The position numbers were made by a program, and so were the translations under genes. A DNA stretch of 64,000 bases, taken from positions 744,001 to 808,000 of the forward strand of contig JAWPMO010000001.1 in the NCBI GenBank assembly GCA_033344875.1, in the 5' to 3' direction. The DNA is from Ilumatobacteraceae bacterium (GTDB lineage: Bacteria > Actinomycetota > Acidimicrobiia > Acidimicrobiales > Ilumatobacteraceae). The notes below the pieces were generated by a model. That model worked only from the letters and a program-made list of their open reading frames with translations, made no database searches and was not told the origin of the DNA. This document shows, in pieces, positions 1-64,000 of this stretch; position 1 is the first letter of the stretch, and every line of letters begins with the position of its first letter.

Positions 1-3000
1 CCGGCCTGGGTCACCGGTACGGGGATCGTTCCCGTCTCGGAGTCGTCGGAGAGCACACTCGATTCGCCGCGCGGACCGGTCAGCTCGACCGTGCACGACT
101 CGATGCCCGAGCCGTCATCGGTGCAGGCGAACGTCGCGCTGTTCGTCTCACCGATCGTGGCGGACGAGGTCGCCAGGCTGACGACGGCGGTCGGTGCGAT
201 CGTGTCGACCACGGTGTACGTCGCCTCGACGGAACCGACGTTGCCGCTCATGTCGGTGGCCGTGACGACCACACGGTGGGTGCCCAACACGTCGACGGGG
301 AGGGAGACGCCGATCGCTCCGCCGGTGTCGGTCTGGGCGACGTCGCCGTCAGGTCCGATCACGGTCATCACGCACGATGCCACACCGGACCCAGCGTCGG
401 TGCAGGAGTAGTCGGCGGTGTTCGTCGCAGGCATCTCGACCGACGTCCTGGCCAGCGTCAGATTGGCTTCGGGTGCGGTGAGGTCGGTGACCTCGTAGCT
501 GGTGTCCGTGCTCCGGACGTTGCCGGCCATGTCGGTGGCGGTGACGCGGACGGCGTAGGTGCCCAGTCGGTCACTCGGCAGGGCGACGTCGTCGCCACCA
601 CCGACGTCGCTGTCGATCAGGACGAGTTCACCGGTGTCGAAGGCAACGAACAGCTCGCACGATCGGATCCCGGAGAGCTCGTCGCCGCAGGAGTAGTCGG
701 CGGTGATGTCGTTGCCGATCGCGACCGTGGAGGCGACGACCAGCGTGGGTTCGATCGGATCTTCGCGGTCGATCAGGACGGTCACGGCGTCGTCTCCGAT
801 CGCCGAGCCGAGGTTGCCGGCGAGGTCGGTGGCCCGTGCGGTGAACACCGTGACGCCGTCGACCGCGAAATCGAACGGTTCCGTGTACGGGAGGTACGTC
901 GCTCCCCCGTCGATCGAGTACTCGACCCCGGCGATGCCCGAACCGGCGTCGGTGGCATCGATCGTGATCGTCACCGGCTGGTTCGTCCACACGGCGGTCG
1001 ATGCAGAGATCGAGACCGTCGGGGCCACCGTGTCGATCCGGATCGTGACGGGATCGGAGACGCTCGGGTTGCCGGCGAGGTCGGACGCTCTCGCCGTGAC
1101 CGTGGTCGTCGACGCGACCGAGAACGGAGCGCCGTACGGGACGTAGGTGGCGCCTCCGTCGGTGGAGTACTCGAACGACGTCGGGTCGACGCCCGATCCG
1201 TCACCGTCGTCGGCCTGGAGCGTCACGAGCACCGGACCAGATGACCACTCGCCGGCCGGCCAGGTCTGAACGGACACGTCCGGGCCGAAGGAATCGAGCC
1301 GCAACTCGAGCGCCGCGAATGCCCCTGTTTCGTCGAACGCCGTCACGACATGGTCGCCGGTGTCGACGATGATCGCGTTCGAGGTCGTATCCGAATCCGA
1401 CAGGGTCAGCGCCATCGTGTACTCGGCGAAGGGGCCCGCGTCGACGCGATACTCGACGCGCTCGCCGCCGCCGGAAGCCGTGACGACGACGTCACCCCGG
1501 TACCAACCGTTCGATTGCGTGCCATCGGCGGTGAGGACCAGGTTCGACACATCGCCGGGGCTCGATGCGAGGAAGTAGCGGGACTTGCTGTTGCTCATCG
1601 CGACGTTGCCGGCATCGTCGACCGCTTGCACGATGTACTCGACCCGCGTCTCGGTGTCGGTGGGCTCGAACGGTCCGACGCCGGTCCATGTCCCGTCACC
1701 CAGGTCGACCAGGTCGACTCCCGACCAGATGTTCGCGCCTGCTGCGCGGTAGAGCACGTACACGCGCTCCGCCGTGGTGTCGACCTCGATGTCGAACCGG
1801 ATCGCGTCGTCGTCGAACCGACCACTGCTCGTCGCGATCGCGGGAGGGGTGAAATCGTTCGACGGGCTGTAGTACACCTCGGCCACCACGCGGGTGTGGA
1901 GTCGCTGGGTGCCGCTGTCGGGTTCGTCGTCGCTCGCCCGGTACTGACCGGCGGCGACCAGGATCTGCTCGTGGCGCTCGCGGCCGAGTTGGTATCGGCG
2001 CACGGTCGACATCTCGGCGGGGAACGATCCGTCCAGGTACTCCGGGCGTGGATCGCCGAAGTTCGGCGAGGCCCGGAAGAAGACCGGGTCGAACGGGACG
2101 GGAGCGTCGACGGTCGTCAGTTCGGTGATCAGGGCGTCGCGTGCCTGCAGCCCGTCGAAGGACGGGACGTCGGCCGCGTACAGGGGTTGGATCGGATGGC
2201 CGTTCACCGTGATCGCTCGACCATCGACCTGGTAGTACGACCCGTCGGGCGTCTCGACGAGCTCGAACTGGGGAACGGAGGGATCGGTCGCCGGCGGATT
2301 CCGCCGGAACTCGACTGCCGCGATCGGCTGCCCGGTGATCGGATCGGTGTCGGGCACCGCCGCGGCAGCCGCCGTCAACGGGGCGACGGCTTCGACCGCT
2401 CGCGTCAGGTCGGGCGGCGCCGTGTTGACGTGGAACATCGGGAGGCCGTACAGCACGAACTGTTGCAGCGCCTTCTCCTGGTACGCGTCGAGCACCAGCA
2501 CGTCGCGTGCCATCCGTTGCTTGGCCGCCGCCCAGGCAGCGCCGATCGAACCGTGTCCGCCGACCTCGTCGGCGAAGATCGCCGTCAGCATCTCCGTCAG
2601 CGCGATGCGGTCGGTGTCGCCGTAGCCGTAGCCGGTGTTGCCGCCGAAGACGGTCGTTCGCCCTCGCGCGAGTTCCTGCGCCCAGTCGTTGGGCGCGGCC
2701 GTCGGGGCGACGCCGATCTGGACGTCGCTCACGCTGTAGCCAGAGTGGCATCCCATGCTGTAGACGACCGACCGGTCGACGGTCACAGGCAGTTCGTCGG
2801 TGCTGAACAGCCCGTCGTCGCCGCCCTGCGGATTGAAGTTGTCGAACGCCGGCAGCGCGTTGTTCTCGTCGAAGTGGGCGTGGATGCCGATCACGTCGAG
2901 GTGCTCGCCGCCTGATGTGTCGAGCGCGTCGGCGAGATCGCCGTCGGTCCACGATGGTCCGATCAGCGAGTCGTCGACGGTGTAGCCCGCATCGGCGAGG

Positions 3001-6000
3001 TTGGAGGCGTTGAGTTCGGCCCCGTCGGTGAGGAACTCGTAGCCCGTCTGGAGCGCGTTCCTGCTCTCGGTGGTGGGGTCGAGGCGACCACCGAACTCGA
3101 CGAAGTTCTCGAGTGCCCCGATGATCTCCGATGGGGTCTCGACCAGGCGGCCGACCGCTCGATCGGGCACGAACAGCTCATGGTCGCGGATCCGGATACC
3201 GGCGTCCGACCCGTACGGATCATCGGTGCGGTACCGCCCGGCAGCGAGCGCAGCGTTGCTCTCGTTGTCAGCGTCGGCGGCGAAATCCTGGCTGAACGTG
3301 CGCTCGTTGGCGAAGTTCGCGTCGTCGACGACATTGGCCATCGGCACCTGACGGTCGTCGCCCACGATGACGATGTACTCGATGCCGGGGCGAGCGGCGG
3401 TGTAGCGATCGATCACGTCGCCGATCGCTCGCACGATGTCGTTGGATCGCTCGGGGTCGCACGGGTCCGCGGCACGCGCCTCGTACGCGGCGCGGACTGC
3501 GCTGTCGTCGTCGACCGGCAGGACAGCCCCGACCACACCGCTGCTCGCCGCCGCGGCGACGTCTTCGGCGGCGGCGAGGACGTCGGCGGCGACGGGCCCG
3601 TACGTGAACTCGAGCAGCTGGGAGTTGGTGATGAACAGGGTGTTCAGTTCGGTCGGCAGGGTGCTGTCGATCGCCGGGAGCGGCAGTGGTGCGATCTGTT
3701 CGACGCCGGGATACGGCAACGGGTCGCACGGACCACGTGCGATCGTGGCATCGGTCCGGATCCGCAGCGCGTACGGCGTGTCGGCGACGGCACCGTTGTA
3801 GCCGGTCACCTGGATGAAGTACCGGCCGGCACGCAATGTCCCGGTGCGGATCCGCTCGCTCCCCCGGGCACGGTTGGACGAGATCGCGGTGACGGCGTAG
3901 TCCGAGGCGGTGACGCCGGCGGCGGTGAGCACCTGCGGGATGTCCTGGACGGTGTCGGTCTGGACGATGTCGTCGAACGGATTGAGGTCGAGGGTGACGT
4001 CGTCGAGGTAGGCGATCGATTCGGTCGGCGCCCCACGGAGCGGTTCCGACTTCTCGCCGTACAACACGACGTCGTAGTCGGCGGGCAGGTTGCTGAGGAA
4101 GACGTCGGCGCGGACACCACAGCGCGCGGCCTCTTCGCTGATGTCGAACTGGTACAGGTCGATGCCGTCGGTGGTCGACGACACCCAGCCGAGGTTCACG
4201 TCGCCGGGCCCGCTCGTCGCGCAGACGCCCCCGGTCTCGATCACGACCGGAACGGTGGGTCCACGGTCCGGCGCGGTGACGGTCACGTCGAACGTCGACG
4301 GTCCGGTCGTCGCCGGATCGTCGCCCGGTGACGAGGTCCCGCTCGCCGATGCGGACGCCGTGAAGGTACCGAGCTCGAAGCCGGCGCGAGTGTCGATCGC
4401 CAACGTGTGCTCGCCGCTCCCCACGTCTGCCAGCCGGTACGTGAGCGTGATCGGGGTCGGCTCACCCGCCGGATCGACGCACGAACCGCCAGGACAGCTC
4501 AGTTCCGGGTCGGCGACCGGCGTGCCGTCGAGCGATGATCCCCCGGGGACGTACGAGAAGCCGGGCGGGATCGCCACGGAGACGGTGAGTTCGGCAGCGG
4601 CGGCGGTCAGATCGACAGCGGCGAGGTACTGGAACGTCGAGTCGTTGACGGTGTCGGCGTTCTGGATGCCCGGCACCGTGAGGTCGACCTCGTTCCACGG
4701 GATCGACTCCGGCGGCATGATGCCGACGAGCAGATCGGCCGTCGAGTAGTCGCCGAGCAGTTCGAACGCCTCCGGGTGGTCGAGGAAGAGGGCCCCGAGA
4801 TCTCCGAGTTCGGCGCCATCGGCGATGGCGCCGGCGAGGAAAGCGTCACCGAGGGTGCTGCCGTCACAACCACCGGGCACGAGACTGCAGTCGATGACGC
4901 TCAGGTCGTCGAAGGCGTTGAGCGGGAACGCGTTGAGCGGGAAGGCGTTGAGCGGCGACGACTGCCAACCGAAGGCGTTCAGCGGGAACGCGTTCAGCGG
5001 GAACGCGTTCAGTGGGAACGCGTTCAGTGGGAAAGCGTTGAGCGGGAAGGCATTCAGTGGGAACGCGTTGAGTGGGACCCCGGCGAGGGCAAGGGAGGCG
5101 AGTGTGTACGAATCATCGGTCGGGTCGACCCCGCCGGCCTTCGACGCACAGAAGTCGGGAACCAGGTCACACCAGGTCTCGGCGGTTCCGAACGCGTTGA
5201 GCGGGAACGCGTTGAGTGGGATCGAGCCGAGGAGGAACGCGTTGAGCGGGAACGCGTTGAGCGGGGTGCCTTCGAGATTGATGTCGCCGACGGAGATGGC
5301 TTGGACCGAGGTGAGATCGCGGACGTCGCCGAGGGTCAGCGAGTGGATCGGCACGCCCTCGAACTCGCTGTCCGCCAGCACCTCGTCCCAGGAGCTCTCG
5401 GTCAGCACGAGGTCGGACAGCGGGAACGCATTCAGCGGGAACGCGTTGAGCGGGAATGCATTCAACGGGAACGCATTCAGCGGTGCGGCGGCCGTGAAGA
5501 ACGCGTTCAAGGGGAACGCATTCAACGGGAACGCGTTGAGCGGGAACGCATTCAACGGGAACGCGTTGAGCGGTGCCGCCTCGAGCGGGAACGCGTTCAG
5601 CGGGCTGGCGTCGAGCGTGCCGGCGAACAGCGTGTCGGTCTCGACGACCGACGCGGAGATCGCCGAGCTGGGAAGGAACTGTGCGCCGACCAGCGGGGTC
5701 GTGGTGCTGGCGGTGAGGGTGAGGTCGATCGCGAGTGGCGTCAACTCGTAGGCGCCGAGATCGCAGCCGGCGCCCGACGGTCGCGCCAGACCCCGCTGAT
5801 CCGTGGCGACCTCGGTGTCGTTGGTGTCGAGAACACCGTCGAGCCCGACCGACCGGCACGTCGCTGCGGTGCCCCGGTCGAGCACGAGGCTGTCGGCGGT
5901 GAGCGGCATCGTGAGCGTCGGGCCGCCGAAGTCGCCGAGCGTCCCGACGCCGGCGGGTCCGTCGACGGTGCCGACCAGGGTCGCGGGCGTCGGTTGGCAA

Positions 6001-6896
6001 CCCTGCGCATTGCCGACGAAGTTCGGTCCGATCAGGTCGGGGTTCCCCGAGCAGTCGGACCCGTCGGCACTCTGCTGATTCGCTCGTGTCAGCACCGAAC
6101 CGGTGACGTACACGTTGCCACCGTTGCTGTCGACGCCGCCGCCCTTCTGGTTGTTGGACGTGTTGTCGACGAAAGTGGAGTACGAGATCGAGGCAGTGCC
6201 CGCGACCGAGATGGCACCGCCGCTCTGGGCCGTGTTCTCGTTGAACGTGCTGTTGACGAGTTCGAGGGTGCCGTCGACCCGGATCGCGCCACCCTTTCGG
6301 CCCACCTGGTTGGACACGAACGTCGACCCGGAGATCGTCGCCGAGCCTGCCACGTAGACGCCGGCGCCTTCGCGGGCAGTGTTGTTCTCGATGGAGCTCG
6401 ATGCGAGGTGGAACCGCTGTGACGTCTCGGTGACGGCGATGGCGCCGCCGCTGACGTTCGGCCTGCCTGCTCCCGTGATGGTCACGCCGCGGATGGTGAC
6501 GTCGTCGGCGTCGACGATGATCCCCTGCTTGCCAGCGGCGTCGATCGTGTGGTCGCTCGCCCGACCGCCACCGCTGACGCTCGCGCCGATCACGGACGTC
6601 CCGGCTCCGGTGATCGTGATCGACTTGTCGAGCCGATAGACGGCCGGACCGAGCCGCACGGTCGACCCGGGATTCGCATTGGCGAGATCGACGGCGCTGC
6701 GGAGCGAACACGTCGCGGTCGACGGGTCGGCCGAGGGACAGACGCCGGCGACATCGGCCGGATTGTCGACGATGATCTGCAGCGGTTCACCCGCCGCCGT
6801 GACCGTCGTGGTCGCTCCGAAGCAGAAGCTGGTGATCGCCAGCACTGCTGCACTCGCGCACGGCGCGAGCCGTCGTACTCCGTGGTCTGGTGACAT
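1..6896 (-). CDS. Giant secreted multidomain protein with PLNAF repeats and C25-like peptidase domain (3' end outside window)
   Basis: The frame is open from the ATG at 6896 to the left edge, giving 2298 codons without a stop, so the C-terminus is missing. The N-terminus has an arginine pair and a hydrophobic stretch consistent with a signal peptide. Domains in order: a CSLREA-like start (TCSLRSAVDLANA, about residue 60), right-handed beta-helix repeats, a choice-of-anchor-Q-like end (CDLGAYEL, about 378-385), PLNAF pentads (432-662), a DUF11-like domain (about 740-870), a PPC-like beta domain (about 900-1055), a caspase/gingipain-like domain (about 1090-1500), an Fn3-like segment, OmpL47-like domains (about 1900-2030), then about 90-residue Ig-like repeats with paired cysteines. 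Candidate catalytic residues are His1339 or His1341 (GIHAHFDENN) and Cys1383 (SMGCHSGY). The peptidase call is inferred from fold-like motifs. It probably acts at the cell surface or outside. An SD-like AGGGCG precedes the start. Confidence 0.85.
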   Translation of the reverse strand, partial: MSPDHGVRRLAPCASAAVLAITSFCFGATTTVTAAGEPLQIIVDNPADVAGVCPSADPSTATCSLRSAVDLANANPGSTVRLGPAVYRLDKSITITGAGTSVIGASVSGGGRASDHTIDAAGKQGIIVDADDVTIRGVTITGAGRPNVSGGAIAVTETSQRFHLASSSIENNTAREGAGVYVAGSATISGSTFVSNQVGRKGGAIRVDGTLELVNSTFNENTAQSGGAISVAGTASISYSTFVDNTSNNQKGGGVDSNGGNVYVTGSVLTRANQQSADGSDCSGNPDLIGPNFVGNAQGCQPTPATLVGTVDGPAGVGTLGDFGGPTLTMPLTADSLVLDRGTAATCRSVGLDGVLDTNDTEVATDQRGLARPSGAGCDLGAYELTPLAIDLTLTASTTTPLVGAQFLPSSAISASVVETDTLFAGTLDASPLNAFPLEAAPLNAFPLNAFPLNAFPLNAFPLNAFFTAAAPLNAFPLNAFPLNAFPLNAFPLSDLVLTESSWDEVLADSEFEGVPIHSLTLGDVRDLTSVQAISVGDINLEGTPLNAFPLNAFLLGSIPLNAFPLNAFGTAETWCDLVPDFCASKAGGVDPTDDSYTLASLALAGVPLNAFPLNAFPLNAFPLNAFPLNAFPLNAFPLNAFGWQSSPLNAFPLNAFPLNAFDDLSVIDCSLVPGGCDGSTLGDAFLAGAIADGAELGDLGALFLDHPEAFELLGDYSTADLLVGIMPPESIPWNEVDLTVPGIQNADTVNDSTFQYLAAVDLTAAAAELTVSVAIPPGFSYVPGGSSLDGTPVADPELSCPGGSCVDPAGEPTPITLTYRLADVGSGEHTLAIDTRAGFELGTFTASASASGTSSPGDDPATTGPSTFDVTVTAPDRGPTVPVVIETGGVCATSGPGDVNLGWVSSTTDGIDLYQFDISEEAARCGVRADVFLSNLPADYDVVLYGEKSEPLRGAPTESIAYLDDVTLDLNPFDDIVQTDTVQDIPQVLTAAGVTASDYAVTAISSNRARGSERIRTGTLRAGRYFIQVTGYNGAVADTPYALRIRTDATIARGPCDPLPYPGVEQIAPLPLPAIDSTLPTELNTLFITNSQLLEFTYGPVAADVLAAAEDVAAAASSGVVGAVLPVDDDSAVRAAYEARAADPCDPERSNDIVRAIGDVIDRYTAARPGIEYIVIVGDDRQVPMANVVDDANFANERTFSQDFAADADNESNAALAAGRYRTDDPYGSDAGIRIRDHELFVPDRAVGRLVETPSEIIGALENFVEFGGRLDPTTESRNALQTGYEFLTDGAELNASNLADAGYTVDDSLIGPSWTDGDLADALDTSGGEHLDVIGIHAHFDENNALPAFDNFNPQGGDDGLFSTDELPVTVDRSVVYSMGCHSGYSVSDVQIGVAPTAAPNDWAQELARGRTTVFGGNTGYGYGDTDRIALTEMLTAIFADEVGGHGSIGAAWAAAKQRMARDVLVLDAYQEKALQQFVLYGLPMFHVNTAPPDLTRAVEAVAPLTAAAAAVPDTDPITGQPIAAVEFRRNPPATDPSVPQFELVETPDGSYYQVDGRAITVNGHPIQPLYAADVPSFDGLQARDALITELTTVDAPVPFDPVFFRASPNFGDPRPEYLDGSFPAEMSTVRRYQLGRERHEQILVAAGQYRASDDEPDSGTQRLHTRVVAEVYYSPSNDFTPPAIATSSGRFDDDAIRFDIEVDTTAERVYVLYRAAGANIWSGVDLVDLGDGTWTGVGPFEPTDTETRVEYIVQAVDDAGNVAMSNSKSRYFLASSPGDVSNLVLTADGTQSNGWYRGDVVVTASGGGERVEYRVDAGPFAEYTMALTLSDSDTTSNAIIVDTGDHVVTAFDETGAFAALELRLDSFGPDVSVQTWPAGEWSSGPVLVTLQADDGDGSGVDPTSFEYSTDGGATYVPYGAPFSVASTTTVTARASDLAGNPSVSDPVTIRIDTVAPTVSISASTAVWTNQPVTITIDATDAGSGIAGVEYSIDGGATYLPYTEPFDFAVDGVTVFTARATDLAGNLGSAIGDDAVTVLIDREDPIEPTLVVASTVAIGNDITADYSCGDELSGIRSCELFVAFDTGELVLIDSDVGGGDDVALPSDRLGTYAVRVTATDMAGNVRSTDTSYEVTDLTAPEANLTLARTSVEMPATNTADYSCTDAGSGVASCVMTVIGPDGDVAQTDTGGAIGVSLPVDVLGTHRVVVTATDMSGNVGSVEATYTVVDTIAPTAVVSLATSSATIGETNSATFACTDDGSGIESCTVELTGPRGESSVLSDDSETGTIPVPVTQA
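4911..5603 (-). repeat. PLNAF pentapeptide array, 24 exact copies in three blocks
   Basis: Three in-register blocks lie inside the giant protein. Block 1 (5424-5603, residues 432-491) has 12 pentads, 10 of them exact PLNAF plus PLEAA and FTAAA. Block 2 (5190-5264, residues 545-569) has 5 pentads, 4 exact plus LLGSI. Block 3 (4911-5075, residues 608-662) has 11 pentads, 10 exact plus GWQSS. The underlying DNA period is 15 bp. Leu, Asn, Ala and Pro codons vary between copies while the residues do not, so the amino-acid pattern appears to be what is conserved. The consensus does not match the classical A(D/N)LXX pentapeptide repeat. Confidence 0.93.
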
Positions 6897-6941
6897 GTCG
6901 CCCTGATTTCGCCTGTGGTCAGCAGTAGCGCTGCTGCCCGG

Positions 6942-6970
6942 AGCATAGGCGGTTCAGGGCAGGGCGGTCA
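6942..6970 (-). promoter_or_regulatory. Possible promoter of the giant surface-protein gene
   Basis: On the minus strand TGACCG (6970-6965) lies 17 bp before TATGCT (6947-6942), about 45 bp upstream of the ATG at 6896. A short hairpin (CAGCAG/CTGCTG arms) lies between it and the start codon. The match to a sigma-70-like promoter is modest and no mapping data are available. Confidence 0.3.
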
Positions 6971-7086
6971 CAACGAGTTGCCGATCGGCGACTATTGCCA
7001 CGGAGCGTGACGAACCGGTCACGCGGCACCCTCTGCTCGATCCGAGCGATGATGATGTCCGCGGGTGACCTCCGGGGACGAACCAG

Positions 7087-7117
7087 GGGCGGGAATCCCA
7101 CGAGGAGATTCCCGCCC
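7087..7117 (-). terminator. Hairpin terminator downstream of tRNA-Pro
   Basis: A perfect 11-bp inverted repeat (arms 7087-7097 and 7107-7117, 9-nt loop) starts 3 bases past the 3' end of the tRNA. No T-run follows, which is common for terminators in high-G+C actinobacteria. It would also separate the tRNA from the giant gene downstream. Confidence 0.7.
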
Positions 7118-7119
7118 GG

Positions 7120-7194
7120 TCGGGCTGACAGGATTCGAACCTGCGACCCCTTGTCCCCCAGACAAGTGCGCTAACCAAGCTGCGCTACAGCCCG
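7120..7194 (-). tRNA. tRNA-Pro (anticodon GGG)
   Basis: Read on the minus strand, this folds as a 75-nt cloverleaf. The 7-bp acceptor stem is CGGGCTG/CAGCCCG, the D arm contains GGTTAGCGC, the anticodon stem CTTGT/ACAAG encloses a loop with GGG, and the T arm carries the usual GGTTCGAATCC. The discriminator is A, and CCA is not encoded in the DNA. It lies 55 bp after the zinc-ribbon gene on the same strand and is followed by a strong hairpin. Confidence 0.95.
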
Positions 7195-7249
7195 TGACGA
7201 CATTCCTGTCGTGTTTGTGCCCGGCGATCCTATCGACCGCCGACCGTTC

Positions 7250-7459
7250 TCAGACCACGAGCTGGACGAAACGCCAACCGAGGTAGACGACGGTCGCCCC
7301 GACGAGCAGCTTGAAGTGCCACGGCGTCGACTCGTCGTGCGCCGCACGACCGCCCGGCCCCTGGGCCGCCCCGACCTCTCCCCCACACACGGGGCAGGTG
7401 CCGTCGTCGTTCATCGCGGTGGGTGCGTGATACTTCGCGCACTCCTCGCACCACGGCAT
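7250..7459 (-). CDS. Small zinc-ribbon, single-pass membrane protein
   Basis: A 69-residue protein of unrecognised family. The N-terminal third has two CxxC pairs (CEEC and CPVC), which should form a zinc ribbon. The C-terminal third is one hydrophobic segment (FKLLVGATVVYLGWRFVQLVV) that ends the protein, so it is probably a membrane-tethered zinc ribbon or tail anchor. The ATG at 7459 overlaps the TGA of der (TGATG), which implies translational coupling. A TTG one codon upstream is less likely. The gene is too small to assign a function; its position suggests a link to Der, ribosomes or the membrane. Confidence 0.75.
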   Translation of the reverse strand: MPWCEECAKYHAPTAMNDDGTCPVCGGEVGAAQGPGGRAAHDESTPWHFKLLVGATVVYLGWRFVQLVV

Positions 7460-8826
7460 CAATCGACCTTCTTGCGGATTCGCAACTTGATCGGTGTCGC
7501 CCCGAACCCGAACGCCTCCTTGATCTTGCGCTCGAGATAGCGGACGTGGTGCTGTGGCAGCTCACGGTTGACGAAGAGGGTGAACGTGGGTGGGTCGGTC
7601 GCACCCTGCACCGCGTACAGCACGCGAGCGCCCTGGCCGGCCGGCGACTCCTGCTGCGCCTTGATGATCACCCGGTTGACGTCGCGGGTCGGGACACGGC
7701 GGTGGTACTGCTCGATCGCCTCCTGCAGGCGGGGTCGCAACTTGTGCACGTTCTTGCCGCTGAGCGCCGAGATCTTGATGACCGGCGCATCACCGAGGAA
7801 CGACAGCTTGCGGGTCAACTCGGTCTCGACCTCGTGGCGACGTTCGACATCGCCGACCAGGTCCCACTTGTTCAGCAGGATCACGATCGGGCAGCCGGAG
7901 GCGTCGACCCGCTCGGCGAGACGCTGGTCCTGCCCGGTGACACCTTCGGTGGCATCGATGATCAGGAGCGCGATGTCGGCGTCGTCGATCGCCCGGAGCG
8001 CCCGGACGAGCGAGTAGTACTCGGCCGAGTCGTCGATCTTGCCCTTCTTGCGCATGCCGGCCGTGTCGATGAAGACGATCGGGCCGTCCTCGGTCTCGAC
8101 CAGCGTGTCGATCGCGTCGCGGGTCGTGCCGGCCATGTCGTGCACGACCGACCGGTCGGAACCCACCAACCGGTTGAACAAGGTGCTCTTGCCCACGTTC
8201 GGGCGACCGACGATCGCCACGCGAGGCGGGCGGGCGTCGTCGGGGGTCCAGGGTTCGGCGTCTTCATCGGACACCCAGTTGCCGTCGTCGGTGGGCTCGA
8301 CGTACACGGCCTTGTCGCCGAACCGCTCGAGCACGACGTCGAGCAGGTCACCGGCCCGCCGCCCGTGGAGCGCGCTGACCGGCACCGCGTCGCCGAGACC
8401 GAGGGACAGGAACTGCCACAGGTCTTCTTCGCGGCGGTTGTTGTCGGCCTTGTTGGCCACGACCACGACGTTGTGTTCGCCGCGACGAAGCCAGTCGGCG
8501 ACCGCTTCGTCGTCCTGCAGCGAACCGACGCTGGCATCGACGACGAACAGCACCAGATCGGCGCCGGCCACGGCCTGTTCGACCTGCCGCGACACCTTGT
8601 CGTCGAGGTCGGAACCCTTCGGCATCCATCCGCCCGTGTCGATCACGTTGAACGAGACCCCGAGCCAGTCGGCCTCGAGTTCCTTGCGGTCGCGGGTGAC
8701 GCCCGGCTGGTTCTCGACGATCGCCGCCTGTTCACCCACGATCCGGTTGAACAGGGTGCTCTTGCCCACATTGGGGCGGCCGACGATGACCACCGTCGGC
8801 AGATCGGTGGATTCCATGGTGCTCAT
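7459..8826 (-). CDS. der: Ribosome biogenesis GTPase Der (EngA)
   Basis: A 455-residue tandem GTPase that acts in late 50S subunit assembly. Both G domains show complete motifs: GRPNVGKST twice, NKADN in the first domain and NKWD in the second, and DTAG in the second. A KH-like C-terminal domain follows and ends in basic residues. The ATG at 8826 overlaps the stop of the upstream radical-SAM gene by 4 bp (ATGA). A longer frame reaching 8943 would run into that gene and adds only basic, non-homologous residues. Length and motifs are normal for the family. Confidence 0.97.
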   Translation of the reverse strand: MSTMESTDLPTVVIVGRPNVGKSTLFNRIVGEQAAIVENQPGVTRDRKELEADWLGVSFNVIDTGGWMPKGSDLDDKVSRQVEQAVAGADLVLFVVDASVGSLQDDEAVADWLRRGEHNVVVVANKADNNRREEDLWQFLSLGLGDAVPVSALHGRRAGDLLDVVLERFGDKAVYVEPTDDGNWVSDEDAEPWTPDDARPPRVAIVGRPNVGKSTLFNRLVGSDRSVVHDMAGTTRDAIDTLVETEDGPIVFIDTAGMRKKGKIDDSAEYYSLVRALRAIDDADIALLIIDATEGVTGQDQRLAERVDASGCPIVILLNKWDLVGDVERRHEVETELTRKLSFLGDAPVIKISALSGKNVHKLRPRLQEAIEQYHRRVPTRDVNRVIIKAQQESPAGQGARVLYAVQGATDPPTFTLFVNRELPQHHVRYLERKIKEAFGFGATPIKLRIRKKVD

Positions 8827-10205
8827 GCTGCCTGCTCCAACGCGTTTCTCAACGCAATACCGTCGGTCGGGACGATCTCGACCGGACGCGGGAGGTCGCC
8901 GACCGAGAGTCCGTCGAGGAATCTGCCGTCGTCGGACAGACACACGTCGGGCAGCAGATACCGGTCACCCTCCGGTTCGGCGCCGAGGACACGGGTGAGG
9001 TCGTCGCCGGTCATCAAGCCGGTCACGCCGGTGTTGCCACCGAAGAACCGGTTCTCGACCGGCAGGATCCTGACGTCGTGGCGGCCCAGTTGGTCGATCA
9101 GTGGGCCGATGACCTGGGCGCCGAATGGTCCGGTCAGCACGCCGACGCGAGCGTTGCGTCGAGGGCGCAACGACACCGACTGCACGACGTCGTTCGACGG
9201 CGACCGCAACCCGGTGTAGGCGGCGGGGTTGGAGGGGAGGTCGACCGCAGCGAAGAAGCCGCTCCGGACGCCGGTCGCCTCGTCGGTGATGCCGTGGAAC
9301 TCTCGCTCGAACGTACGAGCCATCCCGATGCCGTCCTCGTGCATCGAGAACCCCTCGTAGGTGTCGGCCTCGGGGAACTCGCGGCCGGTCATCAGGTAGT
9401 ACTCGTCGGCCGCGAACACCATCCGTCGACCGAGCACCTCGAGGAACCTCGCCTGCCACGCCTCGATGATGTCGACGACGCGGGCGGCTTCGTCGGGCGT
9501 GTGGAGCCGCATCGCCGACTCCTTGTTGAACTTCGACAATCCGAGTGGCACGACCGCCACCGACTCGAGCTCGGGGAATCGGTCGAGCACACCGGCGAGG
9601 GTGTCGTCGAGGACGTCGCCGTCGTTGACCCCCGGGCACACCACCACCTGGCCGCGGACCTCGATGTCGTGGTCGAGCAGCGCACGGACCCAGCGCAGGC
9701 TCATCCCACCCCTGGCGTTCTTCAACATGCGGTTGCGGACGTGGTGATCGGTGGCATGGATCGAGACGTTCAGCGGGGAGAGGCGCTCGGTGACCACGCG
9801 CTCGAGATCGGACTCCGTGAACCGGGTGAGCGTGGTGAAGTTGCCGTAGAGGAAGCTGAGCCGATAGTCGTCGTCCTTCAGGTACAGGCTGCGGCGCATG
9901 CCCTTGGGCAGCTGGTAGATGAAGCAGAACTCACAGTGGTTGTCGCACGTGCGTACCCGGTCGAACACCGCCGACTGCACCTCGACGCCCAGCGACTCGC
10001 CGGCCCGTTTCGGTACGTCGACGTCGAGTTCGAGCCCGTTGCGCAGCACGTCGAGCACGATGTCGGCCTCGTCGGTGTACATCTGCCACTCGATGACATC
10101 GCGCGGCACCTGTCCGTCGACGCGCGCGATCTCGTCGCCGGGCTGGAGCCCGGCGAGCGCGGCCGGTGAATCGGGCGCGACGGCGACGACGAGTGGTGCG
10201 GACAT
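8823..10205 (-). CDS. PDZ / radical-SAM / DUF512 protein (TIGR03279-like)
   Basis: A 460-residue protein with an N-terminal PDZ-like domain (LAGLQPGDEIARVDG) and a radical-SAM CxxxCxxC motif at Cys87, Cys91 and Cys94 (TCDNHCEFC), which should bind a [4Fe-4S] cluster and S-adenosylmethionine. A DUF512-type C-terminal half follows. The architecture matches the family known as TIGR03279 in cyanobacteria, whose reaction is unknown. The gene is translationally coupled to der. Its start lies 57 bp from ispH, which is read divergently. The family is confident but the reaction is not known. Confidence 0.9.
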   Translation of the reverse strand: MSAPLVVAVAPDSPAALAGLQPGDEIARVDGQVPRDVIEWQMYTDEADIVLDVLRNGLELDVDVPKRAGESLGVEVQSAVFDRVRTCDNHCEFCFIYQLPKGMRRSLYLKDDDYRLSFLYGNFTTLTRFTESDLERVVTERLSPLNVSIHATDHHVRNRMLKNARGGMSLRWVRALLDHDIEVRGQVVVCPGVNDGDVLDDTLAGVLDRFPELESVAVVPLGLSKFNKESAMRLHTPDEAARVVDIIEAWQARFLEVLGRRMVFAADEYYLMTGREFPEADTYEGFSMHEDGIGMARTFEREFHGITDEATGVRSGFFAAVDLPSNPAAYTGLRSPSNDVVQSVSLRPRRNARVGVLTGPFGAQVIGPLIDQLGRHDVRILPVENRFFGGNTGVTGLMTGDDLTRVLGAEPEGDRYLLPDVCLSDDGRFLDGLSVGDLPRPVEIVPTDGIALRNALEQAA

Positions 10206-10262
10206 GGCCGGACCAGGCTATCGGCGCCGTGTCCAGGGGCTCGCCGGTACTCTGTCGGGCAG

Positions 10263-11297
10263 ATGAACGTCGACCGTGTCCTCCTCGCCGAACCCCGCGG
10301 GTTCTGTGCCGGTGTCGAGATGGCGATCAAGGCGCTGGCCTGGATGGTCCGCTCGTTCGAGCCGCCGATCTACTGCTATCACGAGATCGTCCACAACAAG
10401 ATCGTCGTCGAGCGGTTCGAGCGCCAGGGTGTGATCTTCGTCGACGACGTGTCGGAGGTGCCGGAAGGCCGCCCGATCATGTTGTCGGCGCACGGTTCGG
10501 CACCCGAGGTCGTGGCGGCCGCCCAGGCCCGTGGCAGCTTCGTCGTCGACTCGGTGTGCCCGCTCGTCACCAAGGTCCATCACGAGGTCAAGGTCCGCGC
10601 CGGCAAGGGTTTCCGGATCCTGTACGTCGGCCACGAAGGCCACGAAGAAGCGGTCGGCACGATGGCGGTCGCCCCCGAGTCGATCAGCCGGGTCGAGTCC
10701 ACCGACGAGGTCGACGCACTCCCCGAGTTCGATCAGCCGGTCGCGCTGCTCGCGCAGACGACGCTGTCACATAGGGATTGGGAGGGGGTCGCGGTGCGCG
10801 TCCGCGAGCGGTTCCCCGACGTCTGGACCCCGGGACGCAGCGATCTCTGCTTCGCCACCACCAACCGGCAGTCGTCGCTCCTCGCGATGGCCGAGCGGTG
10901 CGACGCGATCATCGTGATCGGTTCGTCCAACTCGTCCAACACCCGTGCGCTCGAGCAGCTCGCACGCGAAGCGGGTTGCGAACGCGTGTATCGGGTCAAC
11001 GTCGCCGAGCAGGTCCCCGACGACCTGACCGGCACGGTCGGCGTCACCGCCGGCGCATCCGCCCCGGAAGAACTCGTCGAGAGCGTGCTCGCCCGTCTGG
11101 CGCCCCGCCACGGGGTCGACGTGGTGCGCATCACCGAAGAAGACGAGTACTTCCCGCCGCCCCGGAACATCCGCGAACTCCAGGGCTCGATCGAGCAGGC
11201 CAGCACGGCCATGCTCGGCGGTTCGCTGCTCGCCCGGCCGGGGATGGACGACCGGAGCCTGCCCGCCAGCGAGGTCCTGGCCGCCCTGGCCGACTGA
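10263..11297 (+). CDS. ispH: 4-hydroxy-3-methylbut-2-enyl diphosphate reductase
   Basis: A 344-residue IspH (LytB), the last step of the MEP isoprenoid pathway, producing IPP and DMAPP from HMBPP. The three cluster ligands are visible: Cys15 (GFCAGV), Cys99 (DSVCPLV) and Cys196 (DLCFATTNRQ). The substrate-binding SSNSSNT motif and the active-site region around His42/Glu127 are also present. It is slightly longer than average because of a C-terminal tail. The next gene begins 2 bp after its stop. Confidence 0.97.
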   Translation: MNVDRVLLAEPRGFCAGVEMAIKALAWMVRSFEPPIYCYHEIVHNKIVVERFERQGVIFVDDVSEVPEGRPIMLSAHGSAPEVVAAAQARGSFVVDSVCPLVTKVHHEVKVRAGKGFRILYVGHEGHEEAVGTMAVAPESISRVESTDEVDALPEFDQPVALLAQTTLSHRDWEGVAVRVRERFPDVWTPGRSDLCFATTNRQSSLLAMAERCDAIIVIGSSNSSNTRALEQLAREAGCERVYRVNVAEQVPDDLTGTVGVTAGASAPEELVESVLARLAPRHGVDVVRITEEDEYFPPPRNIRELQGSIEQASTAMLGGSLLARPGMDDRSLPASEVLAALAD

Positions 11298-11299
11298 TC

Positions 11300-11710
11300 A
11301 TGCTCTCCCCCACCACCGACACCGTTCGCCTCTTCCTGCATGTCGTCGCCGCATCGATCTGGGTCGGCGGTCAGGTCGTGTTGGCCGGGCTCGTCCCCGG
11401 CCTGCGGCGGGTGCACCCCGACGCCACCAAGGTCGCAGCCAGGGCGTTCGCACGCGTGGCGTGGCCGGCGTTCGCCGTCGTCGTGCTGACCGGGCTCTGG
11501 AATCTGGGCGACATCGACGTCGCGAACACCACGACCACGTACCAGATCACGTTGTTCGTGAAGATCGCGCTGGCGATGGCGAGTGGTGCCGCGGCGGCGG
11601 TGCATCAGATCGGCAGCTCGAAGCTCGCTCTCGCCCTCGGCGGAGCGATCGGCTTGCTGGCTGCGCTCGGGGCGATGTTCTGCGGCTATCTCCTCACGAC
11701 CGGCGTGTGA
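11300..11710 (+). CDS. Four-helix integral membrane protein, CopD-like
   Basis: A 136-residue protein with four predicted membrane segments. The first carries the FLHVVAASIWVGGQ pattern, with a His on the membrane face, as in CopD/DUF2269-type proteins. It begins 2 bp after the ispH stop and is probably co-transcribed with it. CopD relatives are linked to copper or haem handling, but this is a short single-domain version and no substrate can be assigned. Confidence 0.75.
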   Translation: MLSPTTDTVRLFLHVVAASIWVGGQVVLAGLVPGLRRVHPDATKVAARAFARVAWPAFAVVVLTGLWNLGDIDVANTTTTYQITLFVKIALAMASGAAAAVHQIGSSKLALALGGAIGLLAALGAMFCGYLLTTGV

Positions 11711-11771
11711 GGCTCCGGATCGAGGGTCCGTCCCGACGGTTCACGTGGTGACCGCCGGGTACTGTCGGGTC

Positions 11772-11993
11772 ATGAGTGACATCGAGGAGCATCCCGAGCC
11801 GCTGGTCGTCGCGACCTATTCCGATCGCGGCGAGGCCGAGGTCACGAAAGCCCACCTCAGCGACAACGGCATCCGCGCCGAGATCGTCGACGAGGTCGAG
11901 GGTGGAGCGCTCCCGGTCGATGGTGAGTCAGGCGTCCGGGTCGTGGTTCCCGCCGCCGACGCCGAGTTGGCTCGCGCCATCCTCGCCGGCTGA
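11772..11993 (+). CDS. DUF2007-type small protein
   Basis: A 73-residue acidic protein. It matches the DUF2007 pattern: a strand, then a helix (TYSDRGEAEVTKAHLSDNGI), then strands ending VRVVVPAADAELARAIL. Members are described as putative signal-transducing or PII-like small domains, but no specific role is established. The ATG at 11772 was chosen because upstream in-frame sequence is non-homologous and crosses the previous intergenic gap. Confidence 0.75.
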   Translation: MSDIEEHPEPLVVATYSDRGEAEVTKAHLSDNGIRAEIVDEVEGGALPVDGESGVRVVVPAADAELARAILAG

Positions 11994-12014
11994 CGCCGGG
12001 GCCGAACCCGGCGA

Positions 12015-13220
12015 TCAGTTCCGCGGGACCTGACTCCACGGCACGTCGCGATCGACCCGCACGTCTCCGGGCAGACCGAGGACGCGCTCGCCGAGGATGT
12101 TCTGCATGACCTCGGTCGTGCCGCCCTCGATCGAGTTCGCTCGCGACCTGAGGAACTTCTTCTGCAGTGAGTCGGCGCCCATGGTCATCTCTGGCCGCAC
12201 CATCTCGTAGCTGCCGTACAGCATGCCGTCGGCACCCATCAGGTCGACCATCGCCTCGTAGATCGCCTTGTTGAGGTTGGCCGACTCCATCTTGCCGATC
12301 GACCCCTCGGGGCCCGGGTCGCCGAGACGACGATTCTGGTTGGCGCGGATGTTGGTGAATCGGTGCACTTCGGCGCGCACCCAGAGTGCCGTGACTCGAT
12401 CTCGCGTCGAAGCGTCCTTGCGATCGTCGGGGAGACCGTTCCACACGTCGAGCAGGTCGGCGATCGTCCCCGACCCACGTGAAGGGATCGACCCACCGAT
12501 CGAGGTGCGTTCGTTCATGAGCGTGGTGAGTGAGACACGCCACCCGTCGCCCGGATTGCCGAGCATCTCGGAGTGCGGGATGCGGGTGTCGGTGAAGTAC
12601 ACCTCGTTGAACTCGGCCTCGCCGGTCATCTGCCGCAACGGCCGGGTCTCGACCGTGTCGGCCTGCATGTCGACGACGAATGCGGTCAGGCCGGCGTGCT
12701 TGACCGCTTCCGCGTCGGTGCGGACGACGAGCAGGCCCCAGCGCGAGACGTGGGCGAGCGTGGTCCACACCTTCTGGCCGTTGACGATCCACTCGTCGCC
12801 GTCACGGACGCCCTTCGACGAGAGTCCGGCGAAGTCGGAGCCGGAACCGGGCTCGCTGAACAGCTGGCACCAGATCTCCTCGCAGGTGAACAGCGGACGG
12901 AGGTACCGCTGCTTCTGCTCGTCGCTCCCCCAGGCGTGGACCGTCGGACCACACATGCCGTAGCCGATCGGGTTGCGGGCCATCGAGAACGGGCCTCCGG
13001 CGCTGCGGACTCGCTCGTTGACCAGCCGCTGCAGCTTCGGGTTCAGGCCGAGGCCTCCGAAGCCGTCGTCGAAATGGACCCACGCCAGACCGAGGTCGTA
13101 CTGGGCGCCGAGGAACTCGACGGGCGACGTGGTCGCCGGCGGATGCGTTTCGATCAGGTGCTCGACCAGGTCGCTCACCCGCTGCTCGTCGGCCGTCAAC
13201 GTGCTCTCGATCACCGTCAT
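12015..13220 (-). CDS. Acyl-CoA dehydrogenase
   Basis: A 401-residue flavoenzyme of the acyl-CoA dehydrogenase family, which oxidises acyl-CoA at the alpha-beta bond. Visible signatures are the FAD/substrate motif SEPGSGSDFAGL, then WIVNGQKVWTT, and the C-terminal SIEGGTTEVMQN with the adenine-contacting glycines. The ATG at 13220 gives the usual length; the same frame is open much further upstream but lies over the divergent lipoprotein gene. Actinobacteria carry many paralogues for fatty acids, sterol side chains and other acyl groups, so the substrate is open. Confidence 0.92.
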   Translation of the reverse strand: MTVIESTLTADEQRVSDLVEHLIETHPPATTSPVEFLGAQYDLGLAWVHFDDGFGGLGLNPKLQRLVNERVRSAGGPFSMARNPIGYGMCGPTVHAWGSDEQKQRYLRPLFTCEEIWCQLFSEPGSGSDFAGLSSKGVRDGDEWIVNGQKVWTTLAHVSRWGLLVVRTDAEAVKHAGLTAFVVDMQADTVETRPLRQMTGEAEFNEVYFTDTRIPHSEMLGNPGDGWRVSLTTLMNERTSIGGSIPSRGSGTIADLLDVWNGLPDDRKDASTRDRVTALWVRAEVHRFTNIRANQNRRLGDPGPEGSIGKMESANLNKAIYEAMVDLMGADGMLYGSYEMVRPEMTMGADSLQKKFLRSRANSIEGGTTEVMQNILGERVLGLPGDVRVDRDVPWSQVPRN

Positions 13221-13302
13221 GGCCTCAAGGTATCGACCCGTCCGCCTGCACGACGAAGCCGCGCCGAGGATGCGCGGGTACCACCTGCCACACTCTGGAC
13301 CG

Positions 13303-13935
13303 ATGACGAACTCGATGCGAGCGATCGGTGTCGGCCTGGCGGCCGCTGCGCTGCTCACGGGTTGTGTCTCCGACGGTTCGGACCCGGGATCCGACACCGG
13401 CGACGCGGCCGACCCGGCACCCGGCATCTCGGTCGAGGTGCCGCCGGATCGTCTCACGCCGTTCTGCCAGGCGATGATCGAACTCACCGACCGGGTCAGG
13501 TCGGGTGAAGCGGTCGGCGACGAGGCGATCCTCGAGACGTATCGCTCCGTCAGCGACGACGTCCCTGCCGCGATCGCCGATGATTTCGATCGTGTGCTGA
13601 CCGCCCTCGAGACCGGCACTCCGAGTCCGACCGATCCGCCGCGCGACACGATCCAGACCGTGCCGCGACCCTCGCCTCCGGCGAGCGGCGAGCCGACCAC
13701 GACGACGAGCGCACCACCCCCGGCTGACACCACCGTCACCAGCACCGACGCCAGCGACGGTGAGGACGAGGCATCGGTGCCGGACAGTTCGGTGGTCGAC
13801 GAGCGATTCGACCGCGACGGCAGCCCCGCCGATCGGATCAACAGCTACGTGACGTTCGTCTGCCGATCGGCCGACAACAACCCCGGCCCACCGGCCACAC
13901 AGCCGCTCGACGGCCCGCCGGACGACGACGGCTGA
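13303..13935 (+). CDS. Lipoprotein with Thr/Pro-rich linker, unknown function
   Basis: A 210-residue protein with a lipoprotein signal: N-terminal Met-Thr-Asn, a hydrophobic stretch and the lipobox LLTGC at about residues 18-22. After the Cys is a short helical region (about residues 45-100) with a conserved-looking FCQAMIELTD segment. Next comes a low-complexity Thr/Pro/Ser/Asp stretch, then a last segment containing FVCRSADNN. Cysteines in the two globular parts could pair outside the membrane. No family is recognised. Confidence 0.8.
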   Translation: MTNSMRAIGVGLAAAALLTGCVSDGSDPGSDTGDAADPAPGISVEVPPDRLTPFCQAMIELTDRVRSGEAVGDEAILETYRSVSDDVPAAIADDFDRVLTALETGTPSPTDPPRDTIQTVPRPSPPASGEPTTTTSAPPPADTTVTSTDASDGEDEASVPDSSVVDERFDRDGSPADRINSYVTFVCRSADNNPGPPATQPLDGPPDDDG

Positions 13936-13940
13936 GCGGC

Positions 13941-14630
13941 TCAGTTCAAGGGCGCGAGGGCCTCGAGCGACGCCGCTCGCTCGGCAGCGAACTCGGGTAG
14001 CGCCTGTCGCGCCTGCATCACGATCGCGAGCCGCACCGCGTCGGAACGTCGTTCGCACGACACCTTGAGATTGTTGAGGATCCGCGCGACGACGAGGCGC
14101 GGCGGGATGGTCTCGAGGAAGCGGTCCGACCAGCGCGACACCCCCTGGATCACGAGCAGGTTCCGGCACGCATCACGGGTGAGGTCGGTGTGGCCGTGGA
14201 ACGGGTCGGCGAACCAGCGCGGGTCGGTCGGGTCGCCGACCAGGAAGTGCCCCGGCATGCCGACGCCCGCCAGCCGGACACCCACCCGACGGGCGACCTC
14301 GATCGCGACCACCGACAGCGTGATCGGCATACCCCGCCGGGTCGCGAGCACGTGGTCGATGCACGAGTTCTGCCAGCGGTGATAATCGGTGCGATCGCCC
14401 TCGAAGCCTGCCTCGCCGGTGAGGAACCGCATGACCCCGTCGCGGGTCGGCGTCGGGCAGTCCGCCGCCAGCACGTCGAGTTCGGTCATCACCCCGATCA
14501 CGTCGAGCTCGGGCTGGAGCGCCTTCGACAGCCAGAGAACCAGTTCGTCGAGCGTGGCGTCGGGCGACGCCACGGCGTCGGCGAACGGTGCGATCCGGTC
14601 CCCGATCTCCGATCGCTGCGTCCGACCCAC
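13941..14630 (-). CDS. SirB1-family transglutaminase-like protein
   Basis: About 229 residues, matching the SirB1 / transglutaminase-like family: a helical N-terminus, a central HVLATRRGMPITLSVV segment and GMPGHFLVG. The motif HFLVGDP with the nearby Asp-Pro-Phe-His is the conserved part. The C-terminus resembles the TPR-like end of the family. The GTG at 14630 was chosen because the in-frame ATG at 14666 overlaps the divergent ATG at 14665, but that ATG remains possible. The function of SirB1 proteins is not firmly known. Confidence 0.78.
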   Translation of the reverse strand: MGRTQRSEIGDRIAPFADAVASPDATLDELVLWLSKALQPELDVIGVMTELDVLAADCPTPTRDGVMRFLTGEAGFEGDRTDYHRWQNSCIDHVLATRRGMPITLSVVAIEVARRVGVRLAGVGMPGHFLVGDPTDPRWFADPFHGHTDLTRDACRNLLVIQGVSRWSDRFLETIPPRLVVARILNNLKVSCERRSDAVRLAIVMQARQALPEFAAERAASLEALAPLN

Positions 14631-14664
14631 ACCGTGACCGTACCGTCGGCTACCGTCCGCGCCC

Positions 14665-16215
14665 ATGTATCCCGGAGCGCACCTCGAGACCCACGCCGAC
14701 CGCCCCGCCGTCATCATGGCCGAAAGCGGCTGGGTCCAGACCTTCGCCGAGCTCGACGCGGCAGCGAACCAGCTGAGCCACCTGCTCCGATCGGCCGGTC
14801 TCCGACCAGGCGACCACATCGCACTCTGCATGGAGAACCACCCGCGCTACCTCGAGATCCTGTGGGGGCTCGACTACGCGGGGTTGATCTACACGGCGGC
14901 GTCGTCACGCCTCACCACCGAGGAGTTGGCCTACATCGTCGACGACTGCGGTGCCCGCGCCTTCATCACGTCGAAGCAGCAGGCCGAGCAGGCGGCCGAG
15001 TTGATCGCCTCGACCCCTGCGGTCGAACTCCGGCTGATGCTCGACGGCACGATCGAGGGCTACGAGTCGTTCGAGTCGGCGGTCGACGCGCAACCGACCG
15101 AACCGCTCGCAGAGCGCACGGCCGGTACCGACATGCTGTACTCGTCGGGGACCACCGGACGCCCCAAGGGCGTGCTCCCGGCGTTCGTGCCCGAGCCGCT
15201 CGAGACGCGCGTCACCGGCGTGGCCGGCATGTTGAGCATCCTCTTCGGGTTGAACGACTCCAGCGTCTATCTGACACCGGCGCCGATGTACCACGCGGCG
15301 CCGCTCCGGTTCTCGATGTCGGCGCTCGCCAACGGGGCAACCGTCGTGGTCATGGAGCACTTCGACGCCGAGCGCTACCTCCAGGTCGTCGAGCGGTACT
15401 CGATCACCCACAGTCAGGTCGTGCCGACGATGTTCGTCCGCATGTTGAAGCTCCCCGACGAGACTCGCGCCCGGTACGACGTATCGTCGATCGAGTGCGT
15501 GATCCACGCCGCTGCGCCGTGCCCGGTCCCCGTCAAGCAGCAGATGATCGATTGGTGGGGGCCGGTCCTGCACGAGTACTACGCCGGCACCGAGGGGAAC
15601 GGGTTCGTCTACTGCAACAGCGACATGTGGCTCGCTCACCCCGGCACCGTCGGTACGCCGATCAACTGCGTCGTCCACATCGTCGGTGACGACGGCGAGG
15701 AGGTGCCGAACGGCGAGTCGGGCACCGTGTTCTTCGAAGGTGGTGCCAGCTTCGAGTACCACAACGACCCGGAGAAGACCGCCGGCTCCCGCCATCCCGA
15801 GGGGTGGTCGACCCTCGGCGACATCGGGTACCTCGACGACGACAACTTCCTCTACCTCACCGACCGCAAGGCGTACATGATCATCTCGGGCGGGGTGAAC
15901 ATCTACCCGCAGGAGGCCGAGAACGTCCTGACGATGCACGACGCCGTGCTCGATGTCGCCGTGTTCGGCATTCCCAACGACGACTTCGGCGAGGAGGTCA
16001 AAGCGGTGGTGCAGCCGCGCGAGATGCCCGTCGACGACGATGCCGCTGCCGCACTCGCGAGCGAACTGATCCGGTACTGCCGCGAGCACCTCGCCGACGT
16101 CAAGTGTCCCCGATCGATCGACTTCCGTGAGGAACTCCCCCGCCACCCGACCGGGAAGCTGTACAAGCGGCTCCTCAAGGACGAGTACTGGGAGGCGGTC
16201 GAGCGTTCGATCTGA
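14665..16215 (+). CDS. Acyl-CoA synthetase (AMP-binding ligase)
   Basis: A 516-residue ANL-superfamily ligase that activates a carboxylic acid to acyl-AMP and then acyl-CoA. Motifs in order: the phosphate-binding loop MLYSSGTTGRPKG, EYYAGTEGNG, TLGDIGYLDDD, and the hinge DRKAYMIISGGVNIYPQE. It ends with the lysine motif PTGKLYKRLLKDEYW. Length and motifs match actinobacterial fatty-acid or aryl CoA ligases. The region upstream is very short, so the mRNA may be leaderless. The GDPD gene starts 15 bp after its stop. Confidence 0.93.
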   Translation: MYPGAHLETHADRPAVIMAESGWVQTFAELDAAANQLSHLLRSAGLRPGDHIALCMENHPRYLEILWGLDYAGLIYTAASSRLTTEELAYIVDDCGARAFITSKQQAEQAAELIASTPAVELRLMLDGTIEGYESFESAVDAQPTEPLAERTAGTDMLYSSGTTGRPKGVLPAFVPEPLETRVTGVAGMLSILFGLNDSSVYLTPAPMYHAAPLRFSMSALANGATVVVMEHFDAERYLQVVERYSITHSQVVPTMFVRMLKLPDETRARYDVSSIECVIHAAAPCPVPVKQQMIDWWGPVLHEYYAGTEGNGFVYCNSDMWLAHPGTVGTPINCVVHIVGDDGEEVPNGESGTVFFEGGASFEYHNDPEKTAGSRHPEGWSTLGDIGYLDDDNFLYLTDRKAYMIISGGVNIYPQEAENVLTMHDAVLDVAVFGIPNDDFGEEVKAVVQPREMPVDDDAAAALASELIRYCREHLADVKCPRSIDFREELPRHPTGKLYKRLLKDEYWEAVERSI

Positions 16216-16230
16216 GCGTACGCTCCGGTC

Positions 16231-16971
16231 ATGCATCCGTTTTTGGACTGGCCGGGGCCGATCCCGTTCGCACATCGGGGCGGGGCGTCCGACAATCCGG
16301 AGAACACGATGCCGGCGTTCCAGCATGCGGTCGACCTCGGCTACACGTATCTCGAGACCGACGTCCACGCGACCAGCGACGGCGTGCTCGTGGCGTTCCA
16401 CGACGACTCGCTCGACCGCACCACCGATCGAACCGGCAAGATCAACGAACTGCCGTGGAGCGAGGTGCGGCGTGCCCGCGTCGACGGGCGCGAGCCGATC
16501 CCGCTGTTCGACGACCTCATGGAGCAGTTTCCCGACGCTCGGGTCAACATCGACTGCAAGGCGGGCAGCGGCGTCGAAGCCCTGATCGCTTCGCTCAAGC
16601 GCCTCGACTGCCTCGACCGGGTGCTCGTCGGCGGGTTCAGCGACGCCCGCCTGCGTCGCTTCCGCTCCGAGTTCGGCGACGCACTCTGTACGAGCTTCGG
16701 GCCTCAGCAGATCGCGGCGCTCCGCTTCACCGGACGGGTGCCGTGGGGCGGTGAGGCAGCGCAGGTGCCGGTGCGTCAGGGTCGCCTCACGATCGTGAAC
16801 GAGCAGTTCGTCGAGCGCGCCCACCGACGGGGGCTGCACGTGCATGTGTGGACGATCGACGACGCGCACGACATGCACCGACTCCTCGACCTGGGCGTCG
16901 ACGGCCTGATGACCGACCGCCCGCAGATCCTCAAGGACGTGCTCGTCGAACGCGACGCCTGGCACGGGTGA
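16231..16971 (+). CDS. Glycerophosphodiester phosphodiesterase (GDPD family)
   Basis: A 246-residue GDPD-type TIM barrel that hydrolyses glycerophosphodiesters to glycerol-3-phosphate and an alcohol. The HRGG motif with its downstream Pro-Glu-Asn-Thr, the ETDVHATSDGVLVAFHD metal/catalytic block and a late VWTIDD segment are present. No signal peptide is seen, so it should be cytoplasmic. It forms a pair with the acyl-CoA synthetase, consistent with phospholipid turnover. Confidence 0.9.
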   Translation: MHPFLDWPGPIPFAHRGGASDNPENTMPAFQHAVDLGYTYLETDVHATSDGVLVAFHDDSLDRTTDRTGKINELPWSEVRRARVDGREPIPLFDDLMEQFPDARVNIDCKAGSGVEALIASLKRLDCLDRVLVGGFSDARLRRFRSEFGDALCTSFGPQQIAALRFTGRVPWGGEAAQVPVRQGRLTIVNEQFVERAHRRGLHVHVWTIDDAHDMHRLLDLGVDGLMTDRPQILKDVLVERDAWHG

Positions 16972-17050
16972 CCCGCCGACGACGTGCAGCGGGTTTGACC
17001 GCCACCGCGACGGGTATCGAACACGCACCAACCGCTCCCCTGGAGGTCCC

Positions 17051-17569
17051 GTGCGTACAACCGACCCGACCGAACGGTCCTCGAACACGACCGCCCTGGT
17101 GTCGCTGCAGATCAACGGCGAGGAACGTTCCGTCGCCGTCGAACCGCGACGGGTCCTGCTCGACGTGATCCGCGACGACGTCGGTTTGACCGGCACCAAG
17201 CAGGTCTGCGAGATGGGCAACTGCGGGGCGTGCACCGTGCTGCTCGACAACGAGGCGGTCTATTCGTGTCTCGTGCTCGGCGTGGAGTGCGACGGCCGGT
17301 CGGTCGAGACGGTCGAGTCGCTGGCCGACGGCCCCGACCTCCACCCGATCCAAGCGGCGTTCGCCGACTGCGACGCGTTCCAATGCGGCTTCTGCACTCC
17401 GGGCCAGATGATGAGCATCGAAGCCCTCCGCCGTCGCCGTGCTGCCGCCGACGAGCCCGGAGACCTCGACGCCGACATCGGCAGTTCGCTCGCCGGCAAC
17501 CTGTGCCGGTGCGGCGCCTACCGCCACATCCTCGACGCCGCCCGGATGGCGCTGGGAGACGACCGGTGA
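17051..17569 (+). CDS. Molybdenum hydroxylase, [2Fe-2S] subunit (PaoA/CoxS type)
   Basis: A 172-residue iron-sulfur subunit with both expected clusters. The plant-type [2Fe-2S] ligands are Cys53, Cys58, Cys61 and Cys73. The alpha-helical cluster has Cys112 and Cys115 (QCGFC) with Cys152 and Cys154 (LCRC). It starts with GTG after a strong GGAGGT at 17042-17047. No Tat signal is seen, so the complex is probably cytoplasmic, unlike E. coli PaoA. It overlaps the large subunit by GTGA. Confidence 0.93.
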   Translation: MRTTDPTERSSNTTALVSLQINGEERSVAVEPRRVLLDVIRDDVGLTGTKQVCEMGNCGACTVLLDNEAVYSCLVLGVECDGRSVETVESLADGPDLHPIQAAFADCDAFQCGFCTPGQMMSIEALRRRRAAADEPGDLDADIGSSLAGNLCRCGAYRHILDAARMALGDDR

Positions 17570-19830
17570 AGACCGAGCAGGCCACCGACCTCGCCGACTG
17601 GGACGAGGGTCGCGACATGCGCGAGCTCGGGTCGTCGTCACGCCGGCGCGAGGCCGAGGACAAATTGACCGGCTCGGCCCGGTACGCCGCCGACACCCGG
17701 CTCCCCGACCAACTGCAGCTCACGTTCGTCCGCAGCCCGCACCCGCACGCCGAGGTGACCTCGATCGACGCGTCCGAGGCGCTGAACGTGCCCGGTGTCG
17801 TCGCCGTGATCACCAACGACGACCTACCCGACGACCTGACCTGGTACGAGGAGGAGCTGCCCTTCTTCGCGGAGATCGCGCGTTTCGTCGGCGACGAGGT
17901 GGCCGCCGTGGTGGCACGCACGCTCGACGCCGCACGAGACGGCGCTGCCGCCGTCCACGTGGAGTACGCGCTGCTCGATCACGTGACCGATCCGGTCACA
18001 GCACTCGGCGCCGACGCACCGTCGATCCACGGTGATTCCAACCTCGTCGCCGAGCCCGAGGTCACCGAGCGAGGAGACGTCGAGACGGCACTCGACACCG
18101 CTGCGTTCGTCGTCGAGTCCGAGTACCGCACTCCCACCGCGATCCACAATGCACTCGAACCGCACGGCGCCGTCGCCCACTGGCACGGTGACCAACTCGA
18201 CCTCTGGGCCTCGACGCAGGGGGTCAACGACGTGCGCGAGATGGTCGCCGAGGCACTCGGCCTCCATCATCAGCAGGTGCGGGTCGTCGCCGATCACATC
18301 GGCGGTGGGTTCGGGGCCAAGCAGGTCCCGTGGAAGCCGACGGTGGCGGCCGCGCTCGCGTCGCGTCTCACCGGTCACCCGGTCCAGGCGATGAACGACC
18401 GACGCGGCGAGAACCTCGCCGCCGGCAAACGGAACGGCACGGTCCAGCGCCTCCGTCTCGGCGCCGACGCCGACGGACGGCTCGTCGGCATCGACGCCGA
18501 CCTGATCGCCGACAACGGCGCGTACGGCGTCGCCGGCGAGGCCAGCAACGTCGCCGGCAGTTACCGGCACCTCTACCGCTGTGACGCCGTCAGGACCCGC
18601 TCCAGGCGGGTCTACACGAACACCGGCCCGGCGGTGGCGTTCCGAGCCCCCGGGTACGTCGAGGCGGCGTTCGCGTTGGAGTCGGCGATGGACGAGCTGG
18701 CGCACCTGGTCGGCATCGATCCGCTCGAGTTCCGGCGACTCAACCGAGCCGAGACCGACCAGGTCGCGGATCTGCCGTGGTCGTCGCCGTCGGGGCTGCC
18801 GACCGCGATCGACCGCATCGACGAACACCGCATCGAGAGCGGGTCGGCGCCTCCGTCCGGCATGGTGCGCGGACACGGGATCGCCGTCAACGAATGGATG
18901 GCCGCCACGGCGATGCCGCCGGGCTACGCCTGGGCGGAGTTCAACAACGACGGGTCGGTCCACATCGCCACCAGCACCCAGGACATCGGCACCGGCACCC
19001 GTACCGCACTCGCCCAGGTCGCCGCCGAGGAGCTCGGCATCGCGCCGAACCGGATACGCGTGTCGATGGGTGACACCGCCGCCGGTCCCCCGGCACCGAC
19101 CAGCGCCGGGAGTACGACGATCCCGACGATGGCCCCGGCCGTTCGCGCCGCCGCGAGCGCACTCAGAACGCGAGCGCTGGCCGTCGCCGCGCAGCACCTG
19201 CACGTTCCGGCCGACGAACTCCGGCTCGACGACGAGATGGTCCGTGCCGTCGACGACCCCGACACGTCGATACGCTTGGCCGACCTGCTCGAAGCGCTCG
19301 CTCCCGAGGGCATCCACGCCGAGGGAGGGAGGACCGAGACCGCCACCGACGTCAGCCCGAGAACGCACAGCGCCGCGCTGGCCGACGTGCTCGTCGACCG
19401 CGACACCGGCGAGATCCGGGTCGAGCGGCTCGTCGTGGCGCCCGACTGCGGCCGCATCATCGACCGGAAGCTGGCCGACAGCCAGGTGATCGGCGGTGCA
19501 ACGCAAGGCATCGGCTTCGCCCTGTGCGAGGAGCAGCTGATCGACCACCGACTCGGTCATGTGGTCAACGCGAACCTCGAGGACTACCTCGTACCGACGA
19601 TCGGCGACACGTGCGAGATCGTGCACGCCGAGGTCGGCGTGCCCGATCTCGCCGCGAATCCGCTCGGCGTCAAGGGGCTCGGCGAACTGCCGCTGATCCC
19701 CGTCCCGGCGGCAATCGCCAACGCGGTGTACGACGCGATCGGTGTGCGATTCCGAGAGCTCCCACTCACCCGCCGGCGTGTCCTCGAAGCGCTCGCCCTC
19801 GACCCCGCCGACCACGGCGAGGAGGCGTGA
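17566..19830 (+). CDS. Molybdenum hydroxylase, molybdopterin subunit (PaoC-like)
   Basis: A 754-residue catalytic subunit of the xanthine-oxidase family. It has the N-terminal hammerhead domain (FVRSPHPHAEV), the molybdopterin motif GGGFGAK and the active-site glutamate in GVKGLGELPLIP near the C-terminus. At the purine-binding position it has Gln (GAKQ) instead of the Glu seen in xanthine dehydrogenases, and FRAPGY at the next motif. This favours an aldehyde or other hydroxylase over a purine enzyme. The GTG at 17566 overlaps the stop of the small subunit. Confidence 0.92.
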   Translation: MKTEQATDLADWDEGRDMRELGSSSRRREAEDKLTGSARYAADTRLPDQLQLTFVRSPHPHAEVTSIDASEALNVPGVVAVITNDDLPDDLTWYEEELPFFAEIARFVGDEVAAVVARTLDAARDGAAAVHVEYALLDHVTDPVTALGADAPSIHGDSNLVAEPEVTERGDVETALDTAAFVVESEYRTPTAIHNALEPHGAVAHWHGDQLDLWASTQGVNDVREMVAEALGLHHQQVRVVADHIGGGFGAKQVPWKPTVAAALASRLTGHPVQAMNDRRGENLAAGKRNGTVQRLRLGADADGRLVGIDADLIADNGAYGVAGEASNVAGSYRHLYRCDAVRTRSRRVYTNTGPAVAFRAPGYVEAAFALESAMDELAHLVGIDPLEFRRLNRAETDQVADLPWSSPSGLPTAIDRIDEHRIESGSAPPSGMVRGHGIAVNEWMAATAMPPGYAWAEFNNDGSVHIATSTQDIGTGTRTALAQVAAEELGIAPNRIRVSMGDTAAGPPAPTSAGSTTIPTMAPAVRAAASALRTRALAVAAQHLHVPADELRLDDEMVRAVDDPDTSIRLADLLEALAPEGIHAEGGRTETATDVSPRTHSAALADVLVDRDTGEIRVERLVVAPDCGRIIDRKLADSQVIGGATQGIGFALCEEQLIDHRLGHVVNANLEDYLVPTIGDTCEIVHAEVGVPDLAANPLGVKGLGELPLIPVPAAIANAVYDAIGVRFRELPLTRRRVLEALALDPADHGEEA

Positions 19831-20780
19831 TGCAACCGTTCGCCTACCACCGAGCCGACGACTCGTCACGACCCGACGGGCCGGGTACCGAACTCCTCGC
19901 CGGGGGCACCGACCTGCTCCCGGCGATGAAGGTCGGCCTCGTGACCCCCGTGTCGGTGATCGATCTGAAGCACTCCGACCTGAACGACACGATCGAACGC
20001 ACGGCGACCGGCTGGCGTCTCGACGCACTCGCAACCCTCGCCGACGTCGAAGACCACGCGGGGCTGCGTGCCTCGATCCCGGCGATCGGCGAGGCGGCCG
20101 CATCGGCGGCGACCCGACAGCTCCGCACGAGGGCGACGATCGCCGGCAACCTGCTGCAACGCTCACGGTGCAGCTACTACCGGAATCCCGACCTGACCTG
20201 CTGGCTGGAGGGTGGGACCACGTGCTTCGCCCGAGAAGGCCGACACGAACACCACGCCACCGTCGACACCGGCCCGTGCATCTCGACCCAACCGTCCGAT
20301 CTCCCCGGCGTGCTCGTCGCCCTCGATGCACTCGTCGAGGTCCGGGTGGGCGACCAGACGACGACCCGCCCGATCGGCGAGCACTTCTCGTCACCCACCG
20401 ACGAGCGACGGTCGTTGAACACCCTGGCAGCCGGCGAGATCGTGACCGCGGTCATCGTCCCTGCCGCCGACCGTGCCTCGGTCTATCTCAAGGCGATGGA
20501 CCGGGCCGCCTGGCAGTTCGCCCTGGTCGGGGTCGCCGCAGTGATCGCCGACGGTGGCGTCCGCCTCACCGCCGGCGGCGTGGCCCCGGTGCCGTGGCGC
20601 CTCGACGCGGTCGAGCAGCACCTGGCCGGCGTGGCCCCCGATGAGCTGACCGACGAGATCATCGACCTCGCGGCGGCGCTCGCCGGAACCGGCATGGATC
20701 CCCTCCCCGACAACCGGTACAAGGTCACCCTGCTCGCCGGACTCGTCCGACAGGCGCTTCGCCGACTCCGCTCGATGTGA
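19830..20780 (+). CDS. Molybdenum hydroxylase, FAD subunit with [4Fe-4S] loop (PaoB-like)
   Basis: A 316-residue FAD-binding subunit. FAD motifs are AGGTDLLPAMK and TIAGNLLQRSRC. An inserted loop carries four cysteines (Cys114, Cys124, Cys132, Cys150) in the arrangement of E. coli PaoB/YagS, which holds a [4Fe-4S] cluster. So this enzyme should pass electrons through an extra cluster, as PaoABC and 4-hydroxybenzoyl-CoA reductase do. Gene order here is small-large-FAD, while E. coli has small-FAD-large. The ATG overlaps the large-subunit TGA by one base. Confidence 0.92.
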   Translation: MQPFAYHRADDSSRPDGPGTELLAGGTDLLPAMKVGLVTPVSVIDLKHSDLNDTIERTATGWRLDALATLADVEDHAGLRASIPAIGEAAASAATRQLRTRATIAGNLLQRSRCSYYRNPDLTCWLEGGTTCFAREGRHEHHATVDTGPCISTQPSDLPGVLVALDALVEVRVGDQTTTRPIGEHFSSPTDERRSLNTLAAGEIVTAVIVPAADRASVYLKAMDRAAWQFALVGVAAVIADGGVRLTAGGVAPVPWRLDAVEQHLAGVAPDELTDEIIDLAAALAGTGMDPLPDNRYKVTLLAGLVRQALRRLRSM

Positions 20781-20799
20781 CGACCGCCGGCCGGCGACG

Positions 20800-21750
20800 T
20801 CAGACGATCTCGGCGATGTGGACCACGGCGTCGCCGCGGTTCACCAGCGGGGCCTCGAGGCGCCCGATGACGACACCGGTTCGCGCCGCCTTGATCGTCG
20901 CCAGGCGGCGACCGAAGGAGTTGGAGATCACGCCCAACCGGTCGCCGGCGTCGACCTCGGCCCCGAGCGCGCACTCGATCCGAGCGATCCCGGAGGCACC
21001 GGCGCGGACCCAGCCGGTCTTGCGTGACTCGACGGACGACCGGTCGGGTGAGGTCTCGCCCTCGATCATGCCGAGCGACGCGAGGACGCGGTTGACACCG
21101 GCGACACCGGCGTCGATCGCCCAATCGTCGAACCGCAGTGCCTCGCCGCCCTCGTAGAGCAGCACCGTGGCGCCGTGCTCACGGGCGGCATGGCGAAGGG
21201 ACCCGTCGCGGGTCCGAGCATGGATCATCACCGGTGCCCCGAAGGTCTCGGCCAATGACCGTGTGGCCGGATCGTCGAGATCGGCGCGGATCTGCGGGAG
21301 GTTCGTGCGGTGGTCGGAACCGGTGTGGAGGTCGATGCCGACGTCGCTCGGTGCGACGATCTCGGTCATCATCAGATGCGCCACGCGACCGGCCAGGGAA
21401 CCTCGTGCCGTTCCGGGGAAGGAGCGGTTGAGGTCGCGCCGGTCCGGCAGGTAGCGGTCGCCGGCCATGAAACCGTGCACGTTGACGATCGGCACCGCGA
21501 TCAAGGTGCCGTGCAACGTCTTCGGGTCGATGTCGGCCAGCACACGTCGGATGATGTCGACCCCGCCGACCTCGTCGCCGTGGATCGCGGCGTCGACCCA
21601 CACCGTGGGGCCGTCCTCGCGACCGTGGAGCACGAGCACCGGGAGCGTCACGTCTTCTCCGGTGACGAGCTTCGCGATCGGGAGCCCGACCTCCTGTCGG
21701 AACCCCGGGCGGACCCGGTTCTGCCCGATCGCGAACGACGGACGGGCCAT
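20800..21750 (-). CDS. Succinylglutamate desuccinylase / aspartoacylase family hydrolase
   Basis: A 316-residue zinc carboxypeptidase-fold deacylase. Zinc and catalytic motifs are HGDEVGG, DLHTGSDHR and LLYEGGE. The last 90 residues form a beta domain typical of bacterial members. Relatives remove N-acyl groups from glutamate or aspartate, and the exact amide here is unknown. It overlaps the RimB-like gene by ATGA, so the two are co-translated. The operon is divergent from a RimK-like ligase, which suggests it acts on a ligated amino-acid product. Confidence 0.88.
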   Translation of the reverse strand: MARPSFAIGQNRVRPGFRQEVGLPIAKLVTGEDVTLPVLVLHGREDGPTVWVDAAIHGDEVGGVDIIRRVLADIDPKTLHGTLIAVPIVNVHGFMAGDRYLPDRRDLNRSFPGTARGSLAGRVAHLMMTEIVAPSDVGIDLHTGSDHRTNLPQIRADLDDPATRSLAETFGAPVMIHARTRDGSLRHAAREHGATVLLYEGGEALRFDDWAIDAGVAGVNRVLASLGMIEGETSPDRSSVESRKTGWVRAGASGIARIECALGAEVDAGDRLGVISNSFGRRLATIKAARTGVVIGRLEAPLVNRGDAVVHIAEIV

Positions 21751-22229
21751 CAGGCCTTGCCCCGGTTCTTGCGACGGGTCGAACGCTTGGGGCGGCCGCC
21801 CAGGTACGAACGTCCGGGGTCGACCAGCAGCACGCCGCGCATCGCCTCTCGGCCGACGAGCATCCGGAACCCCATGTCGTCGCGGTTCGCCAGCGTCAGC
21901 TCCGCGTCGAGATCGTGACCGACCACCCTGATCGTGGTGCGGACGACGAGCCGCTCGTCCTCGTGCCCGGTCGAGCTCCTGATCGCCCGTCGATCGACGA
22001 CGGGCAACTCGGAGCGGACCGTATCGACCTCGGATCGCTGCCACGGGTGGACGGCGAACGACACCCATGGAGCGCCGTCGCGTTCGAACTCCTCGATGTC
22101 GAACGCATGGATCGACGACGACCTGGCCCCGGTGTCGAGTTTGGCCTTGACCCAGGGCACGTCGAGGTCGGGAAGCGCCACCCATTCGCGCCAGCCGGCA
22201 ACGGTGTCCGAAGGGCCGTCGTGATTCAC
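21750..22229 (-). CDS. RimB-like retropepsin-type protease (ATP-dependent zinc protease family)
   Basis: A 159-residue protein of the Zn_protease/RimB family, whose retropepsin-like fold is built around LDTGARSSSIHAF (catalytic Asp in DTGA). Other family features are REWVALPDL at the start and FRMLVGREAM near the end. In bacteria it travels with rimK and is thought to trim added glutamates. The tail is basic (RSTRRKNRGK). The GTG at 22229 gives the usual N-terminus; upstream sequence in frame faces the divergent rimK start. Confidence 0.88.
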   Translation of the reverse strand: MNHDGPSDTVAGWREWVALPDLDVPWVKAKLDTGARSSSIHAFDIEEFERDGAPWVSFAVHPWQRSEVDTVRSELPVVDRRAIRSSTGHEDERLVVRTTIRVVGHDLDAELTLANRDDMGFRMLVGREAMRGVLLVDPGRSYLGGRPKRSTRRKNRGKA

Positions 22230-22254
22230 CCTGGTAGTTTCGCTGATCTTGACG

Positions 22255-23445
22255 ATGAAACTCGCAATCCTCTCCCGAGCACCCCGTTCGTACAGCACGC
22301 AGCGGCTCCGGTCGGCGGCGATCGAACGTGGTCACGACGTGAAGGTGCTGAACACGCTCCGGTTCTCGATCGACCTCTCGGGCCGCGAGCCGGATCTCCA
22401 GTTCCGTGGCAAACAGCTCTCGAGCTACGACGCGATCCTGCCGCGGATCGGCAACTCGATCACGTACTTCGGCACCGCGGTCGTGCGGCAGTTCGAGCAG
22501 ATGGACGTGTACACGCCCAACACAGCGAACGGCATCTCGAACTCGCGCGACAAGCTGCGCGCGATCCAGATCCTGTCGCGGCACAACATCGGGATGCCGG
22601 CGACCACGTTCGCCCGTGACCGTGCCGACGTGTTGCCGGCGATCGAACGCGTGGGTGGTGCGCCCGTCGTGATCAAGCTCCTCGAGGGCACCCAGGGGAT
22701 CGGCGTGATCCTGGCACCCGACACGAAGGTCGCCGAGGCGATCATCGAGACCCTGCAGAGCACCAAGCAGAACGTGCTGATCCAGCGCTTCGTCGCCGAG
22801 AGCAAGGGTCGTGACATCCGAGCCCTGGTCGTCGGCGATCGTGTCGTCGCCGCCATGCGTCGCGTCGCGCAGGGTGAGGAGTTCCGGTCCAACGTCCACC
22901 GTGGTGGTCGGGTCGAGGCGGTCGAGCTCGACCCGGCGTACGAGGAGACGGCGGTGCGCTCCGCTCAGATCATGGGTCTGCGAGTGGCGGGCGTCGACAT
23001 GCTGGAGAGCGATCACGGTCCCTCGGTGATGGAGGTCAACTCGTCACCAGGTCTCGAGGGCATCGAGACCGCGACGAAGCTCGACGTGGCCGGAGCGATC
23101 ATCGACTACATCGACAATCAGGTCGCGTTCCCCGACATCGACGTGCGTCAGCGGTTGACCGTGAGCACCGGGTACGGCGTCGCCGAGCTCCTGGTGCACG
23201 AGGGTGCCGACCTGATCGGTTCGACCATCGCCGAGTCGGGTCTGCGAGATCGTGACATCGCGGTCCTGACCCTGCATCGCGGTACCACCGTGATCCCCAA
23301 CCCCAAGGGTTCGCGCGAGCTCGAGGCGGGCGACCGTCTGCTCTGCTTCGGCAAGCTGGAGGAGATGCGGGGCATGATCCCCGAGCGTCGCCGCAAGCGG
23401 GCGCGCGTCAAGAAGCTCCCGAAGCAGCCGATCCCCGAGGCCTGA
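22255..23445 (+). CDS. RimK-like ATP-grasp ligase fused to a TrkA-C domain
   Basis: A 396-residue protein. Residues 1-290 are a RimK-type ATP-grasp ligase (NGISNSRDKLRAIQIL, VVIKLLEGTQGIGV and the metal motif VMEVNSSPGLEG), which adds glutamates or related amino acids to a carboxyl group. Residues about 305-375 resemble TrkA-C/RCK-C (GVAELLVHEGADLIGSTI, LEAGDRLLCFG), a small-ligand sensor domain. The tail is strongly basic (ERRRKRARVKKLPK). The ATG at 22255 follows an in-frame TTG at 22249. The RimB-like and aspartoacylase-like genes lie divergently, 25 bp away. Confidence 0.92.
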   Translation: MKLAILSRAPRSYSTQRLRSAAIERGHDVKVLNTLRFSIDLSGREPDLQFRGKQLSSYDAILPRIGNSITYFGTAVVRQFEQMDVYTPNTANGISNSRDKLRAIQILSRHNIGMPATTFARDRADVLPAIERVGGAPVVIKLLEGTQGIGVILAPDTKVAEAIIETLQSTKQNVLIQRFVAESKGRDIRALVVGDRVVAAMRRVAQGEEFRSNVHRGGRVEAVELDPAYEETAVRSAQIMGLRVAGVDMLESDHGPSVMEVNSSPGLEGIETATKLDVAGAIIDYIDNQVAFPDIDVRQRLTVSTGYGVAELLVHEGADLIGSTIAESGLRDRDIAVLTLHRGTTVIPNPKGSRELEAGDRLLCFGKLEEMRGMIPERRRKRARVKKLPKQPIPEA

Positions 23446-23860
23446 GCCACACCACGCCGAGCACGATGACGGCGACGCCCGAGAGACACACGCCGGGACC
23501 GCTCCCGATGCGGAACAGGCCGGCCTCCGGCGCGAACACCAGCGCGGTCGCGGTGCCGCCGACCCAGCAGGCCGCGAGGGCGGCCGCGCCCGCTGCCACG
23601 CGTACGCGGACGTGGCCGGTTGCGGCGGCCCAGCTCGCGATGGTCGTCGCGACGAGGAGGAGCGGAACGAGCGGCCACAGCCGGAGCGACCAGGCGACGA
23701 CGCCGCTCGGGGCGAAGCCGAGCCGCTCCACCAGATCGAAGATCGTGTAGCTCGAACGGTCCCGGGATCCCGACCGCAGCCAGGGCATGAAGGTCCCGGT
23801 CAGGGCGACGGCGGCTCCGGCCGTGACCGTCACGGCACCACGGATCGCTCGGTCCACCAC
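23408..23860 (-). CDS. Four-helix membrane protein, unknown family
   Basis: A 150-residue hydrophobic protein with about four membrane helices. An early extracytoplasmic loop contains MPWLRSGSRDRSSYTIFDL, a pattern common in small actinobacterial membrane proteins. Its 3' end overlaps the 3' end of the RimK-like gene by 38 bp on the opposite strand. The start is GTG at 23860, with a second GTG at 23857. No function can be assigned. Confidence 0.7.
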   Translation of the reverse strand: MVDRAIRGAVTVTAGAAVALTGTFMPWLRSGSRDRSSYTIFDLVERLGFAPSGVVAWSLRLWPLVPLLLVATTIASWAAATGHVRVRVAAGAAALAACWVGGTATALVFAPEAGLFRIGSGPGVCLSGVAVIVLGVVWLRPRGSAASGAS

Positions 23861-23894
23861 GGTACGAGCGTAGGCGGCGGCGTACCGTGCTCAC

Positions 23895-25463
23895 ATGACG
23901 TCGTTGCCGCACAGCAGTGTCCGAGGCACCAGGCACATGGTTGCCGCAGCCGATCAACTCGCATCCCGCGCCGGTGACCTGATCTTCGAGCGCGGCGGCA
24001 ACGCCGTCGACGCGGCGATCGCGACGAACGCCGCGATCGCCGTCACCGGACCGCACCTCTGCGGCATGGGCGGCGATCTGTTCGCGCTCGTGCACACACC
24101 CGACGGTGTGGTCGCACTCAACAGCAGCGGCCGAGCCGGGTCGGGCAGCGACGCTGCAGCACTGCGCGACGAGGGAGCGACCTCGATGCCCTTCCGGCAC
24201 GACGTCCGTGCCGTGACCGTGCCGGGCTGTGTCGACGGCTGGATCGCCCTCCACACCCGGTTCGGGTCGATGCCGTTGGAGGACCTGCTGGCACCGGCGA
24301 TCGACCTGGCCGAGATCGGCTTCCCCGCGAGCCCCCTGCTCGCCGGGTCGGTGCAGCGCCTCGACGACGCCGGACGTGCACAGTTGGACGAACTCGCAGC
24401 GCAGGCGACCCGAACCGGTGCCGTGGTGCGACGCCTCGGAGCCGGTCGTGCGTTGCGCGCGATCGCCGCGACCGGTCGTGACGGCTTCTACGGCGGCGAG
24501 TTCGGCGATGGGCTGATACGACTCGGGGACGGTCTCTTCTCCCAGGCCGACCTCGACCGGGATCAGGCCGACTGGGTCGAACCGTTGACGGCTCCGGCGT
24601 TCGGGGTGGACCTCCACACGATCGGGCCCAACTCGCAGGGCTACCTCACCCTCGGCGGTGCGCTCCTCGCCGAGGGTCTCGACCTTCCCGACGACCCCGA
24701 CGACGAGCGGTGGGCGCACCTGCTGATCGAGGCGGCCAAGTTGGCGGGCTACGACCGCCCGGCAGCGCTGCACGAACACGCCGACGGCGCAGCGCTCCTC
24801 GACGCCATCCGGTCGCGGGCCGACCGGCTCGACACCGAGCGCGCCGGCGACTACGCCGTGGCGACCGGGGCCGGCGACACGACCTACCTGTGCACCGCAG
24901 AGGCCGACGGCCTCGCCGTGTCGTTGATCCAGTCGAACGCCTCGGGGTTCGGCTCGTGGCTCGCCGAGCCCAACACCGGCATCAACCTGCACAATCGCGG
25001 TCTCGGCTTCAACCTGATCGAGGGGCACGGCGCCGAGCTCGGACCGGGGCGACGTCCGCCGCACACCCTGTCGCCGGCGCTGGCGACATCGGGCGGCGCG
25101 CTCCGATCGGTGTTCGGCACGATGGGTGGTGACGCCCAGCCGCAGATCCTGTTGCAGGTTGCCGCTCGCCTGTTCCGCCACGGTCAGTCACCCGCGGCGG
25201 CGATCGGTGCCCCGCGGTGGGCGCTCGCCGGACCCGCGACCGGGTTCGACACCTGGAGTGAGCCGAACGCCCAGGTCGTCGACCTCGAGGGTCACGCTCC
25301 CGCGACCTGGACCGAGCTGACGGCCAGGGGGCACCGCACCAATGCGTGTCCGCCTTACGACAGCGGCTTCGGGCACGCCCACGCGATCACGCTCGACGAC
25401 GAAGGGGTGTTGGCAGGCGCCGCCGACCCGCGGGCCAGGGTGTCTGCCACGATCGGCCGCTAG
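23895..25463 (+). CDS. Gamma-glutamyltransferase family hydrolase
   Basis: A 522-residue Ntn-hydrolase precursor, normal for the family. The N-terminal subunit begins GNAVDAAIATNAA. The expected autoprocessing threonine is in GDTTYLCTAEADGLAVSLIQSN, giving two subunits. Ligand motifs near the small-subunit end include FGTMGGDAQPQ. No clear signal peptide is present, so unlike E. coli Ggt it may act inside the cell. The family cleaves gamma-glutamyl amides such as glutathione. Confidence 0.9.
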   Translation: MTSLPHSSVRGTRHMVAAADQLASRAGDLIFERGGNAVDAAIATNAAIAVTGPHLCGMGGDLFALVHTPDGVVALNSSGRAGSGSDAAALRDEGATSMPFRHDVRAVTVPGCVDGWIALHTRFGSMPLEDLLAPAIDLAEIGFPASPLLAGSVQRLDDAGRAQLDELAAQATRTGAVVRRLGAGRALRAIAATGRDGFYGGEFGDGLIRLGDGLFSQADLDRDQADWVEPLTAPAFGVDLHTIGPNSQGYLTLGGALLAEGLDLPDDPDDERWAHLLIEAAKLAGYDRPAALHEHADGAALLDAIRSRADRLDTERAGDYAVATGAGDTTYLCTAEADGLAVSLIQSNASGFGSWLAEPNTGINLHNRGLGFNLIEGHGAELGPGRRPPHTLSPALATSGGALRSVFGTMGGDAQPQILLQVAARLFRHGQSPAAAIGAPRWALAGPATGFDTWSEPNAQVVDLEGHAPATWTELTARGHRTNACPPYDSGFGHAHAITLDDEGVLAGAADPRARVSATIGR

Positions 25464-25521
25464 TTCAAGGACGCCGCAAGATCGGGGCGGTCATCACCCT
25501 GATGGGGCTACGGTTCGTCCC

Positions 25522-27216
25522 GTGTCGGACAGGCTGATCGAGACGATTCGGGATTCGGTGATCGGTGCCGACGAGATGGTCGAGGGACCATTCGGCGCAC
25601 GCCCTGTGGTGTACGCCGACTACACGGCGTCGGGACGATCGCTCCGCTTCATCGAGGACTACATCGCCGATGTCGTCCTGCCGCTGTACGCGAACACGCA
25701 CACCGAGTCGTCGGGGACCGGACTCCAGACCAGCCGCTTCCGCGAGGACGCGCGTCGCATCATCGCCGACTGCGTCGGTGCGACCGACGAACACGCCGTG
25801 CTGTTCTGCGGCAGCGGATCGACCGCTGCGATCGCGAAACTCGTCGGCGTGTTGGGCATCCGGGTGCCGTCCAACCTCGACGACTCGCACCATCTGACGA
25901 CGCACATCCCGCTCCACGATCGACCGGTCGTGTTCATCGGTCCGTACGAGCACCACTCGAACGAACTGCCGTGGCGTGAGTCGATCGCCGAGGTCGTCAC
26001 GATCGACGAGGACGTCGACGGTCACGTCGACCTCGCCCAACTCGAGGCCGAGCTCGAGCGCTACCGGTACCGGCCGCGCCTGATCGGGTCGTTCTCGGCG
26101 GCGTCGAACGTCACCGGCATCACCACCGACGTGCGGGCGGTGTCGAGCCTGCTCCACCGGTACGGCGCGATCGCCCTGTGGGACTACGCCGCCGCCGCAC
26201 CGTACGTGCAGATCGACATGGGCTCACCCGACGATGGCGACGACTATCTCGATGCGATCTTCGTGTCACCGCACAAGCTGATCGGCGGGCCGGGCACACC
26301 TGGGCTGCTCGTGGCCCGCCGCAATCTGTTCACCAACCGTGTCCCCGACGTGCCCGGCGGCGGCACGGTCGCCTTCGTCAACCCCGAGGAACACGGCTAC
26401 CTCGATCGGATCGAGCATCGCGAGGAAGGCGGAACCCCCGACATCATCGGGTCGATCCGTGCCGGCCTCGTGTTCCAGTTGAAGGAGGCCGTCGGGATCG
26501 AGTGCATCGTCGAACGTGAGGAACGGTTCCTCCGCCGCGCGATCGAACGCTGGGACGAGCACCCCAACCTCATGATCCTGGGCAGCCACGATGCCGAACG
26601 CCTCTCGATCGTGTCGTTCGTCGTCCGTGACGTGCCACCCGGTACCGAACCGGTGCCCGGTCGGTACCTCCATCACAACTTCGTCGTCAGCGTGCTCAAC
26701 GACCTGTTCGGTATCCAGTCGCGCGGCGGTTGCTCGTGCGCCGGCCCGTACGGTCACCGACTCCTCGGCATCGACCTCGAGCGTTCGCACGAGTTCGAAC
26801 GCGAGATCACCCGAGGGTGCGAGGGCATCAAGCCGGGCTGGGTCCGGGTGAACTTCAACTACTTCATCGACGACGACACCTTCGACTACGTCGTCGATGC
26901 GGTGTCGCTGCTCGCGGACGAGGGTCGCAAACTCCTCCCCTACTACCGCTTCGAGCCCGACACCGGCCTGTGGAAGCATCGCGACGGCCTCGCCGGTGCT
27001 CCGCTGTCGCTGAGCGATGTCGACTACGGCACCGGTGAGATGACGTACCACCGCCGGCCGCAGTTCCTGCCCGACGGCGGGCTCGCCGAATACCTCGATC
27101 GGGCTCGGACGCTGCTGGGTGAGCTGTCGGATGCCGCCCCGACGCCGCTCGGGCTGCCCGACACCACGCAGGACTTCGAGCATCTGCGCTGGTTCCCCTA
27201 CCCCGACGAGGCCTGA
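25522..27216 (+). CDS. Aminotransferase class V-fold PLP enzyme (cysteine-desulfurase-like)
   Basis: A 564-residue PLP enzyme, longer than typical desulfurases. The Schiff-base lysine is in FVSPHKLIGGPGTPG, and YEHHSNELPWRES is the cofactor-site His. A Cys-rich loop RGGCSCAGPYGH resembles the catalytic-Cys loop of SufS/CsdA but is not identical. The C-terminal extension has no recognised domain. The GTG at 25522 starts at SDRLIETIRDSVIG; the ATG at 25502 is in another frame. It could be a desulfurase or lyase. Confidence 0.87.
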   Translation: MSDRLIETIRDSVIGADEMVEGPFGARPVVYADYTASGRSLRFIEDYIADVVLPLYANTHTESSGTGLQTSRFREDARRIIADCVGATDEHAVLFCGSGSTAAIAKLVGVLGIRVPSNLDDSHHLTTHIPLHDRPVVFIGPYEHHSNELPWRESIAEVVTIDEDVDGHVDLAQLEAELERYRYRPRLIGSFSAASNVTGITTDVRAVSSLLHRYGAIALWDYAAAAPYVQIDMGSPDDGDDYLDAIFVSPHKLIGGPGTPGLLVARRNLFTNRVPDVPGGGTVAFVNPEEHGYLDRIEHREEGGTPDIIGSIRAGLVFQLKEAVGIECIVEREERFLRRAIERWDEHPNLMILGSHDAERLSIVSFVVRDVPPGTEPVPGRYLHHNFVVSVLNDLFGIQSRGGCSCAGPYGHRLLGIDLERSHEFEREITRGCEGIKPGWVRVNFNYFIDDDTFDYVVDAVSLLADEGRKLLPYYRFEPDTGLWKHRDGLAGAPLSLSDVDYGTGEMTYHRRPQFLPDGGLAEYLDRARTLLGELSDAAPTPLGLPDTTQDFEHLRWFPYPDEA

Positions 27217-27232
27217 GGCCCGCCGGCGACCG

Positions 27233-28462
27233 TCAGCGGTGGATGGCGCGGTCGGTCGACGATGCCGCGACCAACCGCCCACGGTGGAACACCTTGCGAT
27301 CAGCGGGCGCGTCCGCGATCGCCTCTCTGATCGACGCCGCGTCGATCGCCACGAAGTCGGCGGGATCTCCCACATCGAACCGGACGGTCGGCAGCCGCAT
27401 GGCACGTCGTACGTTGTTGCTCACCATGTCGTAGGCGTCGTCCGGCAGCACGTGGCCCGCCATCACCAACAGGGCGGCGGTCTCGAGCGGGTCGGATCGA
27501 CCGACGAGGTTGAACGGGTCCTGCACGTTGTCGCCGCCGGCCGCGATCAGCACTCCCGCGTCGCGTAGCGCCGCGATCGCGGTGAGCCCGCGCGGCGTGG
27601 CCTGAACGTGGTCCCGGCCCTGGAGGAACAGGTTGGTCTGGGGCAGCGGGACGATGGCGATTCCGGCCGCGGCGACCTCGCCGGCGACCGCGGCCTGCAC
27701 CTCGGGCGTCTGCATCCCCAGGCTGACACAGTGGCTGGCGGCCACGCGCCCTTCGAGGCCACGATCGATCACCGCACGCGCGAGGTCGCGCAGCGTCAGC
27801 ATCGTCGGATCGAGCGTCTCGTCGACGTGCAAGTCGACCGGGACACCGCCGGACTCGGCCGCGTCGAGCGCCACCTGGATCGAACCGACCCCGTCGGGTT
27901 CGAGATGGGGACAGCCACCGACGAGGTCGACGCCGCGGTCGAGCGCCTGACGCAACGCTGCACGGTTGGCATCGCTCCCCTCGCCCGACATCGGCGAATG
28001 TGTCAGCGCGACGAACTCGACGTGCATGAGTCCCTCGAAGTCGGCGACCGCCTCCTGGGCGGCGAGCAGGTGCGTGATACCCGAACCCGAGCCGCAGTTG
28101 ATGTGACTCCGCACCGCGGTCACGCCGTTCAGCAGCAGCTTGTCGAGTGCAGCACGCACCCGGACGACCATGTCGTCGTGCGTGAAGAGTCCGGCTTCCG
28201 CTGCCGCGACCCAGGCCTCGATCGCTCCCCGCAGGTCGCCGGTGGGGTTCGGAACGGCCTCGGCGGTCAGGGCCTTGTCGAGGTGAGCGTGCGGCTCCGC
28301 CATCGCCGGCAGGAGCAGCCAACCGCCGAGATCGTGGACCTCGGCATCCGCCGCTGCCTCAGGGGCGGGTGAGCCGCTGGGCGTCACGGCGACGATGACA
28401 CCGTCACGGGTCTCGATGTCGACGTGGCGGCCGTCGGCGAGTCGGGCATTTCGGATCAGCAT
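27233..28462 (-). CDS. Amidohydrolase, cytosine-deaminase-like
   Basis: A 409-residue metallo-amidohydrolase. Metal and catalytic motifs are PHAHLDKAL, DLHVDETLD, ASHCVS and GGDNVQDPFN, in the order seen in CodA-type deaminases. This subgroup also deaminates other heterocycles, such as creatinine, isoguanine or triazines, so cytosine is only one candidate. It starts 35 bp from the divergent creatininase. No signal peptide is seen. Confidence 0.9.
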   Translation of the reverse strand: MLIRNARLADGRHVDIETRDGVIVAVTPSGSPAPEAAADAEVHDLGGWLLLPAMAEPHAHLDKALTAEAVPNPTGDLRGAIEAWVAAAEAGLFTHDDMVVRVRAALDKLLLNGVTAVRSHINCGSGSGITHLLAAQEAVADFEGLMHVEFVALTHSPMSGEGSDANRAALRQALDRGVDLVGGCPHLEPDGVGSIQVALDAAESGGVPVDLHVDETLDPTMLTLRDLARAVIDRGLEGRVAASHCVSLGMQTPEVQAAVAGEVAAAGIAIVPLPQTNLFLQGRDHVQATPRGLTAIAALRDAGVLIAAGGDNVQDPFNLVGRSDPLETAALLVMAGHVLPDDAYDMVSNNVRRAMRLPTVRFDVGDPADFVAIDAASIREAIADAPADRKVFHRGRLVAASSTDRAIHR

Positions 28463-28497
28463 CGTGTCGCAGCGTAGATGTCACTAACGTCGAACCC

Positions 28498-29268
28498 ATG
28501 AGTCGTCGCTACGAGGAACTGTCCGGACCCGAGATCCTCGATCGCATCACCCCGTCGTCCACGTTGCTGCTGCCGATCGGGGCGGTCGAACAGCACGGCC
28601 CGCACCTCCCGCTCGCCGTCGACCACGTGATCGCCCACGAGACCGCCACGGCGGTGGTCGACGAGGTCGGCGCCGACCTCGATATCTGGCAACTCCCGAC
28701 ACTGTCGGTGAGCAAGTCGAACGAGCACGCGTGGTCGCCCGGCACGCTCTGGTACTCGGCCGAGACGATGATGTCGATCCTCCGCGATCTCGGGCGTGGC
28801 ATCGCGAGCACGGGTGCCGAGCGGCTGGTGCTGCTCAACGGGCACGGCGGCAACACCACGCTGCTGAACACGGCACTCCGTGAGCTGCGCTTGCAGTTCG
28901 GCCTCAAGACCTTCCTCGTCCACCCCTCGGTGCCTCCCGCGTACGGCGGGTCGTCGACGGCCGACGAACTCGGCATGGGCATCCACGGTGGCCGCAACGA
29001 GACCTCGGTGTTCATGCATCTCCGTCCCGACCTGGTCGATCTCTCCAAGGCCGAACGCAAGGTGCCCGAGGCGCTCGCCGAGAACGAGTTCGTCAAGTTC
29101 GGCGGCGCGGTCATGTTCGGCTGGCTGTCGAACGACTTCGATCCCGACGGCTACATCGGCGACCCGACCGGAGCGAACGCCGATCTCGGCAAACAGCTCT
29201 TCGAGGCCAACGTCGCGCACCTCGGCCGTCAGATGGCCGAGATCGTGAAGTTCGACTTCGGTCGATAG
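28498..29268 (+). CDS. Creatininase-family protein
   Basis: A 256-residue metal-dependent amidohydrolase of the creatininase fold. Metal and substrate motifs are GAVEQHGPHLPLAVDH, NGHGGN and HGGRNETS. Members include creatinine amidohydrolase, mycofactocin MftE and FAPy deformylase, and the exact role cannot be read here. Its stop codon lies inside one arm of a large inverted repeat. It faces the CodA-like gene across a 35-bp divergent region, so the two may share regulation. Confidence 0.88.
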   Translation: MSRRYEELSGPEILDRITPSSTLLLPIGAVEQHGPHLPLAVDHVIAHETATAVVDEVGADLDIWQLPTLSVSKSNEHAWSPGTLWYSAETMMSILRDLGRGIASTGAERLVLLNGHGGNTTLLNTALRELRLQFGLKTFLVHPSVPPAYGGSSTADELGMGIHGGRNETSVFMHLRPDLVDLSKAERKVPEALAENEFVKFGGAVMFGWLSNDFDPDGYIGDPTGANADLGKQLFEANVAHLGRQMAEIVKFDFGR

Positions 29269-29363
29269 ATCGCGAGTTGTGCCTGGAGGATCAGCGGATA
29301 GGTCGCTCCGCTCCTTTTTGTTCCGCTGATTCCTCCCCGTATCCATTGGGACAACTCGCGATC
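29268..29363. repeat. 96-bp two-tier palindrome between convergent genes
   Basis: The outer arms are perfect: GATCGCGAGTTGT (29268-29280) and its reverse complement (29351-29363). Nested inside are 29285-29298 and 29322-29336, complementary over 14 bp with one unpaired base. A central loop of about 23 nt contains TTTTT. The arms overlap the stop codons of both flanking genes. It could work as a bidirectional terminator, or it may be a small repeat element. No other copy was noticed in this window. Confidence 0.85.
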
Positions 29364-30516
29364 AGTCGAGCTTGGGGAGGACCTCTTCGGCGAGGCGGTG
29401 GAGCTGCGTCTCGACCTTGCTGTACGGGTCGCCGGGCATGGCGGGGAACACCATGAGGTCCTCGATGCCGAGTTCGTCGCGGTACCAGGCAATCGTCTCG
29501 GCGACCTCGTCGGGCGAGCCGACGACCCAGGTGCGCTGACGGTCCATCGAGTCCTCCAACGTGGGGATCAGCCCGGGCGGCGCCGGCTTGCCGTCGTCAC
29601 CCATGTACCCCTTGCTCCACCCGTACGGGCCGAGGAACTTCCAGAACTCGTCGTGCCCGTTGCGCACCGACTCGATCGCCTGTTCGCGGGTGTCCTCGAT
29701 GCAGGTGTTGAGCACGAGCATCCGCTTCTCTCCACGCTCGAGCGCTCGTCCGTGCGTCTGCTCGTAGGTTTCGGCGAACTGCTCCCACCGCATCTTGATG
29801 AACGAGTGGTGGCAGTTCCAGAACACGCCGCCCCACCCGGCCTTCGGCACCTGCTGGAGCGACGGCGGCGACGTGATCGCCTGCCAGATCTCGTACGGGT
29901 ACAGCGGCTGCGGCAACAGCGTCAACTCCTCGACGAAGCCGCCGCGATCGGGGATCCCCGGCGGCGGGAAGTCGTGGATGTCGCCGTGGAACGAGAAGGA
30001 TTCGTTGTCGAGTGCGAGTCGGATGACCTCCATCGCCTCGTCGAACATCTTGCGGTTGACGTCGTCGGCGGCGATCTGGTCGGGGTTGTCGAAGCTGCCG
30101 ATCTTGGTCCCGAGCGGCTCGGCCTCTCGCGGCACCGTGCCGCGACCGACGCCGAGGATCCCGCGCCCGCCGGAGATGTTGTGGAGCGTCGCGAAGTCCT
30201 CCGCCAGCTTGAGCGGATGCCACTGCGGCACGATGTTGAAGGCCATGCCGATCCGGATCCGCTCGGTCCGCTCGGCGAGGATCGAGCCGATCAGGAGGCC
30301 GTTCGGGATGACCTCGTATCCCTCGTACTGGAAATGGTGCTCGGTGAGCCAGAACGAGTCGAACCCCAATCGATCGCTGAGGACGCCCATGTCGAGGATC
30401 TGCTCGGTCGCCCGCCACACCTCGTGCTTGTCGTATCGGCGGTCGGTCGGAGCAGGGGCACCGGCACCTGCGTCCGGCATCTCGACACCACCGAAGAGGA
30501 AGATTCCCGTGCGCAT
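29362..30516 (-). CDS. LLM-class flavin-dependent oxidoreductase
   Basis: A 384-residue luciferase-like TIM barrel. Features are FLFGGVEMPD at the N-terminus, FWLTEHHF, RIRIGMAFNIVPQWHP and GRGILGVGRG (flavin phosphate loop). The length matches FMN- or F420-dependent oxidoreductases of the LLM family; the cofactor is undecided. The ATG at 30516 was chosen because upstream residues to 30573 would run into the divergent LLM gene. The starts of the two LLM genes are 26 bp apart. Confidence 0.9.
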   Translation of the reverse strand: MRTGIFLFGGVEMPDAGAGAPAPTDRRYDKHEVWRATEQILDMGVLSDRLGFDSFWLTEHHFQYEGYEVIPNGLLIGSILAERTERIRIGMAFNIVPQWHPLKLAEDFATLHNISGGRGILGVGRGTVPREAEPLGTKIGSFDNPDQIAADDVNRKMFDEAMEVIRLALDNESFSFHGDIHDFPPPGIPDRGGFVEELTLLPQPLYPYEIWQAITSPPSLQQVPKAGWGGVFWNCHHSFIKMRWEQFAETYEQTHGRALERGEKRMLVLNTCIEDTREQAIESVRNGHDEFWKFLGPYGWSKGYMGDDGKPAPPGLIPTLEDSMDRQRTWVVGSPDEVAETIAWYRDELGIEDLMVFPAMPGDPYSKVETQLHRLAEEVLPKLD

Positions 30517-30542
30517 CGCGCCACTGTAGGAAACTGGAGCAC

Positions 30543-31346
30543 GTGCCTCCAGATGCTGCCACCACCGCCTCACCCCGGCGCGGGGTCTGGATGTTCCCCG
30601 GCACCTCGGCCGAGGCGTTGGTCGATGCCGTCGTCGCCGCGGAGGAACTCGGTCTCGATGAGGTGTGGATCGCCGACGAAGGTGTGGCGCGTGATCCCTT
30701 CGTGGTGTTGGCGGCCGGCGCCGTGCGGACGAGCCGCATCCGGCTGGCCACCGGCATCACCTCGCCGCTACTGCGGCATCCGGGAGCGATCGCGGCGTCG
30801 ATCGCCACGATCGACGAGCTGAGCCACGGGCGCGCGGTGCTGGGGCTGGGGGTGGGTGGACAGCTGTCCCTGGCGCCGTTCGGGATCGAGGCCGACCGGC
30901 CGGTGGGGACGTTGCGCGACGCGATCGAGACGGTTCGAGCGGTGCACTCGCATACGGCGACCGATCGCTACGAACCCCCGGCGCACGCGTCGCCGGCACG
31001 ATCGGTGCCGATCTGGATCGGTGCCAGAGGACCGCAGCTGGTCCGGCTCACGGCACGCCTCGCGGACGGGCTGTTCCTCTCGGGCTGCACCCCTCGCGAG
31101 CTCGAGACGATCATCGAAGGAGCGTCCGACGCCGGCGGGACCGATCTCGCCGTCTACCAGTCGGCGGTCGATCGGCCCGACGACGCGAAGGAGATGACGT
31201 GGGACGCTGCGGCCGTATCGCTGGCCGCTGCCGCCCGTCTGCACGCGCCGGCGGCGATCGGCATCAACCTGGTCGAACTCGCCGAGGACGGGACCGACCC
31301 GGTTCCGCTGGTCGAGCGAGCGGCTCAGGTCCTGCTCGGCGTGTGA
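30543..31346 (+). CDS. LLM-class F420-type oxidoreductase
   Basis: A 267-residue protein of the luciferase-like family. Motifs are DEVWIADEG, TGITSPLLRHPG, HGRAVLGLGVGG and VPIWIGARGPQ, typical of F420-dependent LLM enzymes in actinobacteria. It is shorter than the usual 300 or more residues. GTG start. Its TGA is followed at once by the TCA stop of the opposite-strand gene. Its substrate is unknown. Confidence 0.85.
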   Translation: MPPDAATTASPRRGVWMFPGTSAEALVDAVVAAEELGLDEVWIADEGVARDPFVVLAAGAVRTSRIRLATGITSPLLRHPGAIAASIATIDELSHGRAVLGLGVGGQLSLAPFGIEADRPVGTLRDAIETVRAVHSHTATDRYEPPAHASPARSVPIWIGARGPQLVRLTARLADGLFLSGCTPRELETIIEGASDAGGTDLAVYQSAVDRPDDAKEMTWDAAAVSLAAAARLHAPAAIGINLVELAEDGTDPVPLVERAAQVLLGV

Positions 31347-31637
31347 TCAGTTCGATCGGATGACGTCGTACGCCACGCACTCGGCGTGCCGCTCGTGTGG
31401 ACCCATCGCCTCGATGACGGCGTCGAGATCGCGCTGCGGGATCGCCTGCCACTGCTGCATCGATTCCCACCAGATGACGGCGTGAACCGACGTCGGCGCA
31501 TCGGCAGTCCGCCACATCTCCTTCTTGACGAACCCGTCCTGACGCTCGAGGAAGCGTGACCAGTGGCGCTCCTCGACGTCGAGCCAACTCTCGAGTTCGT
31601 CGGGCGGGACCTGGAACGTGAGGAACTCGATCACCAT
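31347..31637 (-). CDS. TIGR03792-like small protein
   Basis: A 96-residue protein that resembles the TIGR03792 family of uncharacterised proteins first described in cyanobacteria, with a ferredoxin-like dimeric alpha-beta barrel (EthD/ABM type). Features are FLTFQVPPDELESWLDVE, WSRFLERQDGFVKKE and IWWESMQQWQAIP. ABM-fold proteins often act as small oxygenases or haem binders, but none of that is shown here. It diverges from the metallophosphoesterase with 37 bp between starts. Confidence 0.75.
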   Translation of the reverse strand: MVIEFLTFQVPPDELESWLDVEERHWSRFLERQDGFVKKEMWRTADAPTSVHAVIWWESMQQWQAIPQRDLDAVIEAMGPHERHAECVAYDVIRSN

Positions 31638-31674
31638 GTCCGTCAGAGTAGGGGCCGGTTCCTACAGTGTCGCG

Positions 31675-32478
31675 ATGCTGATCGCGCAGATCTCCGACTG
31701 TCACATCGTCGATCCCGGCGAACTGTTCGCCGAGCGGACCGACAGCGCCGAGGGCCTCCGCCTGGCGATCGAGACGATCCGCGGTCTGCCGATCGCTCCC
31801 GATCTGGTGTTGCTGACGGGCGACCTCGTCAACGACGGGACACCGTCGCAGTACGACCATCTGCTCGAGCTGCTCGGTGGTCTCGAGATACCGCTGCTGC
31901 CGATTCCCGGCAACCACGACGATCGGCAGGAGCTCCGAACTCGCTTCTCCGAGGTGCTGCCACCCGGCGGGGCCGACGATCCGATCGACCTCGTCCACGA
32001 GTCCGGGCCGGTTCGGATCGTGGCGCTCGACACGACGATCCCGGGTCGTCACGACGGTGACCTCTCCGACCGTCAGCTCCGGTGGCTCGACGTCGAACTC
32101 GGCCGCGAGCCCGACCGTCCGACGATCGTCGCCCAGCACCATCCGCCGGTCAGCAGCGGTGTCGTGGCGATGGACCAGGCCTGCGGAGTCGGCGCCGGCG
32201 ACCGCGAGGCGGTGGTGATCGGCCGGCATCGGCACGTCGAAGCGGTGGTGTCGGGGCACCTGCACCGCTCGCTGCAGCGGAGGTACGCGGGCACGATCTC
32301 GATCACGTGCCCGAGCACGGCCGGCAGTCTCGCGCTCGGTCTCGACGGCGGACCGGTCGGGTACACGACCGAGCCCACCGGCGTTGTGCTGCATCATTGG
32401 CGCGAGGGCGCCGGGGTCGTGTCGCATCTGGTCCCGGTCGGCAGGTTCGAGTCGTGGTCGCCCTCGTGGGCGACGTGA
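31675..32478 (+). CDS. Calcineurin-like metallophosphoesterase
   Basis: A 267-residue phosphoesterase with the full metal-binding series: DCH near the start, GDLVND, PGNHDD, QHHPP and SGHLHRS. It is close to class III cyclic-nucleotide phosphodiesterases (CpdA-like), which have the same length and motif order, but other phosphodiester substrates are possible. No signal peptide. The ATG at 31675 places the first metal motif at residues 7-10. Confidence 0.9.
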   Translation: MLIAQISDCHIVDPGELFAERTDSAEGLRLAIETIRGLPIAPDLVLLTGDLVNDGTPSQYDHLLELLGGLEIPLLPIPGNHDDRQELRTRFSEVLPPGGADDPIDLVHESGPVRIVALDTTIPGRHDGDLSDRQLRWLDVELGREPDRPTIVAQHHPPVSSGVVAMDQACGVGAGDREAVVIGRHRHVEAVVSGHLHRSLQRRYAGTISITCPSTAGSLALGLDGGPVGYTTEPTGVVLHHWREGAGVVSHLVPVGRFESWSPSWAT

Positions 32479-32537
32479 GATCCTCGCTGGGCTCGTTTGT
32501 TTCGTGCTCGTGAAACCTCCTGGCACGGCGAGGCGGG

Positions 32538-32604
32538 CTGCTCCCCGGTCGGCGTCACCGGCTACGGTGTCGCCGAGCAGTTGGTCTGCCGGACGCAGGT
32601 CCGG
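32538..32604 (+). promoter_or_regulatory. Structured 5' leader of the NitT/TauT-type transporter operon
   Basis: An outer 6-bp stem (CTGCTC 32538-32543 with GAGCAG 32575-32580) encloses a long inner stem (32551-32560 with 32565-32574, one T-T mismatch, GCTA loop). A 7-nt one-sided bulge CCCGGTC separates them. A second hairpin (CCGGA 32589-32593, TCCGG 32600-32604) ends just before the GGAGG ribosome-binding site at 32609. It may be a cis-regulatory RNA; no known riboswitch class was recognised by eye. Confidence 0.35.
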
Positions 32605-32618
32605 AGCTGGAGGAACAC

Positions 32619-33377
32619 ATGTCGGCCGCCCCTACGGCACGCGGAACAGAATCACTCACATTCGAACACATCGGAATGATTTTTCCGGACGGCACCGAGG
32701 CCGTCCGGGATGTCTCGTTCACCATCCGCAAGGGTGAGTTCGTGACGGTCGTCGGACCGTCCGGGTGTGGCAAGTCGACGTTGCTGAAGATCGCGTCCGG
32801 CCTGCTCGACCCGACCGCCGGACAGGTGATCGTCGACCGTGACCGGCTCGGTTACGTGTTCCAGGACGCGACCCTGCTGCCGTGGCGCACCGTCAAGGGC
32901 AACGTCGAGCTCCTGGCCGAACTGCACGACGTGCCGGAGGACGAGCGAGCTCGCGTCGCCGAGGACGCGATCCAGATGGTCGGCCTCGACGGATTCCAGA
33001 ACCACTACCCCAAGTCGTTGTCGGGCGGCATGAAGATGCGGGCATCGCTGGCGCGCACCCTCACGCTCCGACCGCCGATCTTCCTGTTCGACGAGCCGTT
33101 CGGCGCGGTCGACGAGATCACCCGCGAGCACCTCAACGAAGAGACCCAGCAGCTGTTCCAGCGCGAGGGGTTCGCCGGCCTGTTCATCACCCACTCGATC
33201 AGTGAGGCCGTGTTCATGTCGACACGGGTGCTCGTCATGTCCGCACGGCCCGGCCGGATCGTCGCCGAGTTCGAAGTTCCGTTCGACTATCCCCGCTCGC
33301 CCGACCTCCGGTTCGACCCGGAGTTCGCGAAGCTGAGCGGCGAGGTCTCCCACGAGTTGCGAGGTTCCCACTCATGA
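32619..33377 (+). CDS. ABC importer ATP-binding protein, NitT/TauT (SsuB-like) family
   Basis: A 252-residue ATPase with Walker A GPSGCGKST, Q-loop YVFQDATLLPW, signature LSGGMKMRASLAR, Walker B FLFDEPFGAVD and the H-loop FITHS. The sequence class (TLLPWRTV, RPGRIVAEFEV) is that of SsuB/TauB ATPases for nitrate, sulfonate or aromatic-acid importers. A GGAGG precedes the ATG by 5 bases. The permease overlaps it by ATGA. Confidence 0.93.
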   Translation: MSAAPTARGTESLTFEHIGMIFPDGTEAVRDVSFTIRKGEFVTVVGPSGCGKSTLLKIASGLLDPTAGQVIVDRDRLGYVFQDATLLPWRTVKGNVELLAELHDVPEDERARVAEDAIQMVGLDGFQNHYPKSLSGGMKMRASLARTLTLRPPIFLFDEPFGAVDEITREHLNEETQQLFQREGFAGLFITHSISEAVFMSTRVLVMSARPGRIVAEFEVPFDYPRSPDLRFDPEFAKLSGEVSHELRGSHS

Positions 33378-34303
33378 GCGATGTCGATCAGAACACACAG
33401 GTCGCCCCGAACACCGACCACGATGTCATCGCGTCGATCGGCGGGACACCGAGTTCTGCCACGCCTCGTCTCAAACGGTCACGGAGCGCCAACGCTGTAG
33501 CGTCGATCCTGCCGCCGATCGTCATGGGCATCGCCGTGCTCGGCGGATGGTACCTCGTGTCGTACGGGCTGCTCGATGCGAGTCGTCGCTTTCTGCTCCG
33601 CCCACCGCATCAGGTGGTGCAGGTCGGTTTCCTCGAGTGGGAGAACCTGTCCGAGATGCTCAGCGGACTCTGGTCGAGCACCCGCATCGCGATCATCGGG
33701 CTCGCGATCTCGATCGTGCTCGGGTTCCTGCTCGCGACCATCATGAGCCAGGCCAAGATCGCCGAGCGGGCGATGTTCCCGTATCTCGTGATGCTGCAGG
33801 CGATCCCGATCCTCGCGATCATCCCGCTGATCCAGTTCTGGTGGGGCTCGGGCGAGCCGATCTGGGACTACCCGATCGTCTCGTACCTGAACTCCCGCGT
33901 CATCGTGTGCGTGATCATCTCGATCTTCCCGATCATCGTGAACACGTTGTTCGGGCTCCAGTCGGCCGAGCGCGGGATGCACGATCTCTTCACGCTCCAC
34001 CACGCGAGTCGATTGACCCGCCTGCGCAAGCTCATGTTCCCGGCCGCCATGCCGGCGATCTTCGCCGGCTTGCGGATCTCGGCCGGCCTGTCGGTGATCG
34101 GTGCGATCGTCGGCGACTTCTTCCTCGGTCGCGGTGAGGTCGGCATCGGCCAGCTGCTCAAGAAGTACGCCAACAACCTCCAGGGCGAGGAGCTCCTCGC
34201 CGCGGTGATCCTGTCGTCCGCGCTCGGCGTCGCCGTGTTCTTGTTCTTCGGTTGGTTGCAGACCTTCTCGATCGGCAAGTGGCACGAGGCCGGCTCCGAC
34301 TGA
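33374..34303 (+). CDS. ABC importer permease, NitT/TauT (SsuC-like) family
   Basis: A 309-residue membrane permease with about six helices. A polar N-terminal tail of about 45 residues precedes the first helix. The cytoplasmic coupling (EAA-like) loop is near HHASRLTRLRKLMFPAAMPAIF. The ending SIGKWH is typical of the family. It should pair with the ATPase just upstream and the lipoprotein downstream to move a small anion or aromatic acid. Confidence 0.9.
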   Translation: MSDVDQNTQVAPNTDHDVIASIGGTPSSATPRLKRSRSANAVASILPPIVMGIAVLGGWYLVSYGLLDASRRFLLRPPHQVVQVGFLEWENLSEMLSGLWSSTRIAIIGLAISIVLGFLLATIMSQAKIAERAMFPYLVMLQAIPILAIIPLIQFWWGSGEPIWDYPIVSYLNSRVIVCVIISIFPIIVNTLFGLQSAERGMHDLFTLHHASRLTRLRKLMFPAAMPAIFAGLRISAGLSVIGAIVGDFFLGRGEVGIGQLLKKYANNLQGEELLAAVILSSALGVAVFLFFGWLQTFSIGKWHEAGSD

Positions 34304-34364
34304 CCGTCGCTCCACAGTCTCAACACCAACAAACACCTGAACCATCAGGGGGAGAACCACCACC

Positions 34365-35699
34365 ATGAAACAGCGCAGAAGTATCCGGCTCGTGGCCGGC
34401 GTCATGGCGCTCGGACTCGTCGTCGCCGCGTGCGGCGGCGACGACGACGACACGCCCGCCGACTCGGGTGACACCCCGACCGCCGAGGAGACCGCCGACT
34501 CCGGCGACATGACCGAAGATTCGGGCGACATGACCGAAGATTCGGGCGACATGTCCGAGGACTCGGGCGACATGTCCGAAGATTCGGGCGACATGTCCGA
34601 GGATTCGGGCGACATGTCCGAGGACTCCGGTGACATGTCCGAGGATTCGGGCGACATGTCCGAAGACGCAGCGGGGGTCGACCTGTCGGGCGTGTGCCCG
34701 TCGCCGATCGTGATCCAGACCGACTGGTTCCCCGAGGCCGAGCACGGCTCGCTCTACGAGATGGTCGGCGAGGGCTACGAGATCAATGCGGAACTCATGA
34801 CCGTCACCGGGCCGCTGATGGCCTCCGGCGTCGACACCGGCGTCGAGATCGAGGTCCGCACCGGTGGTCCGGCGATCGGCTTCAACTCGCCGCGCGTCAA
34901 CGCCTACACCGACGACTCGATCCACCTCGCCTACTCGTCGTTCGACGCGCAGGCGGCAGCGTGGGCCGACCTGCCGATGGTGACCGTCCTCGCCCCGCTC
35001 GAGATCAACCCGCAGATCATCATGTGGGATGCCGACGAGTGGCCGGACGTCGACACGATCGCCGACGTCGGCGAAGCCGGCATGACGATCAACGTGTTCG
35101 GCGGCGGCGGCTTTGCGCCGTACTTCGTGGCCGCCGGCATCTGGGACGAGTCGCAGGTCGATCCGTCGTACGATGGCTCGCCGGCACGGTTCATCGCCGA
35201 GGGCAACATCGCTCAGCAGGGGTTCGCATCGGCCGAGCCGTACAACTACGAGAACGTGTTCGAGGAGTACGGCAAGGCGCCGAAGTACCAGCTCCTGCAC
35301 GATGCCGGCTACCAGTCGTACTCGCAGACGCTGGCCGTCAAGCCGGCCGACGTCGAGGCGCTCGCCCCGTGTCTCGAGTTGTTCGTGCCGATCGTCCAGC
35401 AGGCCGTCGTCGACTTCGCGAACGCTCCTGAGCGGGCCAACGCGATCATCATCGACGCCGTCGCCACGTTCGACTCGTTCTGGGTCTACGACGAGGGCGT
35501 CGCCGCCTACGCCGTCGAGACGATGACCGAGCTCGGTCTCCACGGCAACGGCCCTGACGACATCGTCGGCAACATCGACGAGGCCCGAGTCCAGAAGGTC
35601 ATCGACGACGCCCGCCTCGCCGGCGTCGACGTGCCCGACGACCTGGTCGCGGCCGACATGTTCACGAACGAGTTCGTGGACGAGTCGATCGGATTCTGA
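34365..35699 (+). CDS. ABC importer substrate-binding lipoprotein, NMT1/SsuA-like
   Basis: A 444-residue lipoprotein. The signal ends at lipobox LVVAAC, followed by an acidic linker of about 80 residues that includes eight DSGDM-type repeats. The binding domain begins near SPIVIQTDWFPEAEHG, as in NMT1/SsuA-type proteins of NitT/TauT systems. A ribosome-binding GGGGGAG lies upstream. The ligand is not known; neighbouring Rieske and C-N hydrolase genes hint at an aromatic or N-heterocyclic compound. Two hairpins follow the stop. Confidence 0.92.
   Translation: MKQRRSIRLVAGVMALGLVVAACGGDDDDTPADSGDTPTAEETADSGDMTEDSGDMTEDSGDMSEDSGDMSEDSGDMSEDSGDMSEDSGDMSEDSGDMSEDAAGVDLSGVCPSPIVIQTDWFPEAEHGSLYEMVGEGYEINAELMTVTGPLMASGVDTGVEIEVRTGGPAIGFNSPRVNAYTDDSIHLAYSSFDAQAAAWADLPMVTVLAPLEINPQIIMWDADEWPDVDTIADVGEAGMTINVFGGGGFAPYFVAAGIWDESQVDPSYDGSPARFIAEGNIAQQGFASAEPYNYENVFEEYGKAPKYQLLHDAGYQSYSQTLAVKPADVEALAPCLELFVPIVQQAVVDFANAPERANAIIIDAVATFDSFWVYDEGVAAYAVETMTELGLHGNGPDDIVGNIDEARVQKVIDDARLAGVDVPDDLVAADMFTNEFVDESIGF
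34497..34664 (+). repeat. Eight tandem 21-bp repeats encoding DSGDM(T/S)E
   Basis: The repeat forms the linker between the lipid anchor and the ligand-binding domain of the solute-binding protein. The first two units have Thr, the last six have Ser. The DNA copies are nearly identical (GACATGTCCGA core), so the array is probably prone to gain or loss of units. Eight units give 56 residues of acidic, flexible spacer. Confidence 0.95.
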
Positions 35700-35724
35700 G
35701 TCGTCAGGTCATCGACCTGACGAC
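35700..35724 (+). terminator. Hairpin after the NitT/TauT operon (first of two)
   Basis: A perfect 10-bp stem (35700-35709 with 35715-35724) with a 5-nt loop CATCG begins directly after the stop of the binding-protein gene. It has no T-tract. A second, GC-rich hairpin lies 12 bp further on. Confidence 0.65.
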
Positions 35725-35736
35725 TCCGTGAACGCC

Positions 35737-35771
35737 TTCGGGGGTTCGGCGCCCGGCGCCGGGCCCCCGAA
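35737..35771 (+). terminator. GC-rich hairpin, second of tandem pair
   Basis: An 8-bp outer stem (TTCGGGGG 35737-35744 with 35764-35771) encloses an inner 6-bp stem (CGGCGC/GCGCCG) with a 3-nt loop. Together with the hairpin at 35700 it should stop transcription before the Rieske oxygenase gene, so that gene probably has its own promoter. Confidence 0.6.
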
Positions 35772-35807
35772 TCGCGTCCGGGGCCACGTGGGTGCGATCA
35801 TGGGACC

Positions 35808-37031
35808 ATGACGACGATCGACGACGGACGGGCCTACGGATTCCAGGCGGGCACCGCGGATCCCGATCTCGTCGAGGTCGACGCCGGCACCCCAGCCGGT
35901 GAGCTCCTCCGGCGCTACTGGCACCCCGTCGCCCGCTCGGAGGAGGCCACGTCGATCCCCCGCAACATCCGGGTACTCGGCGAGGATCTGGTGCTGTACC
36001 GCAGCCTGACGGGGACGCCCGGTCTGATGCTCCCCCGCTGCTGCCACCGAGGCACGACGCTCTACTACGGGCGGGTGGAAGACGAGGGAATCCGCTGTCC
36101 GTACCACGGCTGGCTGTTCGCCGCCGACGGCCGATGTCTCGACCAGCCGTGCGAACCCGACCGGGGCCGCAACAAGGCGTCGTACCGGCAGCCGTGGTAC
36201 CCCGTGCAGGAGTACCACGGGTTGATCTTCGCCTACCTCGGCCCGGCCGAGAAGCAGCCGGTGTTCCCGCGCTACGACATCTTCGAGGACCTCGACGAGG
36301 AGACCGAGGACATCGTGATCATCGACCACTTCGCATTCGGCGGCCCATCCGACGCACCGTGCAACTGGTTCCAGACGCACGAGAACGCCATGGACCCGTA
36401 CCACGTGTTCATCCTCCACAACGCGATCAGCGGGCACCAGTTCGACCCGCAGCTCGAGATCTGGCCGAGCATCGCGTTCCAACGCAGCGACATCGGCGTC
36501 ACGGCGACGCAGGACCGCCAGCTCGCGGACGGCACCACCCTGCACCGGGTCACCGAGGTCCGTGTGCCGACGATCCGCGTCATCCCCACGCCGACGCTCA
36601 CGGTGCTCGGCAAGACGAACAACATGTCGTGGGCGCTCCCGATCGACGCCACCAACACCCGGGTGTACGCGATGGTCCGCAAACCGAAGGATCGCCCGCC
36701 GCAGGGGCTGCCGGTGTACGACGGCAACCGGAGTTGGTTCGATCTCACCGAGGAGGAGCATCAGCGCTTCCCCGGCGACTACGAGACACAGACGGGCCAG
36801 GGCCCGATCACGTTGCACAGCGAGGAGCACCTCTCGTCGAGCGATCGTGGTGTGTCGATCGTGCGGCGCCAGTTCAAAGAACAGCTGGCGCGCATGGCCG
36901 ACGGACTCGACCCGGTCGGCGTGCACTTCGACGAGTCGGAGGCGGTGCAGAGCGTCATTGCGGGCAACTACATCGTCGGGCCCGACACCGACCGCTCGAC
37001 CATCCCGCTCGTCGAGTCGCTCGACGACTGA
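35808..37031 (+). CDS. Rieske non-haem iron oxygenase, alpha subunit
   Basis: A 407-residue ring-hydroxylating oxygenase. The Rieske [2Fe-2S] ligands are Cys78/His80 (CCH) and Cys97/His100 (CPYH). The mononuclear iron site is Asp196, His199 and His204 within DPYHVFILH. The size and the single-subunit look match VanA / phenoxybenzoate-dioxygenase-type demethylases and hydroxylases. No reductase or ferredoxin partner is next to it. Aromatic acids or related ethers are the usual substrates; the one here is unknown. Confidence 0.92.
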   Translation: MTTIDDGRAYGFQAGTADPDLVEVDAGTPAGELLRRYWHPVARSEEATSIPRNIRVLGEDLVLYRSLTGTPGLMLPRCCHRGTTLYYGRVEDEGIRCPYHGWLFAADGRCLDQPCEPDRGRNKASYRQPWYPVQEYHGLIFAYLGPAEKQPVFPRYDIFEDLDEETEDIVIIDHFAFGGPSDAPCNWFQTHENAMDPYHVFILHNAISGHQFDPQLEIWPSIAFQRSDIGVTATQDRQLADGTTLHRVTEVRVPTIRVIPTPTLTVLGKTNNMSWALPIDATNTRVYAMVRKPKDRPPQGLPVYDGNRSWFDLTEEEHQRFPGDYETQTGQGPITLHSEEHLSSSDRGVSIVRRQFKEQLARMADGLDPVGVHFDESEAVQSVIAGNYIVGPDTDRSTIPLVESLDD

Positions 37032-37052
37032 CGGATGGTGGCCGTCGTCGGC

Positions 37053-38654
37053 TCAGCGCCGAACGTTCTGGAGCGACCGGCGGACCGCGGTGGCACCGAA
37101 CCGTGATCCGCTCAGGTCGGTGATGACCGCGTCGGCGCTGTTGCGCCCGGAGGCGCCGAACACGCCCGCGCCGGGGAACGTCCCGGCGCCGGACAGGTAC
37201 AACCCGTCGATCGCCGTGCGGTAGCGCGTCGCCTCGCGGTGCCGACCGACGAGTGCCGACAGCGGCGGTCCGGAGTACGAGGGCGTGTGGCCCCGGTGCA
37301 TCTGGAACTCGGCCTCGTACCGGTCGGGGGTCATCGCACGCCAGCGATCGACAGTGAGGGTGCCGGGTTCCATGAAGCCGTCGAGCACATCGAGCCAGCG
37401 TTGCGGCTCGTCGGAGTCGGGCCACCCACCCCGGAGGGAGTAGGGCGTGAAGAGCACCTCGAGGCTGAGCACGTGCTGGCCGGGCTTCGGCTGCATGTCG
37501 GGATCGAGCACGGTCGGCACGTTGACCAGGAACGTCGGTCGCGTGGCGACCCGACCCTGTTCGCGGAGCTCGTGGGCCTCGGCCAGCTCGGCAGGGCTGG
37601 GCGAGATCACCGTGGTGGGCGCGAGGTCGTCGGCGCCGGGGACGAGCGCATCGACGACCGGCGCATCGCGGTAGCGCGGCAACCCGTCGAGCACGGCGTC
37701 GACCTTCGATTCGTAGCCTTCGTGGACGGGCATCGACCGGTACCGGTCGACCAGCCGTCGAGCCGCCGCCGGCACCGTGTCGAGCCAGTCGACGAAGACC
37801 CGCTGCGGGTCGCACGCCGCGACGATCCGCGAGGCGTGCAGCTCGGTGCCGTCGGTGAGTCGCACGCCGGCGACCGCGCCGTCGCGGACGAGCAGCCGCT
37901 CGACCATGCTGTCGCAGCGGACGCGACCACCGGCCGCCTCGAAGCTCGCCCGGACCGCGTCGGTCAGGGCACCGCTGCCGCCGGCCGGTCGGCCGGTCTT
38001 GATCAGGTGGCGGGTCGCGTAGATCGCCGCCGCCATGCCGGTGCCCGGCGTCGTGGGCGGTACACCCCACACGGTCGGCCCGCTGCTGACCCCCGGCATC
38101 GTGATGTGCCAGTCGTCGAAGTACTGCCCCATCACGTCGGAGACGCTCGACCGGCTCCACTTCAGGAGGCGAGCGGCACCCGCGCCGCGCTTGGCGCCGA
38201 CGACGCCGAGCATCCGGGGCAGCGACGGCGTCGTCCGGGCCATCTCGAGTGCGAGCTCGGCGACGGGCAGGGCGTCGTCGAGGTAGCGGCGGTAGCCCGG
38301 CACCTGTTCGGGATACGAGGCCGCGAGCGCGTCGAGCTGCGCATCGACGTCGTGCAGGAACACCCAGGGCGCAGCGCCGTCGTGGAATCGGTGGATACCG
38401 CTGATCTGCGATTCGACGTAGCGCAGGCCGTACGAGGCGAGGTCGAGCTCGTCGGCGACCGGCATCCCGCGCACCATCGTGTGGTCGCAGTTGCAGATGT
38501 TGAACCGCGCCTCGAGATCGGTCACCGTCGAAGCACACCCGCCGACGTCGGAGCGGGCCTCGACCAGCAGCGTGTCGACGCCGGCGCGAGCGAGGTACGC
38601 AGCGCAGATCAACCCGTTGTGTCCACCACCGACGACGATGACATCTGCGTCCAT
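37053..38654 (-). CDS. FAD-dependent oxidoreductase, phytoene-desaturase/PYROXD2-like
   Basis: A 533-residue FAD enzyme. The dinucleotide motif VIVVGGGHNGLICAAYLARAG is at the start, a second glutamate-ended strand is at VEARSDVGGCAST, and the C-terminal FAD motif is YLSGAGTFPGAGVFGASGRN. The family includes phytoene desaturases and human PYROXD2. No carotenoid synthase is near, so the substrate is unclear. It lies 10 bp after the M20 gene on the same strand, so the two are likely co-transcribed. Confidence 0.9.
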   Translation of the reverse strand: MDADVIVVGGGHNGLICAAYLARAGVDTLLVEARSDVGGCASTVTDLEARFNICNCDHTMVRGMPVADELDLASYGLRYVESQISGIHRFHDGAAPWVFLHDVDAQLDALAASYPEQVPGYRRYLDDALPVAELALEMARTTPSLPRMLGVVGAKRGAGAARLLKWSRSSVSDVMGQYFDDWHITMPGVSSGPTVWGVPPTTPGTGMAAAIYATRHLIKTGRPAGGSGALTDAVRASFEAAGGRVRCDSMVERLLVRDGAVAGVRLTDGTELHASRIVAACDPQRVFVDWLDTVPAAARRLVDRYRSMPVHEGYESKVDAVLDGLPRYRDAPVVDALVPGADDLAPTTVISPSPAELAEAHELREQGRVATRPTFLVNVPTVLDPDMQPKPGQHVLSLEVLFTPYSLRGGWPDSDEPQRWLDVLDGFMEPGTLTVDRWRAMTPDRYEAEFQMHRGHTPSYSGPPLSALVGRHREATRYRTAIDGLYLSGAGTFPGAGVFGASGRNSADAVITDLSGSRFGATAVRRSLQNVRR

Positions 38655-38664
38655 CGCGTCGACG

Positions 38665-39948
38665 CTAGACGTCGGAGCCGGCCGAACCCAGATCCGCGTG
38701 GTGCACCATCACCTGTAGCAGCACGTTCGCACCGGCGACCAGGTCGTCGGGCTCGGTGAACTCGGCGATGTTGTGGCTCAAGCCGCCGACGCTCGGCGTG
38801 AAGATCATCGAGGTCGGACACACGCGCGACAGCATCTGCGCGTCGTGGCCGGCACCGCTGCTCATCCGGCGGGTGCTGTAGCCGAGCGTCGTCGCCGTGG
38901 TCTCGACGAGTCGGATCATGTCGGCGTCGAACGACACCGGGGCGAACCGCGCCAGCGACCGATGTTCGACCGTCACGCCCTCGTCGGCGGCCGCCGCCGA
39001 CAGGAACTCGCCGAGGCGCCGCTCGGCGTCGCGCAGGATCGCATCGTCGGTGTTGCGCAGGTCGATGGTCATGGTCACGGTCGAGGGGACGACGTTGACG
39101 AGGTCGGGATGGACGTCGAGCCGGCCGACCGTGGCGACCTGATCGCCGCCGAGCCCGGTCGCGAGATCGCGCACGAACGTCGTCACCCGGGCCGCGACGA
39201 CGAGCGGATCGTGACGCAGCCGCATCGGGGTGGTGCCCGCATGCGCCGACTGGCCCGAGATGGTGAGCTCGGTCCACGAGATCCCCTGCACACCTTCGAC
39301 GACGCCGATGGTCACCCCGGCAGCTTCGAGGACGGGCCCCTGCTCGATGTGGAGTTCGACGAACCGGTGCGGGAAGTCGGCGGCCGGAACCGGCAACGAA
39401 CCGCCGTAGCCGATCCGTTCGAGCTCGTCGCCGAGTCGAGCACCGTCGTCGGTCGCCCGGATGTCGAGTGCGTCCTCGATGCCGAGCCCACCGACGTAGA
39501 CGAGGCTCCCGAGCATGTCGGGAGCGAAGCGGGCGCCCTCCTCGTCGGTGAAGAACGCCACCGTGATGCTCCGGTCGAGCGTCACGCCGTTGGACAGCAA
39601 CGTCTCGACGACCTCGAGCCCGGCGAGCACGCCCAGGTTGCCGTCGAACCGTCCGCCGGTCCGCACGGTGTCGATGTGCGAACCCGTCATGACCGGCGCC
39701 AGCGCCGGGTCGGCGCCCACCAGCGTGGCGAACACGTTCCCGATCTGGTCGATCTCGACCGACAGGCCGAGGTCGCGCATCCAGGTGACGACCAGGTCGC
39801 GCCCCGCTCGGTCGGCGTCGGTGAGCGCCAACCTGGCGCATCCCCGTTCGCCGTCGGGGCCGAGCACCGCCCCGATCTCGCCGAGGGCCTCGATCCGGCG
39901 CAGCAGACGGTCGCCATCGATGCGGAGATCTGCGACCGTGGTGCTCAT
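38665..39948 (-). CDS. M20-family amidohydrolase (N-carbamoyl-amino-acid / allantoate type)
   Basis: A 427-residue zinc hydrolase. Metal motifs are TGSHIDTV, DGNLGVLAG, FTDEEGARF, ELHIEQGPVLE and a final SHNIAEFT. This series is typical of N-carbamoyl-L-amino acid hydrolases, ureidoglycolate and allantoate amidohydrolases (AllC-like). It would take the carbamoyl or ureido product of a hydantoin or purine route. The ATG at 39948 starts MSTTVADLR; a longer upstream reading overlaps the divergent site-2 protease region. Confidence 0.9.
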   Translation of the reverse strand: MSTTVADLRIDGDRLLRRIEALGEIGAVLGPDGERGCARLALTDADRAGRDLVVTWMRDLGLSVEIDQIGNVFATLVGADPALAPVMTGSHIDTVRTGGRFDGNLGVLAGLEVVETLLSNGVTLDRSITVAFFTDEEGARFAPDMLGSLVYVGGLGIEDALDIRATDDGARLGDELERIGYGGSLPVPAADFPHRFVELHIEQGPVLEAAGVTIGVVEGVQGISWTELTISGQSAHAGTTPMRLRHDPLVVAARVTTFVRDLATGLGGDQVATVGRLDVHPDLVNVVPSTVTMTIDLRNTDDAILRDAERRLGEFLSAAAADEGVTVEHRSLARFAPVSFDADMIRLVETTATTLGYSTRRMSSGAGHDAQMLSRVCPTSMIFTPSVGGLSHNIAEFTEPDDLVAGANVLLQVMVHHADLGSAGSDV

Positions 39949-40032
39949 GAGCAGGGAAGATACCGGAATATGCTGCCACCGACGGTGGTTGCAGTCATCG
40001 ACACCACCTGGGTGTCGGAAAGTGTGTGATAC

Positions 40033-41109
40033 ATGAACTCGGGTTCGTTGCAGCTCGGCACCGTGTCGGGCATCTCGGTCAAGGTCCACTGGAGCGTCGG
40101 CCTGATCTCCATGCTGCTCGGCGTCAGCCTGGCCCAGGAGATCGGCCTGTTCCCCGGTGCGATCGCGGTCGTCGCGTTCATGGCGTCGATCCTCGTCCAC
40201 GAGTTCGCCCACGCTCTGACGGCCCAGCGGTTCGGCGTCGGCACCGAGTCGATCCAGCTCTGGGCCCTCGGCGGTGTCGCCCGTCTCGACCGCGAATCAC
40301 CGTCGGCCAAGGCCGAGGGTTGGATCGCAGCGGCTGGCCCGATCGCCAGCATCGCCGTCGCACTCGGCAGCCTCGGGGCATGGACCCTCCTCGGTGGCGC
40401 CGACAGCGGCAGCCGATACGTCGCCGTCCTCGGCTGGTTGGGCGTGATCAACGCGCTGCTGTCGGTGTTCAACCTCCTGCCGGGTGCCCCGCTCGACGGC
40501 GGCCGCATCGTCAAGGCGGTTCGCTGGGCGATGCACGGAGATCGTCATCGTGCCGCGCGCGAGGCGGGGCGGGCCGGCATCGCGATCGGCTGGGCGACCG
40601 CAGCCCTCGGCTTCTTCCTGATCATGCGTGAGCAGAGCGGCATCTGGCTGATCATCACCGGAGCGTTCATCGCGGTCAACGCCCACGTCGAGATCGCCGC
40701 CGCGACCATCGCCGGCCACCTCAGCGGTTCCAAGGTCCGCGACCTCACCTGGTTCGGCCTCGCGGAGGCCGGCGAGGACATGGACGCCGACTCGATGCTG
40801 TGGCAGCGGGGGCGACTGGGTTCGGCCGGCGCCGTGACGATCACCGACGCTGCGGGCAACGCGCAGGGCCTGGCGTTCGAGGACGACATGTGGGCGGTAC
40901 CCGCCGACGAGCGGCCGTGGGTGATGCTCACGCAGATGATGGTGCCGTTCGATCGCACCGCGCAGGCCGGTCCCGACGACGACCTCGCGTCGGTCCTGCC
41001 CAAGATCAATCCCGCTCGGCCGATCGTGACCGTCTGGCAAGACGGTCGACTGGTCGGCCTGGTGCCGCCACGTCGGCTCCGCGAACGCCTCGCGGCCGCC
41101 GGACTGTGA
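40033..41109 (+). CDS. Site-2 protease family zinc metalloprotease (M50)
   Basis: A 358-residue membrane protease. The zinc motif is HEFAH (His56, Glu57, His60) in the second helix, and the second metal motif is NLLPGAPLDGG. Several membrane helices follow. The last about 110 residues form a soluble domain with the paired strands of a CBS-like regulatory module (SVLPKINPARPIVTVWQDGRLVGLV). It should cleave within membranes, usually in regulated proteolysis of anti-sigma factors or membrane regulators; no target is adjacent. Confidence 0.9.
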   Translation: MNSGSLQLGTVSGISVKVHWSVGLISMLLGVSLAQEIGLFPGAIAVVAFMASILVHEFAHALTAQRFGVGTESIQLWALGGVARLDRESPSAKAEGWIAAAGPIASIAVALGSLGAWTLLGGADSGSRYVAVLGWLGVINALLSVFNLLPGAPLDGGRIVKAVRWAMHGDRHRAAREAGRAGIAIGWATAALGFFLIMREQSGIWLIITGAFIAVNAHVEIAAATIAGHLSGSKVRDLTWFGLAEAGEDMDADSMLWQRGRLGSAGAVTITDAAGNAQGLAFEDDMWAVPADERPWVMLTQMMVPFDRTAQAGPDDDLASVLPKINPARPIVTVWQDGRLVGLVPPRRLRERLAAAGL

Positions 41110-41120
41110 CCGCCTGACCG

Positions 41121-41618
41121 TCAGGCGTCGGCGACGCTCCAGTCGCGCTTGGCGACCGGCGGCTGATCCGACCACGGGAAGTTGATCCACAGGTCGGTGC
41201 GCTTCCACACGTAGTCACACTTGACGACCGAGTGCGACTTCTCGTAGATCACCGCGGTGCGGACCTCGCCGACCTTGCCTTCGCAGAAGTCGTCGACGCT
41301 CTTGAGCGTGTGACCGGTGTCGGCGACGTCGTCGACGATGAGGATCTTCGCATCGTGCAGGTCGACGAAGTCAGGCGCCGGCGGCAGGATCCGCGGGACC
41401 TCGAGTCGTTCGTCGACGCCGGTGTAGAACTCGACGTTCATCGTGTAGGTGTTCTTGACCGACAGGGCGTACCCCATCGCTCCGCCGATGAGCAGGCCGC
41501 CCCGTGCGATCGAGAGCACCATGTCGGGCTCGAAATCGTCGTCGGCGACCATCTGCGCGAGCTCTCTCGACGCCGTTCCGAACAGTTCCCACGTCAAGAT
41601 CTCACGCTCTTCAGACAT
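41121..41618 (-). CDS. Purine-type phosphoribosyltransferase
   Basis: A 165-residue type I PRTase. The PRPP-binding motif is ILIVDDVADTGHTL (about residues 92-105), and an upstream ARGGLLIGG loop holds pyrophosphate. Its size and the absence of extra domains match small Gpt/xanthine-guanine-type or hypoxanthine transferases. It sits 34 bp after the XDH-type operon on the same strand, consistent with purine salvage, but the base is not proved. Confidence 0.88.
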   Translation of the reverse strand: MSEEREILTWELFGTASRELAQMVADDDFEPDMVLSIARGGLLIGGAMGYALSVKNTYTMNVEFYTGVDERLEVPRILPPAPDFVDLHDAKILIVDDVADTGHTLKSVDDFCEGKVGEVRTAVIYEKSHSVVKCDYVWKRTDLWINFPWSDQPPVAKRDWSVADA

Positions 41619-41652
41619 GTGCGTGCACGCTACAGGCTCTGTGCTGGTGCGG

Positions 41653-43950
41653 TCACAAACCGATGATGTCGATCGGCCGGACCGGCACGCGATCGATGGT
41701 GTGGGTGCGGCCGGCCTGACGCACGGCGTCGCGGATCGCAGCGGCGATCGCCGGCGTGACCGAGATGCACGGCGGCTCGCCGACTCCCTTGGCGCCCAGC
41801 GGCGACAGCGGCTCGTACTGCTCGATCAGCGTCGTCACGACCGGCGGCATGTCGAGCATGGTCGGCAACAGGTAGTCGGTGAAGCTCGCGTTGCGGATCA
41901 CCCCGTCGATCTGGACGATCTCCTCCATCACCGCGAGACCAAGGCCCTGAGCGATGCCGCCCTCGATCTGGCCGGTCACCGAGAGCGGGTTGAGCGCCCG
42001 CCCGATGTCCTGGGCGGTCGCGACCTGTACCACCTTGACCAGCCCGAGCTCGACGTCGACGTCGACCACCGCCCGGTGGGCGACGAACGCGAACGCGACG
42101 TGACAGTTGCCCTGACCACGCTCGTCGAGTTCTTCGGTGGCGCGGTGACGGTACACGGCGGTCTCGTCGAGTTCGCCGGTGCTCGTGGCGTCGACCACCG
42201 GCATCCGGAAGCTCCCGGTCGTCTCGACGACGTCGCGACCGTCGATCGCGAGGGTCGACGCGTCGAGGCCGTGTTCGTCGGCCAGGCGCTCGAACAACCG
42301 TTGACGAACGGCTTCGCAGGCTGCCTGCACCGCTCCCCCGCTCATCCACGTCTGACGCGACGCCGACGTCGAACCTGCCGAACCGACGCCGGTGTCGATC
42401 CGATCGAGCACGACCTCGTCGACGCCGAGCACGGTTCGCGCGATCTGGCTCGCGAGCGTGACGAACCCCTGCCCGACCTCGGCCGTGGCGAACTTGAGGG
42501 TGGCGACGCCGTCGACGAGCCGACAGCGTGCGGTGGCGTAATCGTCGAACCCCTCGGAGTACATGAGGTTCTTCATCGCCACGCCGTAGCCGATGCCGCG
42601 CACCACGTGCTGTGCATCGGCGGTGCGTCCCGCCCCACCGGGCAGTCGCATGACGTCGCCGTCGTGTCCGCCGACCGGTTCGTCGGGGAACGGCAGAGCG
42701 ACCGTCTCACGGATGCACTCCTCGACCGGCGCCACGCTGTCCATCACCTGCCCGGTGATCATGACGTCGCCCGTGCGCATCGCATTGCGCAACCGCACCT
42801 CGATCGGGTCGAGGCCCGCTGCGGCGGCCAGCTTGTCCATCTGCGACTCGTGCGCGTAACAGGCCTGCACCACGCCGAACCCGCGCATGGCGCCGCACGG
42901 CAGGTGGTTGGTGCGAACCGCGAAACCCTCGACGACCGCATTCGGGCAGCGGTACGGGCCCTGCGTGTGCGTGATCGCATTGAGCAGCACGGCCGACGAG
43001 GTCGACGAGTAGGCGCCGCCGTCGAACACGAAACGAGCCTCGATCTTGACGATCTCCCCATCGGCGGTCGCGTGGTGCCGCATCCAGATGGTCGCCGGAT
43101 GCCGATGGACGTGACCGAGGAAGCTCTCGGCTCGGGTGTAGTGCATGCGCACCGGGCGCCCGAGACGGAGGGCGAGCAGGCAGGTGTGGACTTGCAGGGA
43201 GATGTCTTCGCGGGCACCGAACGCGCCGCCGACACCACCGAGCACGAGCCGGACCTGTTCTTCCGGCAACCCGAGACACGCCGCGATCTGCCCGCGGTCT
43301 TCGTGCAGCCACTGCGTGGCGACGTGGAGTTCGACGCCTCCGCCCCCGCTGTCGGGGATCGCGAGCGCTGCCTCGAGACCCAGGAACGCCTGGTCCTGCA
43401 TGCCGATGTCGTAGGTGCCCTCGACGACGACGGCACCGGTCGCGGTCGCGTCGCCGTGTTCGACCCGTTGTTCGCGGAGCATGTTGCCGGCGGGGTGGAT
43501 CGCCGGCGCACGCCCGGCGATCACCTCGTCGGGATCGAGCACCGGTTCCAAGAGTTCGTACTCGACGACGATCGCCTCGAGTGCCCGACGGCACGTCTCC
43601 GGATGATCGGCGGCCACTGCGGCGACGGGTTCGCCCACGTATCGGACGACGTCGGAAGCGAAGACCGGTTGGTCCTGGTCGATCAGCCCGTAGTGCATGA
43701 CGCCGGGCACGTCGTCGGCGGTGATGACGGTCTCGACGCCGTCGATCTGCCATGCGGCCGACGGGTCGACCCGGATGATCCGCGCGTGCGGGTGCGGTGA
43801 TCGCAGGGTGGCGCCCCAGAGCACGCCGTCGCCGCCGAGATCACTCGAGAACTCGAATGTGCCCATCACCTTGGCGATCCCGTCGGGGCGGGTCGGCGAC
43901 GTGCCGAGCCCGAGGTGGCCGGCCCACGTGGCGGCGTCGGTGAGGCTCAT
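41653..43950 (-). CDS. Xanthine-dehydrogenase-type molybdopterin subunit
   Basis: A 765-residue catalytic subunit. The hammerhead start has LRSPHPHARI; the molybdopterin motif is GGVGGAFGAREDIS. This carries Glu at the position equivalent to bovine E802, and AMRGFGVVQ gives the equivalent of R880; both bind purines in xanthine dehydrogenase. The active-site Glu is in GAKGVGEPPCIS. This favours a purine hydroxylase more than the PaoC-like subunit at 17566 does. The ATG at 43950 overlaps the [2Fe-2S] gene by 4 bp. Confidence 0.92.
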   Translation of the reverse strand: MSLTDAATWAGHLGLGTSPTRPDGIAKVMGTFEFSSDLGGDGVLWGATLRSPHPHARIIRVDPSAAWQIDGVETVITADDVPGVMHYGLIDQDQPVFASDVVRYVGEPVAAVAADHPETCRRALEAIVVEYELLEPVLDPDEVIAGRAPAIHPAGNMLREQRVEHGDATATGAVVVEGTYDIGMQDQAFLGLEAALAIPDSGGGGVELHVATQWLHEDRGQIAACLGLPEEQVRLVLGGVGGAFGAREDISLQVHTCLLALRLGRPVRMHYTRAESFLGHVHRHPATIWMRHHATADGEIVKIEARFVFDGGAYSSTSSAVLLNAITHTQGPYRCPNAVVEGFAVRTNHLPCGAMRGFGVVQACYAHESQMDKLAAAAGLDPIEVRLRNAMRTGDVMITGQVMDSVAPVEECIRETVALPFPDEPVGGHDGDVMRLPGGAGRTADAQHVVRGIGYGVAMKNLMYSEGFDDYATARCRLVDGVATLKFATAEVGQGFVTLASQIARTVLGVDEVVLDRIDTGVGSAGSTSASRQTWMSGGAVQAACEAVRQRLFERLADEHGLDASTLAIDGRDVVETTGSFRMPVVDATSTGELDETAVYRHRATEELDERGQGNCHVAFAFVAHRAVVDVDVELGLVKVVQVATAQDIGRALNPLSVTGQIEGGIAQGLGLAVMEEIVQIDGVIRNASFTDYLLPTMLDMPPVVTTLIEQYEPLSPLGAKGVGEPPCISVTPAIAAAIRDAVRQAGRTHTIDRVPVRPIDIIGL

Positions 43951-44423
43951 CGTGCACCCTCGCGTCGTGTGACCGCGACCTGTTGCACGGCTTCGATGAT
44001 CCGGCCGTACCCGGTGCACCGGCACACGTTGCCGGAGAGCTCCTCCCGGATCTGCATCTCGGTCGGCTCCGAGTGCTGTTCGAGCAGATGGTGGGCGGCG
44101 ATGATGAGGCCGGGCGTGCAGAACCCGCACTGAACGGCGCCGGTGTCGACGAAGGCCCGTTGGACGTCGGTCGGCGCGTCGCCCAGCCCCTCGACGGTCA
44201 CGATCGGCTCGTCGACCGCCGCTGCGGCCATGACGAGGCAGGCGCACACGAGTTCGCCGCCGACTTGGACCGAGCACGAGCCACATTCCCCCTGCTCACA
44301 GGCACCCTTGGCGGCCATCAGGCCCAGGCGCTCCCTGAGGACGTAGAGCAGGTTCTCGCCGATCCAGGCATCGCGGACCTCGCGCTCCTGGCCGTTGACG
44401 TGCAGGGTGTAGATCTCGCTCAT
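43947..44423 (-). CDS. Xanthine-dehydrogenase-type [2Fe-2S] subunit
   Basis: A 158-residue iron-sulfur subunit. First cluster: Cys42, Cys47, Cys50 and Cys62. Second cluster: Cys99 and Cys102 (QCGFC) with Cys134 and Cys136 (VCRC). No Tat or Sec signal is visible. The ATG at 44423 overlaps the FAD-subunit stop, completing an FAD, [2Fe-2S], molybdopterin operon order. It has no extra iron-sulfur loop. Confidence 0.93.
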   Translation of the reverse strand: MSEIYTLHVNGQEREVRDAWIGENLLYVLRERLGLMAAKGACEQGECGSCSVQVGGELVCACLVMAAAAVDEPIVTVEGLGDAPTDVQRAFVDTGAVQCGFCTPGLIIAAHHLLEQHSEPTEMQIREELSGNVCRCTGYGRIIEAVQQVAVTRREGAR

Positions 44424-45289
44424 GCTGCTCCTCCCGGGAAGGCTCTCCGGACGAGTCGCCGGACCATCACGCCGACCGCGTGCCGTCGGTAGTCCGCGGT
44501 CGACCGGTGGTCGTCGATCGGACGGCTGGCGGCGGCGGCGAGCCGTCCGGCCTCGTCGGCCGCGGCGACGTCGATCGTGCCGCCCGCCCAGTCGACGGCC
44601 TCGCCGACGACCTGTTCGGCGTCGTGGCAGCGCACGATCGTCGGCCCGACCGATCCGAGCGCGATCCGGACCGTGCGGCCGGGCGTGTCGGTCGCGACGC
44701 AGGCGCTCGCGGTGGCGATCACCATCGCGTTGCGAACCCCGACCTTGCTGTAGCCCTGCCAGCCGTCGAGGACCGGGACCGTGATCGCCTCGATGAGTTC
44801 GCCGGGCTCGAGGGCCGTGCGCTTCACGCCGAGCATGAACTCCGCGACGGGCATCGAACGCCGCCCACCGGACGCGACGAGGTGGATCTCGGCGTCGAGC
44901 GCGACCAGGACCGGGAGGCCGTCCCCGGCGGGAGAGCACGTCGCGAGGTTGCCGCCGATCGTGCCGGCATTGCGGATCTGCGGGCTGCCGACGGTCCGCG
45001 CGGCTTCGGCGAGCGCCGGCACCATCGACTGCAGCGGGTCACGTTCGATCTCGGCCCATCGGATGCCGGCACCGAGTCGGAGCCGCCGCGTCTCGGGGTC
45101 GAGGGTCCACGAGGTGAGCTCCGGGACCCGACCGAGCGAGATCACGGAGGTGTCTCCCCACGGCAGCGTGCGGTGCCGTTCGTTCACCTCGACCATCAGG
45201 TCGGTGCCACCGGCGAGGAACAGCGCCTCGGGGGCGGCAGCGGCCGCGGCCACGGCGTCGGCGAGGGAGGTCGGGACGACGACGGGCAT
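44420..45289 (-). CDS. Xanthine-dehydrogenase-type FAD subunit
   Basis: A 289-residue FAD subunit (CoxM/XdhB type). FAD motifs are FLAGGTDLMVEVN and TIGGNLATCSPAGD. Unlike the subunit at 19830 it lacks the four-cysteine [4Fe-4S] insert, so electrons run directly between [2Fe-2S] and FAD. The ATG at 45289 was chosen over a TTG at 45304. It is the first gene of a three-gene operon with 4-bp overlaps. Confidence 0.92.
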   Translation of the reverse strand: MPVVVPTSLADAVAAAAAAPEALFLAGGTDLMVEVNERHRTLPWGDTSVISLGRVPELTSWTLDPETRRLRLGAGIRWAEIERDPLQSMVPALAEAARTVGSPQIRNAGTIGGNLATCSPAGDGLPVLVALDAEIHLVASGGRRSMPVAEFMLGVKRTALEPGELIEAITVPVLDGWQGYSKVGVRNAMVIATASACVATDTPGRTVRIALGSVGPTIVRCHDAEQVVGEAVDWAGGTIDVAAADEAGRLAAAASRPIDDHRSTADYRRHAVGVMVRRLVRRAFPGGAA

Positions 45290-45344
45290 CACGCGACTGT
45301 ACAAAACGTTCGGTCGAGAACCCGGTCAATCGCAGGGCGGTCGG

Positions 45345-46163
45345 TCACACCACGACGACACCCGCGACCTCGTCGGCGGCCGCCGGATACGTCGGTCCGA
45401 TCGCTTCGAGGTGATGACGCAGGATGCCGGCCACGACGCGGTTGCGCACCCACTTGCGGTCGGCGGGTACCACGTACCAGGGGGCGTCGTCGGTCGTGGT
45501 TTCCCGGATCGCGTCGCGGAAGGCGGTCTGGTAGTCGTCCCAGAGTGCACGGTCGTCGAGGTCGCCGCTGCGGAACTTCCAACGCTCGTCCGGATCGTCG
45601 ACGCGGTCCTGGAGGCGTTCGCGCTGCTCCTCGTTCGAAACGTTGAGGAAGATCTTCACGACATGGGTGCCCTCGTCGACGAGCATCCGCTCGAAGTTGC
45701 GGATGTGGTCGTACCGGCGCTTCCAGACCCGTTCGGGCACCAGCTCCTTCACCCGGACGACCAGGACGTCCTCGTAGTGGCTCCGGTTGAACACGCCGAT
45801 CATGCCCTTCGACGGGGTGTGGTGGTGGACCCGCCACAGGTAGTCGTGGGCTCGCTCCTCCTCGGTGGGCACGCCGAACGAGTTCACGTCGATCCCGGCG
45901 GGGTTGACACCGGTCAGCACCGACCGGATCGTGCCGTCCTTGCCGCCGGCGTCCATCGCCTGGAGGACGACGAGCACGGCGGTCTCCTCGGCCGCGAAGA
46001 GGCGACGTTGGAGATCGGCGACCTCACCGATCTCCGTGACGAAATCGGCCTTGGCCTGGTCTTTCTCCCACCCGAAGGTCTCGCGGGGGTCGTGGTCGTC
46101 GAGGTCGATGTCGTCGTCGGCGCGACAGTGTGCGACGGCGTCGGCGAGGTCGTGTGCAGCCAT
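45345..46163 (-). CDS. Polyphosphate kinase 2 family protein
   Basis: A 272-residue PPK2-type kinase. Walker A is AMDAGGKDGTIRSV (about residues 69-82), and Walker B is VFNRSHYEDVLV. PPK2 enzymes use polyphosphate to phosphorylate nucleotides or reverse that reaction; the class I/II/III preference cannot be set by eye. The single-domain size fits the short PPK2 type. The ATG at 46163 follows a possible GTG at 46178. Confidence 0.92.
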   Translation of the reverse strand: MAAHDLADAVAHCRADDDIDLDDHDPRETFGWEKDQAKADFVTEIGEVADLQRRLFAAEETAVLVVLQAMDAGGKDGTIRSVLTGVNPAGIDVNSFGVPTEEERAHDYLWRVHHHTPSKGMIGVFNRSHYEDVLVVRVKELVPERVWKRRYDHIRNFERMLVDEGTHVVKIFLNVSNEEQRERLQDRVDDPDERWKFRSGDLDDRALWDDYQTAFRDAIRETTTDDAPWYVVPADRKWVRNRVVAGILRHHLEAIGPTYPAAADEVAGVVVV

Positions 46164-46213
46164 GGTCGGACGGTACACGCCCGACCATCACGAATCCGTG
46201 AAGATGCCCCTGC

Positions 46214-46241
46214 TTGATGCCGATCGACCCAAGGGCATGAT
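46214..46241 (+). promoter_or_regulatory. Possible promoter of the oligopeptide ABC operon
   Basis: TTGATG (46214-46219) and CATGAT (46236-46241) are 16 bp apart, about 60 bp before the ATG at 46300. The match is weak but is the best in this intergenic stretch. The ribosome-binding site is an AGGGGGAA at about 46286-46293. Confidence 0.3.
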
Positions 46242-46299
46242 GTAGCGTCCGTCACATCTCAGGGCGAGGAGCGCCCCGAACCTCCAGGGGGAACTTTTG

Positions 46300-48174
46300 A
46301 TGACAGCAGTGACACGACCGACCCGACGGTGGCATCGCCGCCTCGCAGTTCTCACGATCGGCGGTCTTCTCGTCGCCGCGTGTGGTGGCGGCGACGACGA
46401 CACCGCGGAGCCGGACGACGGCACCACGCAGGACGACGGCGGCGACTCCGACGGCGCAGACGACGGCGACGGTGGTGACGGTGGTGACGACGGTGACGGC
46501 GACTCCGACGGCGACGGTGGTGACGGCGACTCCGGTGGTGACGGTGGCGATGAGCCGGCGAGCGGCGGTGACGACGACGACACCTCCGACGGTTCGCCGG
46601 TCGTGGAGACCCTGCCGCCCGAGGCGAACGTCGATCCCGTGGTCGGCGGCACGCTGCGGTACGGCCTCACGGCCGACACCAACGGCATCAACCCCGCCGC
46701 GTCGTCGATGTCGGTCAACGGTCTGATGATGGGCAACGCCGTGTTCGACACGCTCTCGGCCCTCACGCCCGACGGCCAGTGGGTCCCGTTCCTGGCGGAG
46801 TCGTTCACCCCGAGCGACGACCTGACCCAGTGGACGGTCAAGCTGCGCGAGGGCATCACGTTCCACGACGGGACGCCGCTCAACGCCGAAGCGGTGCTGA
46901 CCAACTTCGAGTCGCAGCGGGCGCATCCGCTCGTGGGCTTGGCGGTCAAGCCGTTCTACCCCGAGACCGACGCGGTCACGATCGTCGACGACCTCACGCT
47001 GACCTTCAACCTGCTCGACCCCGACGCGAAGTGGCCGACCTCGGTCGCCGGACAGCTCGGCATGATCGCATCGCCGACCTGGCTGGCAGCGGCTGCCGAC
47101 GACGGCTCGCTGAACCAGGAGCCGATCGGCACCGGCCCGTTCAAGTTCGAGAGTCGAAGCGAAGACTCGGTCACCCGGTTCGTCCGGAACGACGACTGGT
47201 GGAACGGTGACGTCTACCTCGACGCCGTCGAGTTCTTCCCGGTCCCCGATCCCGACGCCCGCAACGACCTCCTCTTCGGTGGCGACCTCGATGCGCTGCA
47301 CACCACGAACCAGGCCTCGATCCTCGACCTCACCGACGACGAGGCGATCCAGAACGTGCTCAACGACGCCTCCGAGGAGTCGTTCGCGATGATCAACTCG
47401 GCGCAGCCACCCTTCGACGACATCCGGGCCCGCAAGGCCCTGACGCTCGCGACACCGGTCGACCTGTACAACGAGCTGATCGCGCTGGGCGTCAACCGCC
47501 CAGCGGAGCAGATGTTCATCCCCGAGAGCCCGTTCTACAACCCCGACGTCACCCAGGAGCACGACGACCCCGACGCCGCTGCCGCGCTGGCAGCCGAGTA
47601 CTGCGCCGAGCGCGGCTCCGAGTCGAACGATCTGCTCGGCACGCCGACGTGCACCGACGGCAAGATCAACATGGAGTTCCAGTTCTCCGGCCCGTCGGTG
47701 GTCCAGACCCGCATCGCCGAACTGCTCGACGAGGGCTGGAGCGTCGCGTTCAACGTCACGTTCAACGAACTGCTCGAAGACGAGCACATCCAGCAGACCG
47801 CGTTCGGTCAGTACAACGTCAACACCTGGCGTCAGTTCGGTGCGGCCAACCCGACCAACGACAACGTCTGGCTGCTGTGCCGCACGATCGGTGGCATCTC
47901 GCTCAACTGGCCTCGCTACTGCGACGACGAGCGTGACGCCATCATCTTCGAGGCGATGGCGACCGCCGACGACGCCGAGCGCGTCCCGCTGATGCAGGAG
48001 CTGGTCCGGAAGATGAACGAGGACTACCTCTACATCTTCTTCAACCACACCCTGTGGAACAACGCCTTCACCGAGAACGTGCACGGCATCTGCGACCGCA
48101 CCGCACCCGACGGCACCGTGCTCGAGTGCTCCAGCAACGGGCGCACCTGGTTCAGTTCGGTCTGGATCGACTGA
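46300..48174 (+). CDS. ABC importer substrate-binding lipoprotein, peptide (SBP_bac_5) family
   Basis: A 624-residue lipoprotein with lipobox LLVAAC and then about 70 residues of nearly pure Asp/Gly/Ser/Glu linker. The binding domain follows, with GGTLRYGLTADTNGINP, then WTVKLREGITFHDGTPL and GTGPFKFESR, the DppA/OppA hallmarks. It should bind short peptides or similar cations outside the membrane. It heads a five-gene DppA-F-type operon. Confidence 0.93.
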   Translation: MTAVTRPTRRWHRRLAVLTIGGLLVAACGGGDDDTAEPDDGTTQDDGGDSDGADDGDGGDGGDDGDGDSDGDGGDGDSGGDGGDEPASGGDDDDTSDGSPVVETLPPEANVDPVVGGTLRYGLTADTNGINPAASSMSVNGLMMGNAVFDTLSALTPDGQWVPFLAESFTPSDDLTQWTVKLREGITFHDGTPLNAEAVLTNFESQRAHPLVGLAVKPFYPETDAVTIVDDLTLTFNLLDPDAKWPTSVAGQLGMIASPTWLAAAADDGSLNQEPIGTGPFKFESRSEDSVTRFVRNDDWWNGDVYLDAVEFFPVPDPDARNDLLFGGDLDALHTTNQASILDLTDDEAIQNVLNDASEESFAMINSAQPPFDDIRARKALTLATPVDLYNELIALGVNRPAEQMFIPESPFYNPDVTQEHDDPDAAAALAAEYCAERGSESNDLLGTPTCTDGKINMEFQFSGPSVVQTRIAELLDEGWSVAFNVTFNELLEDEHIQQTAFGQYNVNTWRQFGAANPTNDNVWLLCRTIGGISLNWPRYCDDERDAIIFEAMATADDAERVPLMQELVRKMNEDYLYIFFNHTLWNNAFTENVHGICDRTAPDGTVLECSSNGRTWFSSVWID

Positions 48175-48220
48175 TCCGGATGCCCGTAGACCGCCCGTCA
48201 CATCGCCGGACCGAGACTCG

Positions 48221-49177
48221 ATGAACTATTGGATGCAGCGCCTCGGCATGGCCGTCCTGCTGCTGTTCGCCGTGAGCGCGCTCACCTTCGGAGCGATGAA
48301 CACGCTCGGCGACCCGCTGTTCAACATCCTCGGTCCGGCTGCGGACGACCGTGACAACCCCGAGAGCCTGAAGCAGATCGAAGCCGCCGAGGCCGAGTTC
48401 CACCTCGACAAGCCGCTCCCCGAGCGGTACGTGAGGTGGCTCGGCGACTTCGTCACGGGCGACATGGGACCACAGTTCAGCAAGACCGGTGAACCGCCCG
48501 TCACCGATCTGATCAAGGAGCGGTTGCCCCGTTCGGTGATGCTGCTGGTGATGGCGCAGTTGCTGGCCACGATGATCGCGATCCCGTGGTCGCTGTGGTC
48601 GGCGTCGAAGGCCAACCGACCTGCCGACAAGATCTCGACGTTCTCGACGTTCCTGATCATCGCGCTCCCCAACTTCGCGCTCGGGGTGATCCTGAAGTAC
48701 GTCTTCGCGATCAAGCTGAGTTGGTTCCCGCAAACGTTCAACGCGACCGACCCGTTCCTGTCGCGCGTCTGGCAGATGTTCCTGCCGGCGCTCACGATCG
48801 CCCTCCCGGCAGCGGCCGTCTACCAACGGCTGCTGCGCACCGACCTCATCACGACGCTCCAGGAGGACTTCATCCTGATGGCACGGAGCAAGGGTGTGTC
48901 CAAGAACTCCGTGCTCTTCCGGCATGCACTTCGGCCGTCGCTGTTCTCGTTCGTGACCGTGTTCGGCATCAACACCGGGGCCCTGATCGGCGGGTCGCTC
49001 ATCGCCGAGACGATCTTCCGGGTCCCGGGCCTCGGCTCAGCGATCGTCGAGGCGGTCGCCACCGAGGACTTCCCGGTCGTGCTCGCGATCGTGATGATCA
49101 TCGCGACGGCGTTCGTGCTCGTCAACGTGGTCGTCGACGTGGTCTATTCGATCATCGACCCGAGGGTCCGGCGATGA
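48221..49177 (+). CDS. ABC importer permease, DppB-like
   Basis: A 318-residue permease with about six helices. The extracytoplasmic segment after helix 1 contains the family pattern FHLDKPLPERYVRWLGDFVTGD. The coupling-loop motif is MARSKGVSKNSVLFRHALRPS. The ending VDVVYSIIDPRVR is typical of DppB/OppB. Its stop overlaps the DppC-like start by ATGA. Confidence 0.93.
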   Translation: MNYWMQRLGMAVLLLFAVSALTFGAMNTLGDPLFNILGPAADDRDNPESLKQIEAAEAEFHLDKPLPERYVRWLGDFVTGDMGPQFSKTGEPPVTDLIKERLPRSVMLLVMAQLLATMIAIPWSLWSASKANRPADKISTFSTFLIIALPNFALGVILKYVFAIKLSWFPQTFNATDPFLSRVWQMFLPALTIALPAAAVYQRLLRTDLITTLQEDFILMARSKGVSKNSVLFRHALRPSLFSFVTVFGINTGALIGGSLIAETIFRVPGLGSAIVEAVATEDFPVVLAIVMIIATAFVLVNVVVDVVYSIIDPRVRR

Positions 49178-50097
49178 GCGACGGTCTCGGATTCGAACAG
49201 GCGCCCGCGGCATTCACCGGCGCAGGGGCGATCGCCGAGGACGCCGCGCCCGAGGGCGACACCGTCTCGCGCCGCCTCGGTTGGGCCTTCTGGCTCTGTG
49301 TCGCCTGGCTCGTGCTGATCATCGGTGCGGCGATCCTCGCTCCGTGGCTCCCGCTCAAAGATCCGAAGGCCAACCTGATCAACCGCGATCTCGGCCGACC
49401 GCCGTACTCCCCCTCCGGCGAGTTCTGGTTCGGTTCCGACCAGGACGCGCGCGACGTGTTCTCCCGCACGATCTTCGGCGCCCGGGTGTCGCTGACGGTC
49501 GGGTTCGTCGCGATCGCGTTCGGCATGCTGATCGGCGGCACGCTCGGCGTCGTCGCCGGCTACTTCCGTGGCTGGTGGGACCGTGTCGTGTCGTTCCTGT
49601 TCGTCGTGCTCCTCTCGTTCCCGGCCCTCGTGCTGGCGATCCTGATCACCTCGCTCCTCGATCGCGGCCTCGTCACGATCTCGCTCACGCTCGGTTTCCT
49701 GGCGATCGCCCCGGTGGGGCGTCTCGCCCGGGCGACCACGATCCAGTACGCCGATCGTGAGTTCGTCGTCGCGGCTCGCACGTTGGGAGCCAAGCATCCG
49801 CGCATCATCGTCCGTGAGCTGCTCCCCAACGTCGTGATCCCGATGGGTGCGCTCGCACTGCTCGGCATGGCGGTCGCGATCGTCGCCGAAGGTGGTCTCG
49901 CCTTCCTGGGCCTCTCGGTCCAGAAGGAGGAGACCTGGGGCAAGCTGATCCTCATCGGGGCCGGTTCGCGCGACCTCGAGCAGGCGCCGTGGATCTCGAT
50001 GGCGCCGATCTTCATCCTGTTCCTCACCGTGCTGGCCCTCAACTACGCCGGCGACAAGGTTCGGGCCTACTTCGATGTCAGGGAGTCGAGCCTGTGA
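49174..50097 (+). CDS. ABC importer permease, DppC-like
   Basis: A 307-residue permease. A polar N-terminal tail of about 35 residues precedes the first helix (AFWLCVAWLVLIIGAAIL). The loop FWFGSDQDARDVFSRTIFG is a DppC hallmark, and the coupling loop has ARTLGAKHPRIIVRELLPN. It ends NYAGDKVRAYFDVRESSL. It overlaps genes on both sides by 4 bp. Confidence 0.93.
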   Translation: MSDGLGFEQAPAAFTGAGAIAEDAAPEGDTVSRRLGWAFWLCVAWLVLIIGAAILAPWLPLKDPKANLINRDLGRPPYSPSGEFWFGSDQDARDVFSRTIFGARVSLTVGFVAIAFGMLIGGTLGVVAGYFRGWWDRVVSFLFVVLLSFPALVLAILITSLLDRGLVTISLTLGFLAIAPVGRLARATTIQYADREFVVAARTLGAKHPRIIVRELLPNVVIPMGALALLGMAVAIVAEGGLAFLGLSVQKEETWGKLILIGAGSRDLEQAPWISMAPIFILFLTVLALNYAGDKVRAYFDVRESSL

Positions 50098-51167
50098 GCG
50101 ACCACATCCAGACCGCGGGTCGGGTGACCGAGGGCAACCTGCTCGAGGTCGACGATCTGCGCACCCACTTCCGCACCGACCGTGGGCTCGTTCGTGCCGT
50201 CGACGGGGTGACGTTCTCCCTCGAACGTGGCAAGTCCCTCGGGATCGTCGGCGAGTCCGGGTCCGGCAAGACCGTGCTCAGTCGCACGATCATGGGGCTG
50301 CTCCCCTCCAACGCCGTGCTCCACGGCTCGGTCAAGTTCGCCGGCCAGGAGACGCTCGGGCTCGACGCCAAGCAGATGCGGCACCTCTGGGGCCGTGAGA
50401 TGTCGATGGTCTTCCAGAACCCGATGGTCTCGCTCAACCCGCTGATGAAGATCGGTCGTCAGATCGCCGAACCGCTGATGATCCATCTCGACATGGACAA
50501 GCAGAACGCCCGTGAGACCGCACTCGCGCTGTTGCGCGACGTCCGGATCCCCGAACCCGAGAAGCGGCTCGACCAGTTGCCGCACGAGCTGTCGGGCGGT
50601 ATGCGCCAGCGCGTCATGATCGCGATCGCGCTCGCCTGTGGACCGACGCTGCTCTTCGCCGACGAGCCGACCACGGCGCTCGACGTCACCGTGCAGGCGC
50701 AGATCCTCGAGCTGATCGGTGAGCAGCGCCGTGATCGCAACATGTCGGTCATCCTCGTCACGCACGACCTCGGCGTCGTCGCCGGCCACACCGACGAGAT
50801 CGCGGTCATGTACGGGGGACGCCTCGTCGAGAAGGCACCGACCAAGCAGCTCTTCGCGAACATGAAGATGCCGTACACGAAGTCGCTGATGCGCAGCATC
50901 CCGAAGCTCGAAGATCCGAGCCACACCCGGCTGCTCACGATTCCCGGTCGGCCACCCGACCTCGTCAACCCGCCCAAGGGGTGCGGCTTCGCCCCTCGCT
51001 GTGCGTACGCGCGCGAACGTTGCCTCGACGAGCGCCCCGTGCTCGAACCGACCGCCGAGTCCGACCAGCACGTGTTCGCGTGCTGGTACCCGGTGGGTTC
51101 ACCCGAGTTCGAAGCCCGTGACGTCGAGATCATGGCCCAGGTCAGCGTCGCCGGGCGGGCCGGCTGA
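50094..51167 (+). CDS. ABC importer ATPase, DppD-like
   Basis: A 357-residue ATPase. Walker A is GESGSGKTVLSR, signature LSGGMRQRVMIAIAL, Walker B LLFADEPTTALD, H-loop VTHDLGVV. The C-terminal OppDF domain has the cysteine cluster CGFAPRCAYARERC, which holds an iron-sulfur cluster in other DppD/OppD proteins. GTG start at 50094 overlaps the DppC stop. It forms a heterodimer with the next gene. Confidence 0.93.
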   Translation: MSDHIQTAGRVTEGNLLEVDDLRTHFRTDRGLVRAVDGVTFSLERGKSLGIVGESGSGKTVLSRTIMGLLPSNAVLHGSVKFAGQETLGLDAKQMRHLWGREMSMVFQNPMVSLNPLMKIGRQIAEPLMIHLDMDKQNARETALALLRDVRIPEPEKRLDQLPHELSGGMRQRVMIAIALACGPTLLFADEPTTALDVTVQAQILELIGEQRRDRNMSVILVTHDLGVVAGHTDEIAVMYGGRLVEKAPTKQLFANMKMPYTKSLMRSIPKLEDPSHTRLLTIPGRPPDLVNPPKGCGFAPRCAYARERCLDERPVLEPTAESDQHVFACWYPVGSPEFEARDVEIMAQVSVAGRAG

Positions 51168-52171
51168 TGGCGGGTACCGGCAAGGCCCACCTGCGCGACG
51201 GCGATGCCGTCCTGCGCGTCGAGGACCTGGTGGTCGAGTTCCCGATCGGACGGCGCGGCGTCGTCAGCGCGGTCGCCGGCATCAGCTTCGACGTGCTGCG
51301 CGGCGAGACGCTCGGCATCGTCGGCGAATCCGGCTGCGGCAAATCGACCACCGGTCGGGCCATCATGCAGATCGAGAAGCCGACGGCCGGGTCGGTCGTG
51401 TTCGAGGGCAGCGATCTGACCACCCTGCCATTCGAGCAACTCCGCGAGGCCCGCACGAAGATCCAGATGATCTTCCAGGATCCGATCTCGTCGCTGAACC
51501 CACGGCGTCGCGTGCGCGACAGCGTCAAGGACCCGCTCGACATCTGGGATCGCGGCACCGAGTCCGAACGCAGCCGGTTGGTCGACGCGGTGCTCGAGAA
51601 CGTGGGCATCGACCCCGACCGCGCCGCCGAGAGCCGACCCCACCAGTTCTCGGGTGGTCAGTGCCAGCGCATCTCGATCGCCCGCTCGCTCGTGCTCGAC
51701 CCGACCCTGATCATCTGTGACGAGCCCGTCTCGGCGCTCGACGTCAGCGTGCAGGCGCAGGTCCTCAACCTGCTCGAAGACCTCAAGGCCGAATACGGCC
51801 TGACCCTGATGTTCATCGCCCACGACCTCGCCGTGGTCAAGAACATCAGCGACCGGGTCGCGGTGATGTACCTCGGCAAGCTGTGCGAGATCGCGAGCAG
51901 CGACGACCTCTACTCCCGACCGGCGCACCCGTACACCAACGTGCTGCTCGAGTCGATCCCGGTCCCCGACCCGGAGGTGGCGGTCACCGGCACCACGATC
52001 ACCGGCGAACCGCCGTCGCCGGTGAACCCACCGACCGGCTGTCGCTTCCACCCGCGCTGCCCCAACGCCGACGAGGTCTGCGTGAGCACCGAACCCGTGA
52101 TCCGCCCGATCGGCGACGGGCACTACGTGGCGTGCCACCACCCCCTCGAAACGCCGGTCACGATCGGCTGA
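51167..52171 (+). CDS. ABC importer ATPase, DppF-like
   Basis: A 334-residue ATPase. Walker A is GESGCGKSTTGR, signature FSGGQCQRISIARSL, Walker B IICDEPVSALDVSVQAQ, and the H-loop is FIAHDLAVVK. The OppDF tail has CRFHPRCPNADEVC. In the signature, Cys replaces the more usual Arg after Gln. The ATG overlaps the upstream TGA by one base. Partner of the DppD-like ATPase. Confidence 0.93.
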   Translation: MAGTGKAHLRDGDAVLRVEDLVVEFPIGRRGVVSAVAGISFDVLRGETLGIVGESGCGKSTTGRAIMQIEKPTAGSVVFEGSDLTTLPFEQLREARTKIQMIFQDPISSLNPRRRVRDSVKDPLDIWDRGTESERSRLVDAVLENVGIDPDRAAESRPHQFSGGQCQRISIARSLVLDPTLIICDEPVSALDVSVQAQVLNLLEDLKAEYGLTLMFIAHDLAVVKNISDRVAVMYLGKLCEIASSDDLYSRPAHPYTNVLLESIPVPDPEVAVTGTTITGEPPSPVNPPTGCRFHPRCPNADEVCVSTEPVIRPIGDGHYVACHHPLETPVTIG

Positions 52172-52185
52172 TACCGTCGGCGGCG

Positions 52186-53124
52186 ATGTCGCCGACGGCG
52201 CCCGTGTGGACCGAGATCGAGGCGCCGCGTTCGCTGCGCCGCACCCTCGGCGTCCAACGGATCGGCGTCGCCGATCCCACGACCCGTCTCACCGACCGTT
52301 CGTTCCTGCGTGCGACGATCACGCCCGACGGACCCGGCACCCTGCTGATCCGTTGGTCGCACGACCCGGCGGGCGCCGACGACAGCGGCCTCGACGCCGA
52401 GGCCTGGGGTCCGGGTGCCGAGTGGCTGCTCGCCCGGGTCGACGACCTCACCGGCGCACACGACCGCGTCGGCGTGTTCGAGCACGCCCATCCGGTCGTC
52501 GAACGTTCACTGCGGTTGACCCGAGCCGGCCGGATCGGGGCGTCGCACCTGCTGTACCACCACCTGCTGCCGACGATCATCGGGCAGCGGATCACCGGGG
52601 GCGAAGCGATTCGCCAGTGGGCCCGGCTCTGTCGCGAGCTCGGTGAACCTGCGCCCGGCCCGAACGACGTCGTCGGGACGATGCGTCTGCCGCCGGCACC
52701 CGAGACGCTGGTTCGGCGACCGGCGTGGTGGTTCCATCCGCTCGGGATCGAGACCAAGCGGGCACGCCCCTTGACCGAGGTGGCTCGCCACGCCGACAAG
52801 CTCTGGCGCTGGACGGAGGCAGGACCCGACATCGCCGCGTCGAAGTTGCGGTTGTTGCCGGGCGTCGGACCCTGGACGATCGGGTCGGCGCTCGGTCCGG
52901 TGCTCGGCGACCCCGACGCCGTGCCGGTCGGCGACTATCACCACCCGAACACCGTCGCCTGGGCGCTCGCCGGCGAACCGCGCGCCGATGACGACCGGAT
53001 GCTCGAGCTGCTCGAGCCCTACCGGGGGCAGCGCGGCCGGGTGCTGTGGGCGTTGACGTCGGCGGCGGGCCCTGCCCCGAAGCACGGGCCCCGTCAGCGA
53101 ATCCTGCCGATGGCCCGCTGGTGA
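52186..53124 (+). CDS. HhH-GPD DNA glycosylase, AlkA-like
   Basis: A 312-residue protein with an AlkA-like architecture: an N-terminal beta region, then a helical domain, then the helix-hairpin-helix LPGVGPWTIG and the catalytic Asp in VPVGDYHHPN. The class removes alkylated purines (3-methyladenine DNA glycosylase II type). The His pair near the catalytic Asp (GDYHH) differs from E. coli AlkA but is common in actinobacterial members. It follows the peptide-transporter operon by 14 bp. Confidence 0.85.
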   Translation: MSPTAPVWTEIEAPRSLRRTLGVQRIGVADPTTRLTDRSFLRATITPDGPGTLLIRWSHDPAGADDSGLDAEAWGPGAEWLLARVDDLTGAHDRVGVFEHAHPVVERSLRLTRAGRIGASHLLYHHLLPTIIGQRITGGEAIRQWARLCRELGEPAPGPNDVVGTMRLPPAPETLVRRPAWWFHPLGIETKRARPLTEVARHADKLWRWTEAGPDIAASKLRLLPGVGPWTIGSALGPVLGDPDAVPVGDYHHPNTVAWALAGEPRADDDRMLELLEPYRGQRGRVLWALTSAAGPAPKHGPRQRILPMARW

Positions 53125-53154
53125 CCTGGTCGGCGTCGATACGATCGCGCCATC

Positions 53155-53529
53155 GTGTCGACCCAGCAGCCACCGTCCCCGATCACGATCCCGAGTCCGC
53201 TCCGACCGTCCGGCCCGTTCGGCCGGTTCGCCGACGACCTGCTGTCGACCGAGTTGCCCGATCTGCCGGCCGACCGACGCGCCGAGACCGTGTCGTTCGT
53301 GTGCCGACGGGCGGCTCAGGTCCCGACGCCGCTCCAGCTCGGTGTGATCACGCTGTCGGTCGGCGTCGGTGGCATGCAGCGGGTCCTGGGCCATCCGCGG
53401 ACCGTGGGCTTCCTGCGCGGGACGTCGCTCCCCTTCGTCGGCGAGCTGGCACGCCTCGTCCGGTCGCTCGGCTTCACGTACGTGTGGGAGACCTGGCCGA
53501 CGACGACCGAGTCCGGGGCCCCGTCGTGA
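53155..53529 (+). CDS. Small hypothetical protein preceding the GMC oxidoreductase
   Basis: A 124-residue protein without a known family. A Pro-rich N-terminus (QPPSPITIPSPLRPSG) is followed by helical sequence with one hydrophobic segment (TPLQLGVITLSVGVGG) and a Gly/Arg-rich end. No cysteine pair, metal or catalytic motif is apparent. It overlaps the GMC gene by GTGA and so is probably a partner or chaperone-like subunit of that enzyme. GTG start. Confidence 0.65.
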   Translation: MSTQQPPSPITIPSPLRPSGPFGRFADDLLSTELPDLPADRRAETVSFVCRRAAQVPTPLQLGVITLSVGVGGMQRVLGHPRTVGFLRGTSLPFVGELARLVRSLGFTYVWETWPTTTESGAPS

Positions 53530-54965
53530 TCAGCCCCGCACGCCACCACGACGCCGACGTGCTCGTGATCGGCTCCGGCGCCGGCGGGGCGACGACCGCG
53601 GCGCTGCTCGCCGAGGCCGGACGCGACGTCCTCATCGTCGAGGAGGGCCCGTGGGTCGAGCAGGGCTCGGTGGTGCCGTTCTCGCTCGAGCAGATGGATC
53701 GCCAGTACCGGTCCGGCGGCGTCACCGTCGCGCTCGGTCGGCCATCGATCGCCTACACCGAAGGACGTTGTGCAGGCGGCGGCACCGAGGTCAACAGCGG
53801 CCTGTATCGCCGCCCGTCGGAGGAGACGCTCGTCCGATGGCAGCGCACCCACCGGATCGCCGACTTCGGTCCGGAGGCGTTCTTCGAGACGTGCGAGGAG
53901 GTCGAGCAGACGCTGAGCGTCTCGACCGTGCCCGGCCGCCACACGCCGGCCAGCGAGCGGCTGCGGTCGGGTGCCGCCGCGCTCGGCTGGCAGCACGACG
54001 AGATCCCGCGCTGGATGACGTATCCGGACGGCGGCGACGCCGACAGCGGTCGACGCCAGAGCATGACCCGCACCTACCTGCCGCGGGCCACCGCACGACA
54101 CGCCCGGCTGCTGTGCGACCATCGGGTCGACCGGCTCGTGTGGGACGGCCCACGTGCATTCCGTGCCGAGCTCACCGGCCCCGACGGGGGTCCGGTCACG
54201 ATCGACTTCGGCGATGTCTTCGTGTGCGCCGGAGCGATCCAGACGCCGGCGCTGCTGCAGCGGTCGGGTCGACGCGGCCTGGTCGGGCGCTCGCTCGCCG
54301 TGCACCCGACCGTCAAGCTCGCCGCCCGGTTCGACGAACCGGTCAACGTGAGTGCCGACGTCCCGGTCCACCAGGTGAAGGAGTTCTCCCCCGACCTGTC
54401 GTTCGGCGGGTCGGCCAGCCACCCGGGTCTCGTCGCCCTCGCGCTCACCGACAACTGGGCCGAGATGCGCCGCTCGGTCACCGCGTGGCCCGAGATCGCG
54501 GTGTACTACGCGGCGATCACCAGCGAGGGCCGGGGCCGCGTGACCGCACTTCCCGGCATGCGCGATCCCCTCGTCACCTACCGGTTGAACCGCCGCGACC
54601 GGGCGCTGCTCGGTCAGGGTCTCGCCCGGCTGGCCCTGGTCATGCTCGAAGCCGGTGCCCGCGAGGTGTTCCCGTCGTTCGCCTCCGCCCCGATCGTCCG
54701 CACCCGGGCCGACCTGGCCGAGGTCACCGAACGGTTCGCGGCGACGGCCGCGAGCGTGATGACCGTGCACCTGTGCTCGACGGTGCCGATGGGCGAGGAC
54801 CGCGACGTGGCGGCGGCCGACAGCTTCGGGCGTCTCCACGGTGCCGACAACGTGTACGTCAACGACGCCTCGCTGCTCCCCGATGCCCCGGGCGTCAACC
54901 CGCAGGCGTCGGTGATGGCGGTCGCGATCCGCAACGCACGACGGTTCCTCGAGGTGGCCTCGTGA
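53526..54965 (+). CDS. GMC-family FAD oxidoreductase
   Basis: A 479-residue flavoprotein. The FAD motif is VLVIGSGAGGATTAALLAEAGRD with VEEG following, then a Gly-rich GGGTEVNSGLYRRP. The C-terminal active-site region is MTVHLCSTVPMGED, and the closing FAD motif VNDASLLPDAPGVNPQ is clear. Alcohols, sugars or sterols are usual substrates of the family. It starts with GTG at 53526 and is embedded in a run of 4-bp overlaps with two SDR genes. Confidence 0.9.
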   Translation: MISPARHHDADVLVIGSGAGGATTAALLAEAGRDVLIVEEGPWVEQGSVVPFSLEQMDRQYRSGGVTVALGRPSIAYTEGRCAGGGTEVNSGLYRRPSEETLVRWQRTHRIADFGPEAFFETCEEVEQTLSVSTVPGRHTPASERLRSGAAALGWQHDEIPRWMTYPDGGDADSGRRQSMTRTYLPRATARHARLLCDHRVDRLVWDGPRAFRAELTGPDGGPVTIDFGDVFVCAGAIQTPALLQRSGRRGLVGRSLAVHPTVKLAARFDEPVNVSADVPVHQVKEFSPDLSFGGSASHPGLVALALTDNWAEMRRSVTAWPEIAVYYAAITSEGRGRVTALPGMRDPLVTYRLNRRDRALLGQGLARLALVMLEAGAREVFPSFASAPIVRTRADLAEVTERFAATAASVMTVHLCSTVPMGEDRDVAAADSFGRLHGADNVYVNDASLLPDAPGVNPQASVMAVAIRNARRFLEVAS

Positions 54966-56017
54966 CCGAGATCGATTCGATCGAGCGTCCCGACGTCACG
55001 ATCGTCACCGGCGCCGGTGGCTGGCTGGGCACGGCGTTGATGGCGGCGCTCACCGACCCCGCCGGCCGGGCCCGTCGCGACACCGAGATCCGCCCGTTCG
55101 TGCGGACACGCGTCGAGGCCGACGCCATGGCGGCGTTGGGCTCGCAGGTCCGCCCGGTCGTCGGCGACCTCCGACGTGCGACCGACCTCGACCGGCTGTT
55201 CGACGGTCTGACCGGTGATGTCGATGTGATCCACACCGCCGGCATCATCCATCCGGCCACCGTCGCCGAGTTCACGACCGTCAACGTCGACGGCACACGG
55301 AACATGCTGGCTCGCGCCGACGGCAACGGCATACGGCGGTTCGTGCACGTGTCGTCGAACAGCCCGTTCGGGACCAACGCCCACCCTGGTGATCGATTCC
55401 GCAACGACGAGCCCTACCACCCGTACTATGGGTACGGCCGCTCGAAGATGGAAGCCGAGTTGGCGGTCCACGAGGCGGTCGACGGTGGTCTCGACGCAGT
55501 GATCGTCCGCCCGCCCTGGTTCTACGGACCGCACCAGCCGCCCCGTCAGACGACGTTCTTCACGATGGTCCGCACGGGGCTGTTCCCGGTGTTCGGCGGT
55601 GGCGCCCAGTCACGATCGATGGTGTACGTCGAGAACCTGGTCGACGGTGTGCTGCTCGCCGAGCTCGTGGCGACGCCGGCCGGCCGTGGCTGGTGGATCG
55701 CCGACGAACGGCCCTACACGGTGTCCGAGATCGTCGAGACCGTCGGTCGGGCACTCCGCGACGAGGGGTACGAGGTCCGCCCGAATCGGGCACGACTCCC
55801 CGATCTCGTCGCCCGGCTCGCCGAGCGCGCCGACGGCATCATCCAGCGGGCCGGCCGCTATCACCAGCAGATCCACGTCCTGGGTGAGATGAACAAGAAC
55901 ATCGCCTGCAGCATCGACGTCGCTCGCGACGAGCTCGGCTACGAGCCGGCGGTCGAACTGTACGAAGGTATGCGCCGCAGCATCCGCTGGTGTCGAGAGC
56001 AAGGAATCGAACTGTGA
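54962..56017 (+). CDS. NAD-dependent epimerase/dehydratase (SDR), first of pair
   Basis: A 351-residue extended SDR. The NAD motif is VTGAGGWLGTALM, followed by VVGDLRRATDLDRLF and HTAGIIHPATVAEF. The catalytic pair Tyr-Lys is in GYGRSKMEAE. A long C-terminal substrate domain follows and contains MVRTGLFPVFGGG. It is of the UDP-sugar or 3-beta-hydroxysteroid dehydrogenase type, undecided. GTG start overlaps the GMC stop. Confidence 0.88.
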   Translation: MTEIDSIERPDVTIVTGAGGWLGTALMAALTDPAGRARRDTEIRPFVRTRVEADAMAALGSQVRPVVGDLRRATDLDRLFDGLTGDVDVIHTAGIIHPATVAEFTTVNVDGTRNMLARADGNGIRRFVHVSSNSPFGTNAHPGDRFRNDEPYHPYYGYGRSKMEAELAVHEAVDGGLDAVIVRPPWFYGPHQPPRQTTFFTMVRTGLFPVFGGGAQSRSMVYVENLVDGVLLAELVATPAGRGWWIADERPYTVSEIVETVGRALRDEGYEVRPNRARLPDLVARLAERADGIIQRAGRYHQQIHVLGEMNKNIACSIDVARDELGYEPAVELYEGMRRSIRWCREQGIEL

Positions 56018-57066
56018 CACGAAGCCTGGTGACCGGAGGCAGTGGCTACTTCGGCTCGCTCCTGGTCGCTCGCCTCCTCGACGCCGGCCACGACGTGCGC
56101 GTGCTCGACATCTCCGACGACACCGACCGCCGTGACGACGTCGACCTCGTGCTCGGCGACATCCGGGATCGTGCGGTGGTCGAACGGGCGGTGGTCGGCG
56201 TCGACACCGTGTTCCACAACGTGGCGCAGGTGCCGCTGGCGAGGGATCAGCACCTCCTGCGGTCCGTCAACGTCGACGGCACCCGGATCCTCCTCGAGTC
56301 GGCGCGCGACGCCGGCGTCGGCAAGGTGGTCCACACGTCGTCGAGCGCGGTGTTCGGGGTGCCCGACGTGAACCCGGTCCTCCCCACGACCGTGCCCAAG
56401 CCCGAGGAGGCCTACGGGCACGCCAAGCTCGCTGCCGAATGGGCCTGCCTCGATGCGGCGCGCGACGGGCTCGACGTCTCGATCGTCCGGCCGCGGACGA
56501 TCCTCGGCCACGGCCGGCTCGGCATCTTCGGCATCCTGTTCGACTGGATCGCCGACGGCGCCGACCCGATCGTGCTTGGAGACGGCTCGAATCGGTACCA
56601 GTTCGTCCACGCCGACGACCTCGCCGACGCCTGCATCGCTGCGGGTCTCGTCGCCGGGCCCGGCGTGTTCAACATCGGCACCGACCGGTTCGGCACGATG
56701 TTCGAGACCCTCGACGCGCTCTGCCGTCACGCCGACACCGGGGCTCGGGTTCGACGTGTGCCCGCCGGTCCCGCCGGGCTCGCGATGCACCTCACCGCGC
56801 GACTCGGGGTGACCCCGTTCGCGCCGTACCACTGGCTCATGTACGCCAAGTCGATGTGGTTCGACCTGGAGCATGCGCGCGCCGGGCTCGACTGGGAGCC
56901 ACGATGGTCGACCGATGACATGTTCGCTCAGAGCTACGACTGGTTCGTGGCCAACCGGTCGGCCACACACGACGCCGGGGCCAGCCATCACCGTCGGTCC
57001 GCTCGACAGGGTGTGCTCGGCGTGATCAAGCACGCGACCCGAGTGCTGCCGCGGGCCGGAGCATGA
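56014..57066 (+). CDS. NAD-dependent epimerase/3-beta-HSD-like SDR, second of pair
   Basis: A 350-residue extended SDR. The NAD motif is LVTGGSGYFGSLLVARLL; the second-strand Asp in VLDISDD favours NAD. The catalytic YxxxK is in EAYGHAKLAAEW. SIVRPRTILGHGRLG and DRFGTMFETLDAL match sugar or steroid dehydrogenases. The first 10 residues of a longer possible start are dropped because GTG at 56014 overlaps the preceding TGA. Confidence 0.88.
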   Translation: MTRSLVTGGSGYFGSLLVARLLDAGHDVRVLDISDDTDRRDDVDLVLGDIRDRAVVERAVVGVDTVFHNVAQVPLARDQHLLRSVNVDGTRILLESARDAGVGKVVHTSSSAVFGVPDVNPVLPTTVPKPEEAYGHAKLAAEWACLDAARDGLDVSIVRPRTILGHGRLGIFGILFDWIADGADPIVLGDGSNRYQFVHADDLADACIAAGLVAGPGVFNIGTDRFGTMFETLDALCRHADTGARVRRVPAGPAGLAMHLTARLGVTPFAPYHWLMYAKSMWFDLEHARAGLDWEPRWSTDDMFAQSYDWFVANRSATHDAGASHHRRSARQGVLGVIKHATRVLPRAGA

Positions 57067-58310
57067 GCGTGACCGACGACCTCGAGGTCGCCTCCCCCCT
57101 GCGTCGGATGACGGGCACCACGTGGTGGCGCCTGCTGCGTCACACGCTCCCGATCTACATCCTGTCGCGGTGCTGTGTGCTCGCCGGCGCTTCGGTCGTC
57201 GCGGCCGAACTGCGCGTCGACGCCAACCTGGCCGACGAGCGAAACCTCCCCATCGCGGACCCACATGGGACGACCAACGCCGGGAGCGCGATCCGACCGA
57301 TCCTCGACGTGCTGACGTCGTGGGACGGGCTCTGGTACATGGACATCGTGCGCAACGGCTATCCACGTACGATCCCGCCCGACGTCACGTACTTCGTCGA
57401 CGAGGCCCGCGCCGCGTTCTTCCCGCTGTTCCCCCTCGTCGGTCGGGCGTTCGACCGCGTGCTCCCCGGTGGCGACTCGTTGGCCGTGCTCGTCCTGAAC
57501 ATGCTGCTCGGCCTGATCGCCGTCGTCCTGTTCGCCCTGATCGCCGAACACCTGTACGGCGAGCGAGTCGGCCGCACCACGGCGACGCTCGCCGCGCTCT
57601 TCCCGGGCAGTTTCGTGCTCTCGTTCGCCTACAGCGAGGCGCTGATGCTCGCCCTCGCCGCCGGCTGCCTGCTGATGCTGCTGTACCAGGAGTGGACGGC
57701 TGCGGGCGTGCTCGCTGCGCTCGCCACCGCCACGCGACCGAACGGGCTCGCCCTGGTGGTCGCGTGCCTCGTCGCTGCCGGGTTCGCCATCCACGAGCGC
57801 CGCGACTGGAGCTCGCTGACCGCCGTCCTGCTCGCACCGGTCGGATTCATCACGTTCCAGGTCTGGCTCGGACAGCACACGGGCGAACCCGGCGCCTGGT
57901 TCCGGGTCCAGCGCGAAGCGTGGGACGAGGGGGCCAGCTTCGGGTGGACCGCGATCAGGAACACCGTCGAGGCGATCTGGCAGCCGATGACCTCACCGAC
58001 CGACACGATCACCGCGCTCAGCTTCCTGGCCACGATCGTCCTGGTCGTCCTGGCATGGAAGGCGAAACTGCCGTGGGTGCTCCACGCCTATTCCTGGGCG
58101 ATCATCGTGTTGATGCTCGTTCCCGCCACGGTGACGGCGCGACCTCGTTTCGTGTTCACCGCCTTCCCGCTCCTGATCGGCGCCGCCAAGTGGTACGACG
58201 AGCATCGCCGCGACCGTGACGAGACCCTGTGGCCCATGACCATGGCCGCGTGCGGCGCCGGCCTCGCCGCACTCACCGGGCTCTACGGATCGTTCGGCGC
58301 GATCCCGTGA
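57063..58310 (+). CDS. PIG-V-like GT-C membrane glycosyltransferase
   Basis: A 415-residue protein with about ten membrane helices. After a first helix, the loop TSWDGLWYMDIVRNGYP is the signature of the PIG-V/bacterial mannosyltransferase group, with Asp as the likely catalytic residue. AYSEALMLALAAGCL and RPNGLALVV are also typical. It uses a lipid-linked sugar donor on the outer face. Mannose is the inferred sugar. Confidence 0.85.
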   Translation: MSVTDDLEVASPLRRMTGTTWWRLLRHTLPIYILSRCCVLAGASVVAAELRVDANLADERNLPIADPHGTTNAGSAIRPILDVLTSWDGLWYMDIVRNGYPRTIPPDVTYFVDEARAAFFPLFPLVGRAFDRVLPGGDSLAVLVLNMLLGLIAVVLFALIAEHLYGERVGRTTATLAALFPGSFVLSFAYSEALMLALAAGCLLMLLYQEWTAAGVLAALATATRPNGLALVVACLVAAGFAIHERRDWSSLTAVLLAPVGFITFQVWLGQHTGEPGAWFRVQREAWDEGASFGWTAIRNTVEAIWQPMTSPTDTITALSFLATIVLVVLAWKAKLPWVLHAYSWAIIVLMLVPATVTARPRFVFTAFPLLIGAAKWYDEHRRDRDETLWPMTMAACGAGLAALTGLYGSFGAIP

Positions 58311-61300
58311 CCGAGGCGCGAGCCGCCTGGTACGCGCGCCCCCCGGCTCGCACCGCCGCCGTCCTCGCCCTGCTCGCGTATCTCCCCTCGCTCACCGCTG
58401 CGCCCGGCCGCATGCCGAGCGACAGCAAGCTCTACCTGTATCTCGATCCCGGCCGCTTCCTGGCCGACGCCGCGTCGACGTTCGACGGTCGGCAGTTCGC
58501 CGGTTGGGTGCCGCACCAACACGTCGCCTACCTCTGGCCGAGCGGCCCGTGGTTCTGGTTCTTCGAGACGATCGGTGTACCCGACTGGATCGCCCACCGG
58601 CTCTGGATCGGTTCGATCATGCTCGCCGCCGGCCTGGGTGTGCGATGGTGCGGCCGACTGCTCGGCGTCGGCCCGATGGCCGCCTTCGCGGCGGCGATCG
58701 CCTACCAGTTGTCGGTGTACGTGTTGCCGTACGTGTCGCGGACCTCGGTGATGCTGCTCCCATGGGCCGGTCTCGGTTGGATCGTCGCGTTCACGATTCG
58801 AGCGACGCGGCAGCGCGGCTGGGCCGACCCCGCGGCGGTCGCGCTGGTCGTGTTGACGGTCGGCGCGGTCAATGCCACCGCGCTCGCCATGATCATCCCC
58901 GCGCCCGCATGGTGGCTCGTCCACGCCGCCTGGAGGCGGTCGATCGCCTGGCGGGACGCCGCCCTGGTCGCCACGCGGGTCGGCGTACTCTCGCTCGCCG
59001 TGTCGCTCTGGTGGATCGCGATGCTGCTGATCCAGGGCCGGTACGGGACCGACGTCCTGCCCTACTCCGAGTCGCTCGCGGACGTGTCGCTGACCGCCAC
59101 GTCCGCGGAGACGTGGCGCGGTCTCGGCTACTGGCTGTTCTACGTGCGCGACCCGTTCTCGGCCACCACCACCGAGTCGTTGCGCTACCTGTCGTCGACC
59201 GTTTCGATCGCCCTGAGCTATGCGCTGCCGCTGTTGGCCCTCGCCGCGCTCACCTGGTGTCGCTGGGCCCACCGTCGCTACGTCGCCGGCCTGATCGGGA
59301 TCGGTCTCGTGCTCGCCGTCGGGGTGCACCCGATCGGCGACCGGTCGCCCCTGATGCGGGTCTTCGCCGGTGACGACGACGGCGGTTTGGCGCTCGCCCT
59401 GCGGAGCAGTACCCGTGCGCTCCCGGTGATGATGCTCGGGGTGGCGCTCGCGCTCGCGATGGTGGTCGAGGCCGGTCGGACATCGACGCCGGTCCCCCGG
59501 TTCGACCTCCGGGCGTCGTCTGCACTCGGTGTCACGGTGGCGCTGGTCGCGGTCCTCAACCTGCCGTCACTGTGGACCGGGGCGTTCGTCGATCCGGCGC
59601 TCGAACGCGACCAGGACCCGCCCCCGTCATGGCTCGAAGCCGCCGCCGCGCTCGATGCATCCGGCGACGACGGTCGCGTCCTCCAGCTCCCGGGTGTCGA
59701 GTTCGGTGCCTACCGATGGGGGTACACCGTCGATCAGCCGCTGCCCGGACTGACCGACAAGCCACTCGTCACCCGCGATCTGCTGCCCCTGGGGTCCGGC
59801 CCGGCGATGGATCTGCTCTATGCGTTCGACGACCGGGTGCAGGACGGGGTGCTCGAACCCTCAGCGGTGGCACCGATCGCACGGTTGCTGGGGGCCGACA
59901 CGATCTGGCTGACGAACGACCTGGCCGCCGAGCGCTTCCGCACCGCCCGTCCCGGGGTCGTTCGCGACCTGGTGACCGGGGCTCCCGGCATCGGCGACCC
60001 GGTCGGGTACGGCGAGCTCTCGTTGCACCGCCCGGAGACGCCGATGGCCGACGGGCGAGCGCTCGCCGATGCTCGGGTCGGAGATCCGTCGCCCGACGTC
60101 GAACTCGTCGCGGTCGAGCAGCCGGGTCGGGTCGTCCGAGCGGCCGCCGACGTGCTCGTCGTGTCGGGGTCGGGCGACGGCCTCGTCGACGCGGCGGGTG
60201 CCGGCCTGCTCGACGGCACCGACGTGGCGATCCGGTACTCCGCCGATCTCGACGCGGGTCGTGACGGAGCCGTCGAGCGAGCCGTCGGTGTCATCGTCAC
60301 CGACTCCAACCGCGACCGGGCACGCCACTGGCGCAGTTCACAGGACACCACCGGCTTCACCGAGACGGGCGGGCCGGATCAGGACGTCCTCACCTCGGTC
60401 GCCGCCGACGCCCGGCTCGACGTGTTCCACCCGACCGACCCGGCGACCCAGACCATCGCCGAACAGCGCGGCCCGGTCGTGGCGACCGCGAGCGCCTACG
60501 GCGAACCGTTCGCGTACCTGCCCGAGCACCGCCCCTTCATGGCGGTCGACGGCGACCCCGACACGGCATGGCTGGTCGGGGAACACGGCGACCCGATCGG
60601 TGCGACGATCCGCCTGGACTTCGAGCGACCGACCGACCGGCTCGTGCTCCACCAACCGCCGCAGCCGGACGACCGACACATCACGCAGGTCGTCTATCGC
60701 ACCGCTGGTGGCGCCGACGGTGGCTCAGGCGGCGGCAGCTTCACGCTCGACGAGGCCTCGTGGAACGGGGCCGGCAACGTGTTGCAGCTCGACGCGCCGG
60801 TCGATGCGATCGACCTGACGATCGTCGCGGTGGCGGGCGGCACGCCGTTCACGGCATCGGCCGTCGCACCGGTCGGGTTCACCGAGATCGACACCGGTGC
60901 CGGACCGGCGACCGAGGTCGTCCGGCCGCCGATCGACGCACTCGGCGCGGTCGCCGCGGAGACGCCCCTGGCGCACGTGCTGACCCGGCTCAGGGTCGAC
61001 CCGATGGACCGCTGGCGCGACGATCCCGAACCCGTGCTCGTCCGCGAGATCGAGCTGCCGACGCCTCGCGACATGACGGTCGAACTGAGCGCCCGGATCG
61101 ACGCCCGTGCCACCGACGCCGAACTCGCGTCGCTGTTCGGGTGGCCGGCGGTGGCGTCGACCCGCCTGACCGGTTCGCCCCGCAACGCCGGCGTCTCCGC
61201 GCTCGACGACGACGACACGACCGCGTGGATCACCGCGTTCGGGGCGGCGCGTGGCGCCGTCCTGGCCACCACGACCTCCGAGCCGGTCTCGTCGGTCACC

Positions 61301-62560
61301 GTTCGCCAGCCCGTGTCCGGCTTCAGCCGGGTCACGTCCCTCGTCATCCGAGCGGGCGACGAGGAGCGCACCGTGCAACTCGACCCCGACGCCGCCGGAT
61401 CGTCGACGGTGCCGGTCGATCCGCCACTCCCCGCCGGGGCGCTCGAGTTCGTGCTGGCCGAGATCGACGAAGAGCAGACGATCGACCGGCGATTCGGCGA
61501 CCCGCTCGTCCTGCCGGCGGCGATCCTCGACCTGCGCTACGACGGTCGCCCAGCGACCGAACCGGTCGCCGCGTCGTCGGTCGATGTGCCGTGCGCCACC
61601 GTGGCGCGGATCGACGGTGTCGATCTCACGGCCTCGATCCGGGTCGTCGATGCCGGTTGGCTCGACGGAGCACCGATCGAGGTCGAAGCCTGTGACCCGT
61701 CGGTGAGCCTGGCCGCCGGGCACCACCTGATCGAAGGCACCGCAGGCGCACTGCCGGTCACCCTCGACCGGGTCGTGCTCGACGACGGTGTCGCCTCGGC
61801 GCTTCGTGACGCCGCACCGGCACCGCCGGTCGAGGTCGTCGCCGACGGCCGGTTCGACCGGACGGTCGAGGTCGGGCCCTGCCCGGACGGCTGCTGGCTC
61901 GTGATCGGCGAAGGCGTGAACGAGGCATGGACGGCAACGGCGGCGGGCCTCGACCTCGGTCCCCCGGTCACCGTCGACGGCGGCTTCAACGGCTGGTGGG
62001 TCGCTCCGAGGGACGGCATCACGACGGTCGAGGTGCGTTGGACGGCGCAGGGCACGCTCGTGTGGGCACTCGTGGTCTCGCTGCTCGGCACGGCCGGCGC
62101 GATCGCGCTGATCGCTCGTGCCCGGCTCCGACGCGACGACGACATCGGGATCCCCGACACGGCGACGCCGCCGGGCTGGTCGTGGGGTCCGTCCGCTCCG
62201 GTGGCACGGCACCGAGCCGTGATGATCGCCGCGACGTGGACGCTGGCCGGAGGGCTGCTCATCGGCCCGCAATGGGCCCTGTGCGGGCTCGTGGGCGGCG
62301 CAGCGGTCGTGATCGTCCGTCGGCACCGCCTGGTCGAGCTGACGGCGTTGGCGAGCCTCCTGGTCGTCGCCGCGATCGTGGTGCTCCGGGAGCGGCGTTC
62401 GGCGCCCCCGCCCAACGGGGCATGGCCCGGAACGTTCGAGTCGGTGCACGGCCTCGGCATGTTCGCCATCGCCTGTGTGATCGTCGCCGCGCTGGTGGCC
62501 GACGACACCGAGCCGGCGGCCGCACCGCCGGGCCGGCCGGACAACACCACCGACGGGTGA
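58307..62560 (+). CDS. AftD-like alpha-(1->3)-arabinofuranosyltransferase-family protein
   Basis: A 1417-residue membrane protein of about the size of mycobacterial AftD. The N-terminal about 410 residues form a GT-C domain with many helices; loops DSKLYLYLDPGRFLADA and WPSGPWFWFFE hold the predicted active-site acidic and aromatic residues. Long extracytoplasmic beta domains follow, with two CBM/discoidin-like regions near residues 738-860 and 951-1051, then four C-terminal helices. It transfers arabinofuranose in mycobacteria; the same sugar here is inference. GTG start. Confidence 0.87.
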   Translation: MTEARAAWYARPPARTAAVLALLAYLPSLTAAPGRMPSDSKLYLYLDPGRFLADAASTFDGRQFAGWVPHQHVAYLWPSGPWFWFFETIGVPDWIAHRLWIGSIMLAAGLGVRWCGRLLGVGPMAAFAAAIAYQLSVYVLPYVSRTSVMLLPWAGLGWIVAFTIRATRQRGWADPAAVALVVLTVGAVNATALAMIIPAPAWWLVHAAWRRSIAWRDAALVATRVGVLSLAVSLWWIAMLLIQGRYGTDVLPYSESLADVSLTATSAETWRGLGYWLFYVRDPFSATTTESLRYLSSTVSIALSYALPLLALAALTWCRWAHRRYVAGLIGIGLVLAVGVHPIGDRSPLMRVFAGDDDGGLALALRSSTRALPVMMLGVALALAMVVEAGRTSTPVPRFDLRASSALGVTVALVAVLNLPSLWTGAFVDPALERDQDPPPSWLEAAAALDASGDDGRVLQLPGVEFGAYRWGYTVDQPLPGLTDKPLVTRDLLPLGSGPAMDLLYAFDDRVQDGVLEPSAVAPIARLLGADTIWLTNDLAAERFRTARPGVVRDLVTGAPGIGDPVGYGELSLHRPETPMADGRALADARVGDPSPDVELVAVEQPGRVVRAAADVLVVSGSGDGLVDAAGAGLLDGTDVAIRYSADLDAGRDGAVERAVGVIVTDSNRDRARHWRSSQDTTGFTETGGPDQDVLTSVAADARLDVFHPTDPATQTIAEQRGPVVATASAYGEPFAYLPEHRPFMAVDGDPDTAWLVGEHGDPIGATIRLDFERPTDRLVLHQPPQPDDRHITQVVYRTAGGADGGSGGGSFTLDEASWNGAGNVLQLDAPVDAIDLTIVAVAGGTPFTASAVAPVGFTEIDTGAGPATEVVRPPIDALGAVAAETPLAHVLTRLRVDPMDRWRDDPEPVLVREIELPTPRDMTVELSARIDARATDAELASLFGWPAVASTRLTGSPRNAGVSALDDDDTTAWITAFGAARGAVLATTTSEPVSSVTVRQPVSGFSRVTSLVIRAGDEERTVQLDPDAAGSSTVPVDPPLPAGALEFVLAEIDEEQTIDRRFGDPLVLPAAILDLRYDGRPATEPVAASSVDVPCATVARIDGVDLTASIRVVDAGWLDGAPIEVEACDPSVSLAAGHHLIEGTAGALPVTLDRVVLDDGVASALRDAAPAPPVEVVADGRFDRTVEVGPCPDGCWLVIGEGVNEAWTATAAGLDLGPPVTVDGGFNGWWVAPRDGITTVEVRWTAQGTLVWALVVSLLGTAGAIALIARARLRRDDDIGIPDTATPPGWSWGPSAPVARHRAVMIAATWTLAGGLLIGPQWALCGLVGGAAVVIVRRHRLVELTALASLLVVAAIVVLRERRSAPPPNGAWPGTFESVHGLGMFAIACVIVAALVADDTEPAAAPPGRPDNTTDG

Positions 62561-62582
62561 CGGTTCACTACCCTCGGCCCCG

Positions 62583-64000
62583 ATGATGGATCTGATCCGG
62601 CGTCGGCCGGTACGCGTCGGCGCCGCCGTGGCGGTGCTCCCCCTCGTCGTCGCGCTCGTCGCGCTGCTGTGGCGACCGTGGTTCCCGGTGCTCGATCTCG
62701 CGATGACCGAATTCCGGGTTCGTGACGTCGGCGGACGGTTCACCCCCCGCATCGGCCTCCCGGGCCGGATCGGCGAGTTTCCCGACCAGGGCAGCCACCC
62801 CGGCCCCTGGTCGTTCTATCTCGTCGCGCCGTTCTACCGATTGGCCGGTGCATCCGCCTGGGGTCTGCAGTTCGGCAGCGTCGTCGTCAACAGCGCTGCG
62901 TTCGTCGGCGTGGTCGCGATCGGGCGTCGCACCGGCGGGGCCGTCGGAGCTCTGGCCATGGCCGCGGTCGCGGCGGTGGCGATCCGGGGGTTCGGGCTCA
63001 ACGTGCTCACGCACCCGTGGAACCCCTACTTCCCGCTCGCACTCTGGCTCCTGCTGCTCGTCGCCGCGTGGGCGGTCCTCGCCGGCGATCACCGGCTCGC
63101 CGTGGTCGTCGCGTTCTGCGGTTCGATCGCAACGCAGACACACGTGCCGTACCTCCTGTCGTGCGTGTTGGTGAGCCTGCTCGTGCTGGCGAGCCTGCTG
63201 CGGACGTGGCTGATGTCGAGCGGCGATGAGCTGGCGGCGGTGCGGAACTCGACACTGCTCGCGCTCGGTGTGACCGTGCTGCTGTGGCTGCCGCCGCTCG
63301 TCGAGCAGCTCCGTCGCGATCCCGGCAACATGACGATGCTCTGGCGACACTTCACCGGCGAACCCGACGAGCCGATGGTGTCGGTCGCCACGGCGGTCGA
63401 GGTGTTCCTCCGTCACCTCGACGTGTTCGGGGCCGGCTGGTCGTTGTTGACCAGCACCGACGGGTTCGTGGTGCGGTCGAGCGTGCCCGTCGAGTCGGCC
63501 GGAACCGGCTCGGTCATCGTCGGATTCCTCGTGCTGTTCGTCTGGATCGTCGCCGCGCTGACGGCGTTCAAGATGCGGGTCGACGTGCTGAACGCGCTCA
63601 ACCTCGTCCTCGCCGTCGCGCTCGGTGCCGGGCTCGTGTCGATGACCCGGATCCTCGGCAAGGTGTGGTTCTACCTGACGCTCTGGGCGTGGATGACGCT
63701 GCTGCTGGTCGTCGTCTCGGTGTTGTGGACCGCGGTCGAGTTCGTGCGTCGTCGGGCCGAGCTGCCCGACGAGTGGCTTCGGGCTGCCGCTGTCACGACC
63801 CTCGTGGGCTCGACCGTGCTCTCCCTGGGCGCGGTCGCCGTGCAGGAAGTGCCGGAGCGGACCCAGTCGGAGGGGCTCCGTGCGATCGTCGCGCCGACCG
63901 TCGAGGCGATCGACGATGGCCTCGGTGCCGCCGTCGGTCGGGACGGGACGTACCTCGTGACCTGGCAGGATGCGATGTACATCGGCTCGCAGGGCTACGG
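62583..64000 (+). CDS. Multi-pass membrane protein, glycosyltransferase-like (3' end outside window)
   Basis: The frame is open from the ATG at 62583 to the right edge, covering 472 codons with no stop. About ten hydrophobic helices are visible. The first large loop has HPGPWSFYLVAPFYRLAG, with nearby acidic residues as in GT-C/GT39-type sugar transferases. A later helix has THPWNPYFPLALWLLLLVA. The C-terminal domain is not in the window, so the family is tentative. It follows the AftD-like gene by 22 bp. Confidence 0.8.
   Translation, partial: MMDLIRRRPVRVGAAVAVLPLVVALVALLWRPWFPVLDLAMTEFRVRDVGGRFTPRIGLPGRIGEFPDQGSHPGPWSFYLVAPFYRLAGASAWGLQFGSVVVNSAAFVGVVAIGRRTGGAVGALAMAAVAAVAIRGFGLNVLTHPWNPYFPLALWLLLLVAAWAVLAGDHRLAVVVAFCGSIATQTHVPYLLSCVLVSLLVLASLLRTWLMSSGDELAAVRNSTLLALGVTVLLWLPPLVEQLRRDPGNMTMLWRHFTGEPDEPMVSVATAVEVFLRHLDVFGAGWSLLTSTDGFVVRSSVPVESAGTGSVIVGFLVLFVWIVAALTAFKMRVDVLNALNLVLAVALGAGLVSMTRILGKVWFYLTLWAWMTLLLVVVSVLWTAVEFVRRRAELPDEWLRAAAVTTLVGSTVLSLGAVAVQEVPERTQSEGLRAIVAPTVEAIDDGLGAAVGRDGTYLVTWQDAMYIGSQGY

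Follow-up and report, generated by a model that had tools for sequence, protein, structure and literature searches.

A recurring fusion of a RimK-type ligase with an RCK_C domain in Actinomycetota: a putative regulated system for writing and erasing alpha-glutamate chains

RimK is known from the glutamate tails of ribosomal protein S6 in Proteobacteria. The S6 protein of Escherichia coli ends in GDSEE (Table 1 of PMC11957791), and the same paper reports that RimB cleaves poly-glutamate and boosts the synthesis of free poly-glutamate by RimK, the Pseudomonas RimB requiring five or six contiguous glutamates. A RimBK hybrid showed no ligation to Pseudomonas RpsF, which hints at another role, and the discussion of that paper raises as an open matter the role of RimK and RimB in organisms whose S6 carries no terminal glutamate (PMC11957791). 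The gene set described here is a concrete and recurring case for this question, as it combines a conserved fusion, a domain of regulatory type and a second hydrolase. No paper on a RimK-TrkA_C fusion was found among the open-licence papers listed.

The window, a stretch of 64,000 nucleotides from an Ilumatobacteraceae bacterium, contains between positions 20800 and 23445 all three genes that a preliminary description had placed there, as seen from both open reading frames and Pfam matches. The features are:

22255..23445, + strand: RimK-type alpha-L-glutamate ligase with a C-terminal TrkA_C/RCK_C domain in one chain (396 aa from ATG; Pfam, NCBIfam and model)
22255..23127, + strand: RimK catalytic part, PreATP-grasp and ATP-grasp, residues 1-291 (structure alignment and seven contact residues)
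23128..23166, + strand: conserved linker with the motif FP-x-(I/L)-DVRQ-RL, residues 292-304 (alignment A4)
23167..23382, + strand: TrkA_C/RCK_C domain spanning residues 305-376, possibly a ligand sensor or dimerisation module (PF02080 and domain model)
23383..23424, + strand: conserved polybasic tail of the type RRxRRxxVxKLPK (alignment A4)
22230..22254, no strand: gap of 25 bp between the divergent start codons of RimK and RimB (spacing in 77 divergent loci)
21750..22229, - strand: RimB-like retropepsin-type aspartic endopeptidase, Pfam Zn_protease (PF05618, 3.1e-36)
20800..21750, - strand: AstE/AspA-type zinc-dependent hydrolase (PF24827, 1.3e-38)

The RimK gene does diverge from the RimB-like gene, and the short gap between them is likely a shared promoter region. 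The overlap claimed for the RimB-like and aspartoacylase-like genes amounts to one base, which the RimB stop and the AstE start have in common (TGATG). RimB starts with GTG, the last start codon ahead of a conserved GWREW.

The catalytic part matches the Pfam families RimK (4.3e-59) and Rimk_N (3.5e-34), passes TIGR00768 (255.6 bits, cut-off 143.4) and falls just below the curated cut-off of the S6--L-glutamate ligase equivalog PRK10446 (323.3 against 331 bits). A model of the core gave Z 38.1 to the RimK structures of both E. coli (5zct) and P. aeruginosa (7qyr), aligned over residues 1-293 and 1-292, respectively, with 51% identity to the latter over the structure alignment. LysX and ArgX are more distant from the core (Z 27.3 to 32.5), and the MptN, LysX and CofF models all match below their cut-offs. 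The residues of Pseudomonas RimK that contact the glutamate chain have been named (PMC10092738), and all seven (S7, R8, S14, R64, S68, R189 and N262) are present in the window RimK. Among 33 aligned rows S7, R8, R64, R189 and N262 are found in 33, S14 in 32 and S68 in 31. Since all seven contacts are kept, glutamate is the likely substrate, and the earlier suggestion of another amino acid is not supported.

The presence of a TrkA_C domain in the same chain was indicated by Pfam (PF02080, 2e-9, 37.7 bits against a cut-off of 27). Because the structure matches of the whole RimK model were of the ATP-grasp type only and included no RCK_C protein, the C-terminal domain was modelled alone, and in this form (model residues 29-100) it adopts an RCK_C fold, with Z 11.4 to 2bkn (rmsd 1.5 over 72 residues), 11.3 to MthK (6oly) and 11.0 to both the KtrA RCK_C domain (4xtt) and KhtT (7ahm). 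BusR is also among the matches, and the known RCK_C regulators score Z 9 to 11. The fusion proposed in the preliminary description is thereby borne out by both sequence family and modelled fold, the latter being the point at which the assignment could have failed. The linker is predicted with low confidence in the whole-protein model (pLDDT <50 at residues 292-305), and its F16, P17, D20, V21 and L25 (A4 numbering) are invariant in 56 rows. In the same rows L54, D58, L62, V70, P72, P74, D84, R85, C88, F89 and G90 are invariant within the RCK_C domain. The basic tail that had been noticed after the domain is conserved as well, with R102 invariant and R105, L112 and P113 kept in at least 90% of the 56 rows.

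An attractive ligand for the RCK_C domain would be c-di-AMP, since RCK_C domains often bind it and the window's genome gives three matches to the diadenylate cyclase (DAC) domain. The signature for such binding, (I/L)(I/L)x2DxRx5N(I/L)(I/L) as quoted in PMC10117811, is found in none of the 56 rows; Gly replaces the Asp of the signature in 53 of them, and Asn never stands at its N position. We did not retain c-di-AMP as a candidate, on what is a weak test: seven other TrkA_C loci tested in the same genome also miss the signature, so its absence says little.

A search for the fusion across genomes, as the preliminary description had proposed, found it to recur. Of the 99 genomes examined in the order, 12 have it, with full-length relatives of 65-89% identity in 11 genomes other than the window's own, while RimK of the window kind, fused or unfused, has a patchy distribution (15 of 99). 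In the genome collection, at least 571 stretches code for a protein related to the C-terminal part, and among the matches listed are 80 named actinomycete loci, 78 of which carry the fusion whole. The domain fusion is more than chance. In a quick tree the Actinomycetes rows cluster together (support 86) and the window stands with Ilumatobacter relatives, so that recent transfer between classes need not be invoked; this tree was midpoint-rooted, used every column and has long branches, some of which were flagged as meeting. The plasmid collection has 43 records with RimK at 1e-30, none of which reaches 80% of the query, and no fusion was seen in that collection.

The two hydrolases follow RimK closely. 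Among 32 genomes that carry RimK of the window kind, 29 have RimB and 28 have AstE, against 0 of 32 for either in genomes that lack such a RimK (Fisher p 7e-15 and 6e-14, respectively), where the negative set comes from printed lists of non-matching genomes and is not a random draw. The deacylase is thus a real partner, as had been supposed. Every one of the 32 RimK genomes has RimB, AstE or both, and the fusion genomes alone have RimB in 18 and AstE in 19 of 21. RimK with AstE and no RimB occurs in three genomes (G016, G070 and G077), and RimB with no full-length AstE in four (G006, G058, G142 and G315), a pattern that functional overlap between the two would predict. RimB is the steadiest partner among the named loci; AstE is missing from the fetched flank of 45 of the 80, some flanks being short, and G006, the sister species of the one that the window comes from, has no full-length AstE at all, so AstE is not essential.

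The arrangement of the genes varies. In 96 loci both AstE and RimB diverge from RimK in 33 and RimB alone in 44, while the order RimB-RimK-AstE in line occurs in 6 and RimB-AstE-RimK in line in 5; the divergent gap ranges from -2 to 143 bp in 77 loci and is most commonly 25. The linkage of RimK, RimB and AstE thus outlasts rearrangement. Against the favoured reading, RimB and AstE lie together, apart from RimK, in the draft fusion genomes G202, G233 and G286 and, with an unfused RimK, in G148 and G316 (one contig). Clustering of flank ORFs in 95 loci, in which the largest cluster merged many ORFs including antisense ones, gave no further constant neighbour (next cluster 24 of 95), and RimA, the EAL phosphodiesterase that adjoins RimK in the RimABK operon, was not seen among the constant neighbours that this clustering could resolve. 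A gamma-glutamyltranspeptidase at 23895-25463 was considered as a fourth partner and set aside, adjoining RimK in only six close relatives among the loci compared (L032, L064, L065, L066, L069 and L110), as were MgtE and a PhoU-TrkA_C protein, which adjoin RimK in G233 alone.

The RimB-like protein bears the retropepsin assignment made for it: besides its Pfam match, the catalytic DTGA is present in 98 of 99 RimB matches, the one miss being a match cut by the locus end. It scores 120.8 bits with the NCBIfam RimB equivalog NF052261, below the curated cut-off of 200, against at most 78.3 bits with RloA models. In the AstE-type hydrolase HGDE is kept in 55 of 55 matches and DLNRxFPG in 54 of 55, and H57, E60, H142, R99, N108, R109 and E200 are invariant in 29 rows; we take these to be the HxxE...H zinc motif and DLNR of the catalytic domain. 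The closest solved structures are DoeB 6twl (2e-21) and 3cdx (3.6e-21), while the model for the DoeB N-acetyl-diaminobutanoate deacetylase gives 91.6 bits, below its curated cut-off of 402.7.

Our favoured reading, to which we give a probability of roughly 60%, is that the locus encodes a writer of alpha-glutamate chains under RCK_C control, together with two erasers, as an actinobacterial variant of RimK/RimB that acts on free poly-glutamate or another acceptor. Judging from fold and active site, RimK would add L-glutamates successively, driven by ATP. The fused RCK_C domain would dimerise in the manner known from potassium channels and transporters; it may switch RimK on or off upon binding of a small ligand or ion. 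RimB, by analogy with the Pseudomonas enzyme, would bind RimK and cleave the chains internally, and the AstE/AspA-type hydrolase could take off single C-terminal glutamates, which is plausible because the chain-terminal glutamate is an N-acyl-glutamate, the bond type cut by this family. Two points here are inferences: control of the ligase by the sensor, and trimming of its product by AstE.

The most familiar alternative is that RimK glutamylates S6 regardless of its last residue, with RimB trimming and AstE as a helper. RimB is the known partner of such a ligase, and the identity of the core to P. aeruginosa RimK and the near pass of the S6-ligase model speak for it. Yet among 19 fusion genomes just one (G057) has an S6 with a C-terminal glutamate and none has two terminal glutamates; S6 of the window's genome ends in AVSA. 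Genomes without RimK show a terminal glutamate on S6 at least as often (3 of 19: G003, G029 and G114). As S6 here mostly has no terminal glutamate, RimK probably acts elsewhere than on the S6 tail, its target in Escherichia and Pseudomonas, and we consider glutamylation of S6 unlikely. This supports, indirectly, the earlier suggestion of another acceptor (18 of 19 fusion genomes), and free poly-alpha-glutamate or another protein end appears likelier than S6. Ribosomal protein S18 was also considered, having a long acidic tail in the window's genome, but such tails occur in genomes without RimK too, and therefore nothing links S18 to RimK.

It is more improbable still that the ligase puts glutamate onto a small molecule, be it a metabolite or a cofactor, in the manner of MptN, CofF and LysX, with AstE as a deacylase of N-acyl-glutamate or N-acyl-amino acids in the same pathway. 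Such relatives of RimK exist and their models do match, albeit below the cut-offs, and the metabolite deacetylase DoeB is among the nearest solved relatives of AstE, but the core is closest to true RimK, the poly-glutamate contacts are kept, and the steadiest partner in the named loci is RimB, which in Pseudomonas needs its substrate to be a run of glutamates (PMC11957791). A different doubt concerns the RCK_C domain, which, rather than sensing a ligand, might form fixed dimers or rings and do no more than set the oligomeric state of RimK. Ligand-free dimerisation is known for RCK_C domains (BusR, PMC8517857), and the D-x-R-x5-N signature is absent from 56 of 56 rows; its absence from the other TrkA_C loci of the genome weakens the latter point, and the 11 invariant residues seem, in our judgement, more than a plain dimer interface would need. 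We find such a purely structural role possible, on balance doubtful.

If the RCK_C domain gates the ligase in the favoured reading, it would to our knowledge be the first to control a peptide ligase. A bolder and tentative extension, which we would not ourselves expect to hold, is a widespread actinobacterial poly-alpha-glutamate cycle away from ribosomes, where the RCK_C-gated RimK makes free or protein-bound chains upon an ion or nucleotide cue, and RimB and an AstE-type carboxypeptidase return free glutamate. Such a cycle, if true, would couple the glutamate, and hence potassium, balance of the cell to a peptide ligase that bears a sensor of the potassium-channel type.

Among known systems, KtrA, KhtT, MthK and BusR share the fold of the C-terminal domain (Z 9 to 11) and belong to channels, transporters and a transcription factor, whereas the RCK_C domain of the window sits on a ligase and lacks the c-di-AMP signature. 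The lone S6--L-glutamate ligase RimK of E. coli matches in fold (Z 38.1) and active site but is not encoded with RimB (PMC10092738) and has no RCK_C domain, structure 5zct ending with the ATP-grasp. In RloABC of Pseudomonas aeruginosa (PMC12239564), a retropepsin of the same Pfam family accompanies an ATP-grasp protein; there, RloA is a secreted protein and RloB a transglutaminase-like protein of the membrane, and the window protease scores higher as RimB than as RloA. The RimBK hybrid of Desulfotalea psychrophila and others also joins RimK to another functional domain in one chain, with RimB at the N-terminus, whereas here a sensor-type domain is C-terminal and RimB is separate. RimABK of Pseudomonas fluorescens differs from the window set, which has a fused RCK_C domain, an added AstE/AspA-type hydrolase, a mostly divergent layout instead of one operon, and S6 mostly without terminal glutamate; the two have in common a RimK with an adjoining RimB retropepsin, the glutamate-contacting residues, and an extra regulatory input to RimK, putative in the window set.

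The three genes analyzed here occupy positions 20800-23445 of the window.

22255-23445, forward strand: RimK-TrkA_C, the RimK ligase fused to a C-terminal TrkA_C (RCK_C) domain, 396 aa counted from the ATG
22229-21750, reverse strand: RimB-like protein, Pfam Zn_protease 3.1e-36
21750-20800, reverse strand: AstE/AspA-like protein (AstE), Pfam AstE_AspA_cat 1.3e-38

One base is common to the RimB stop and the AstE start. The RimK-TrkA_C protein matches the Pfam families RimK (4.3e-59), Rimk_N (3.5e-34) and TrkA_C (2e-9), and it scores above the NCBIfam cut-off for the RimK family and slightly below the one for the S6-ligase equivalog (323.3 vs 331 bits needed). The RimB-like protein is below the RimB equivalog cut-off (120.8 vs 200 bits), and AstE is far below that of DoeB (91.6 vs 402.7 bits). 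A three-gene molybdenum hydroxylase set of the xanthine dehydrogenase type (17051-20780) stops just short of AstE, and a gamma-glutamyltranspeptidase gene (23895-25463, PF01019, 6.5e-88) comes after RimK; the latter link may be due to chance, since among the compared loci just six, all close relatives, share it.

The preliminary description had taken the C-terminal domain to be TrkA-C, and this was checked on a structure model. Sequence profiles by themselves give weak PDB matches for this part (KhtT 9e-4, others 0.01 or worse). When the C-terminal 115 residues were modelled separately from 56 rows, the pLDDT block means ranged from 84 to 95 for residues 31-90, and the model matched the RCK_C domains of PH0236 (2bkn, Z 11.4, rmsd 1.5, 72 residues aligned), MthK (6oly, Z 11.3), KtrA with c-di-AMP (4xtt, Z 11.0) and KhtT (7ahm, Z 11.0), with MthK as the top Foldseek match (1.4e-6). 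The assignment thus held on the model. The whole protein, modelled with AlphaFold2 from 33 rows (15 from the window's order, three of these unfused, and 18 from named loci), had a mean pLDDT of 80.8, and its RimK core aligned with E. coli and P. aeruginosa RimK over 291-292 residues (Z 38.1). According to PMC10092738, the glutamate chain is contacted in Pseudomonas RimK by S7, R8, S14, R64, S68, R189 and N262; five of these (S7, R8, R64, R189, N262) are invariant across the 33 aligned rows, S14 is kept in 32/33 and S68 in 31/33. Among the partners, DTGA occurs in 98/99 RimB matches (the lone exception is cut by the locus end), and HGDE in 55/55 and DLNRxFPG in 54/55 AstE matches.

RimB and AstE co-occur with RimK. 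Whole-genome searches of the 15 RimK genomes of the order found RimB in 12 and full-length AstE in 13. The count leaves out the weak partial AstE-like matches of G006 and G064, and G000 has two weaker AstE-like genes that were likewise not counted. Of another 17 RimK genomes, from the phylum sample, 17/17 had RimB and 15/17 AstE. Pooled, RimB is present in 29/32, AstE in 28/32 and one or both in 32/32 RimK genomes, compared with 0/32 without RimK (0/13 for each partner in the order and 0/19 in the phylum). The Fisher p values (7e-15 for RimB, 6e-14 for AstE) are indicative only, the genomes being related and the negatives non-random. In fusion genomes alone the counts are 18/21 for RimB and 19/21 for AstE, and six phylum genomes with a distant RimK have neither (0/6 each). 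Whole-genome searches found no RimB in G016, G070 and G077, though RimK and AstE are present, and no full-length AstE in G006, the window's sister species. Among the 80 best-matching named loci, RimB lies within the fetched flank in 78, mostly adjoining RimK, and both misses are cut loci; AstE is found in 35/80, a count that covers flanks only, some of them short. Flanks with AstE include all five from Knoellia and most from Nocardioides and Agrococcus, and none from Agromyces, Curtobacterium or Leifsonia.

Gene order was compared over 96 loci (the window, L032-L046 and L064-L143). RimB alone is divergent from RimK in 44, and AstE and RimB both are in 33; the in-line orders RimB-RimK-AstE and RimB-AstE-RimK account for six and five, and other arrangements for eight. 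The partners stay together despite changed order and strand, and this is good evidence that they have a common job. There are counter-examples: the RimB-AstE pair is far from an unfused RimK in G148 and G316 (single contig each), the pair and RimK are on different contigs in the drafts G107, G171, G202, G233 and G286, and in G255 RimB and AstE are separated from each other as well. Stretches L216-L220 hold such a pair away from RimK; in L216 its neighbour is a rhomboid-family gene, and genes for FtsJ and NAD kinase lie farther away. Unfused RimK lies near MecA_N-type penicillin-binding proteins in L225 and L226 (two genomes, one family).

Counted from the RimB start closest to its conserved part, the start codons of the 77 divergent loci are -2 to 143 bp apart, most commonly 25 bp, as in the window. 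With so short a gap, two separate promoters would have little space, and joint control of RimK and its divergent partner(s) is therefore likely. By eye, a candidate promoter motif of about CCATCTTnGCAGG is seen in the gap (window 22230-22254; L064-L143) in many Actinomycetes, and it may be a promoter element that leaves almost no leader.

The full fusion was found in 12/99 genomes of the order, in 13 copies because G027 has two (L043, G027:C35; L038, G027:C15), one adjoining AstE and the second with a RimB-like gene 3.3 kb away. Three order genomes have RimK without TrkA_C (G002, G013, G058). RimK was detected at 1e-30 in 25/246 genomes of the phylum sample, namely 11 with the fusion (including G000 and G006, which belong to the order set as well), eight with unfused RimK (>50% identical) and six with a distant RimK. 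The distribution is thus patchy; most sampled genomes of the window's own family lack the fusion. At least 571 stretches of the named genome collection code for a protein related to the C-terminal part of the fusion; the best 80 are all Actinomycetota by record titles (Acidimicrobiia, Nocardioides, Agromyces, Agrococcus, Curtobacterium, Leifsonia, Knoellia, Phycicoccus, Salsipaludibacter and others), and since these are best matches, distant carriers, also from other phyla, may be missed. Whole RimK is present in 78 of the 80, the remaining two being cut by a contig end. The fusion was seen in no record of the plasmid collection. In a quickly built tree of 55 RimK proteins, with long branches flagged, the window groups with Ilumatobacter relatives, the Actinomycetes RimKs form one group (support 86), and three unfused RimKs split from all fusions (support 99), which is consistent with one fusion event; gain and loss are indistinguishable because the root is the midpoint.

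S6 ends in AVSA in the window genome. A terminal Glu occurs in 1/19 fusion genomes having an S6 match (G057), in 2/9 genomes with unfused RimK and complete S6 (G142, G269), and in 3/19 without RimK (G003, G029, G114); G070, G077 and G152 gave no S6 match, and S6 of G297 runs off the contig. Because S6 is rarely Glu-ended in fusion genomes, the classical acceptor is, judging from these C-termini, not generally available to RimK here. RimK carriers whose S6 has no terminal Glu are also remarked on in PMC11957791. The S18 tail of the window genome (L001 2383-2835) is long, acidic and rich in Ser, Glu and Asp, and terminates in DESEA; acidic S18 tails are widespread in the order sample, both with and without RimK.

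Concerning the ligand, the c-di-AMP signature as quoted in PMC10117811 was found in 0/56 RCK_C rows. With the column register taken from the profile alignment to KtrC, the Asp position is Gly in 53 rows, the Asn position is never Asn, and 30 rows have Arg where the signature has it. The window genome has three DAC domain matches. Since its other tested TrkA_C loci miss the signature as well, c-di-AMP is, on these alignments, only unlikely as the ligand. In one genome (L224 1930-6304), and in no other of those compared, RimK-TrkA_C lies near MgtE and a PhoU-TrkA_C protein, possibly a hint of ion sensing.

In the literature, covered mostly at title and abstract level, we found neither a RimK-RCK_C fusion nor AstE as a partner of RimK or RimB; the 2009 amidoligase survey (Iyer and others) may mention parts. 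PMC11957791 mentions neither TrkA, aspartoacylase nor deacylase, and PMC7343187 does not mention succinylglutamate. RimK, RimB and RCK_C are each already known. RimK from E. coli and from Pseudomonas synthesizes poly-alpha-Glu, and Pseudomonas RimB cleaves stretches of five or six Glu and increases the synthesis of free poly-Glu by RimK (PMC11957791); RimK-TrkA_C and RimB would carry out the same poly-Glu chemistry, and the conserved basic tail could hold the glutamate chain or RNA. AstE would act as an exo-acting eraser of the chains, because their terminal glutamate is an N-acyl-glutamate. RimK is tuned by RimA and cyclic-di-GMP (PMC7343187), and here the RCK_C domain would be the tuning input that replaces RimA.
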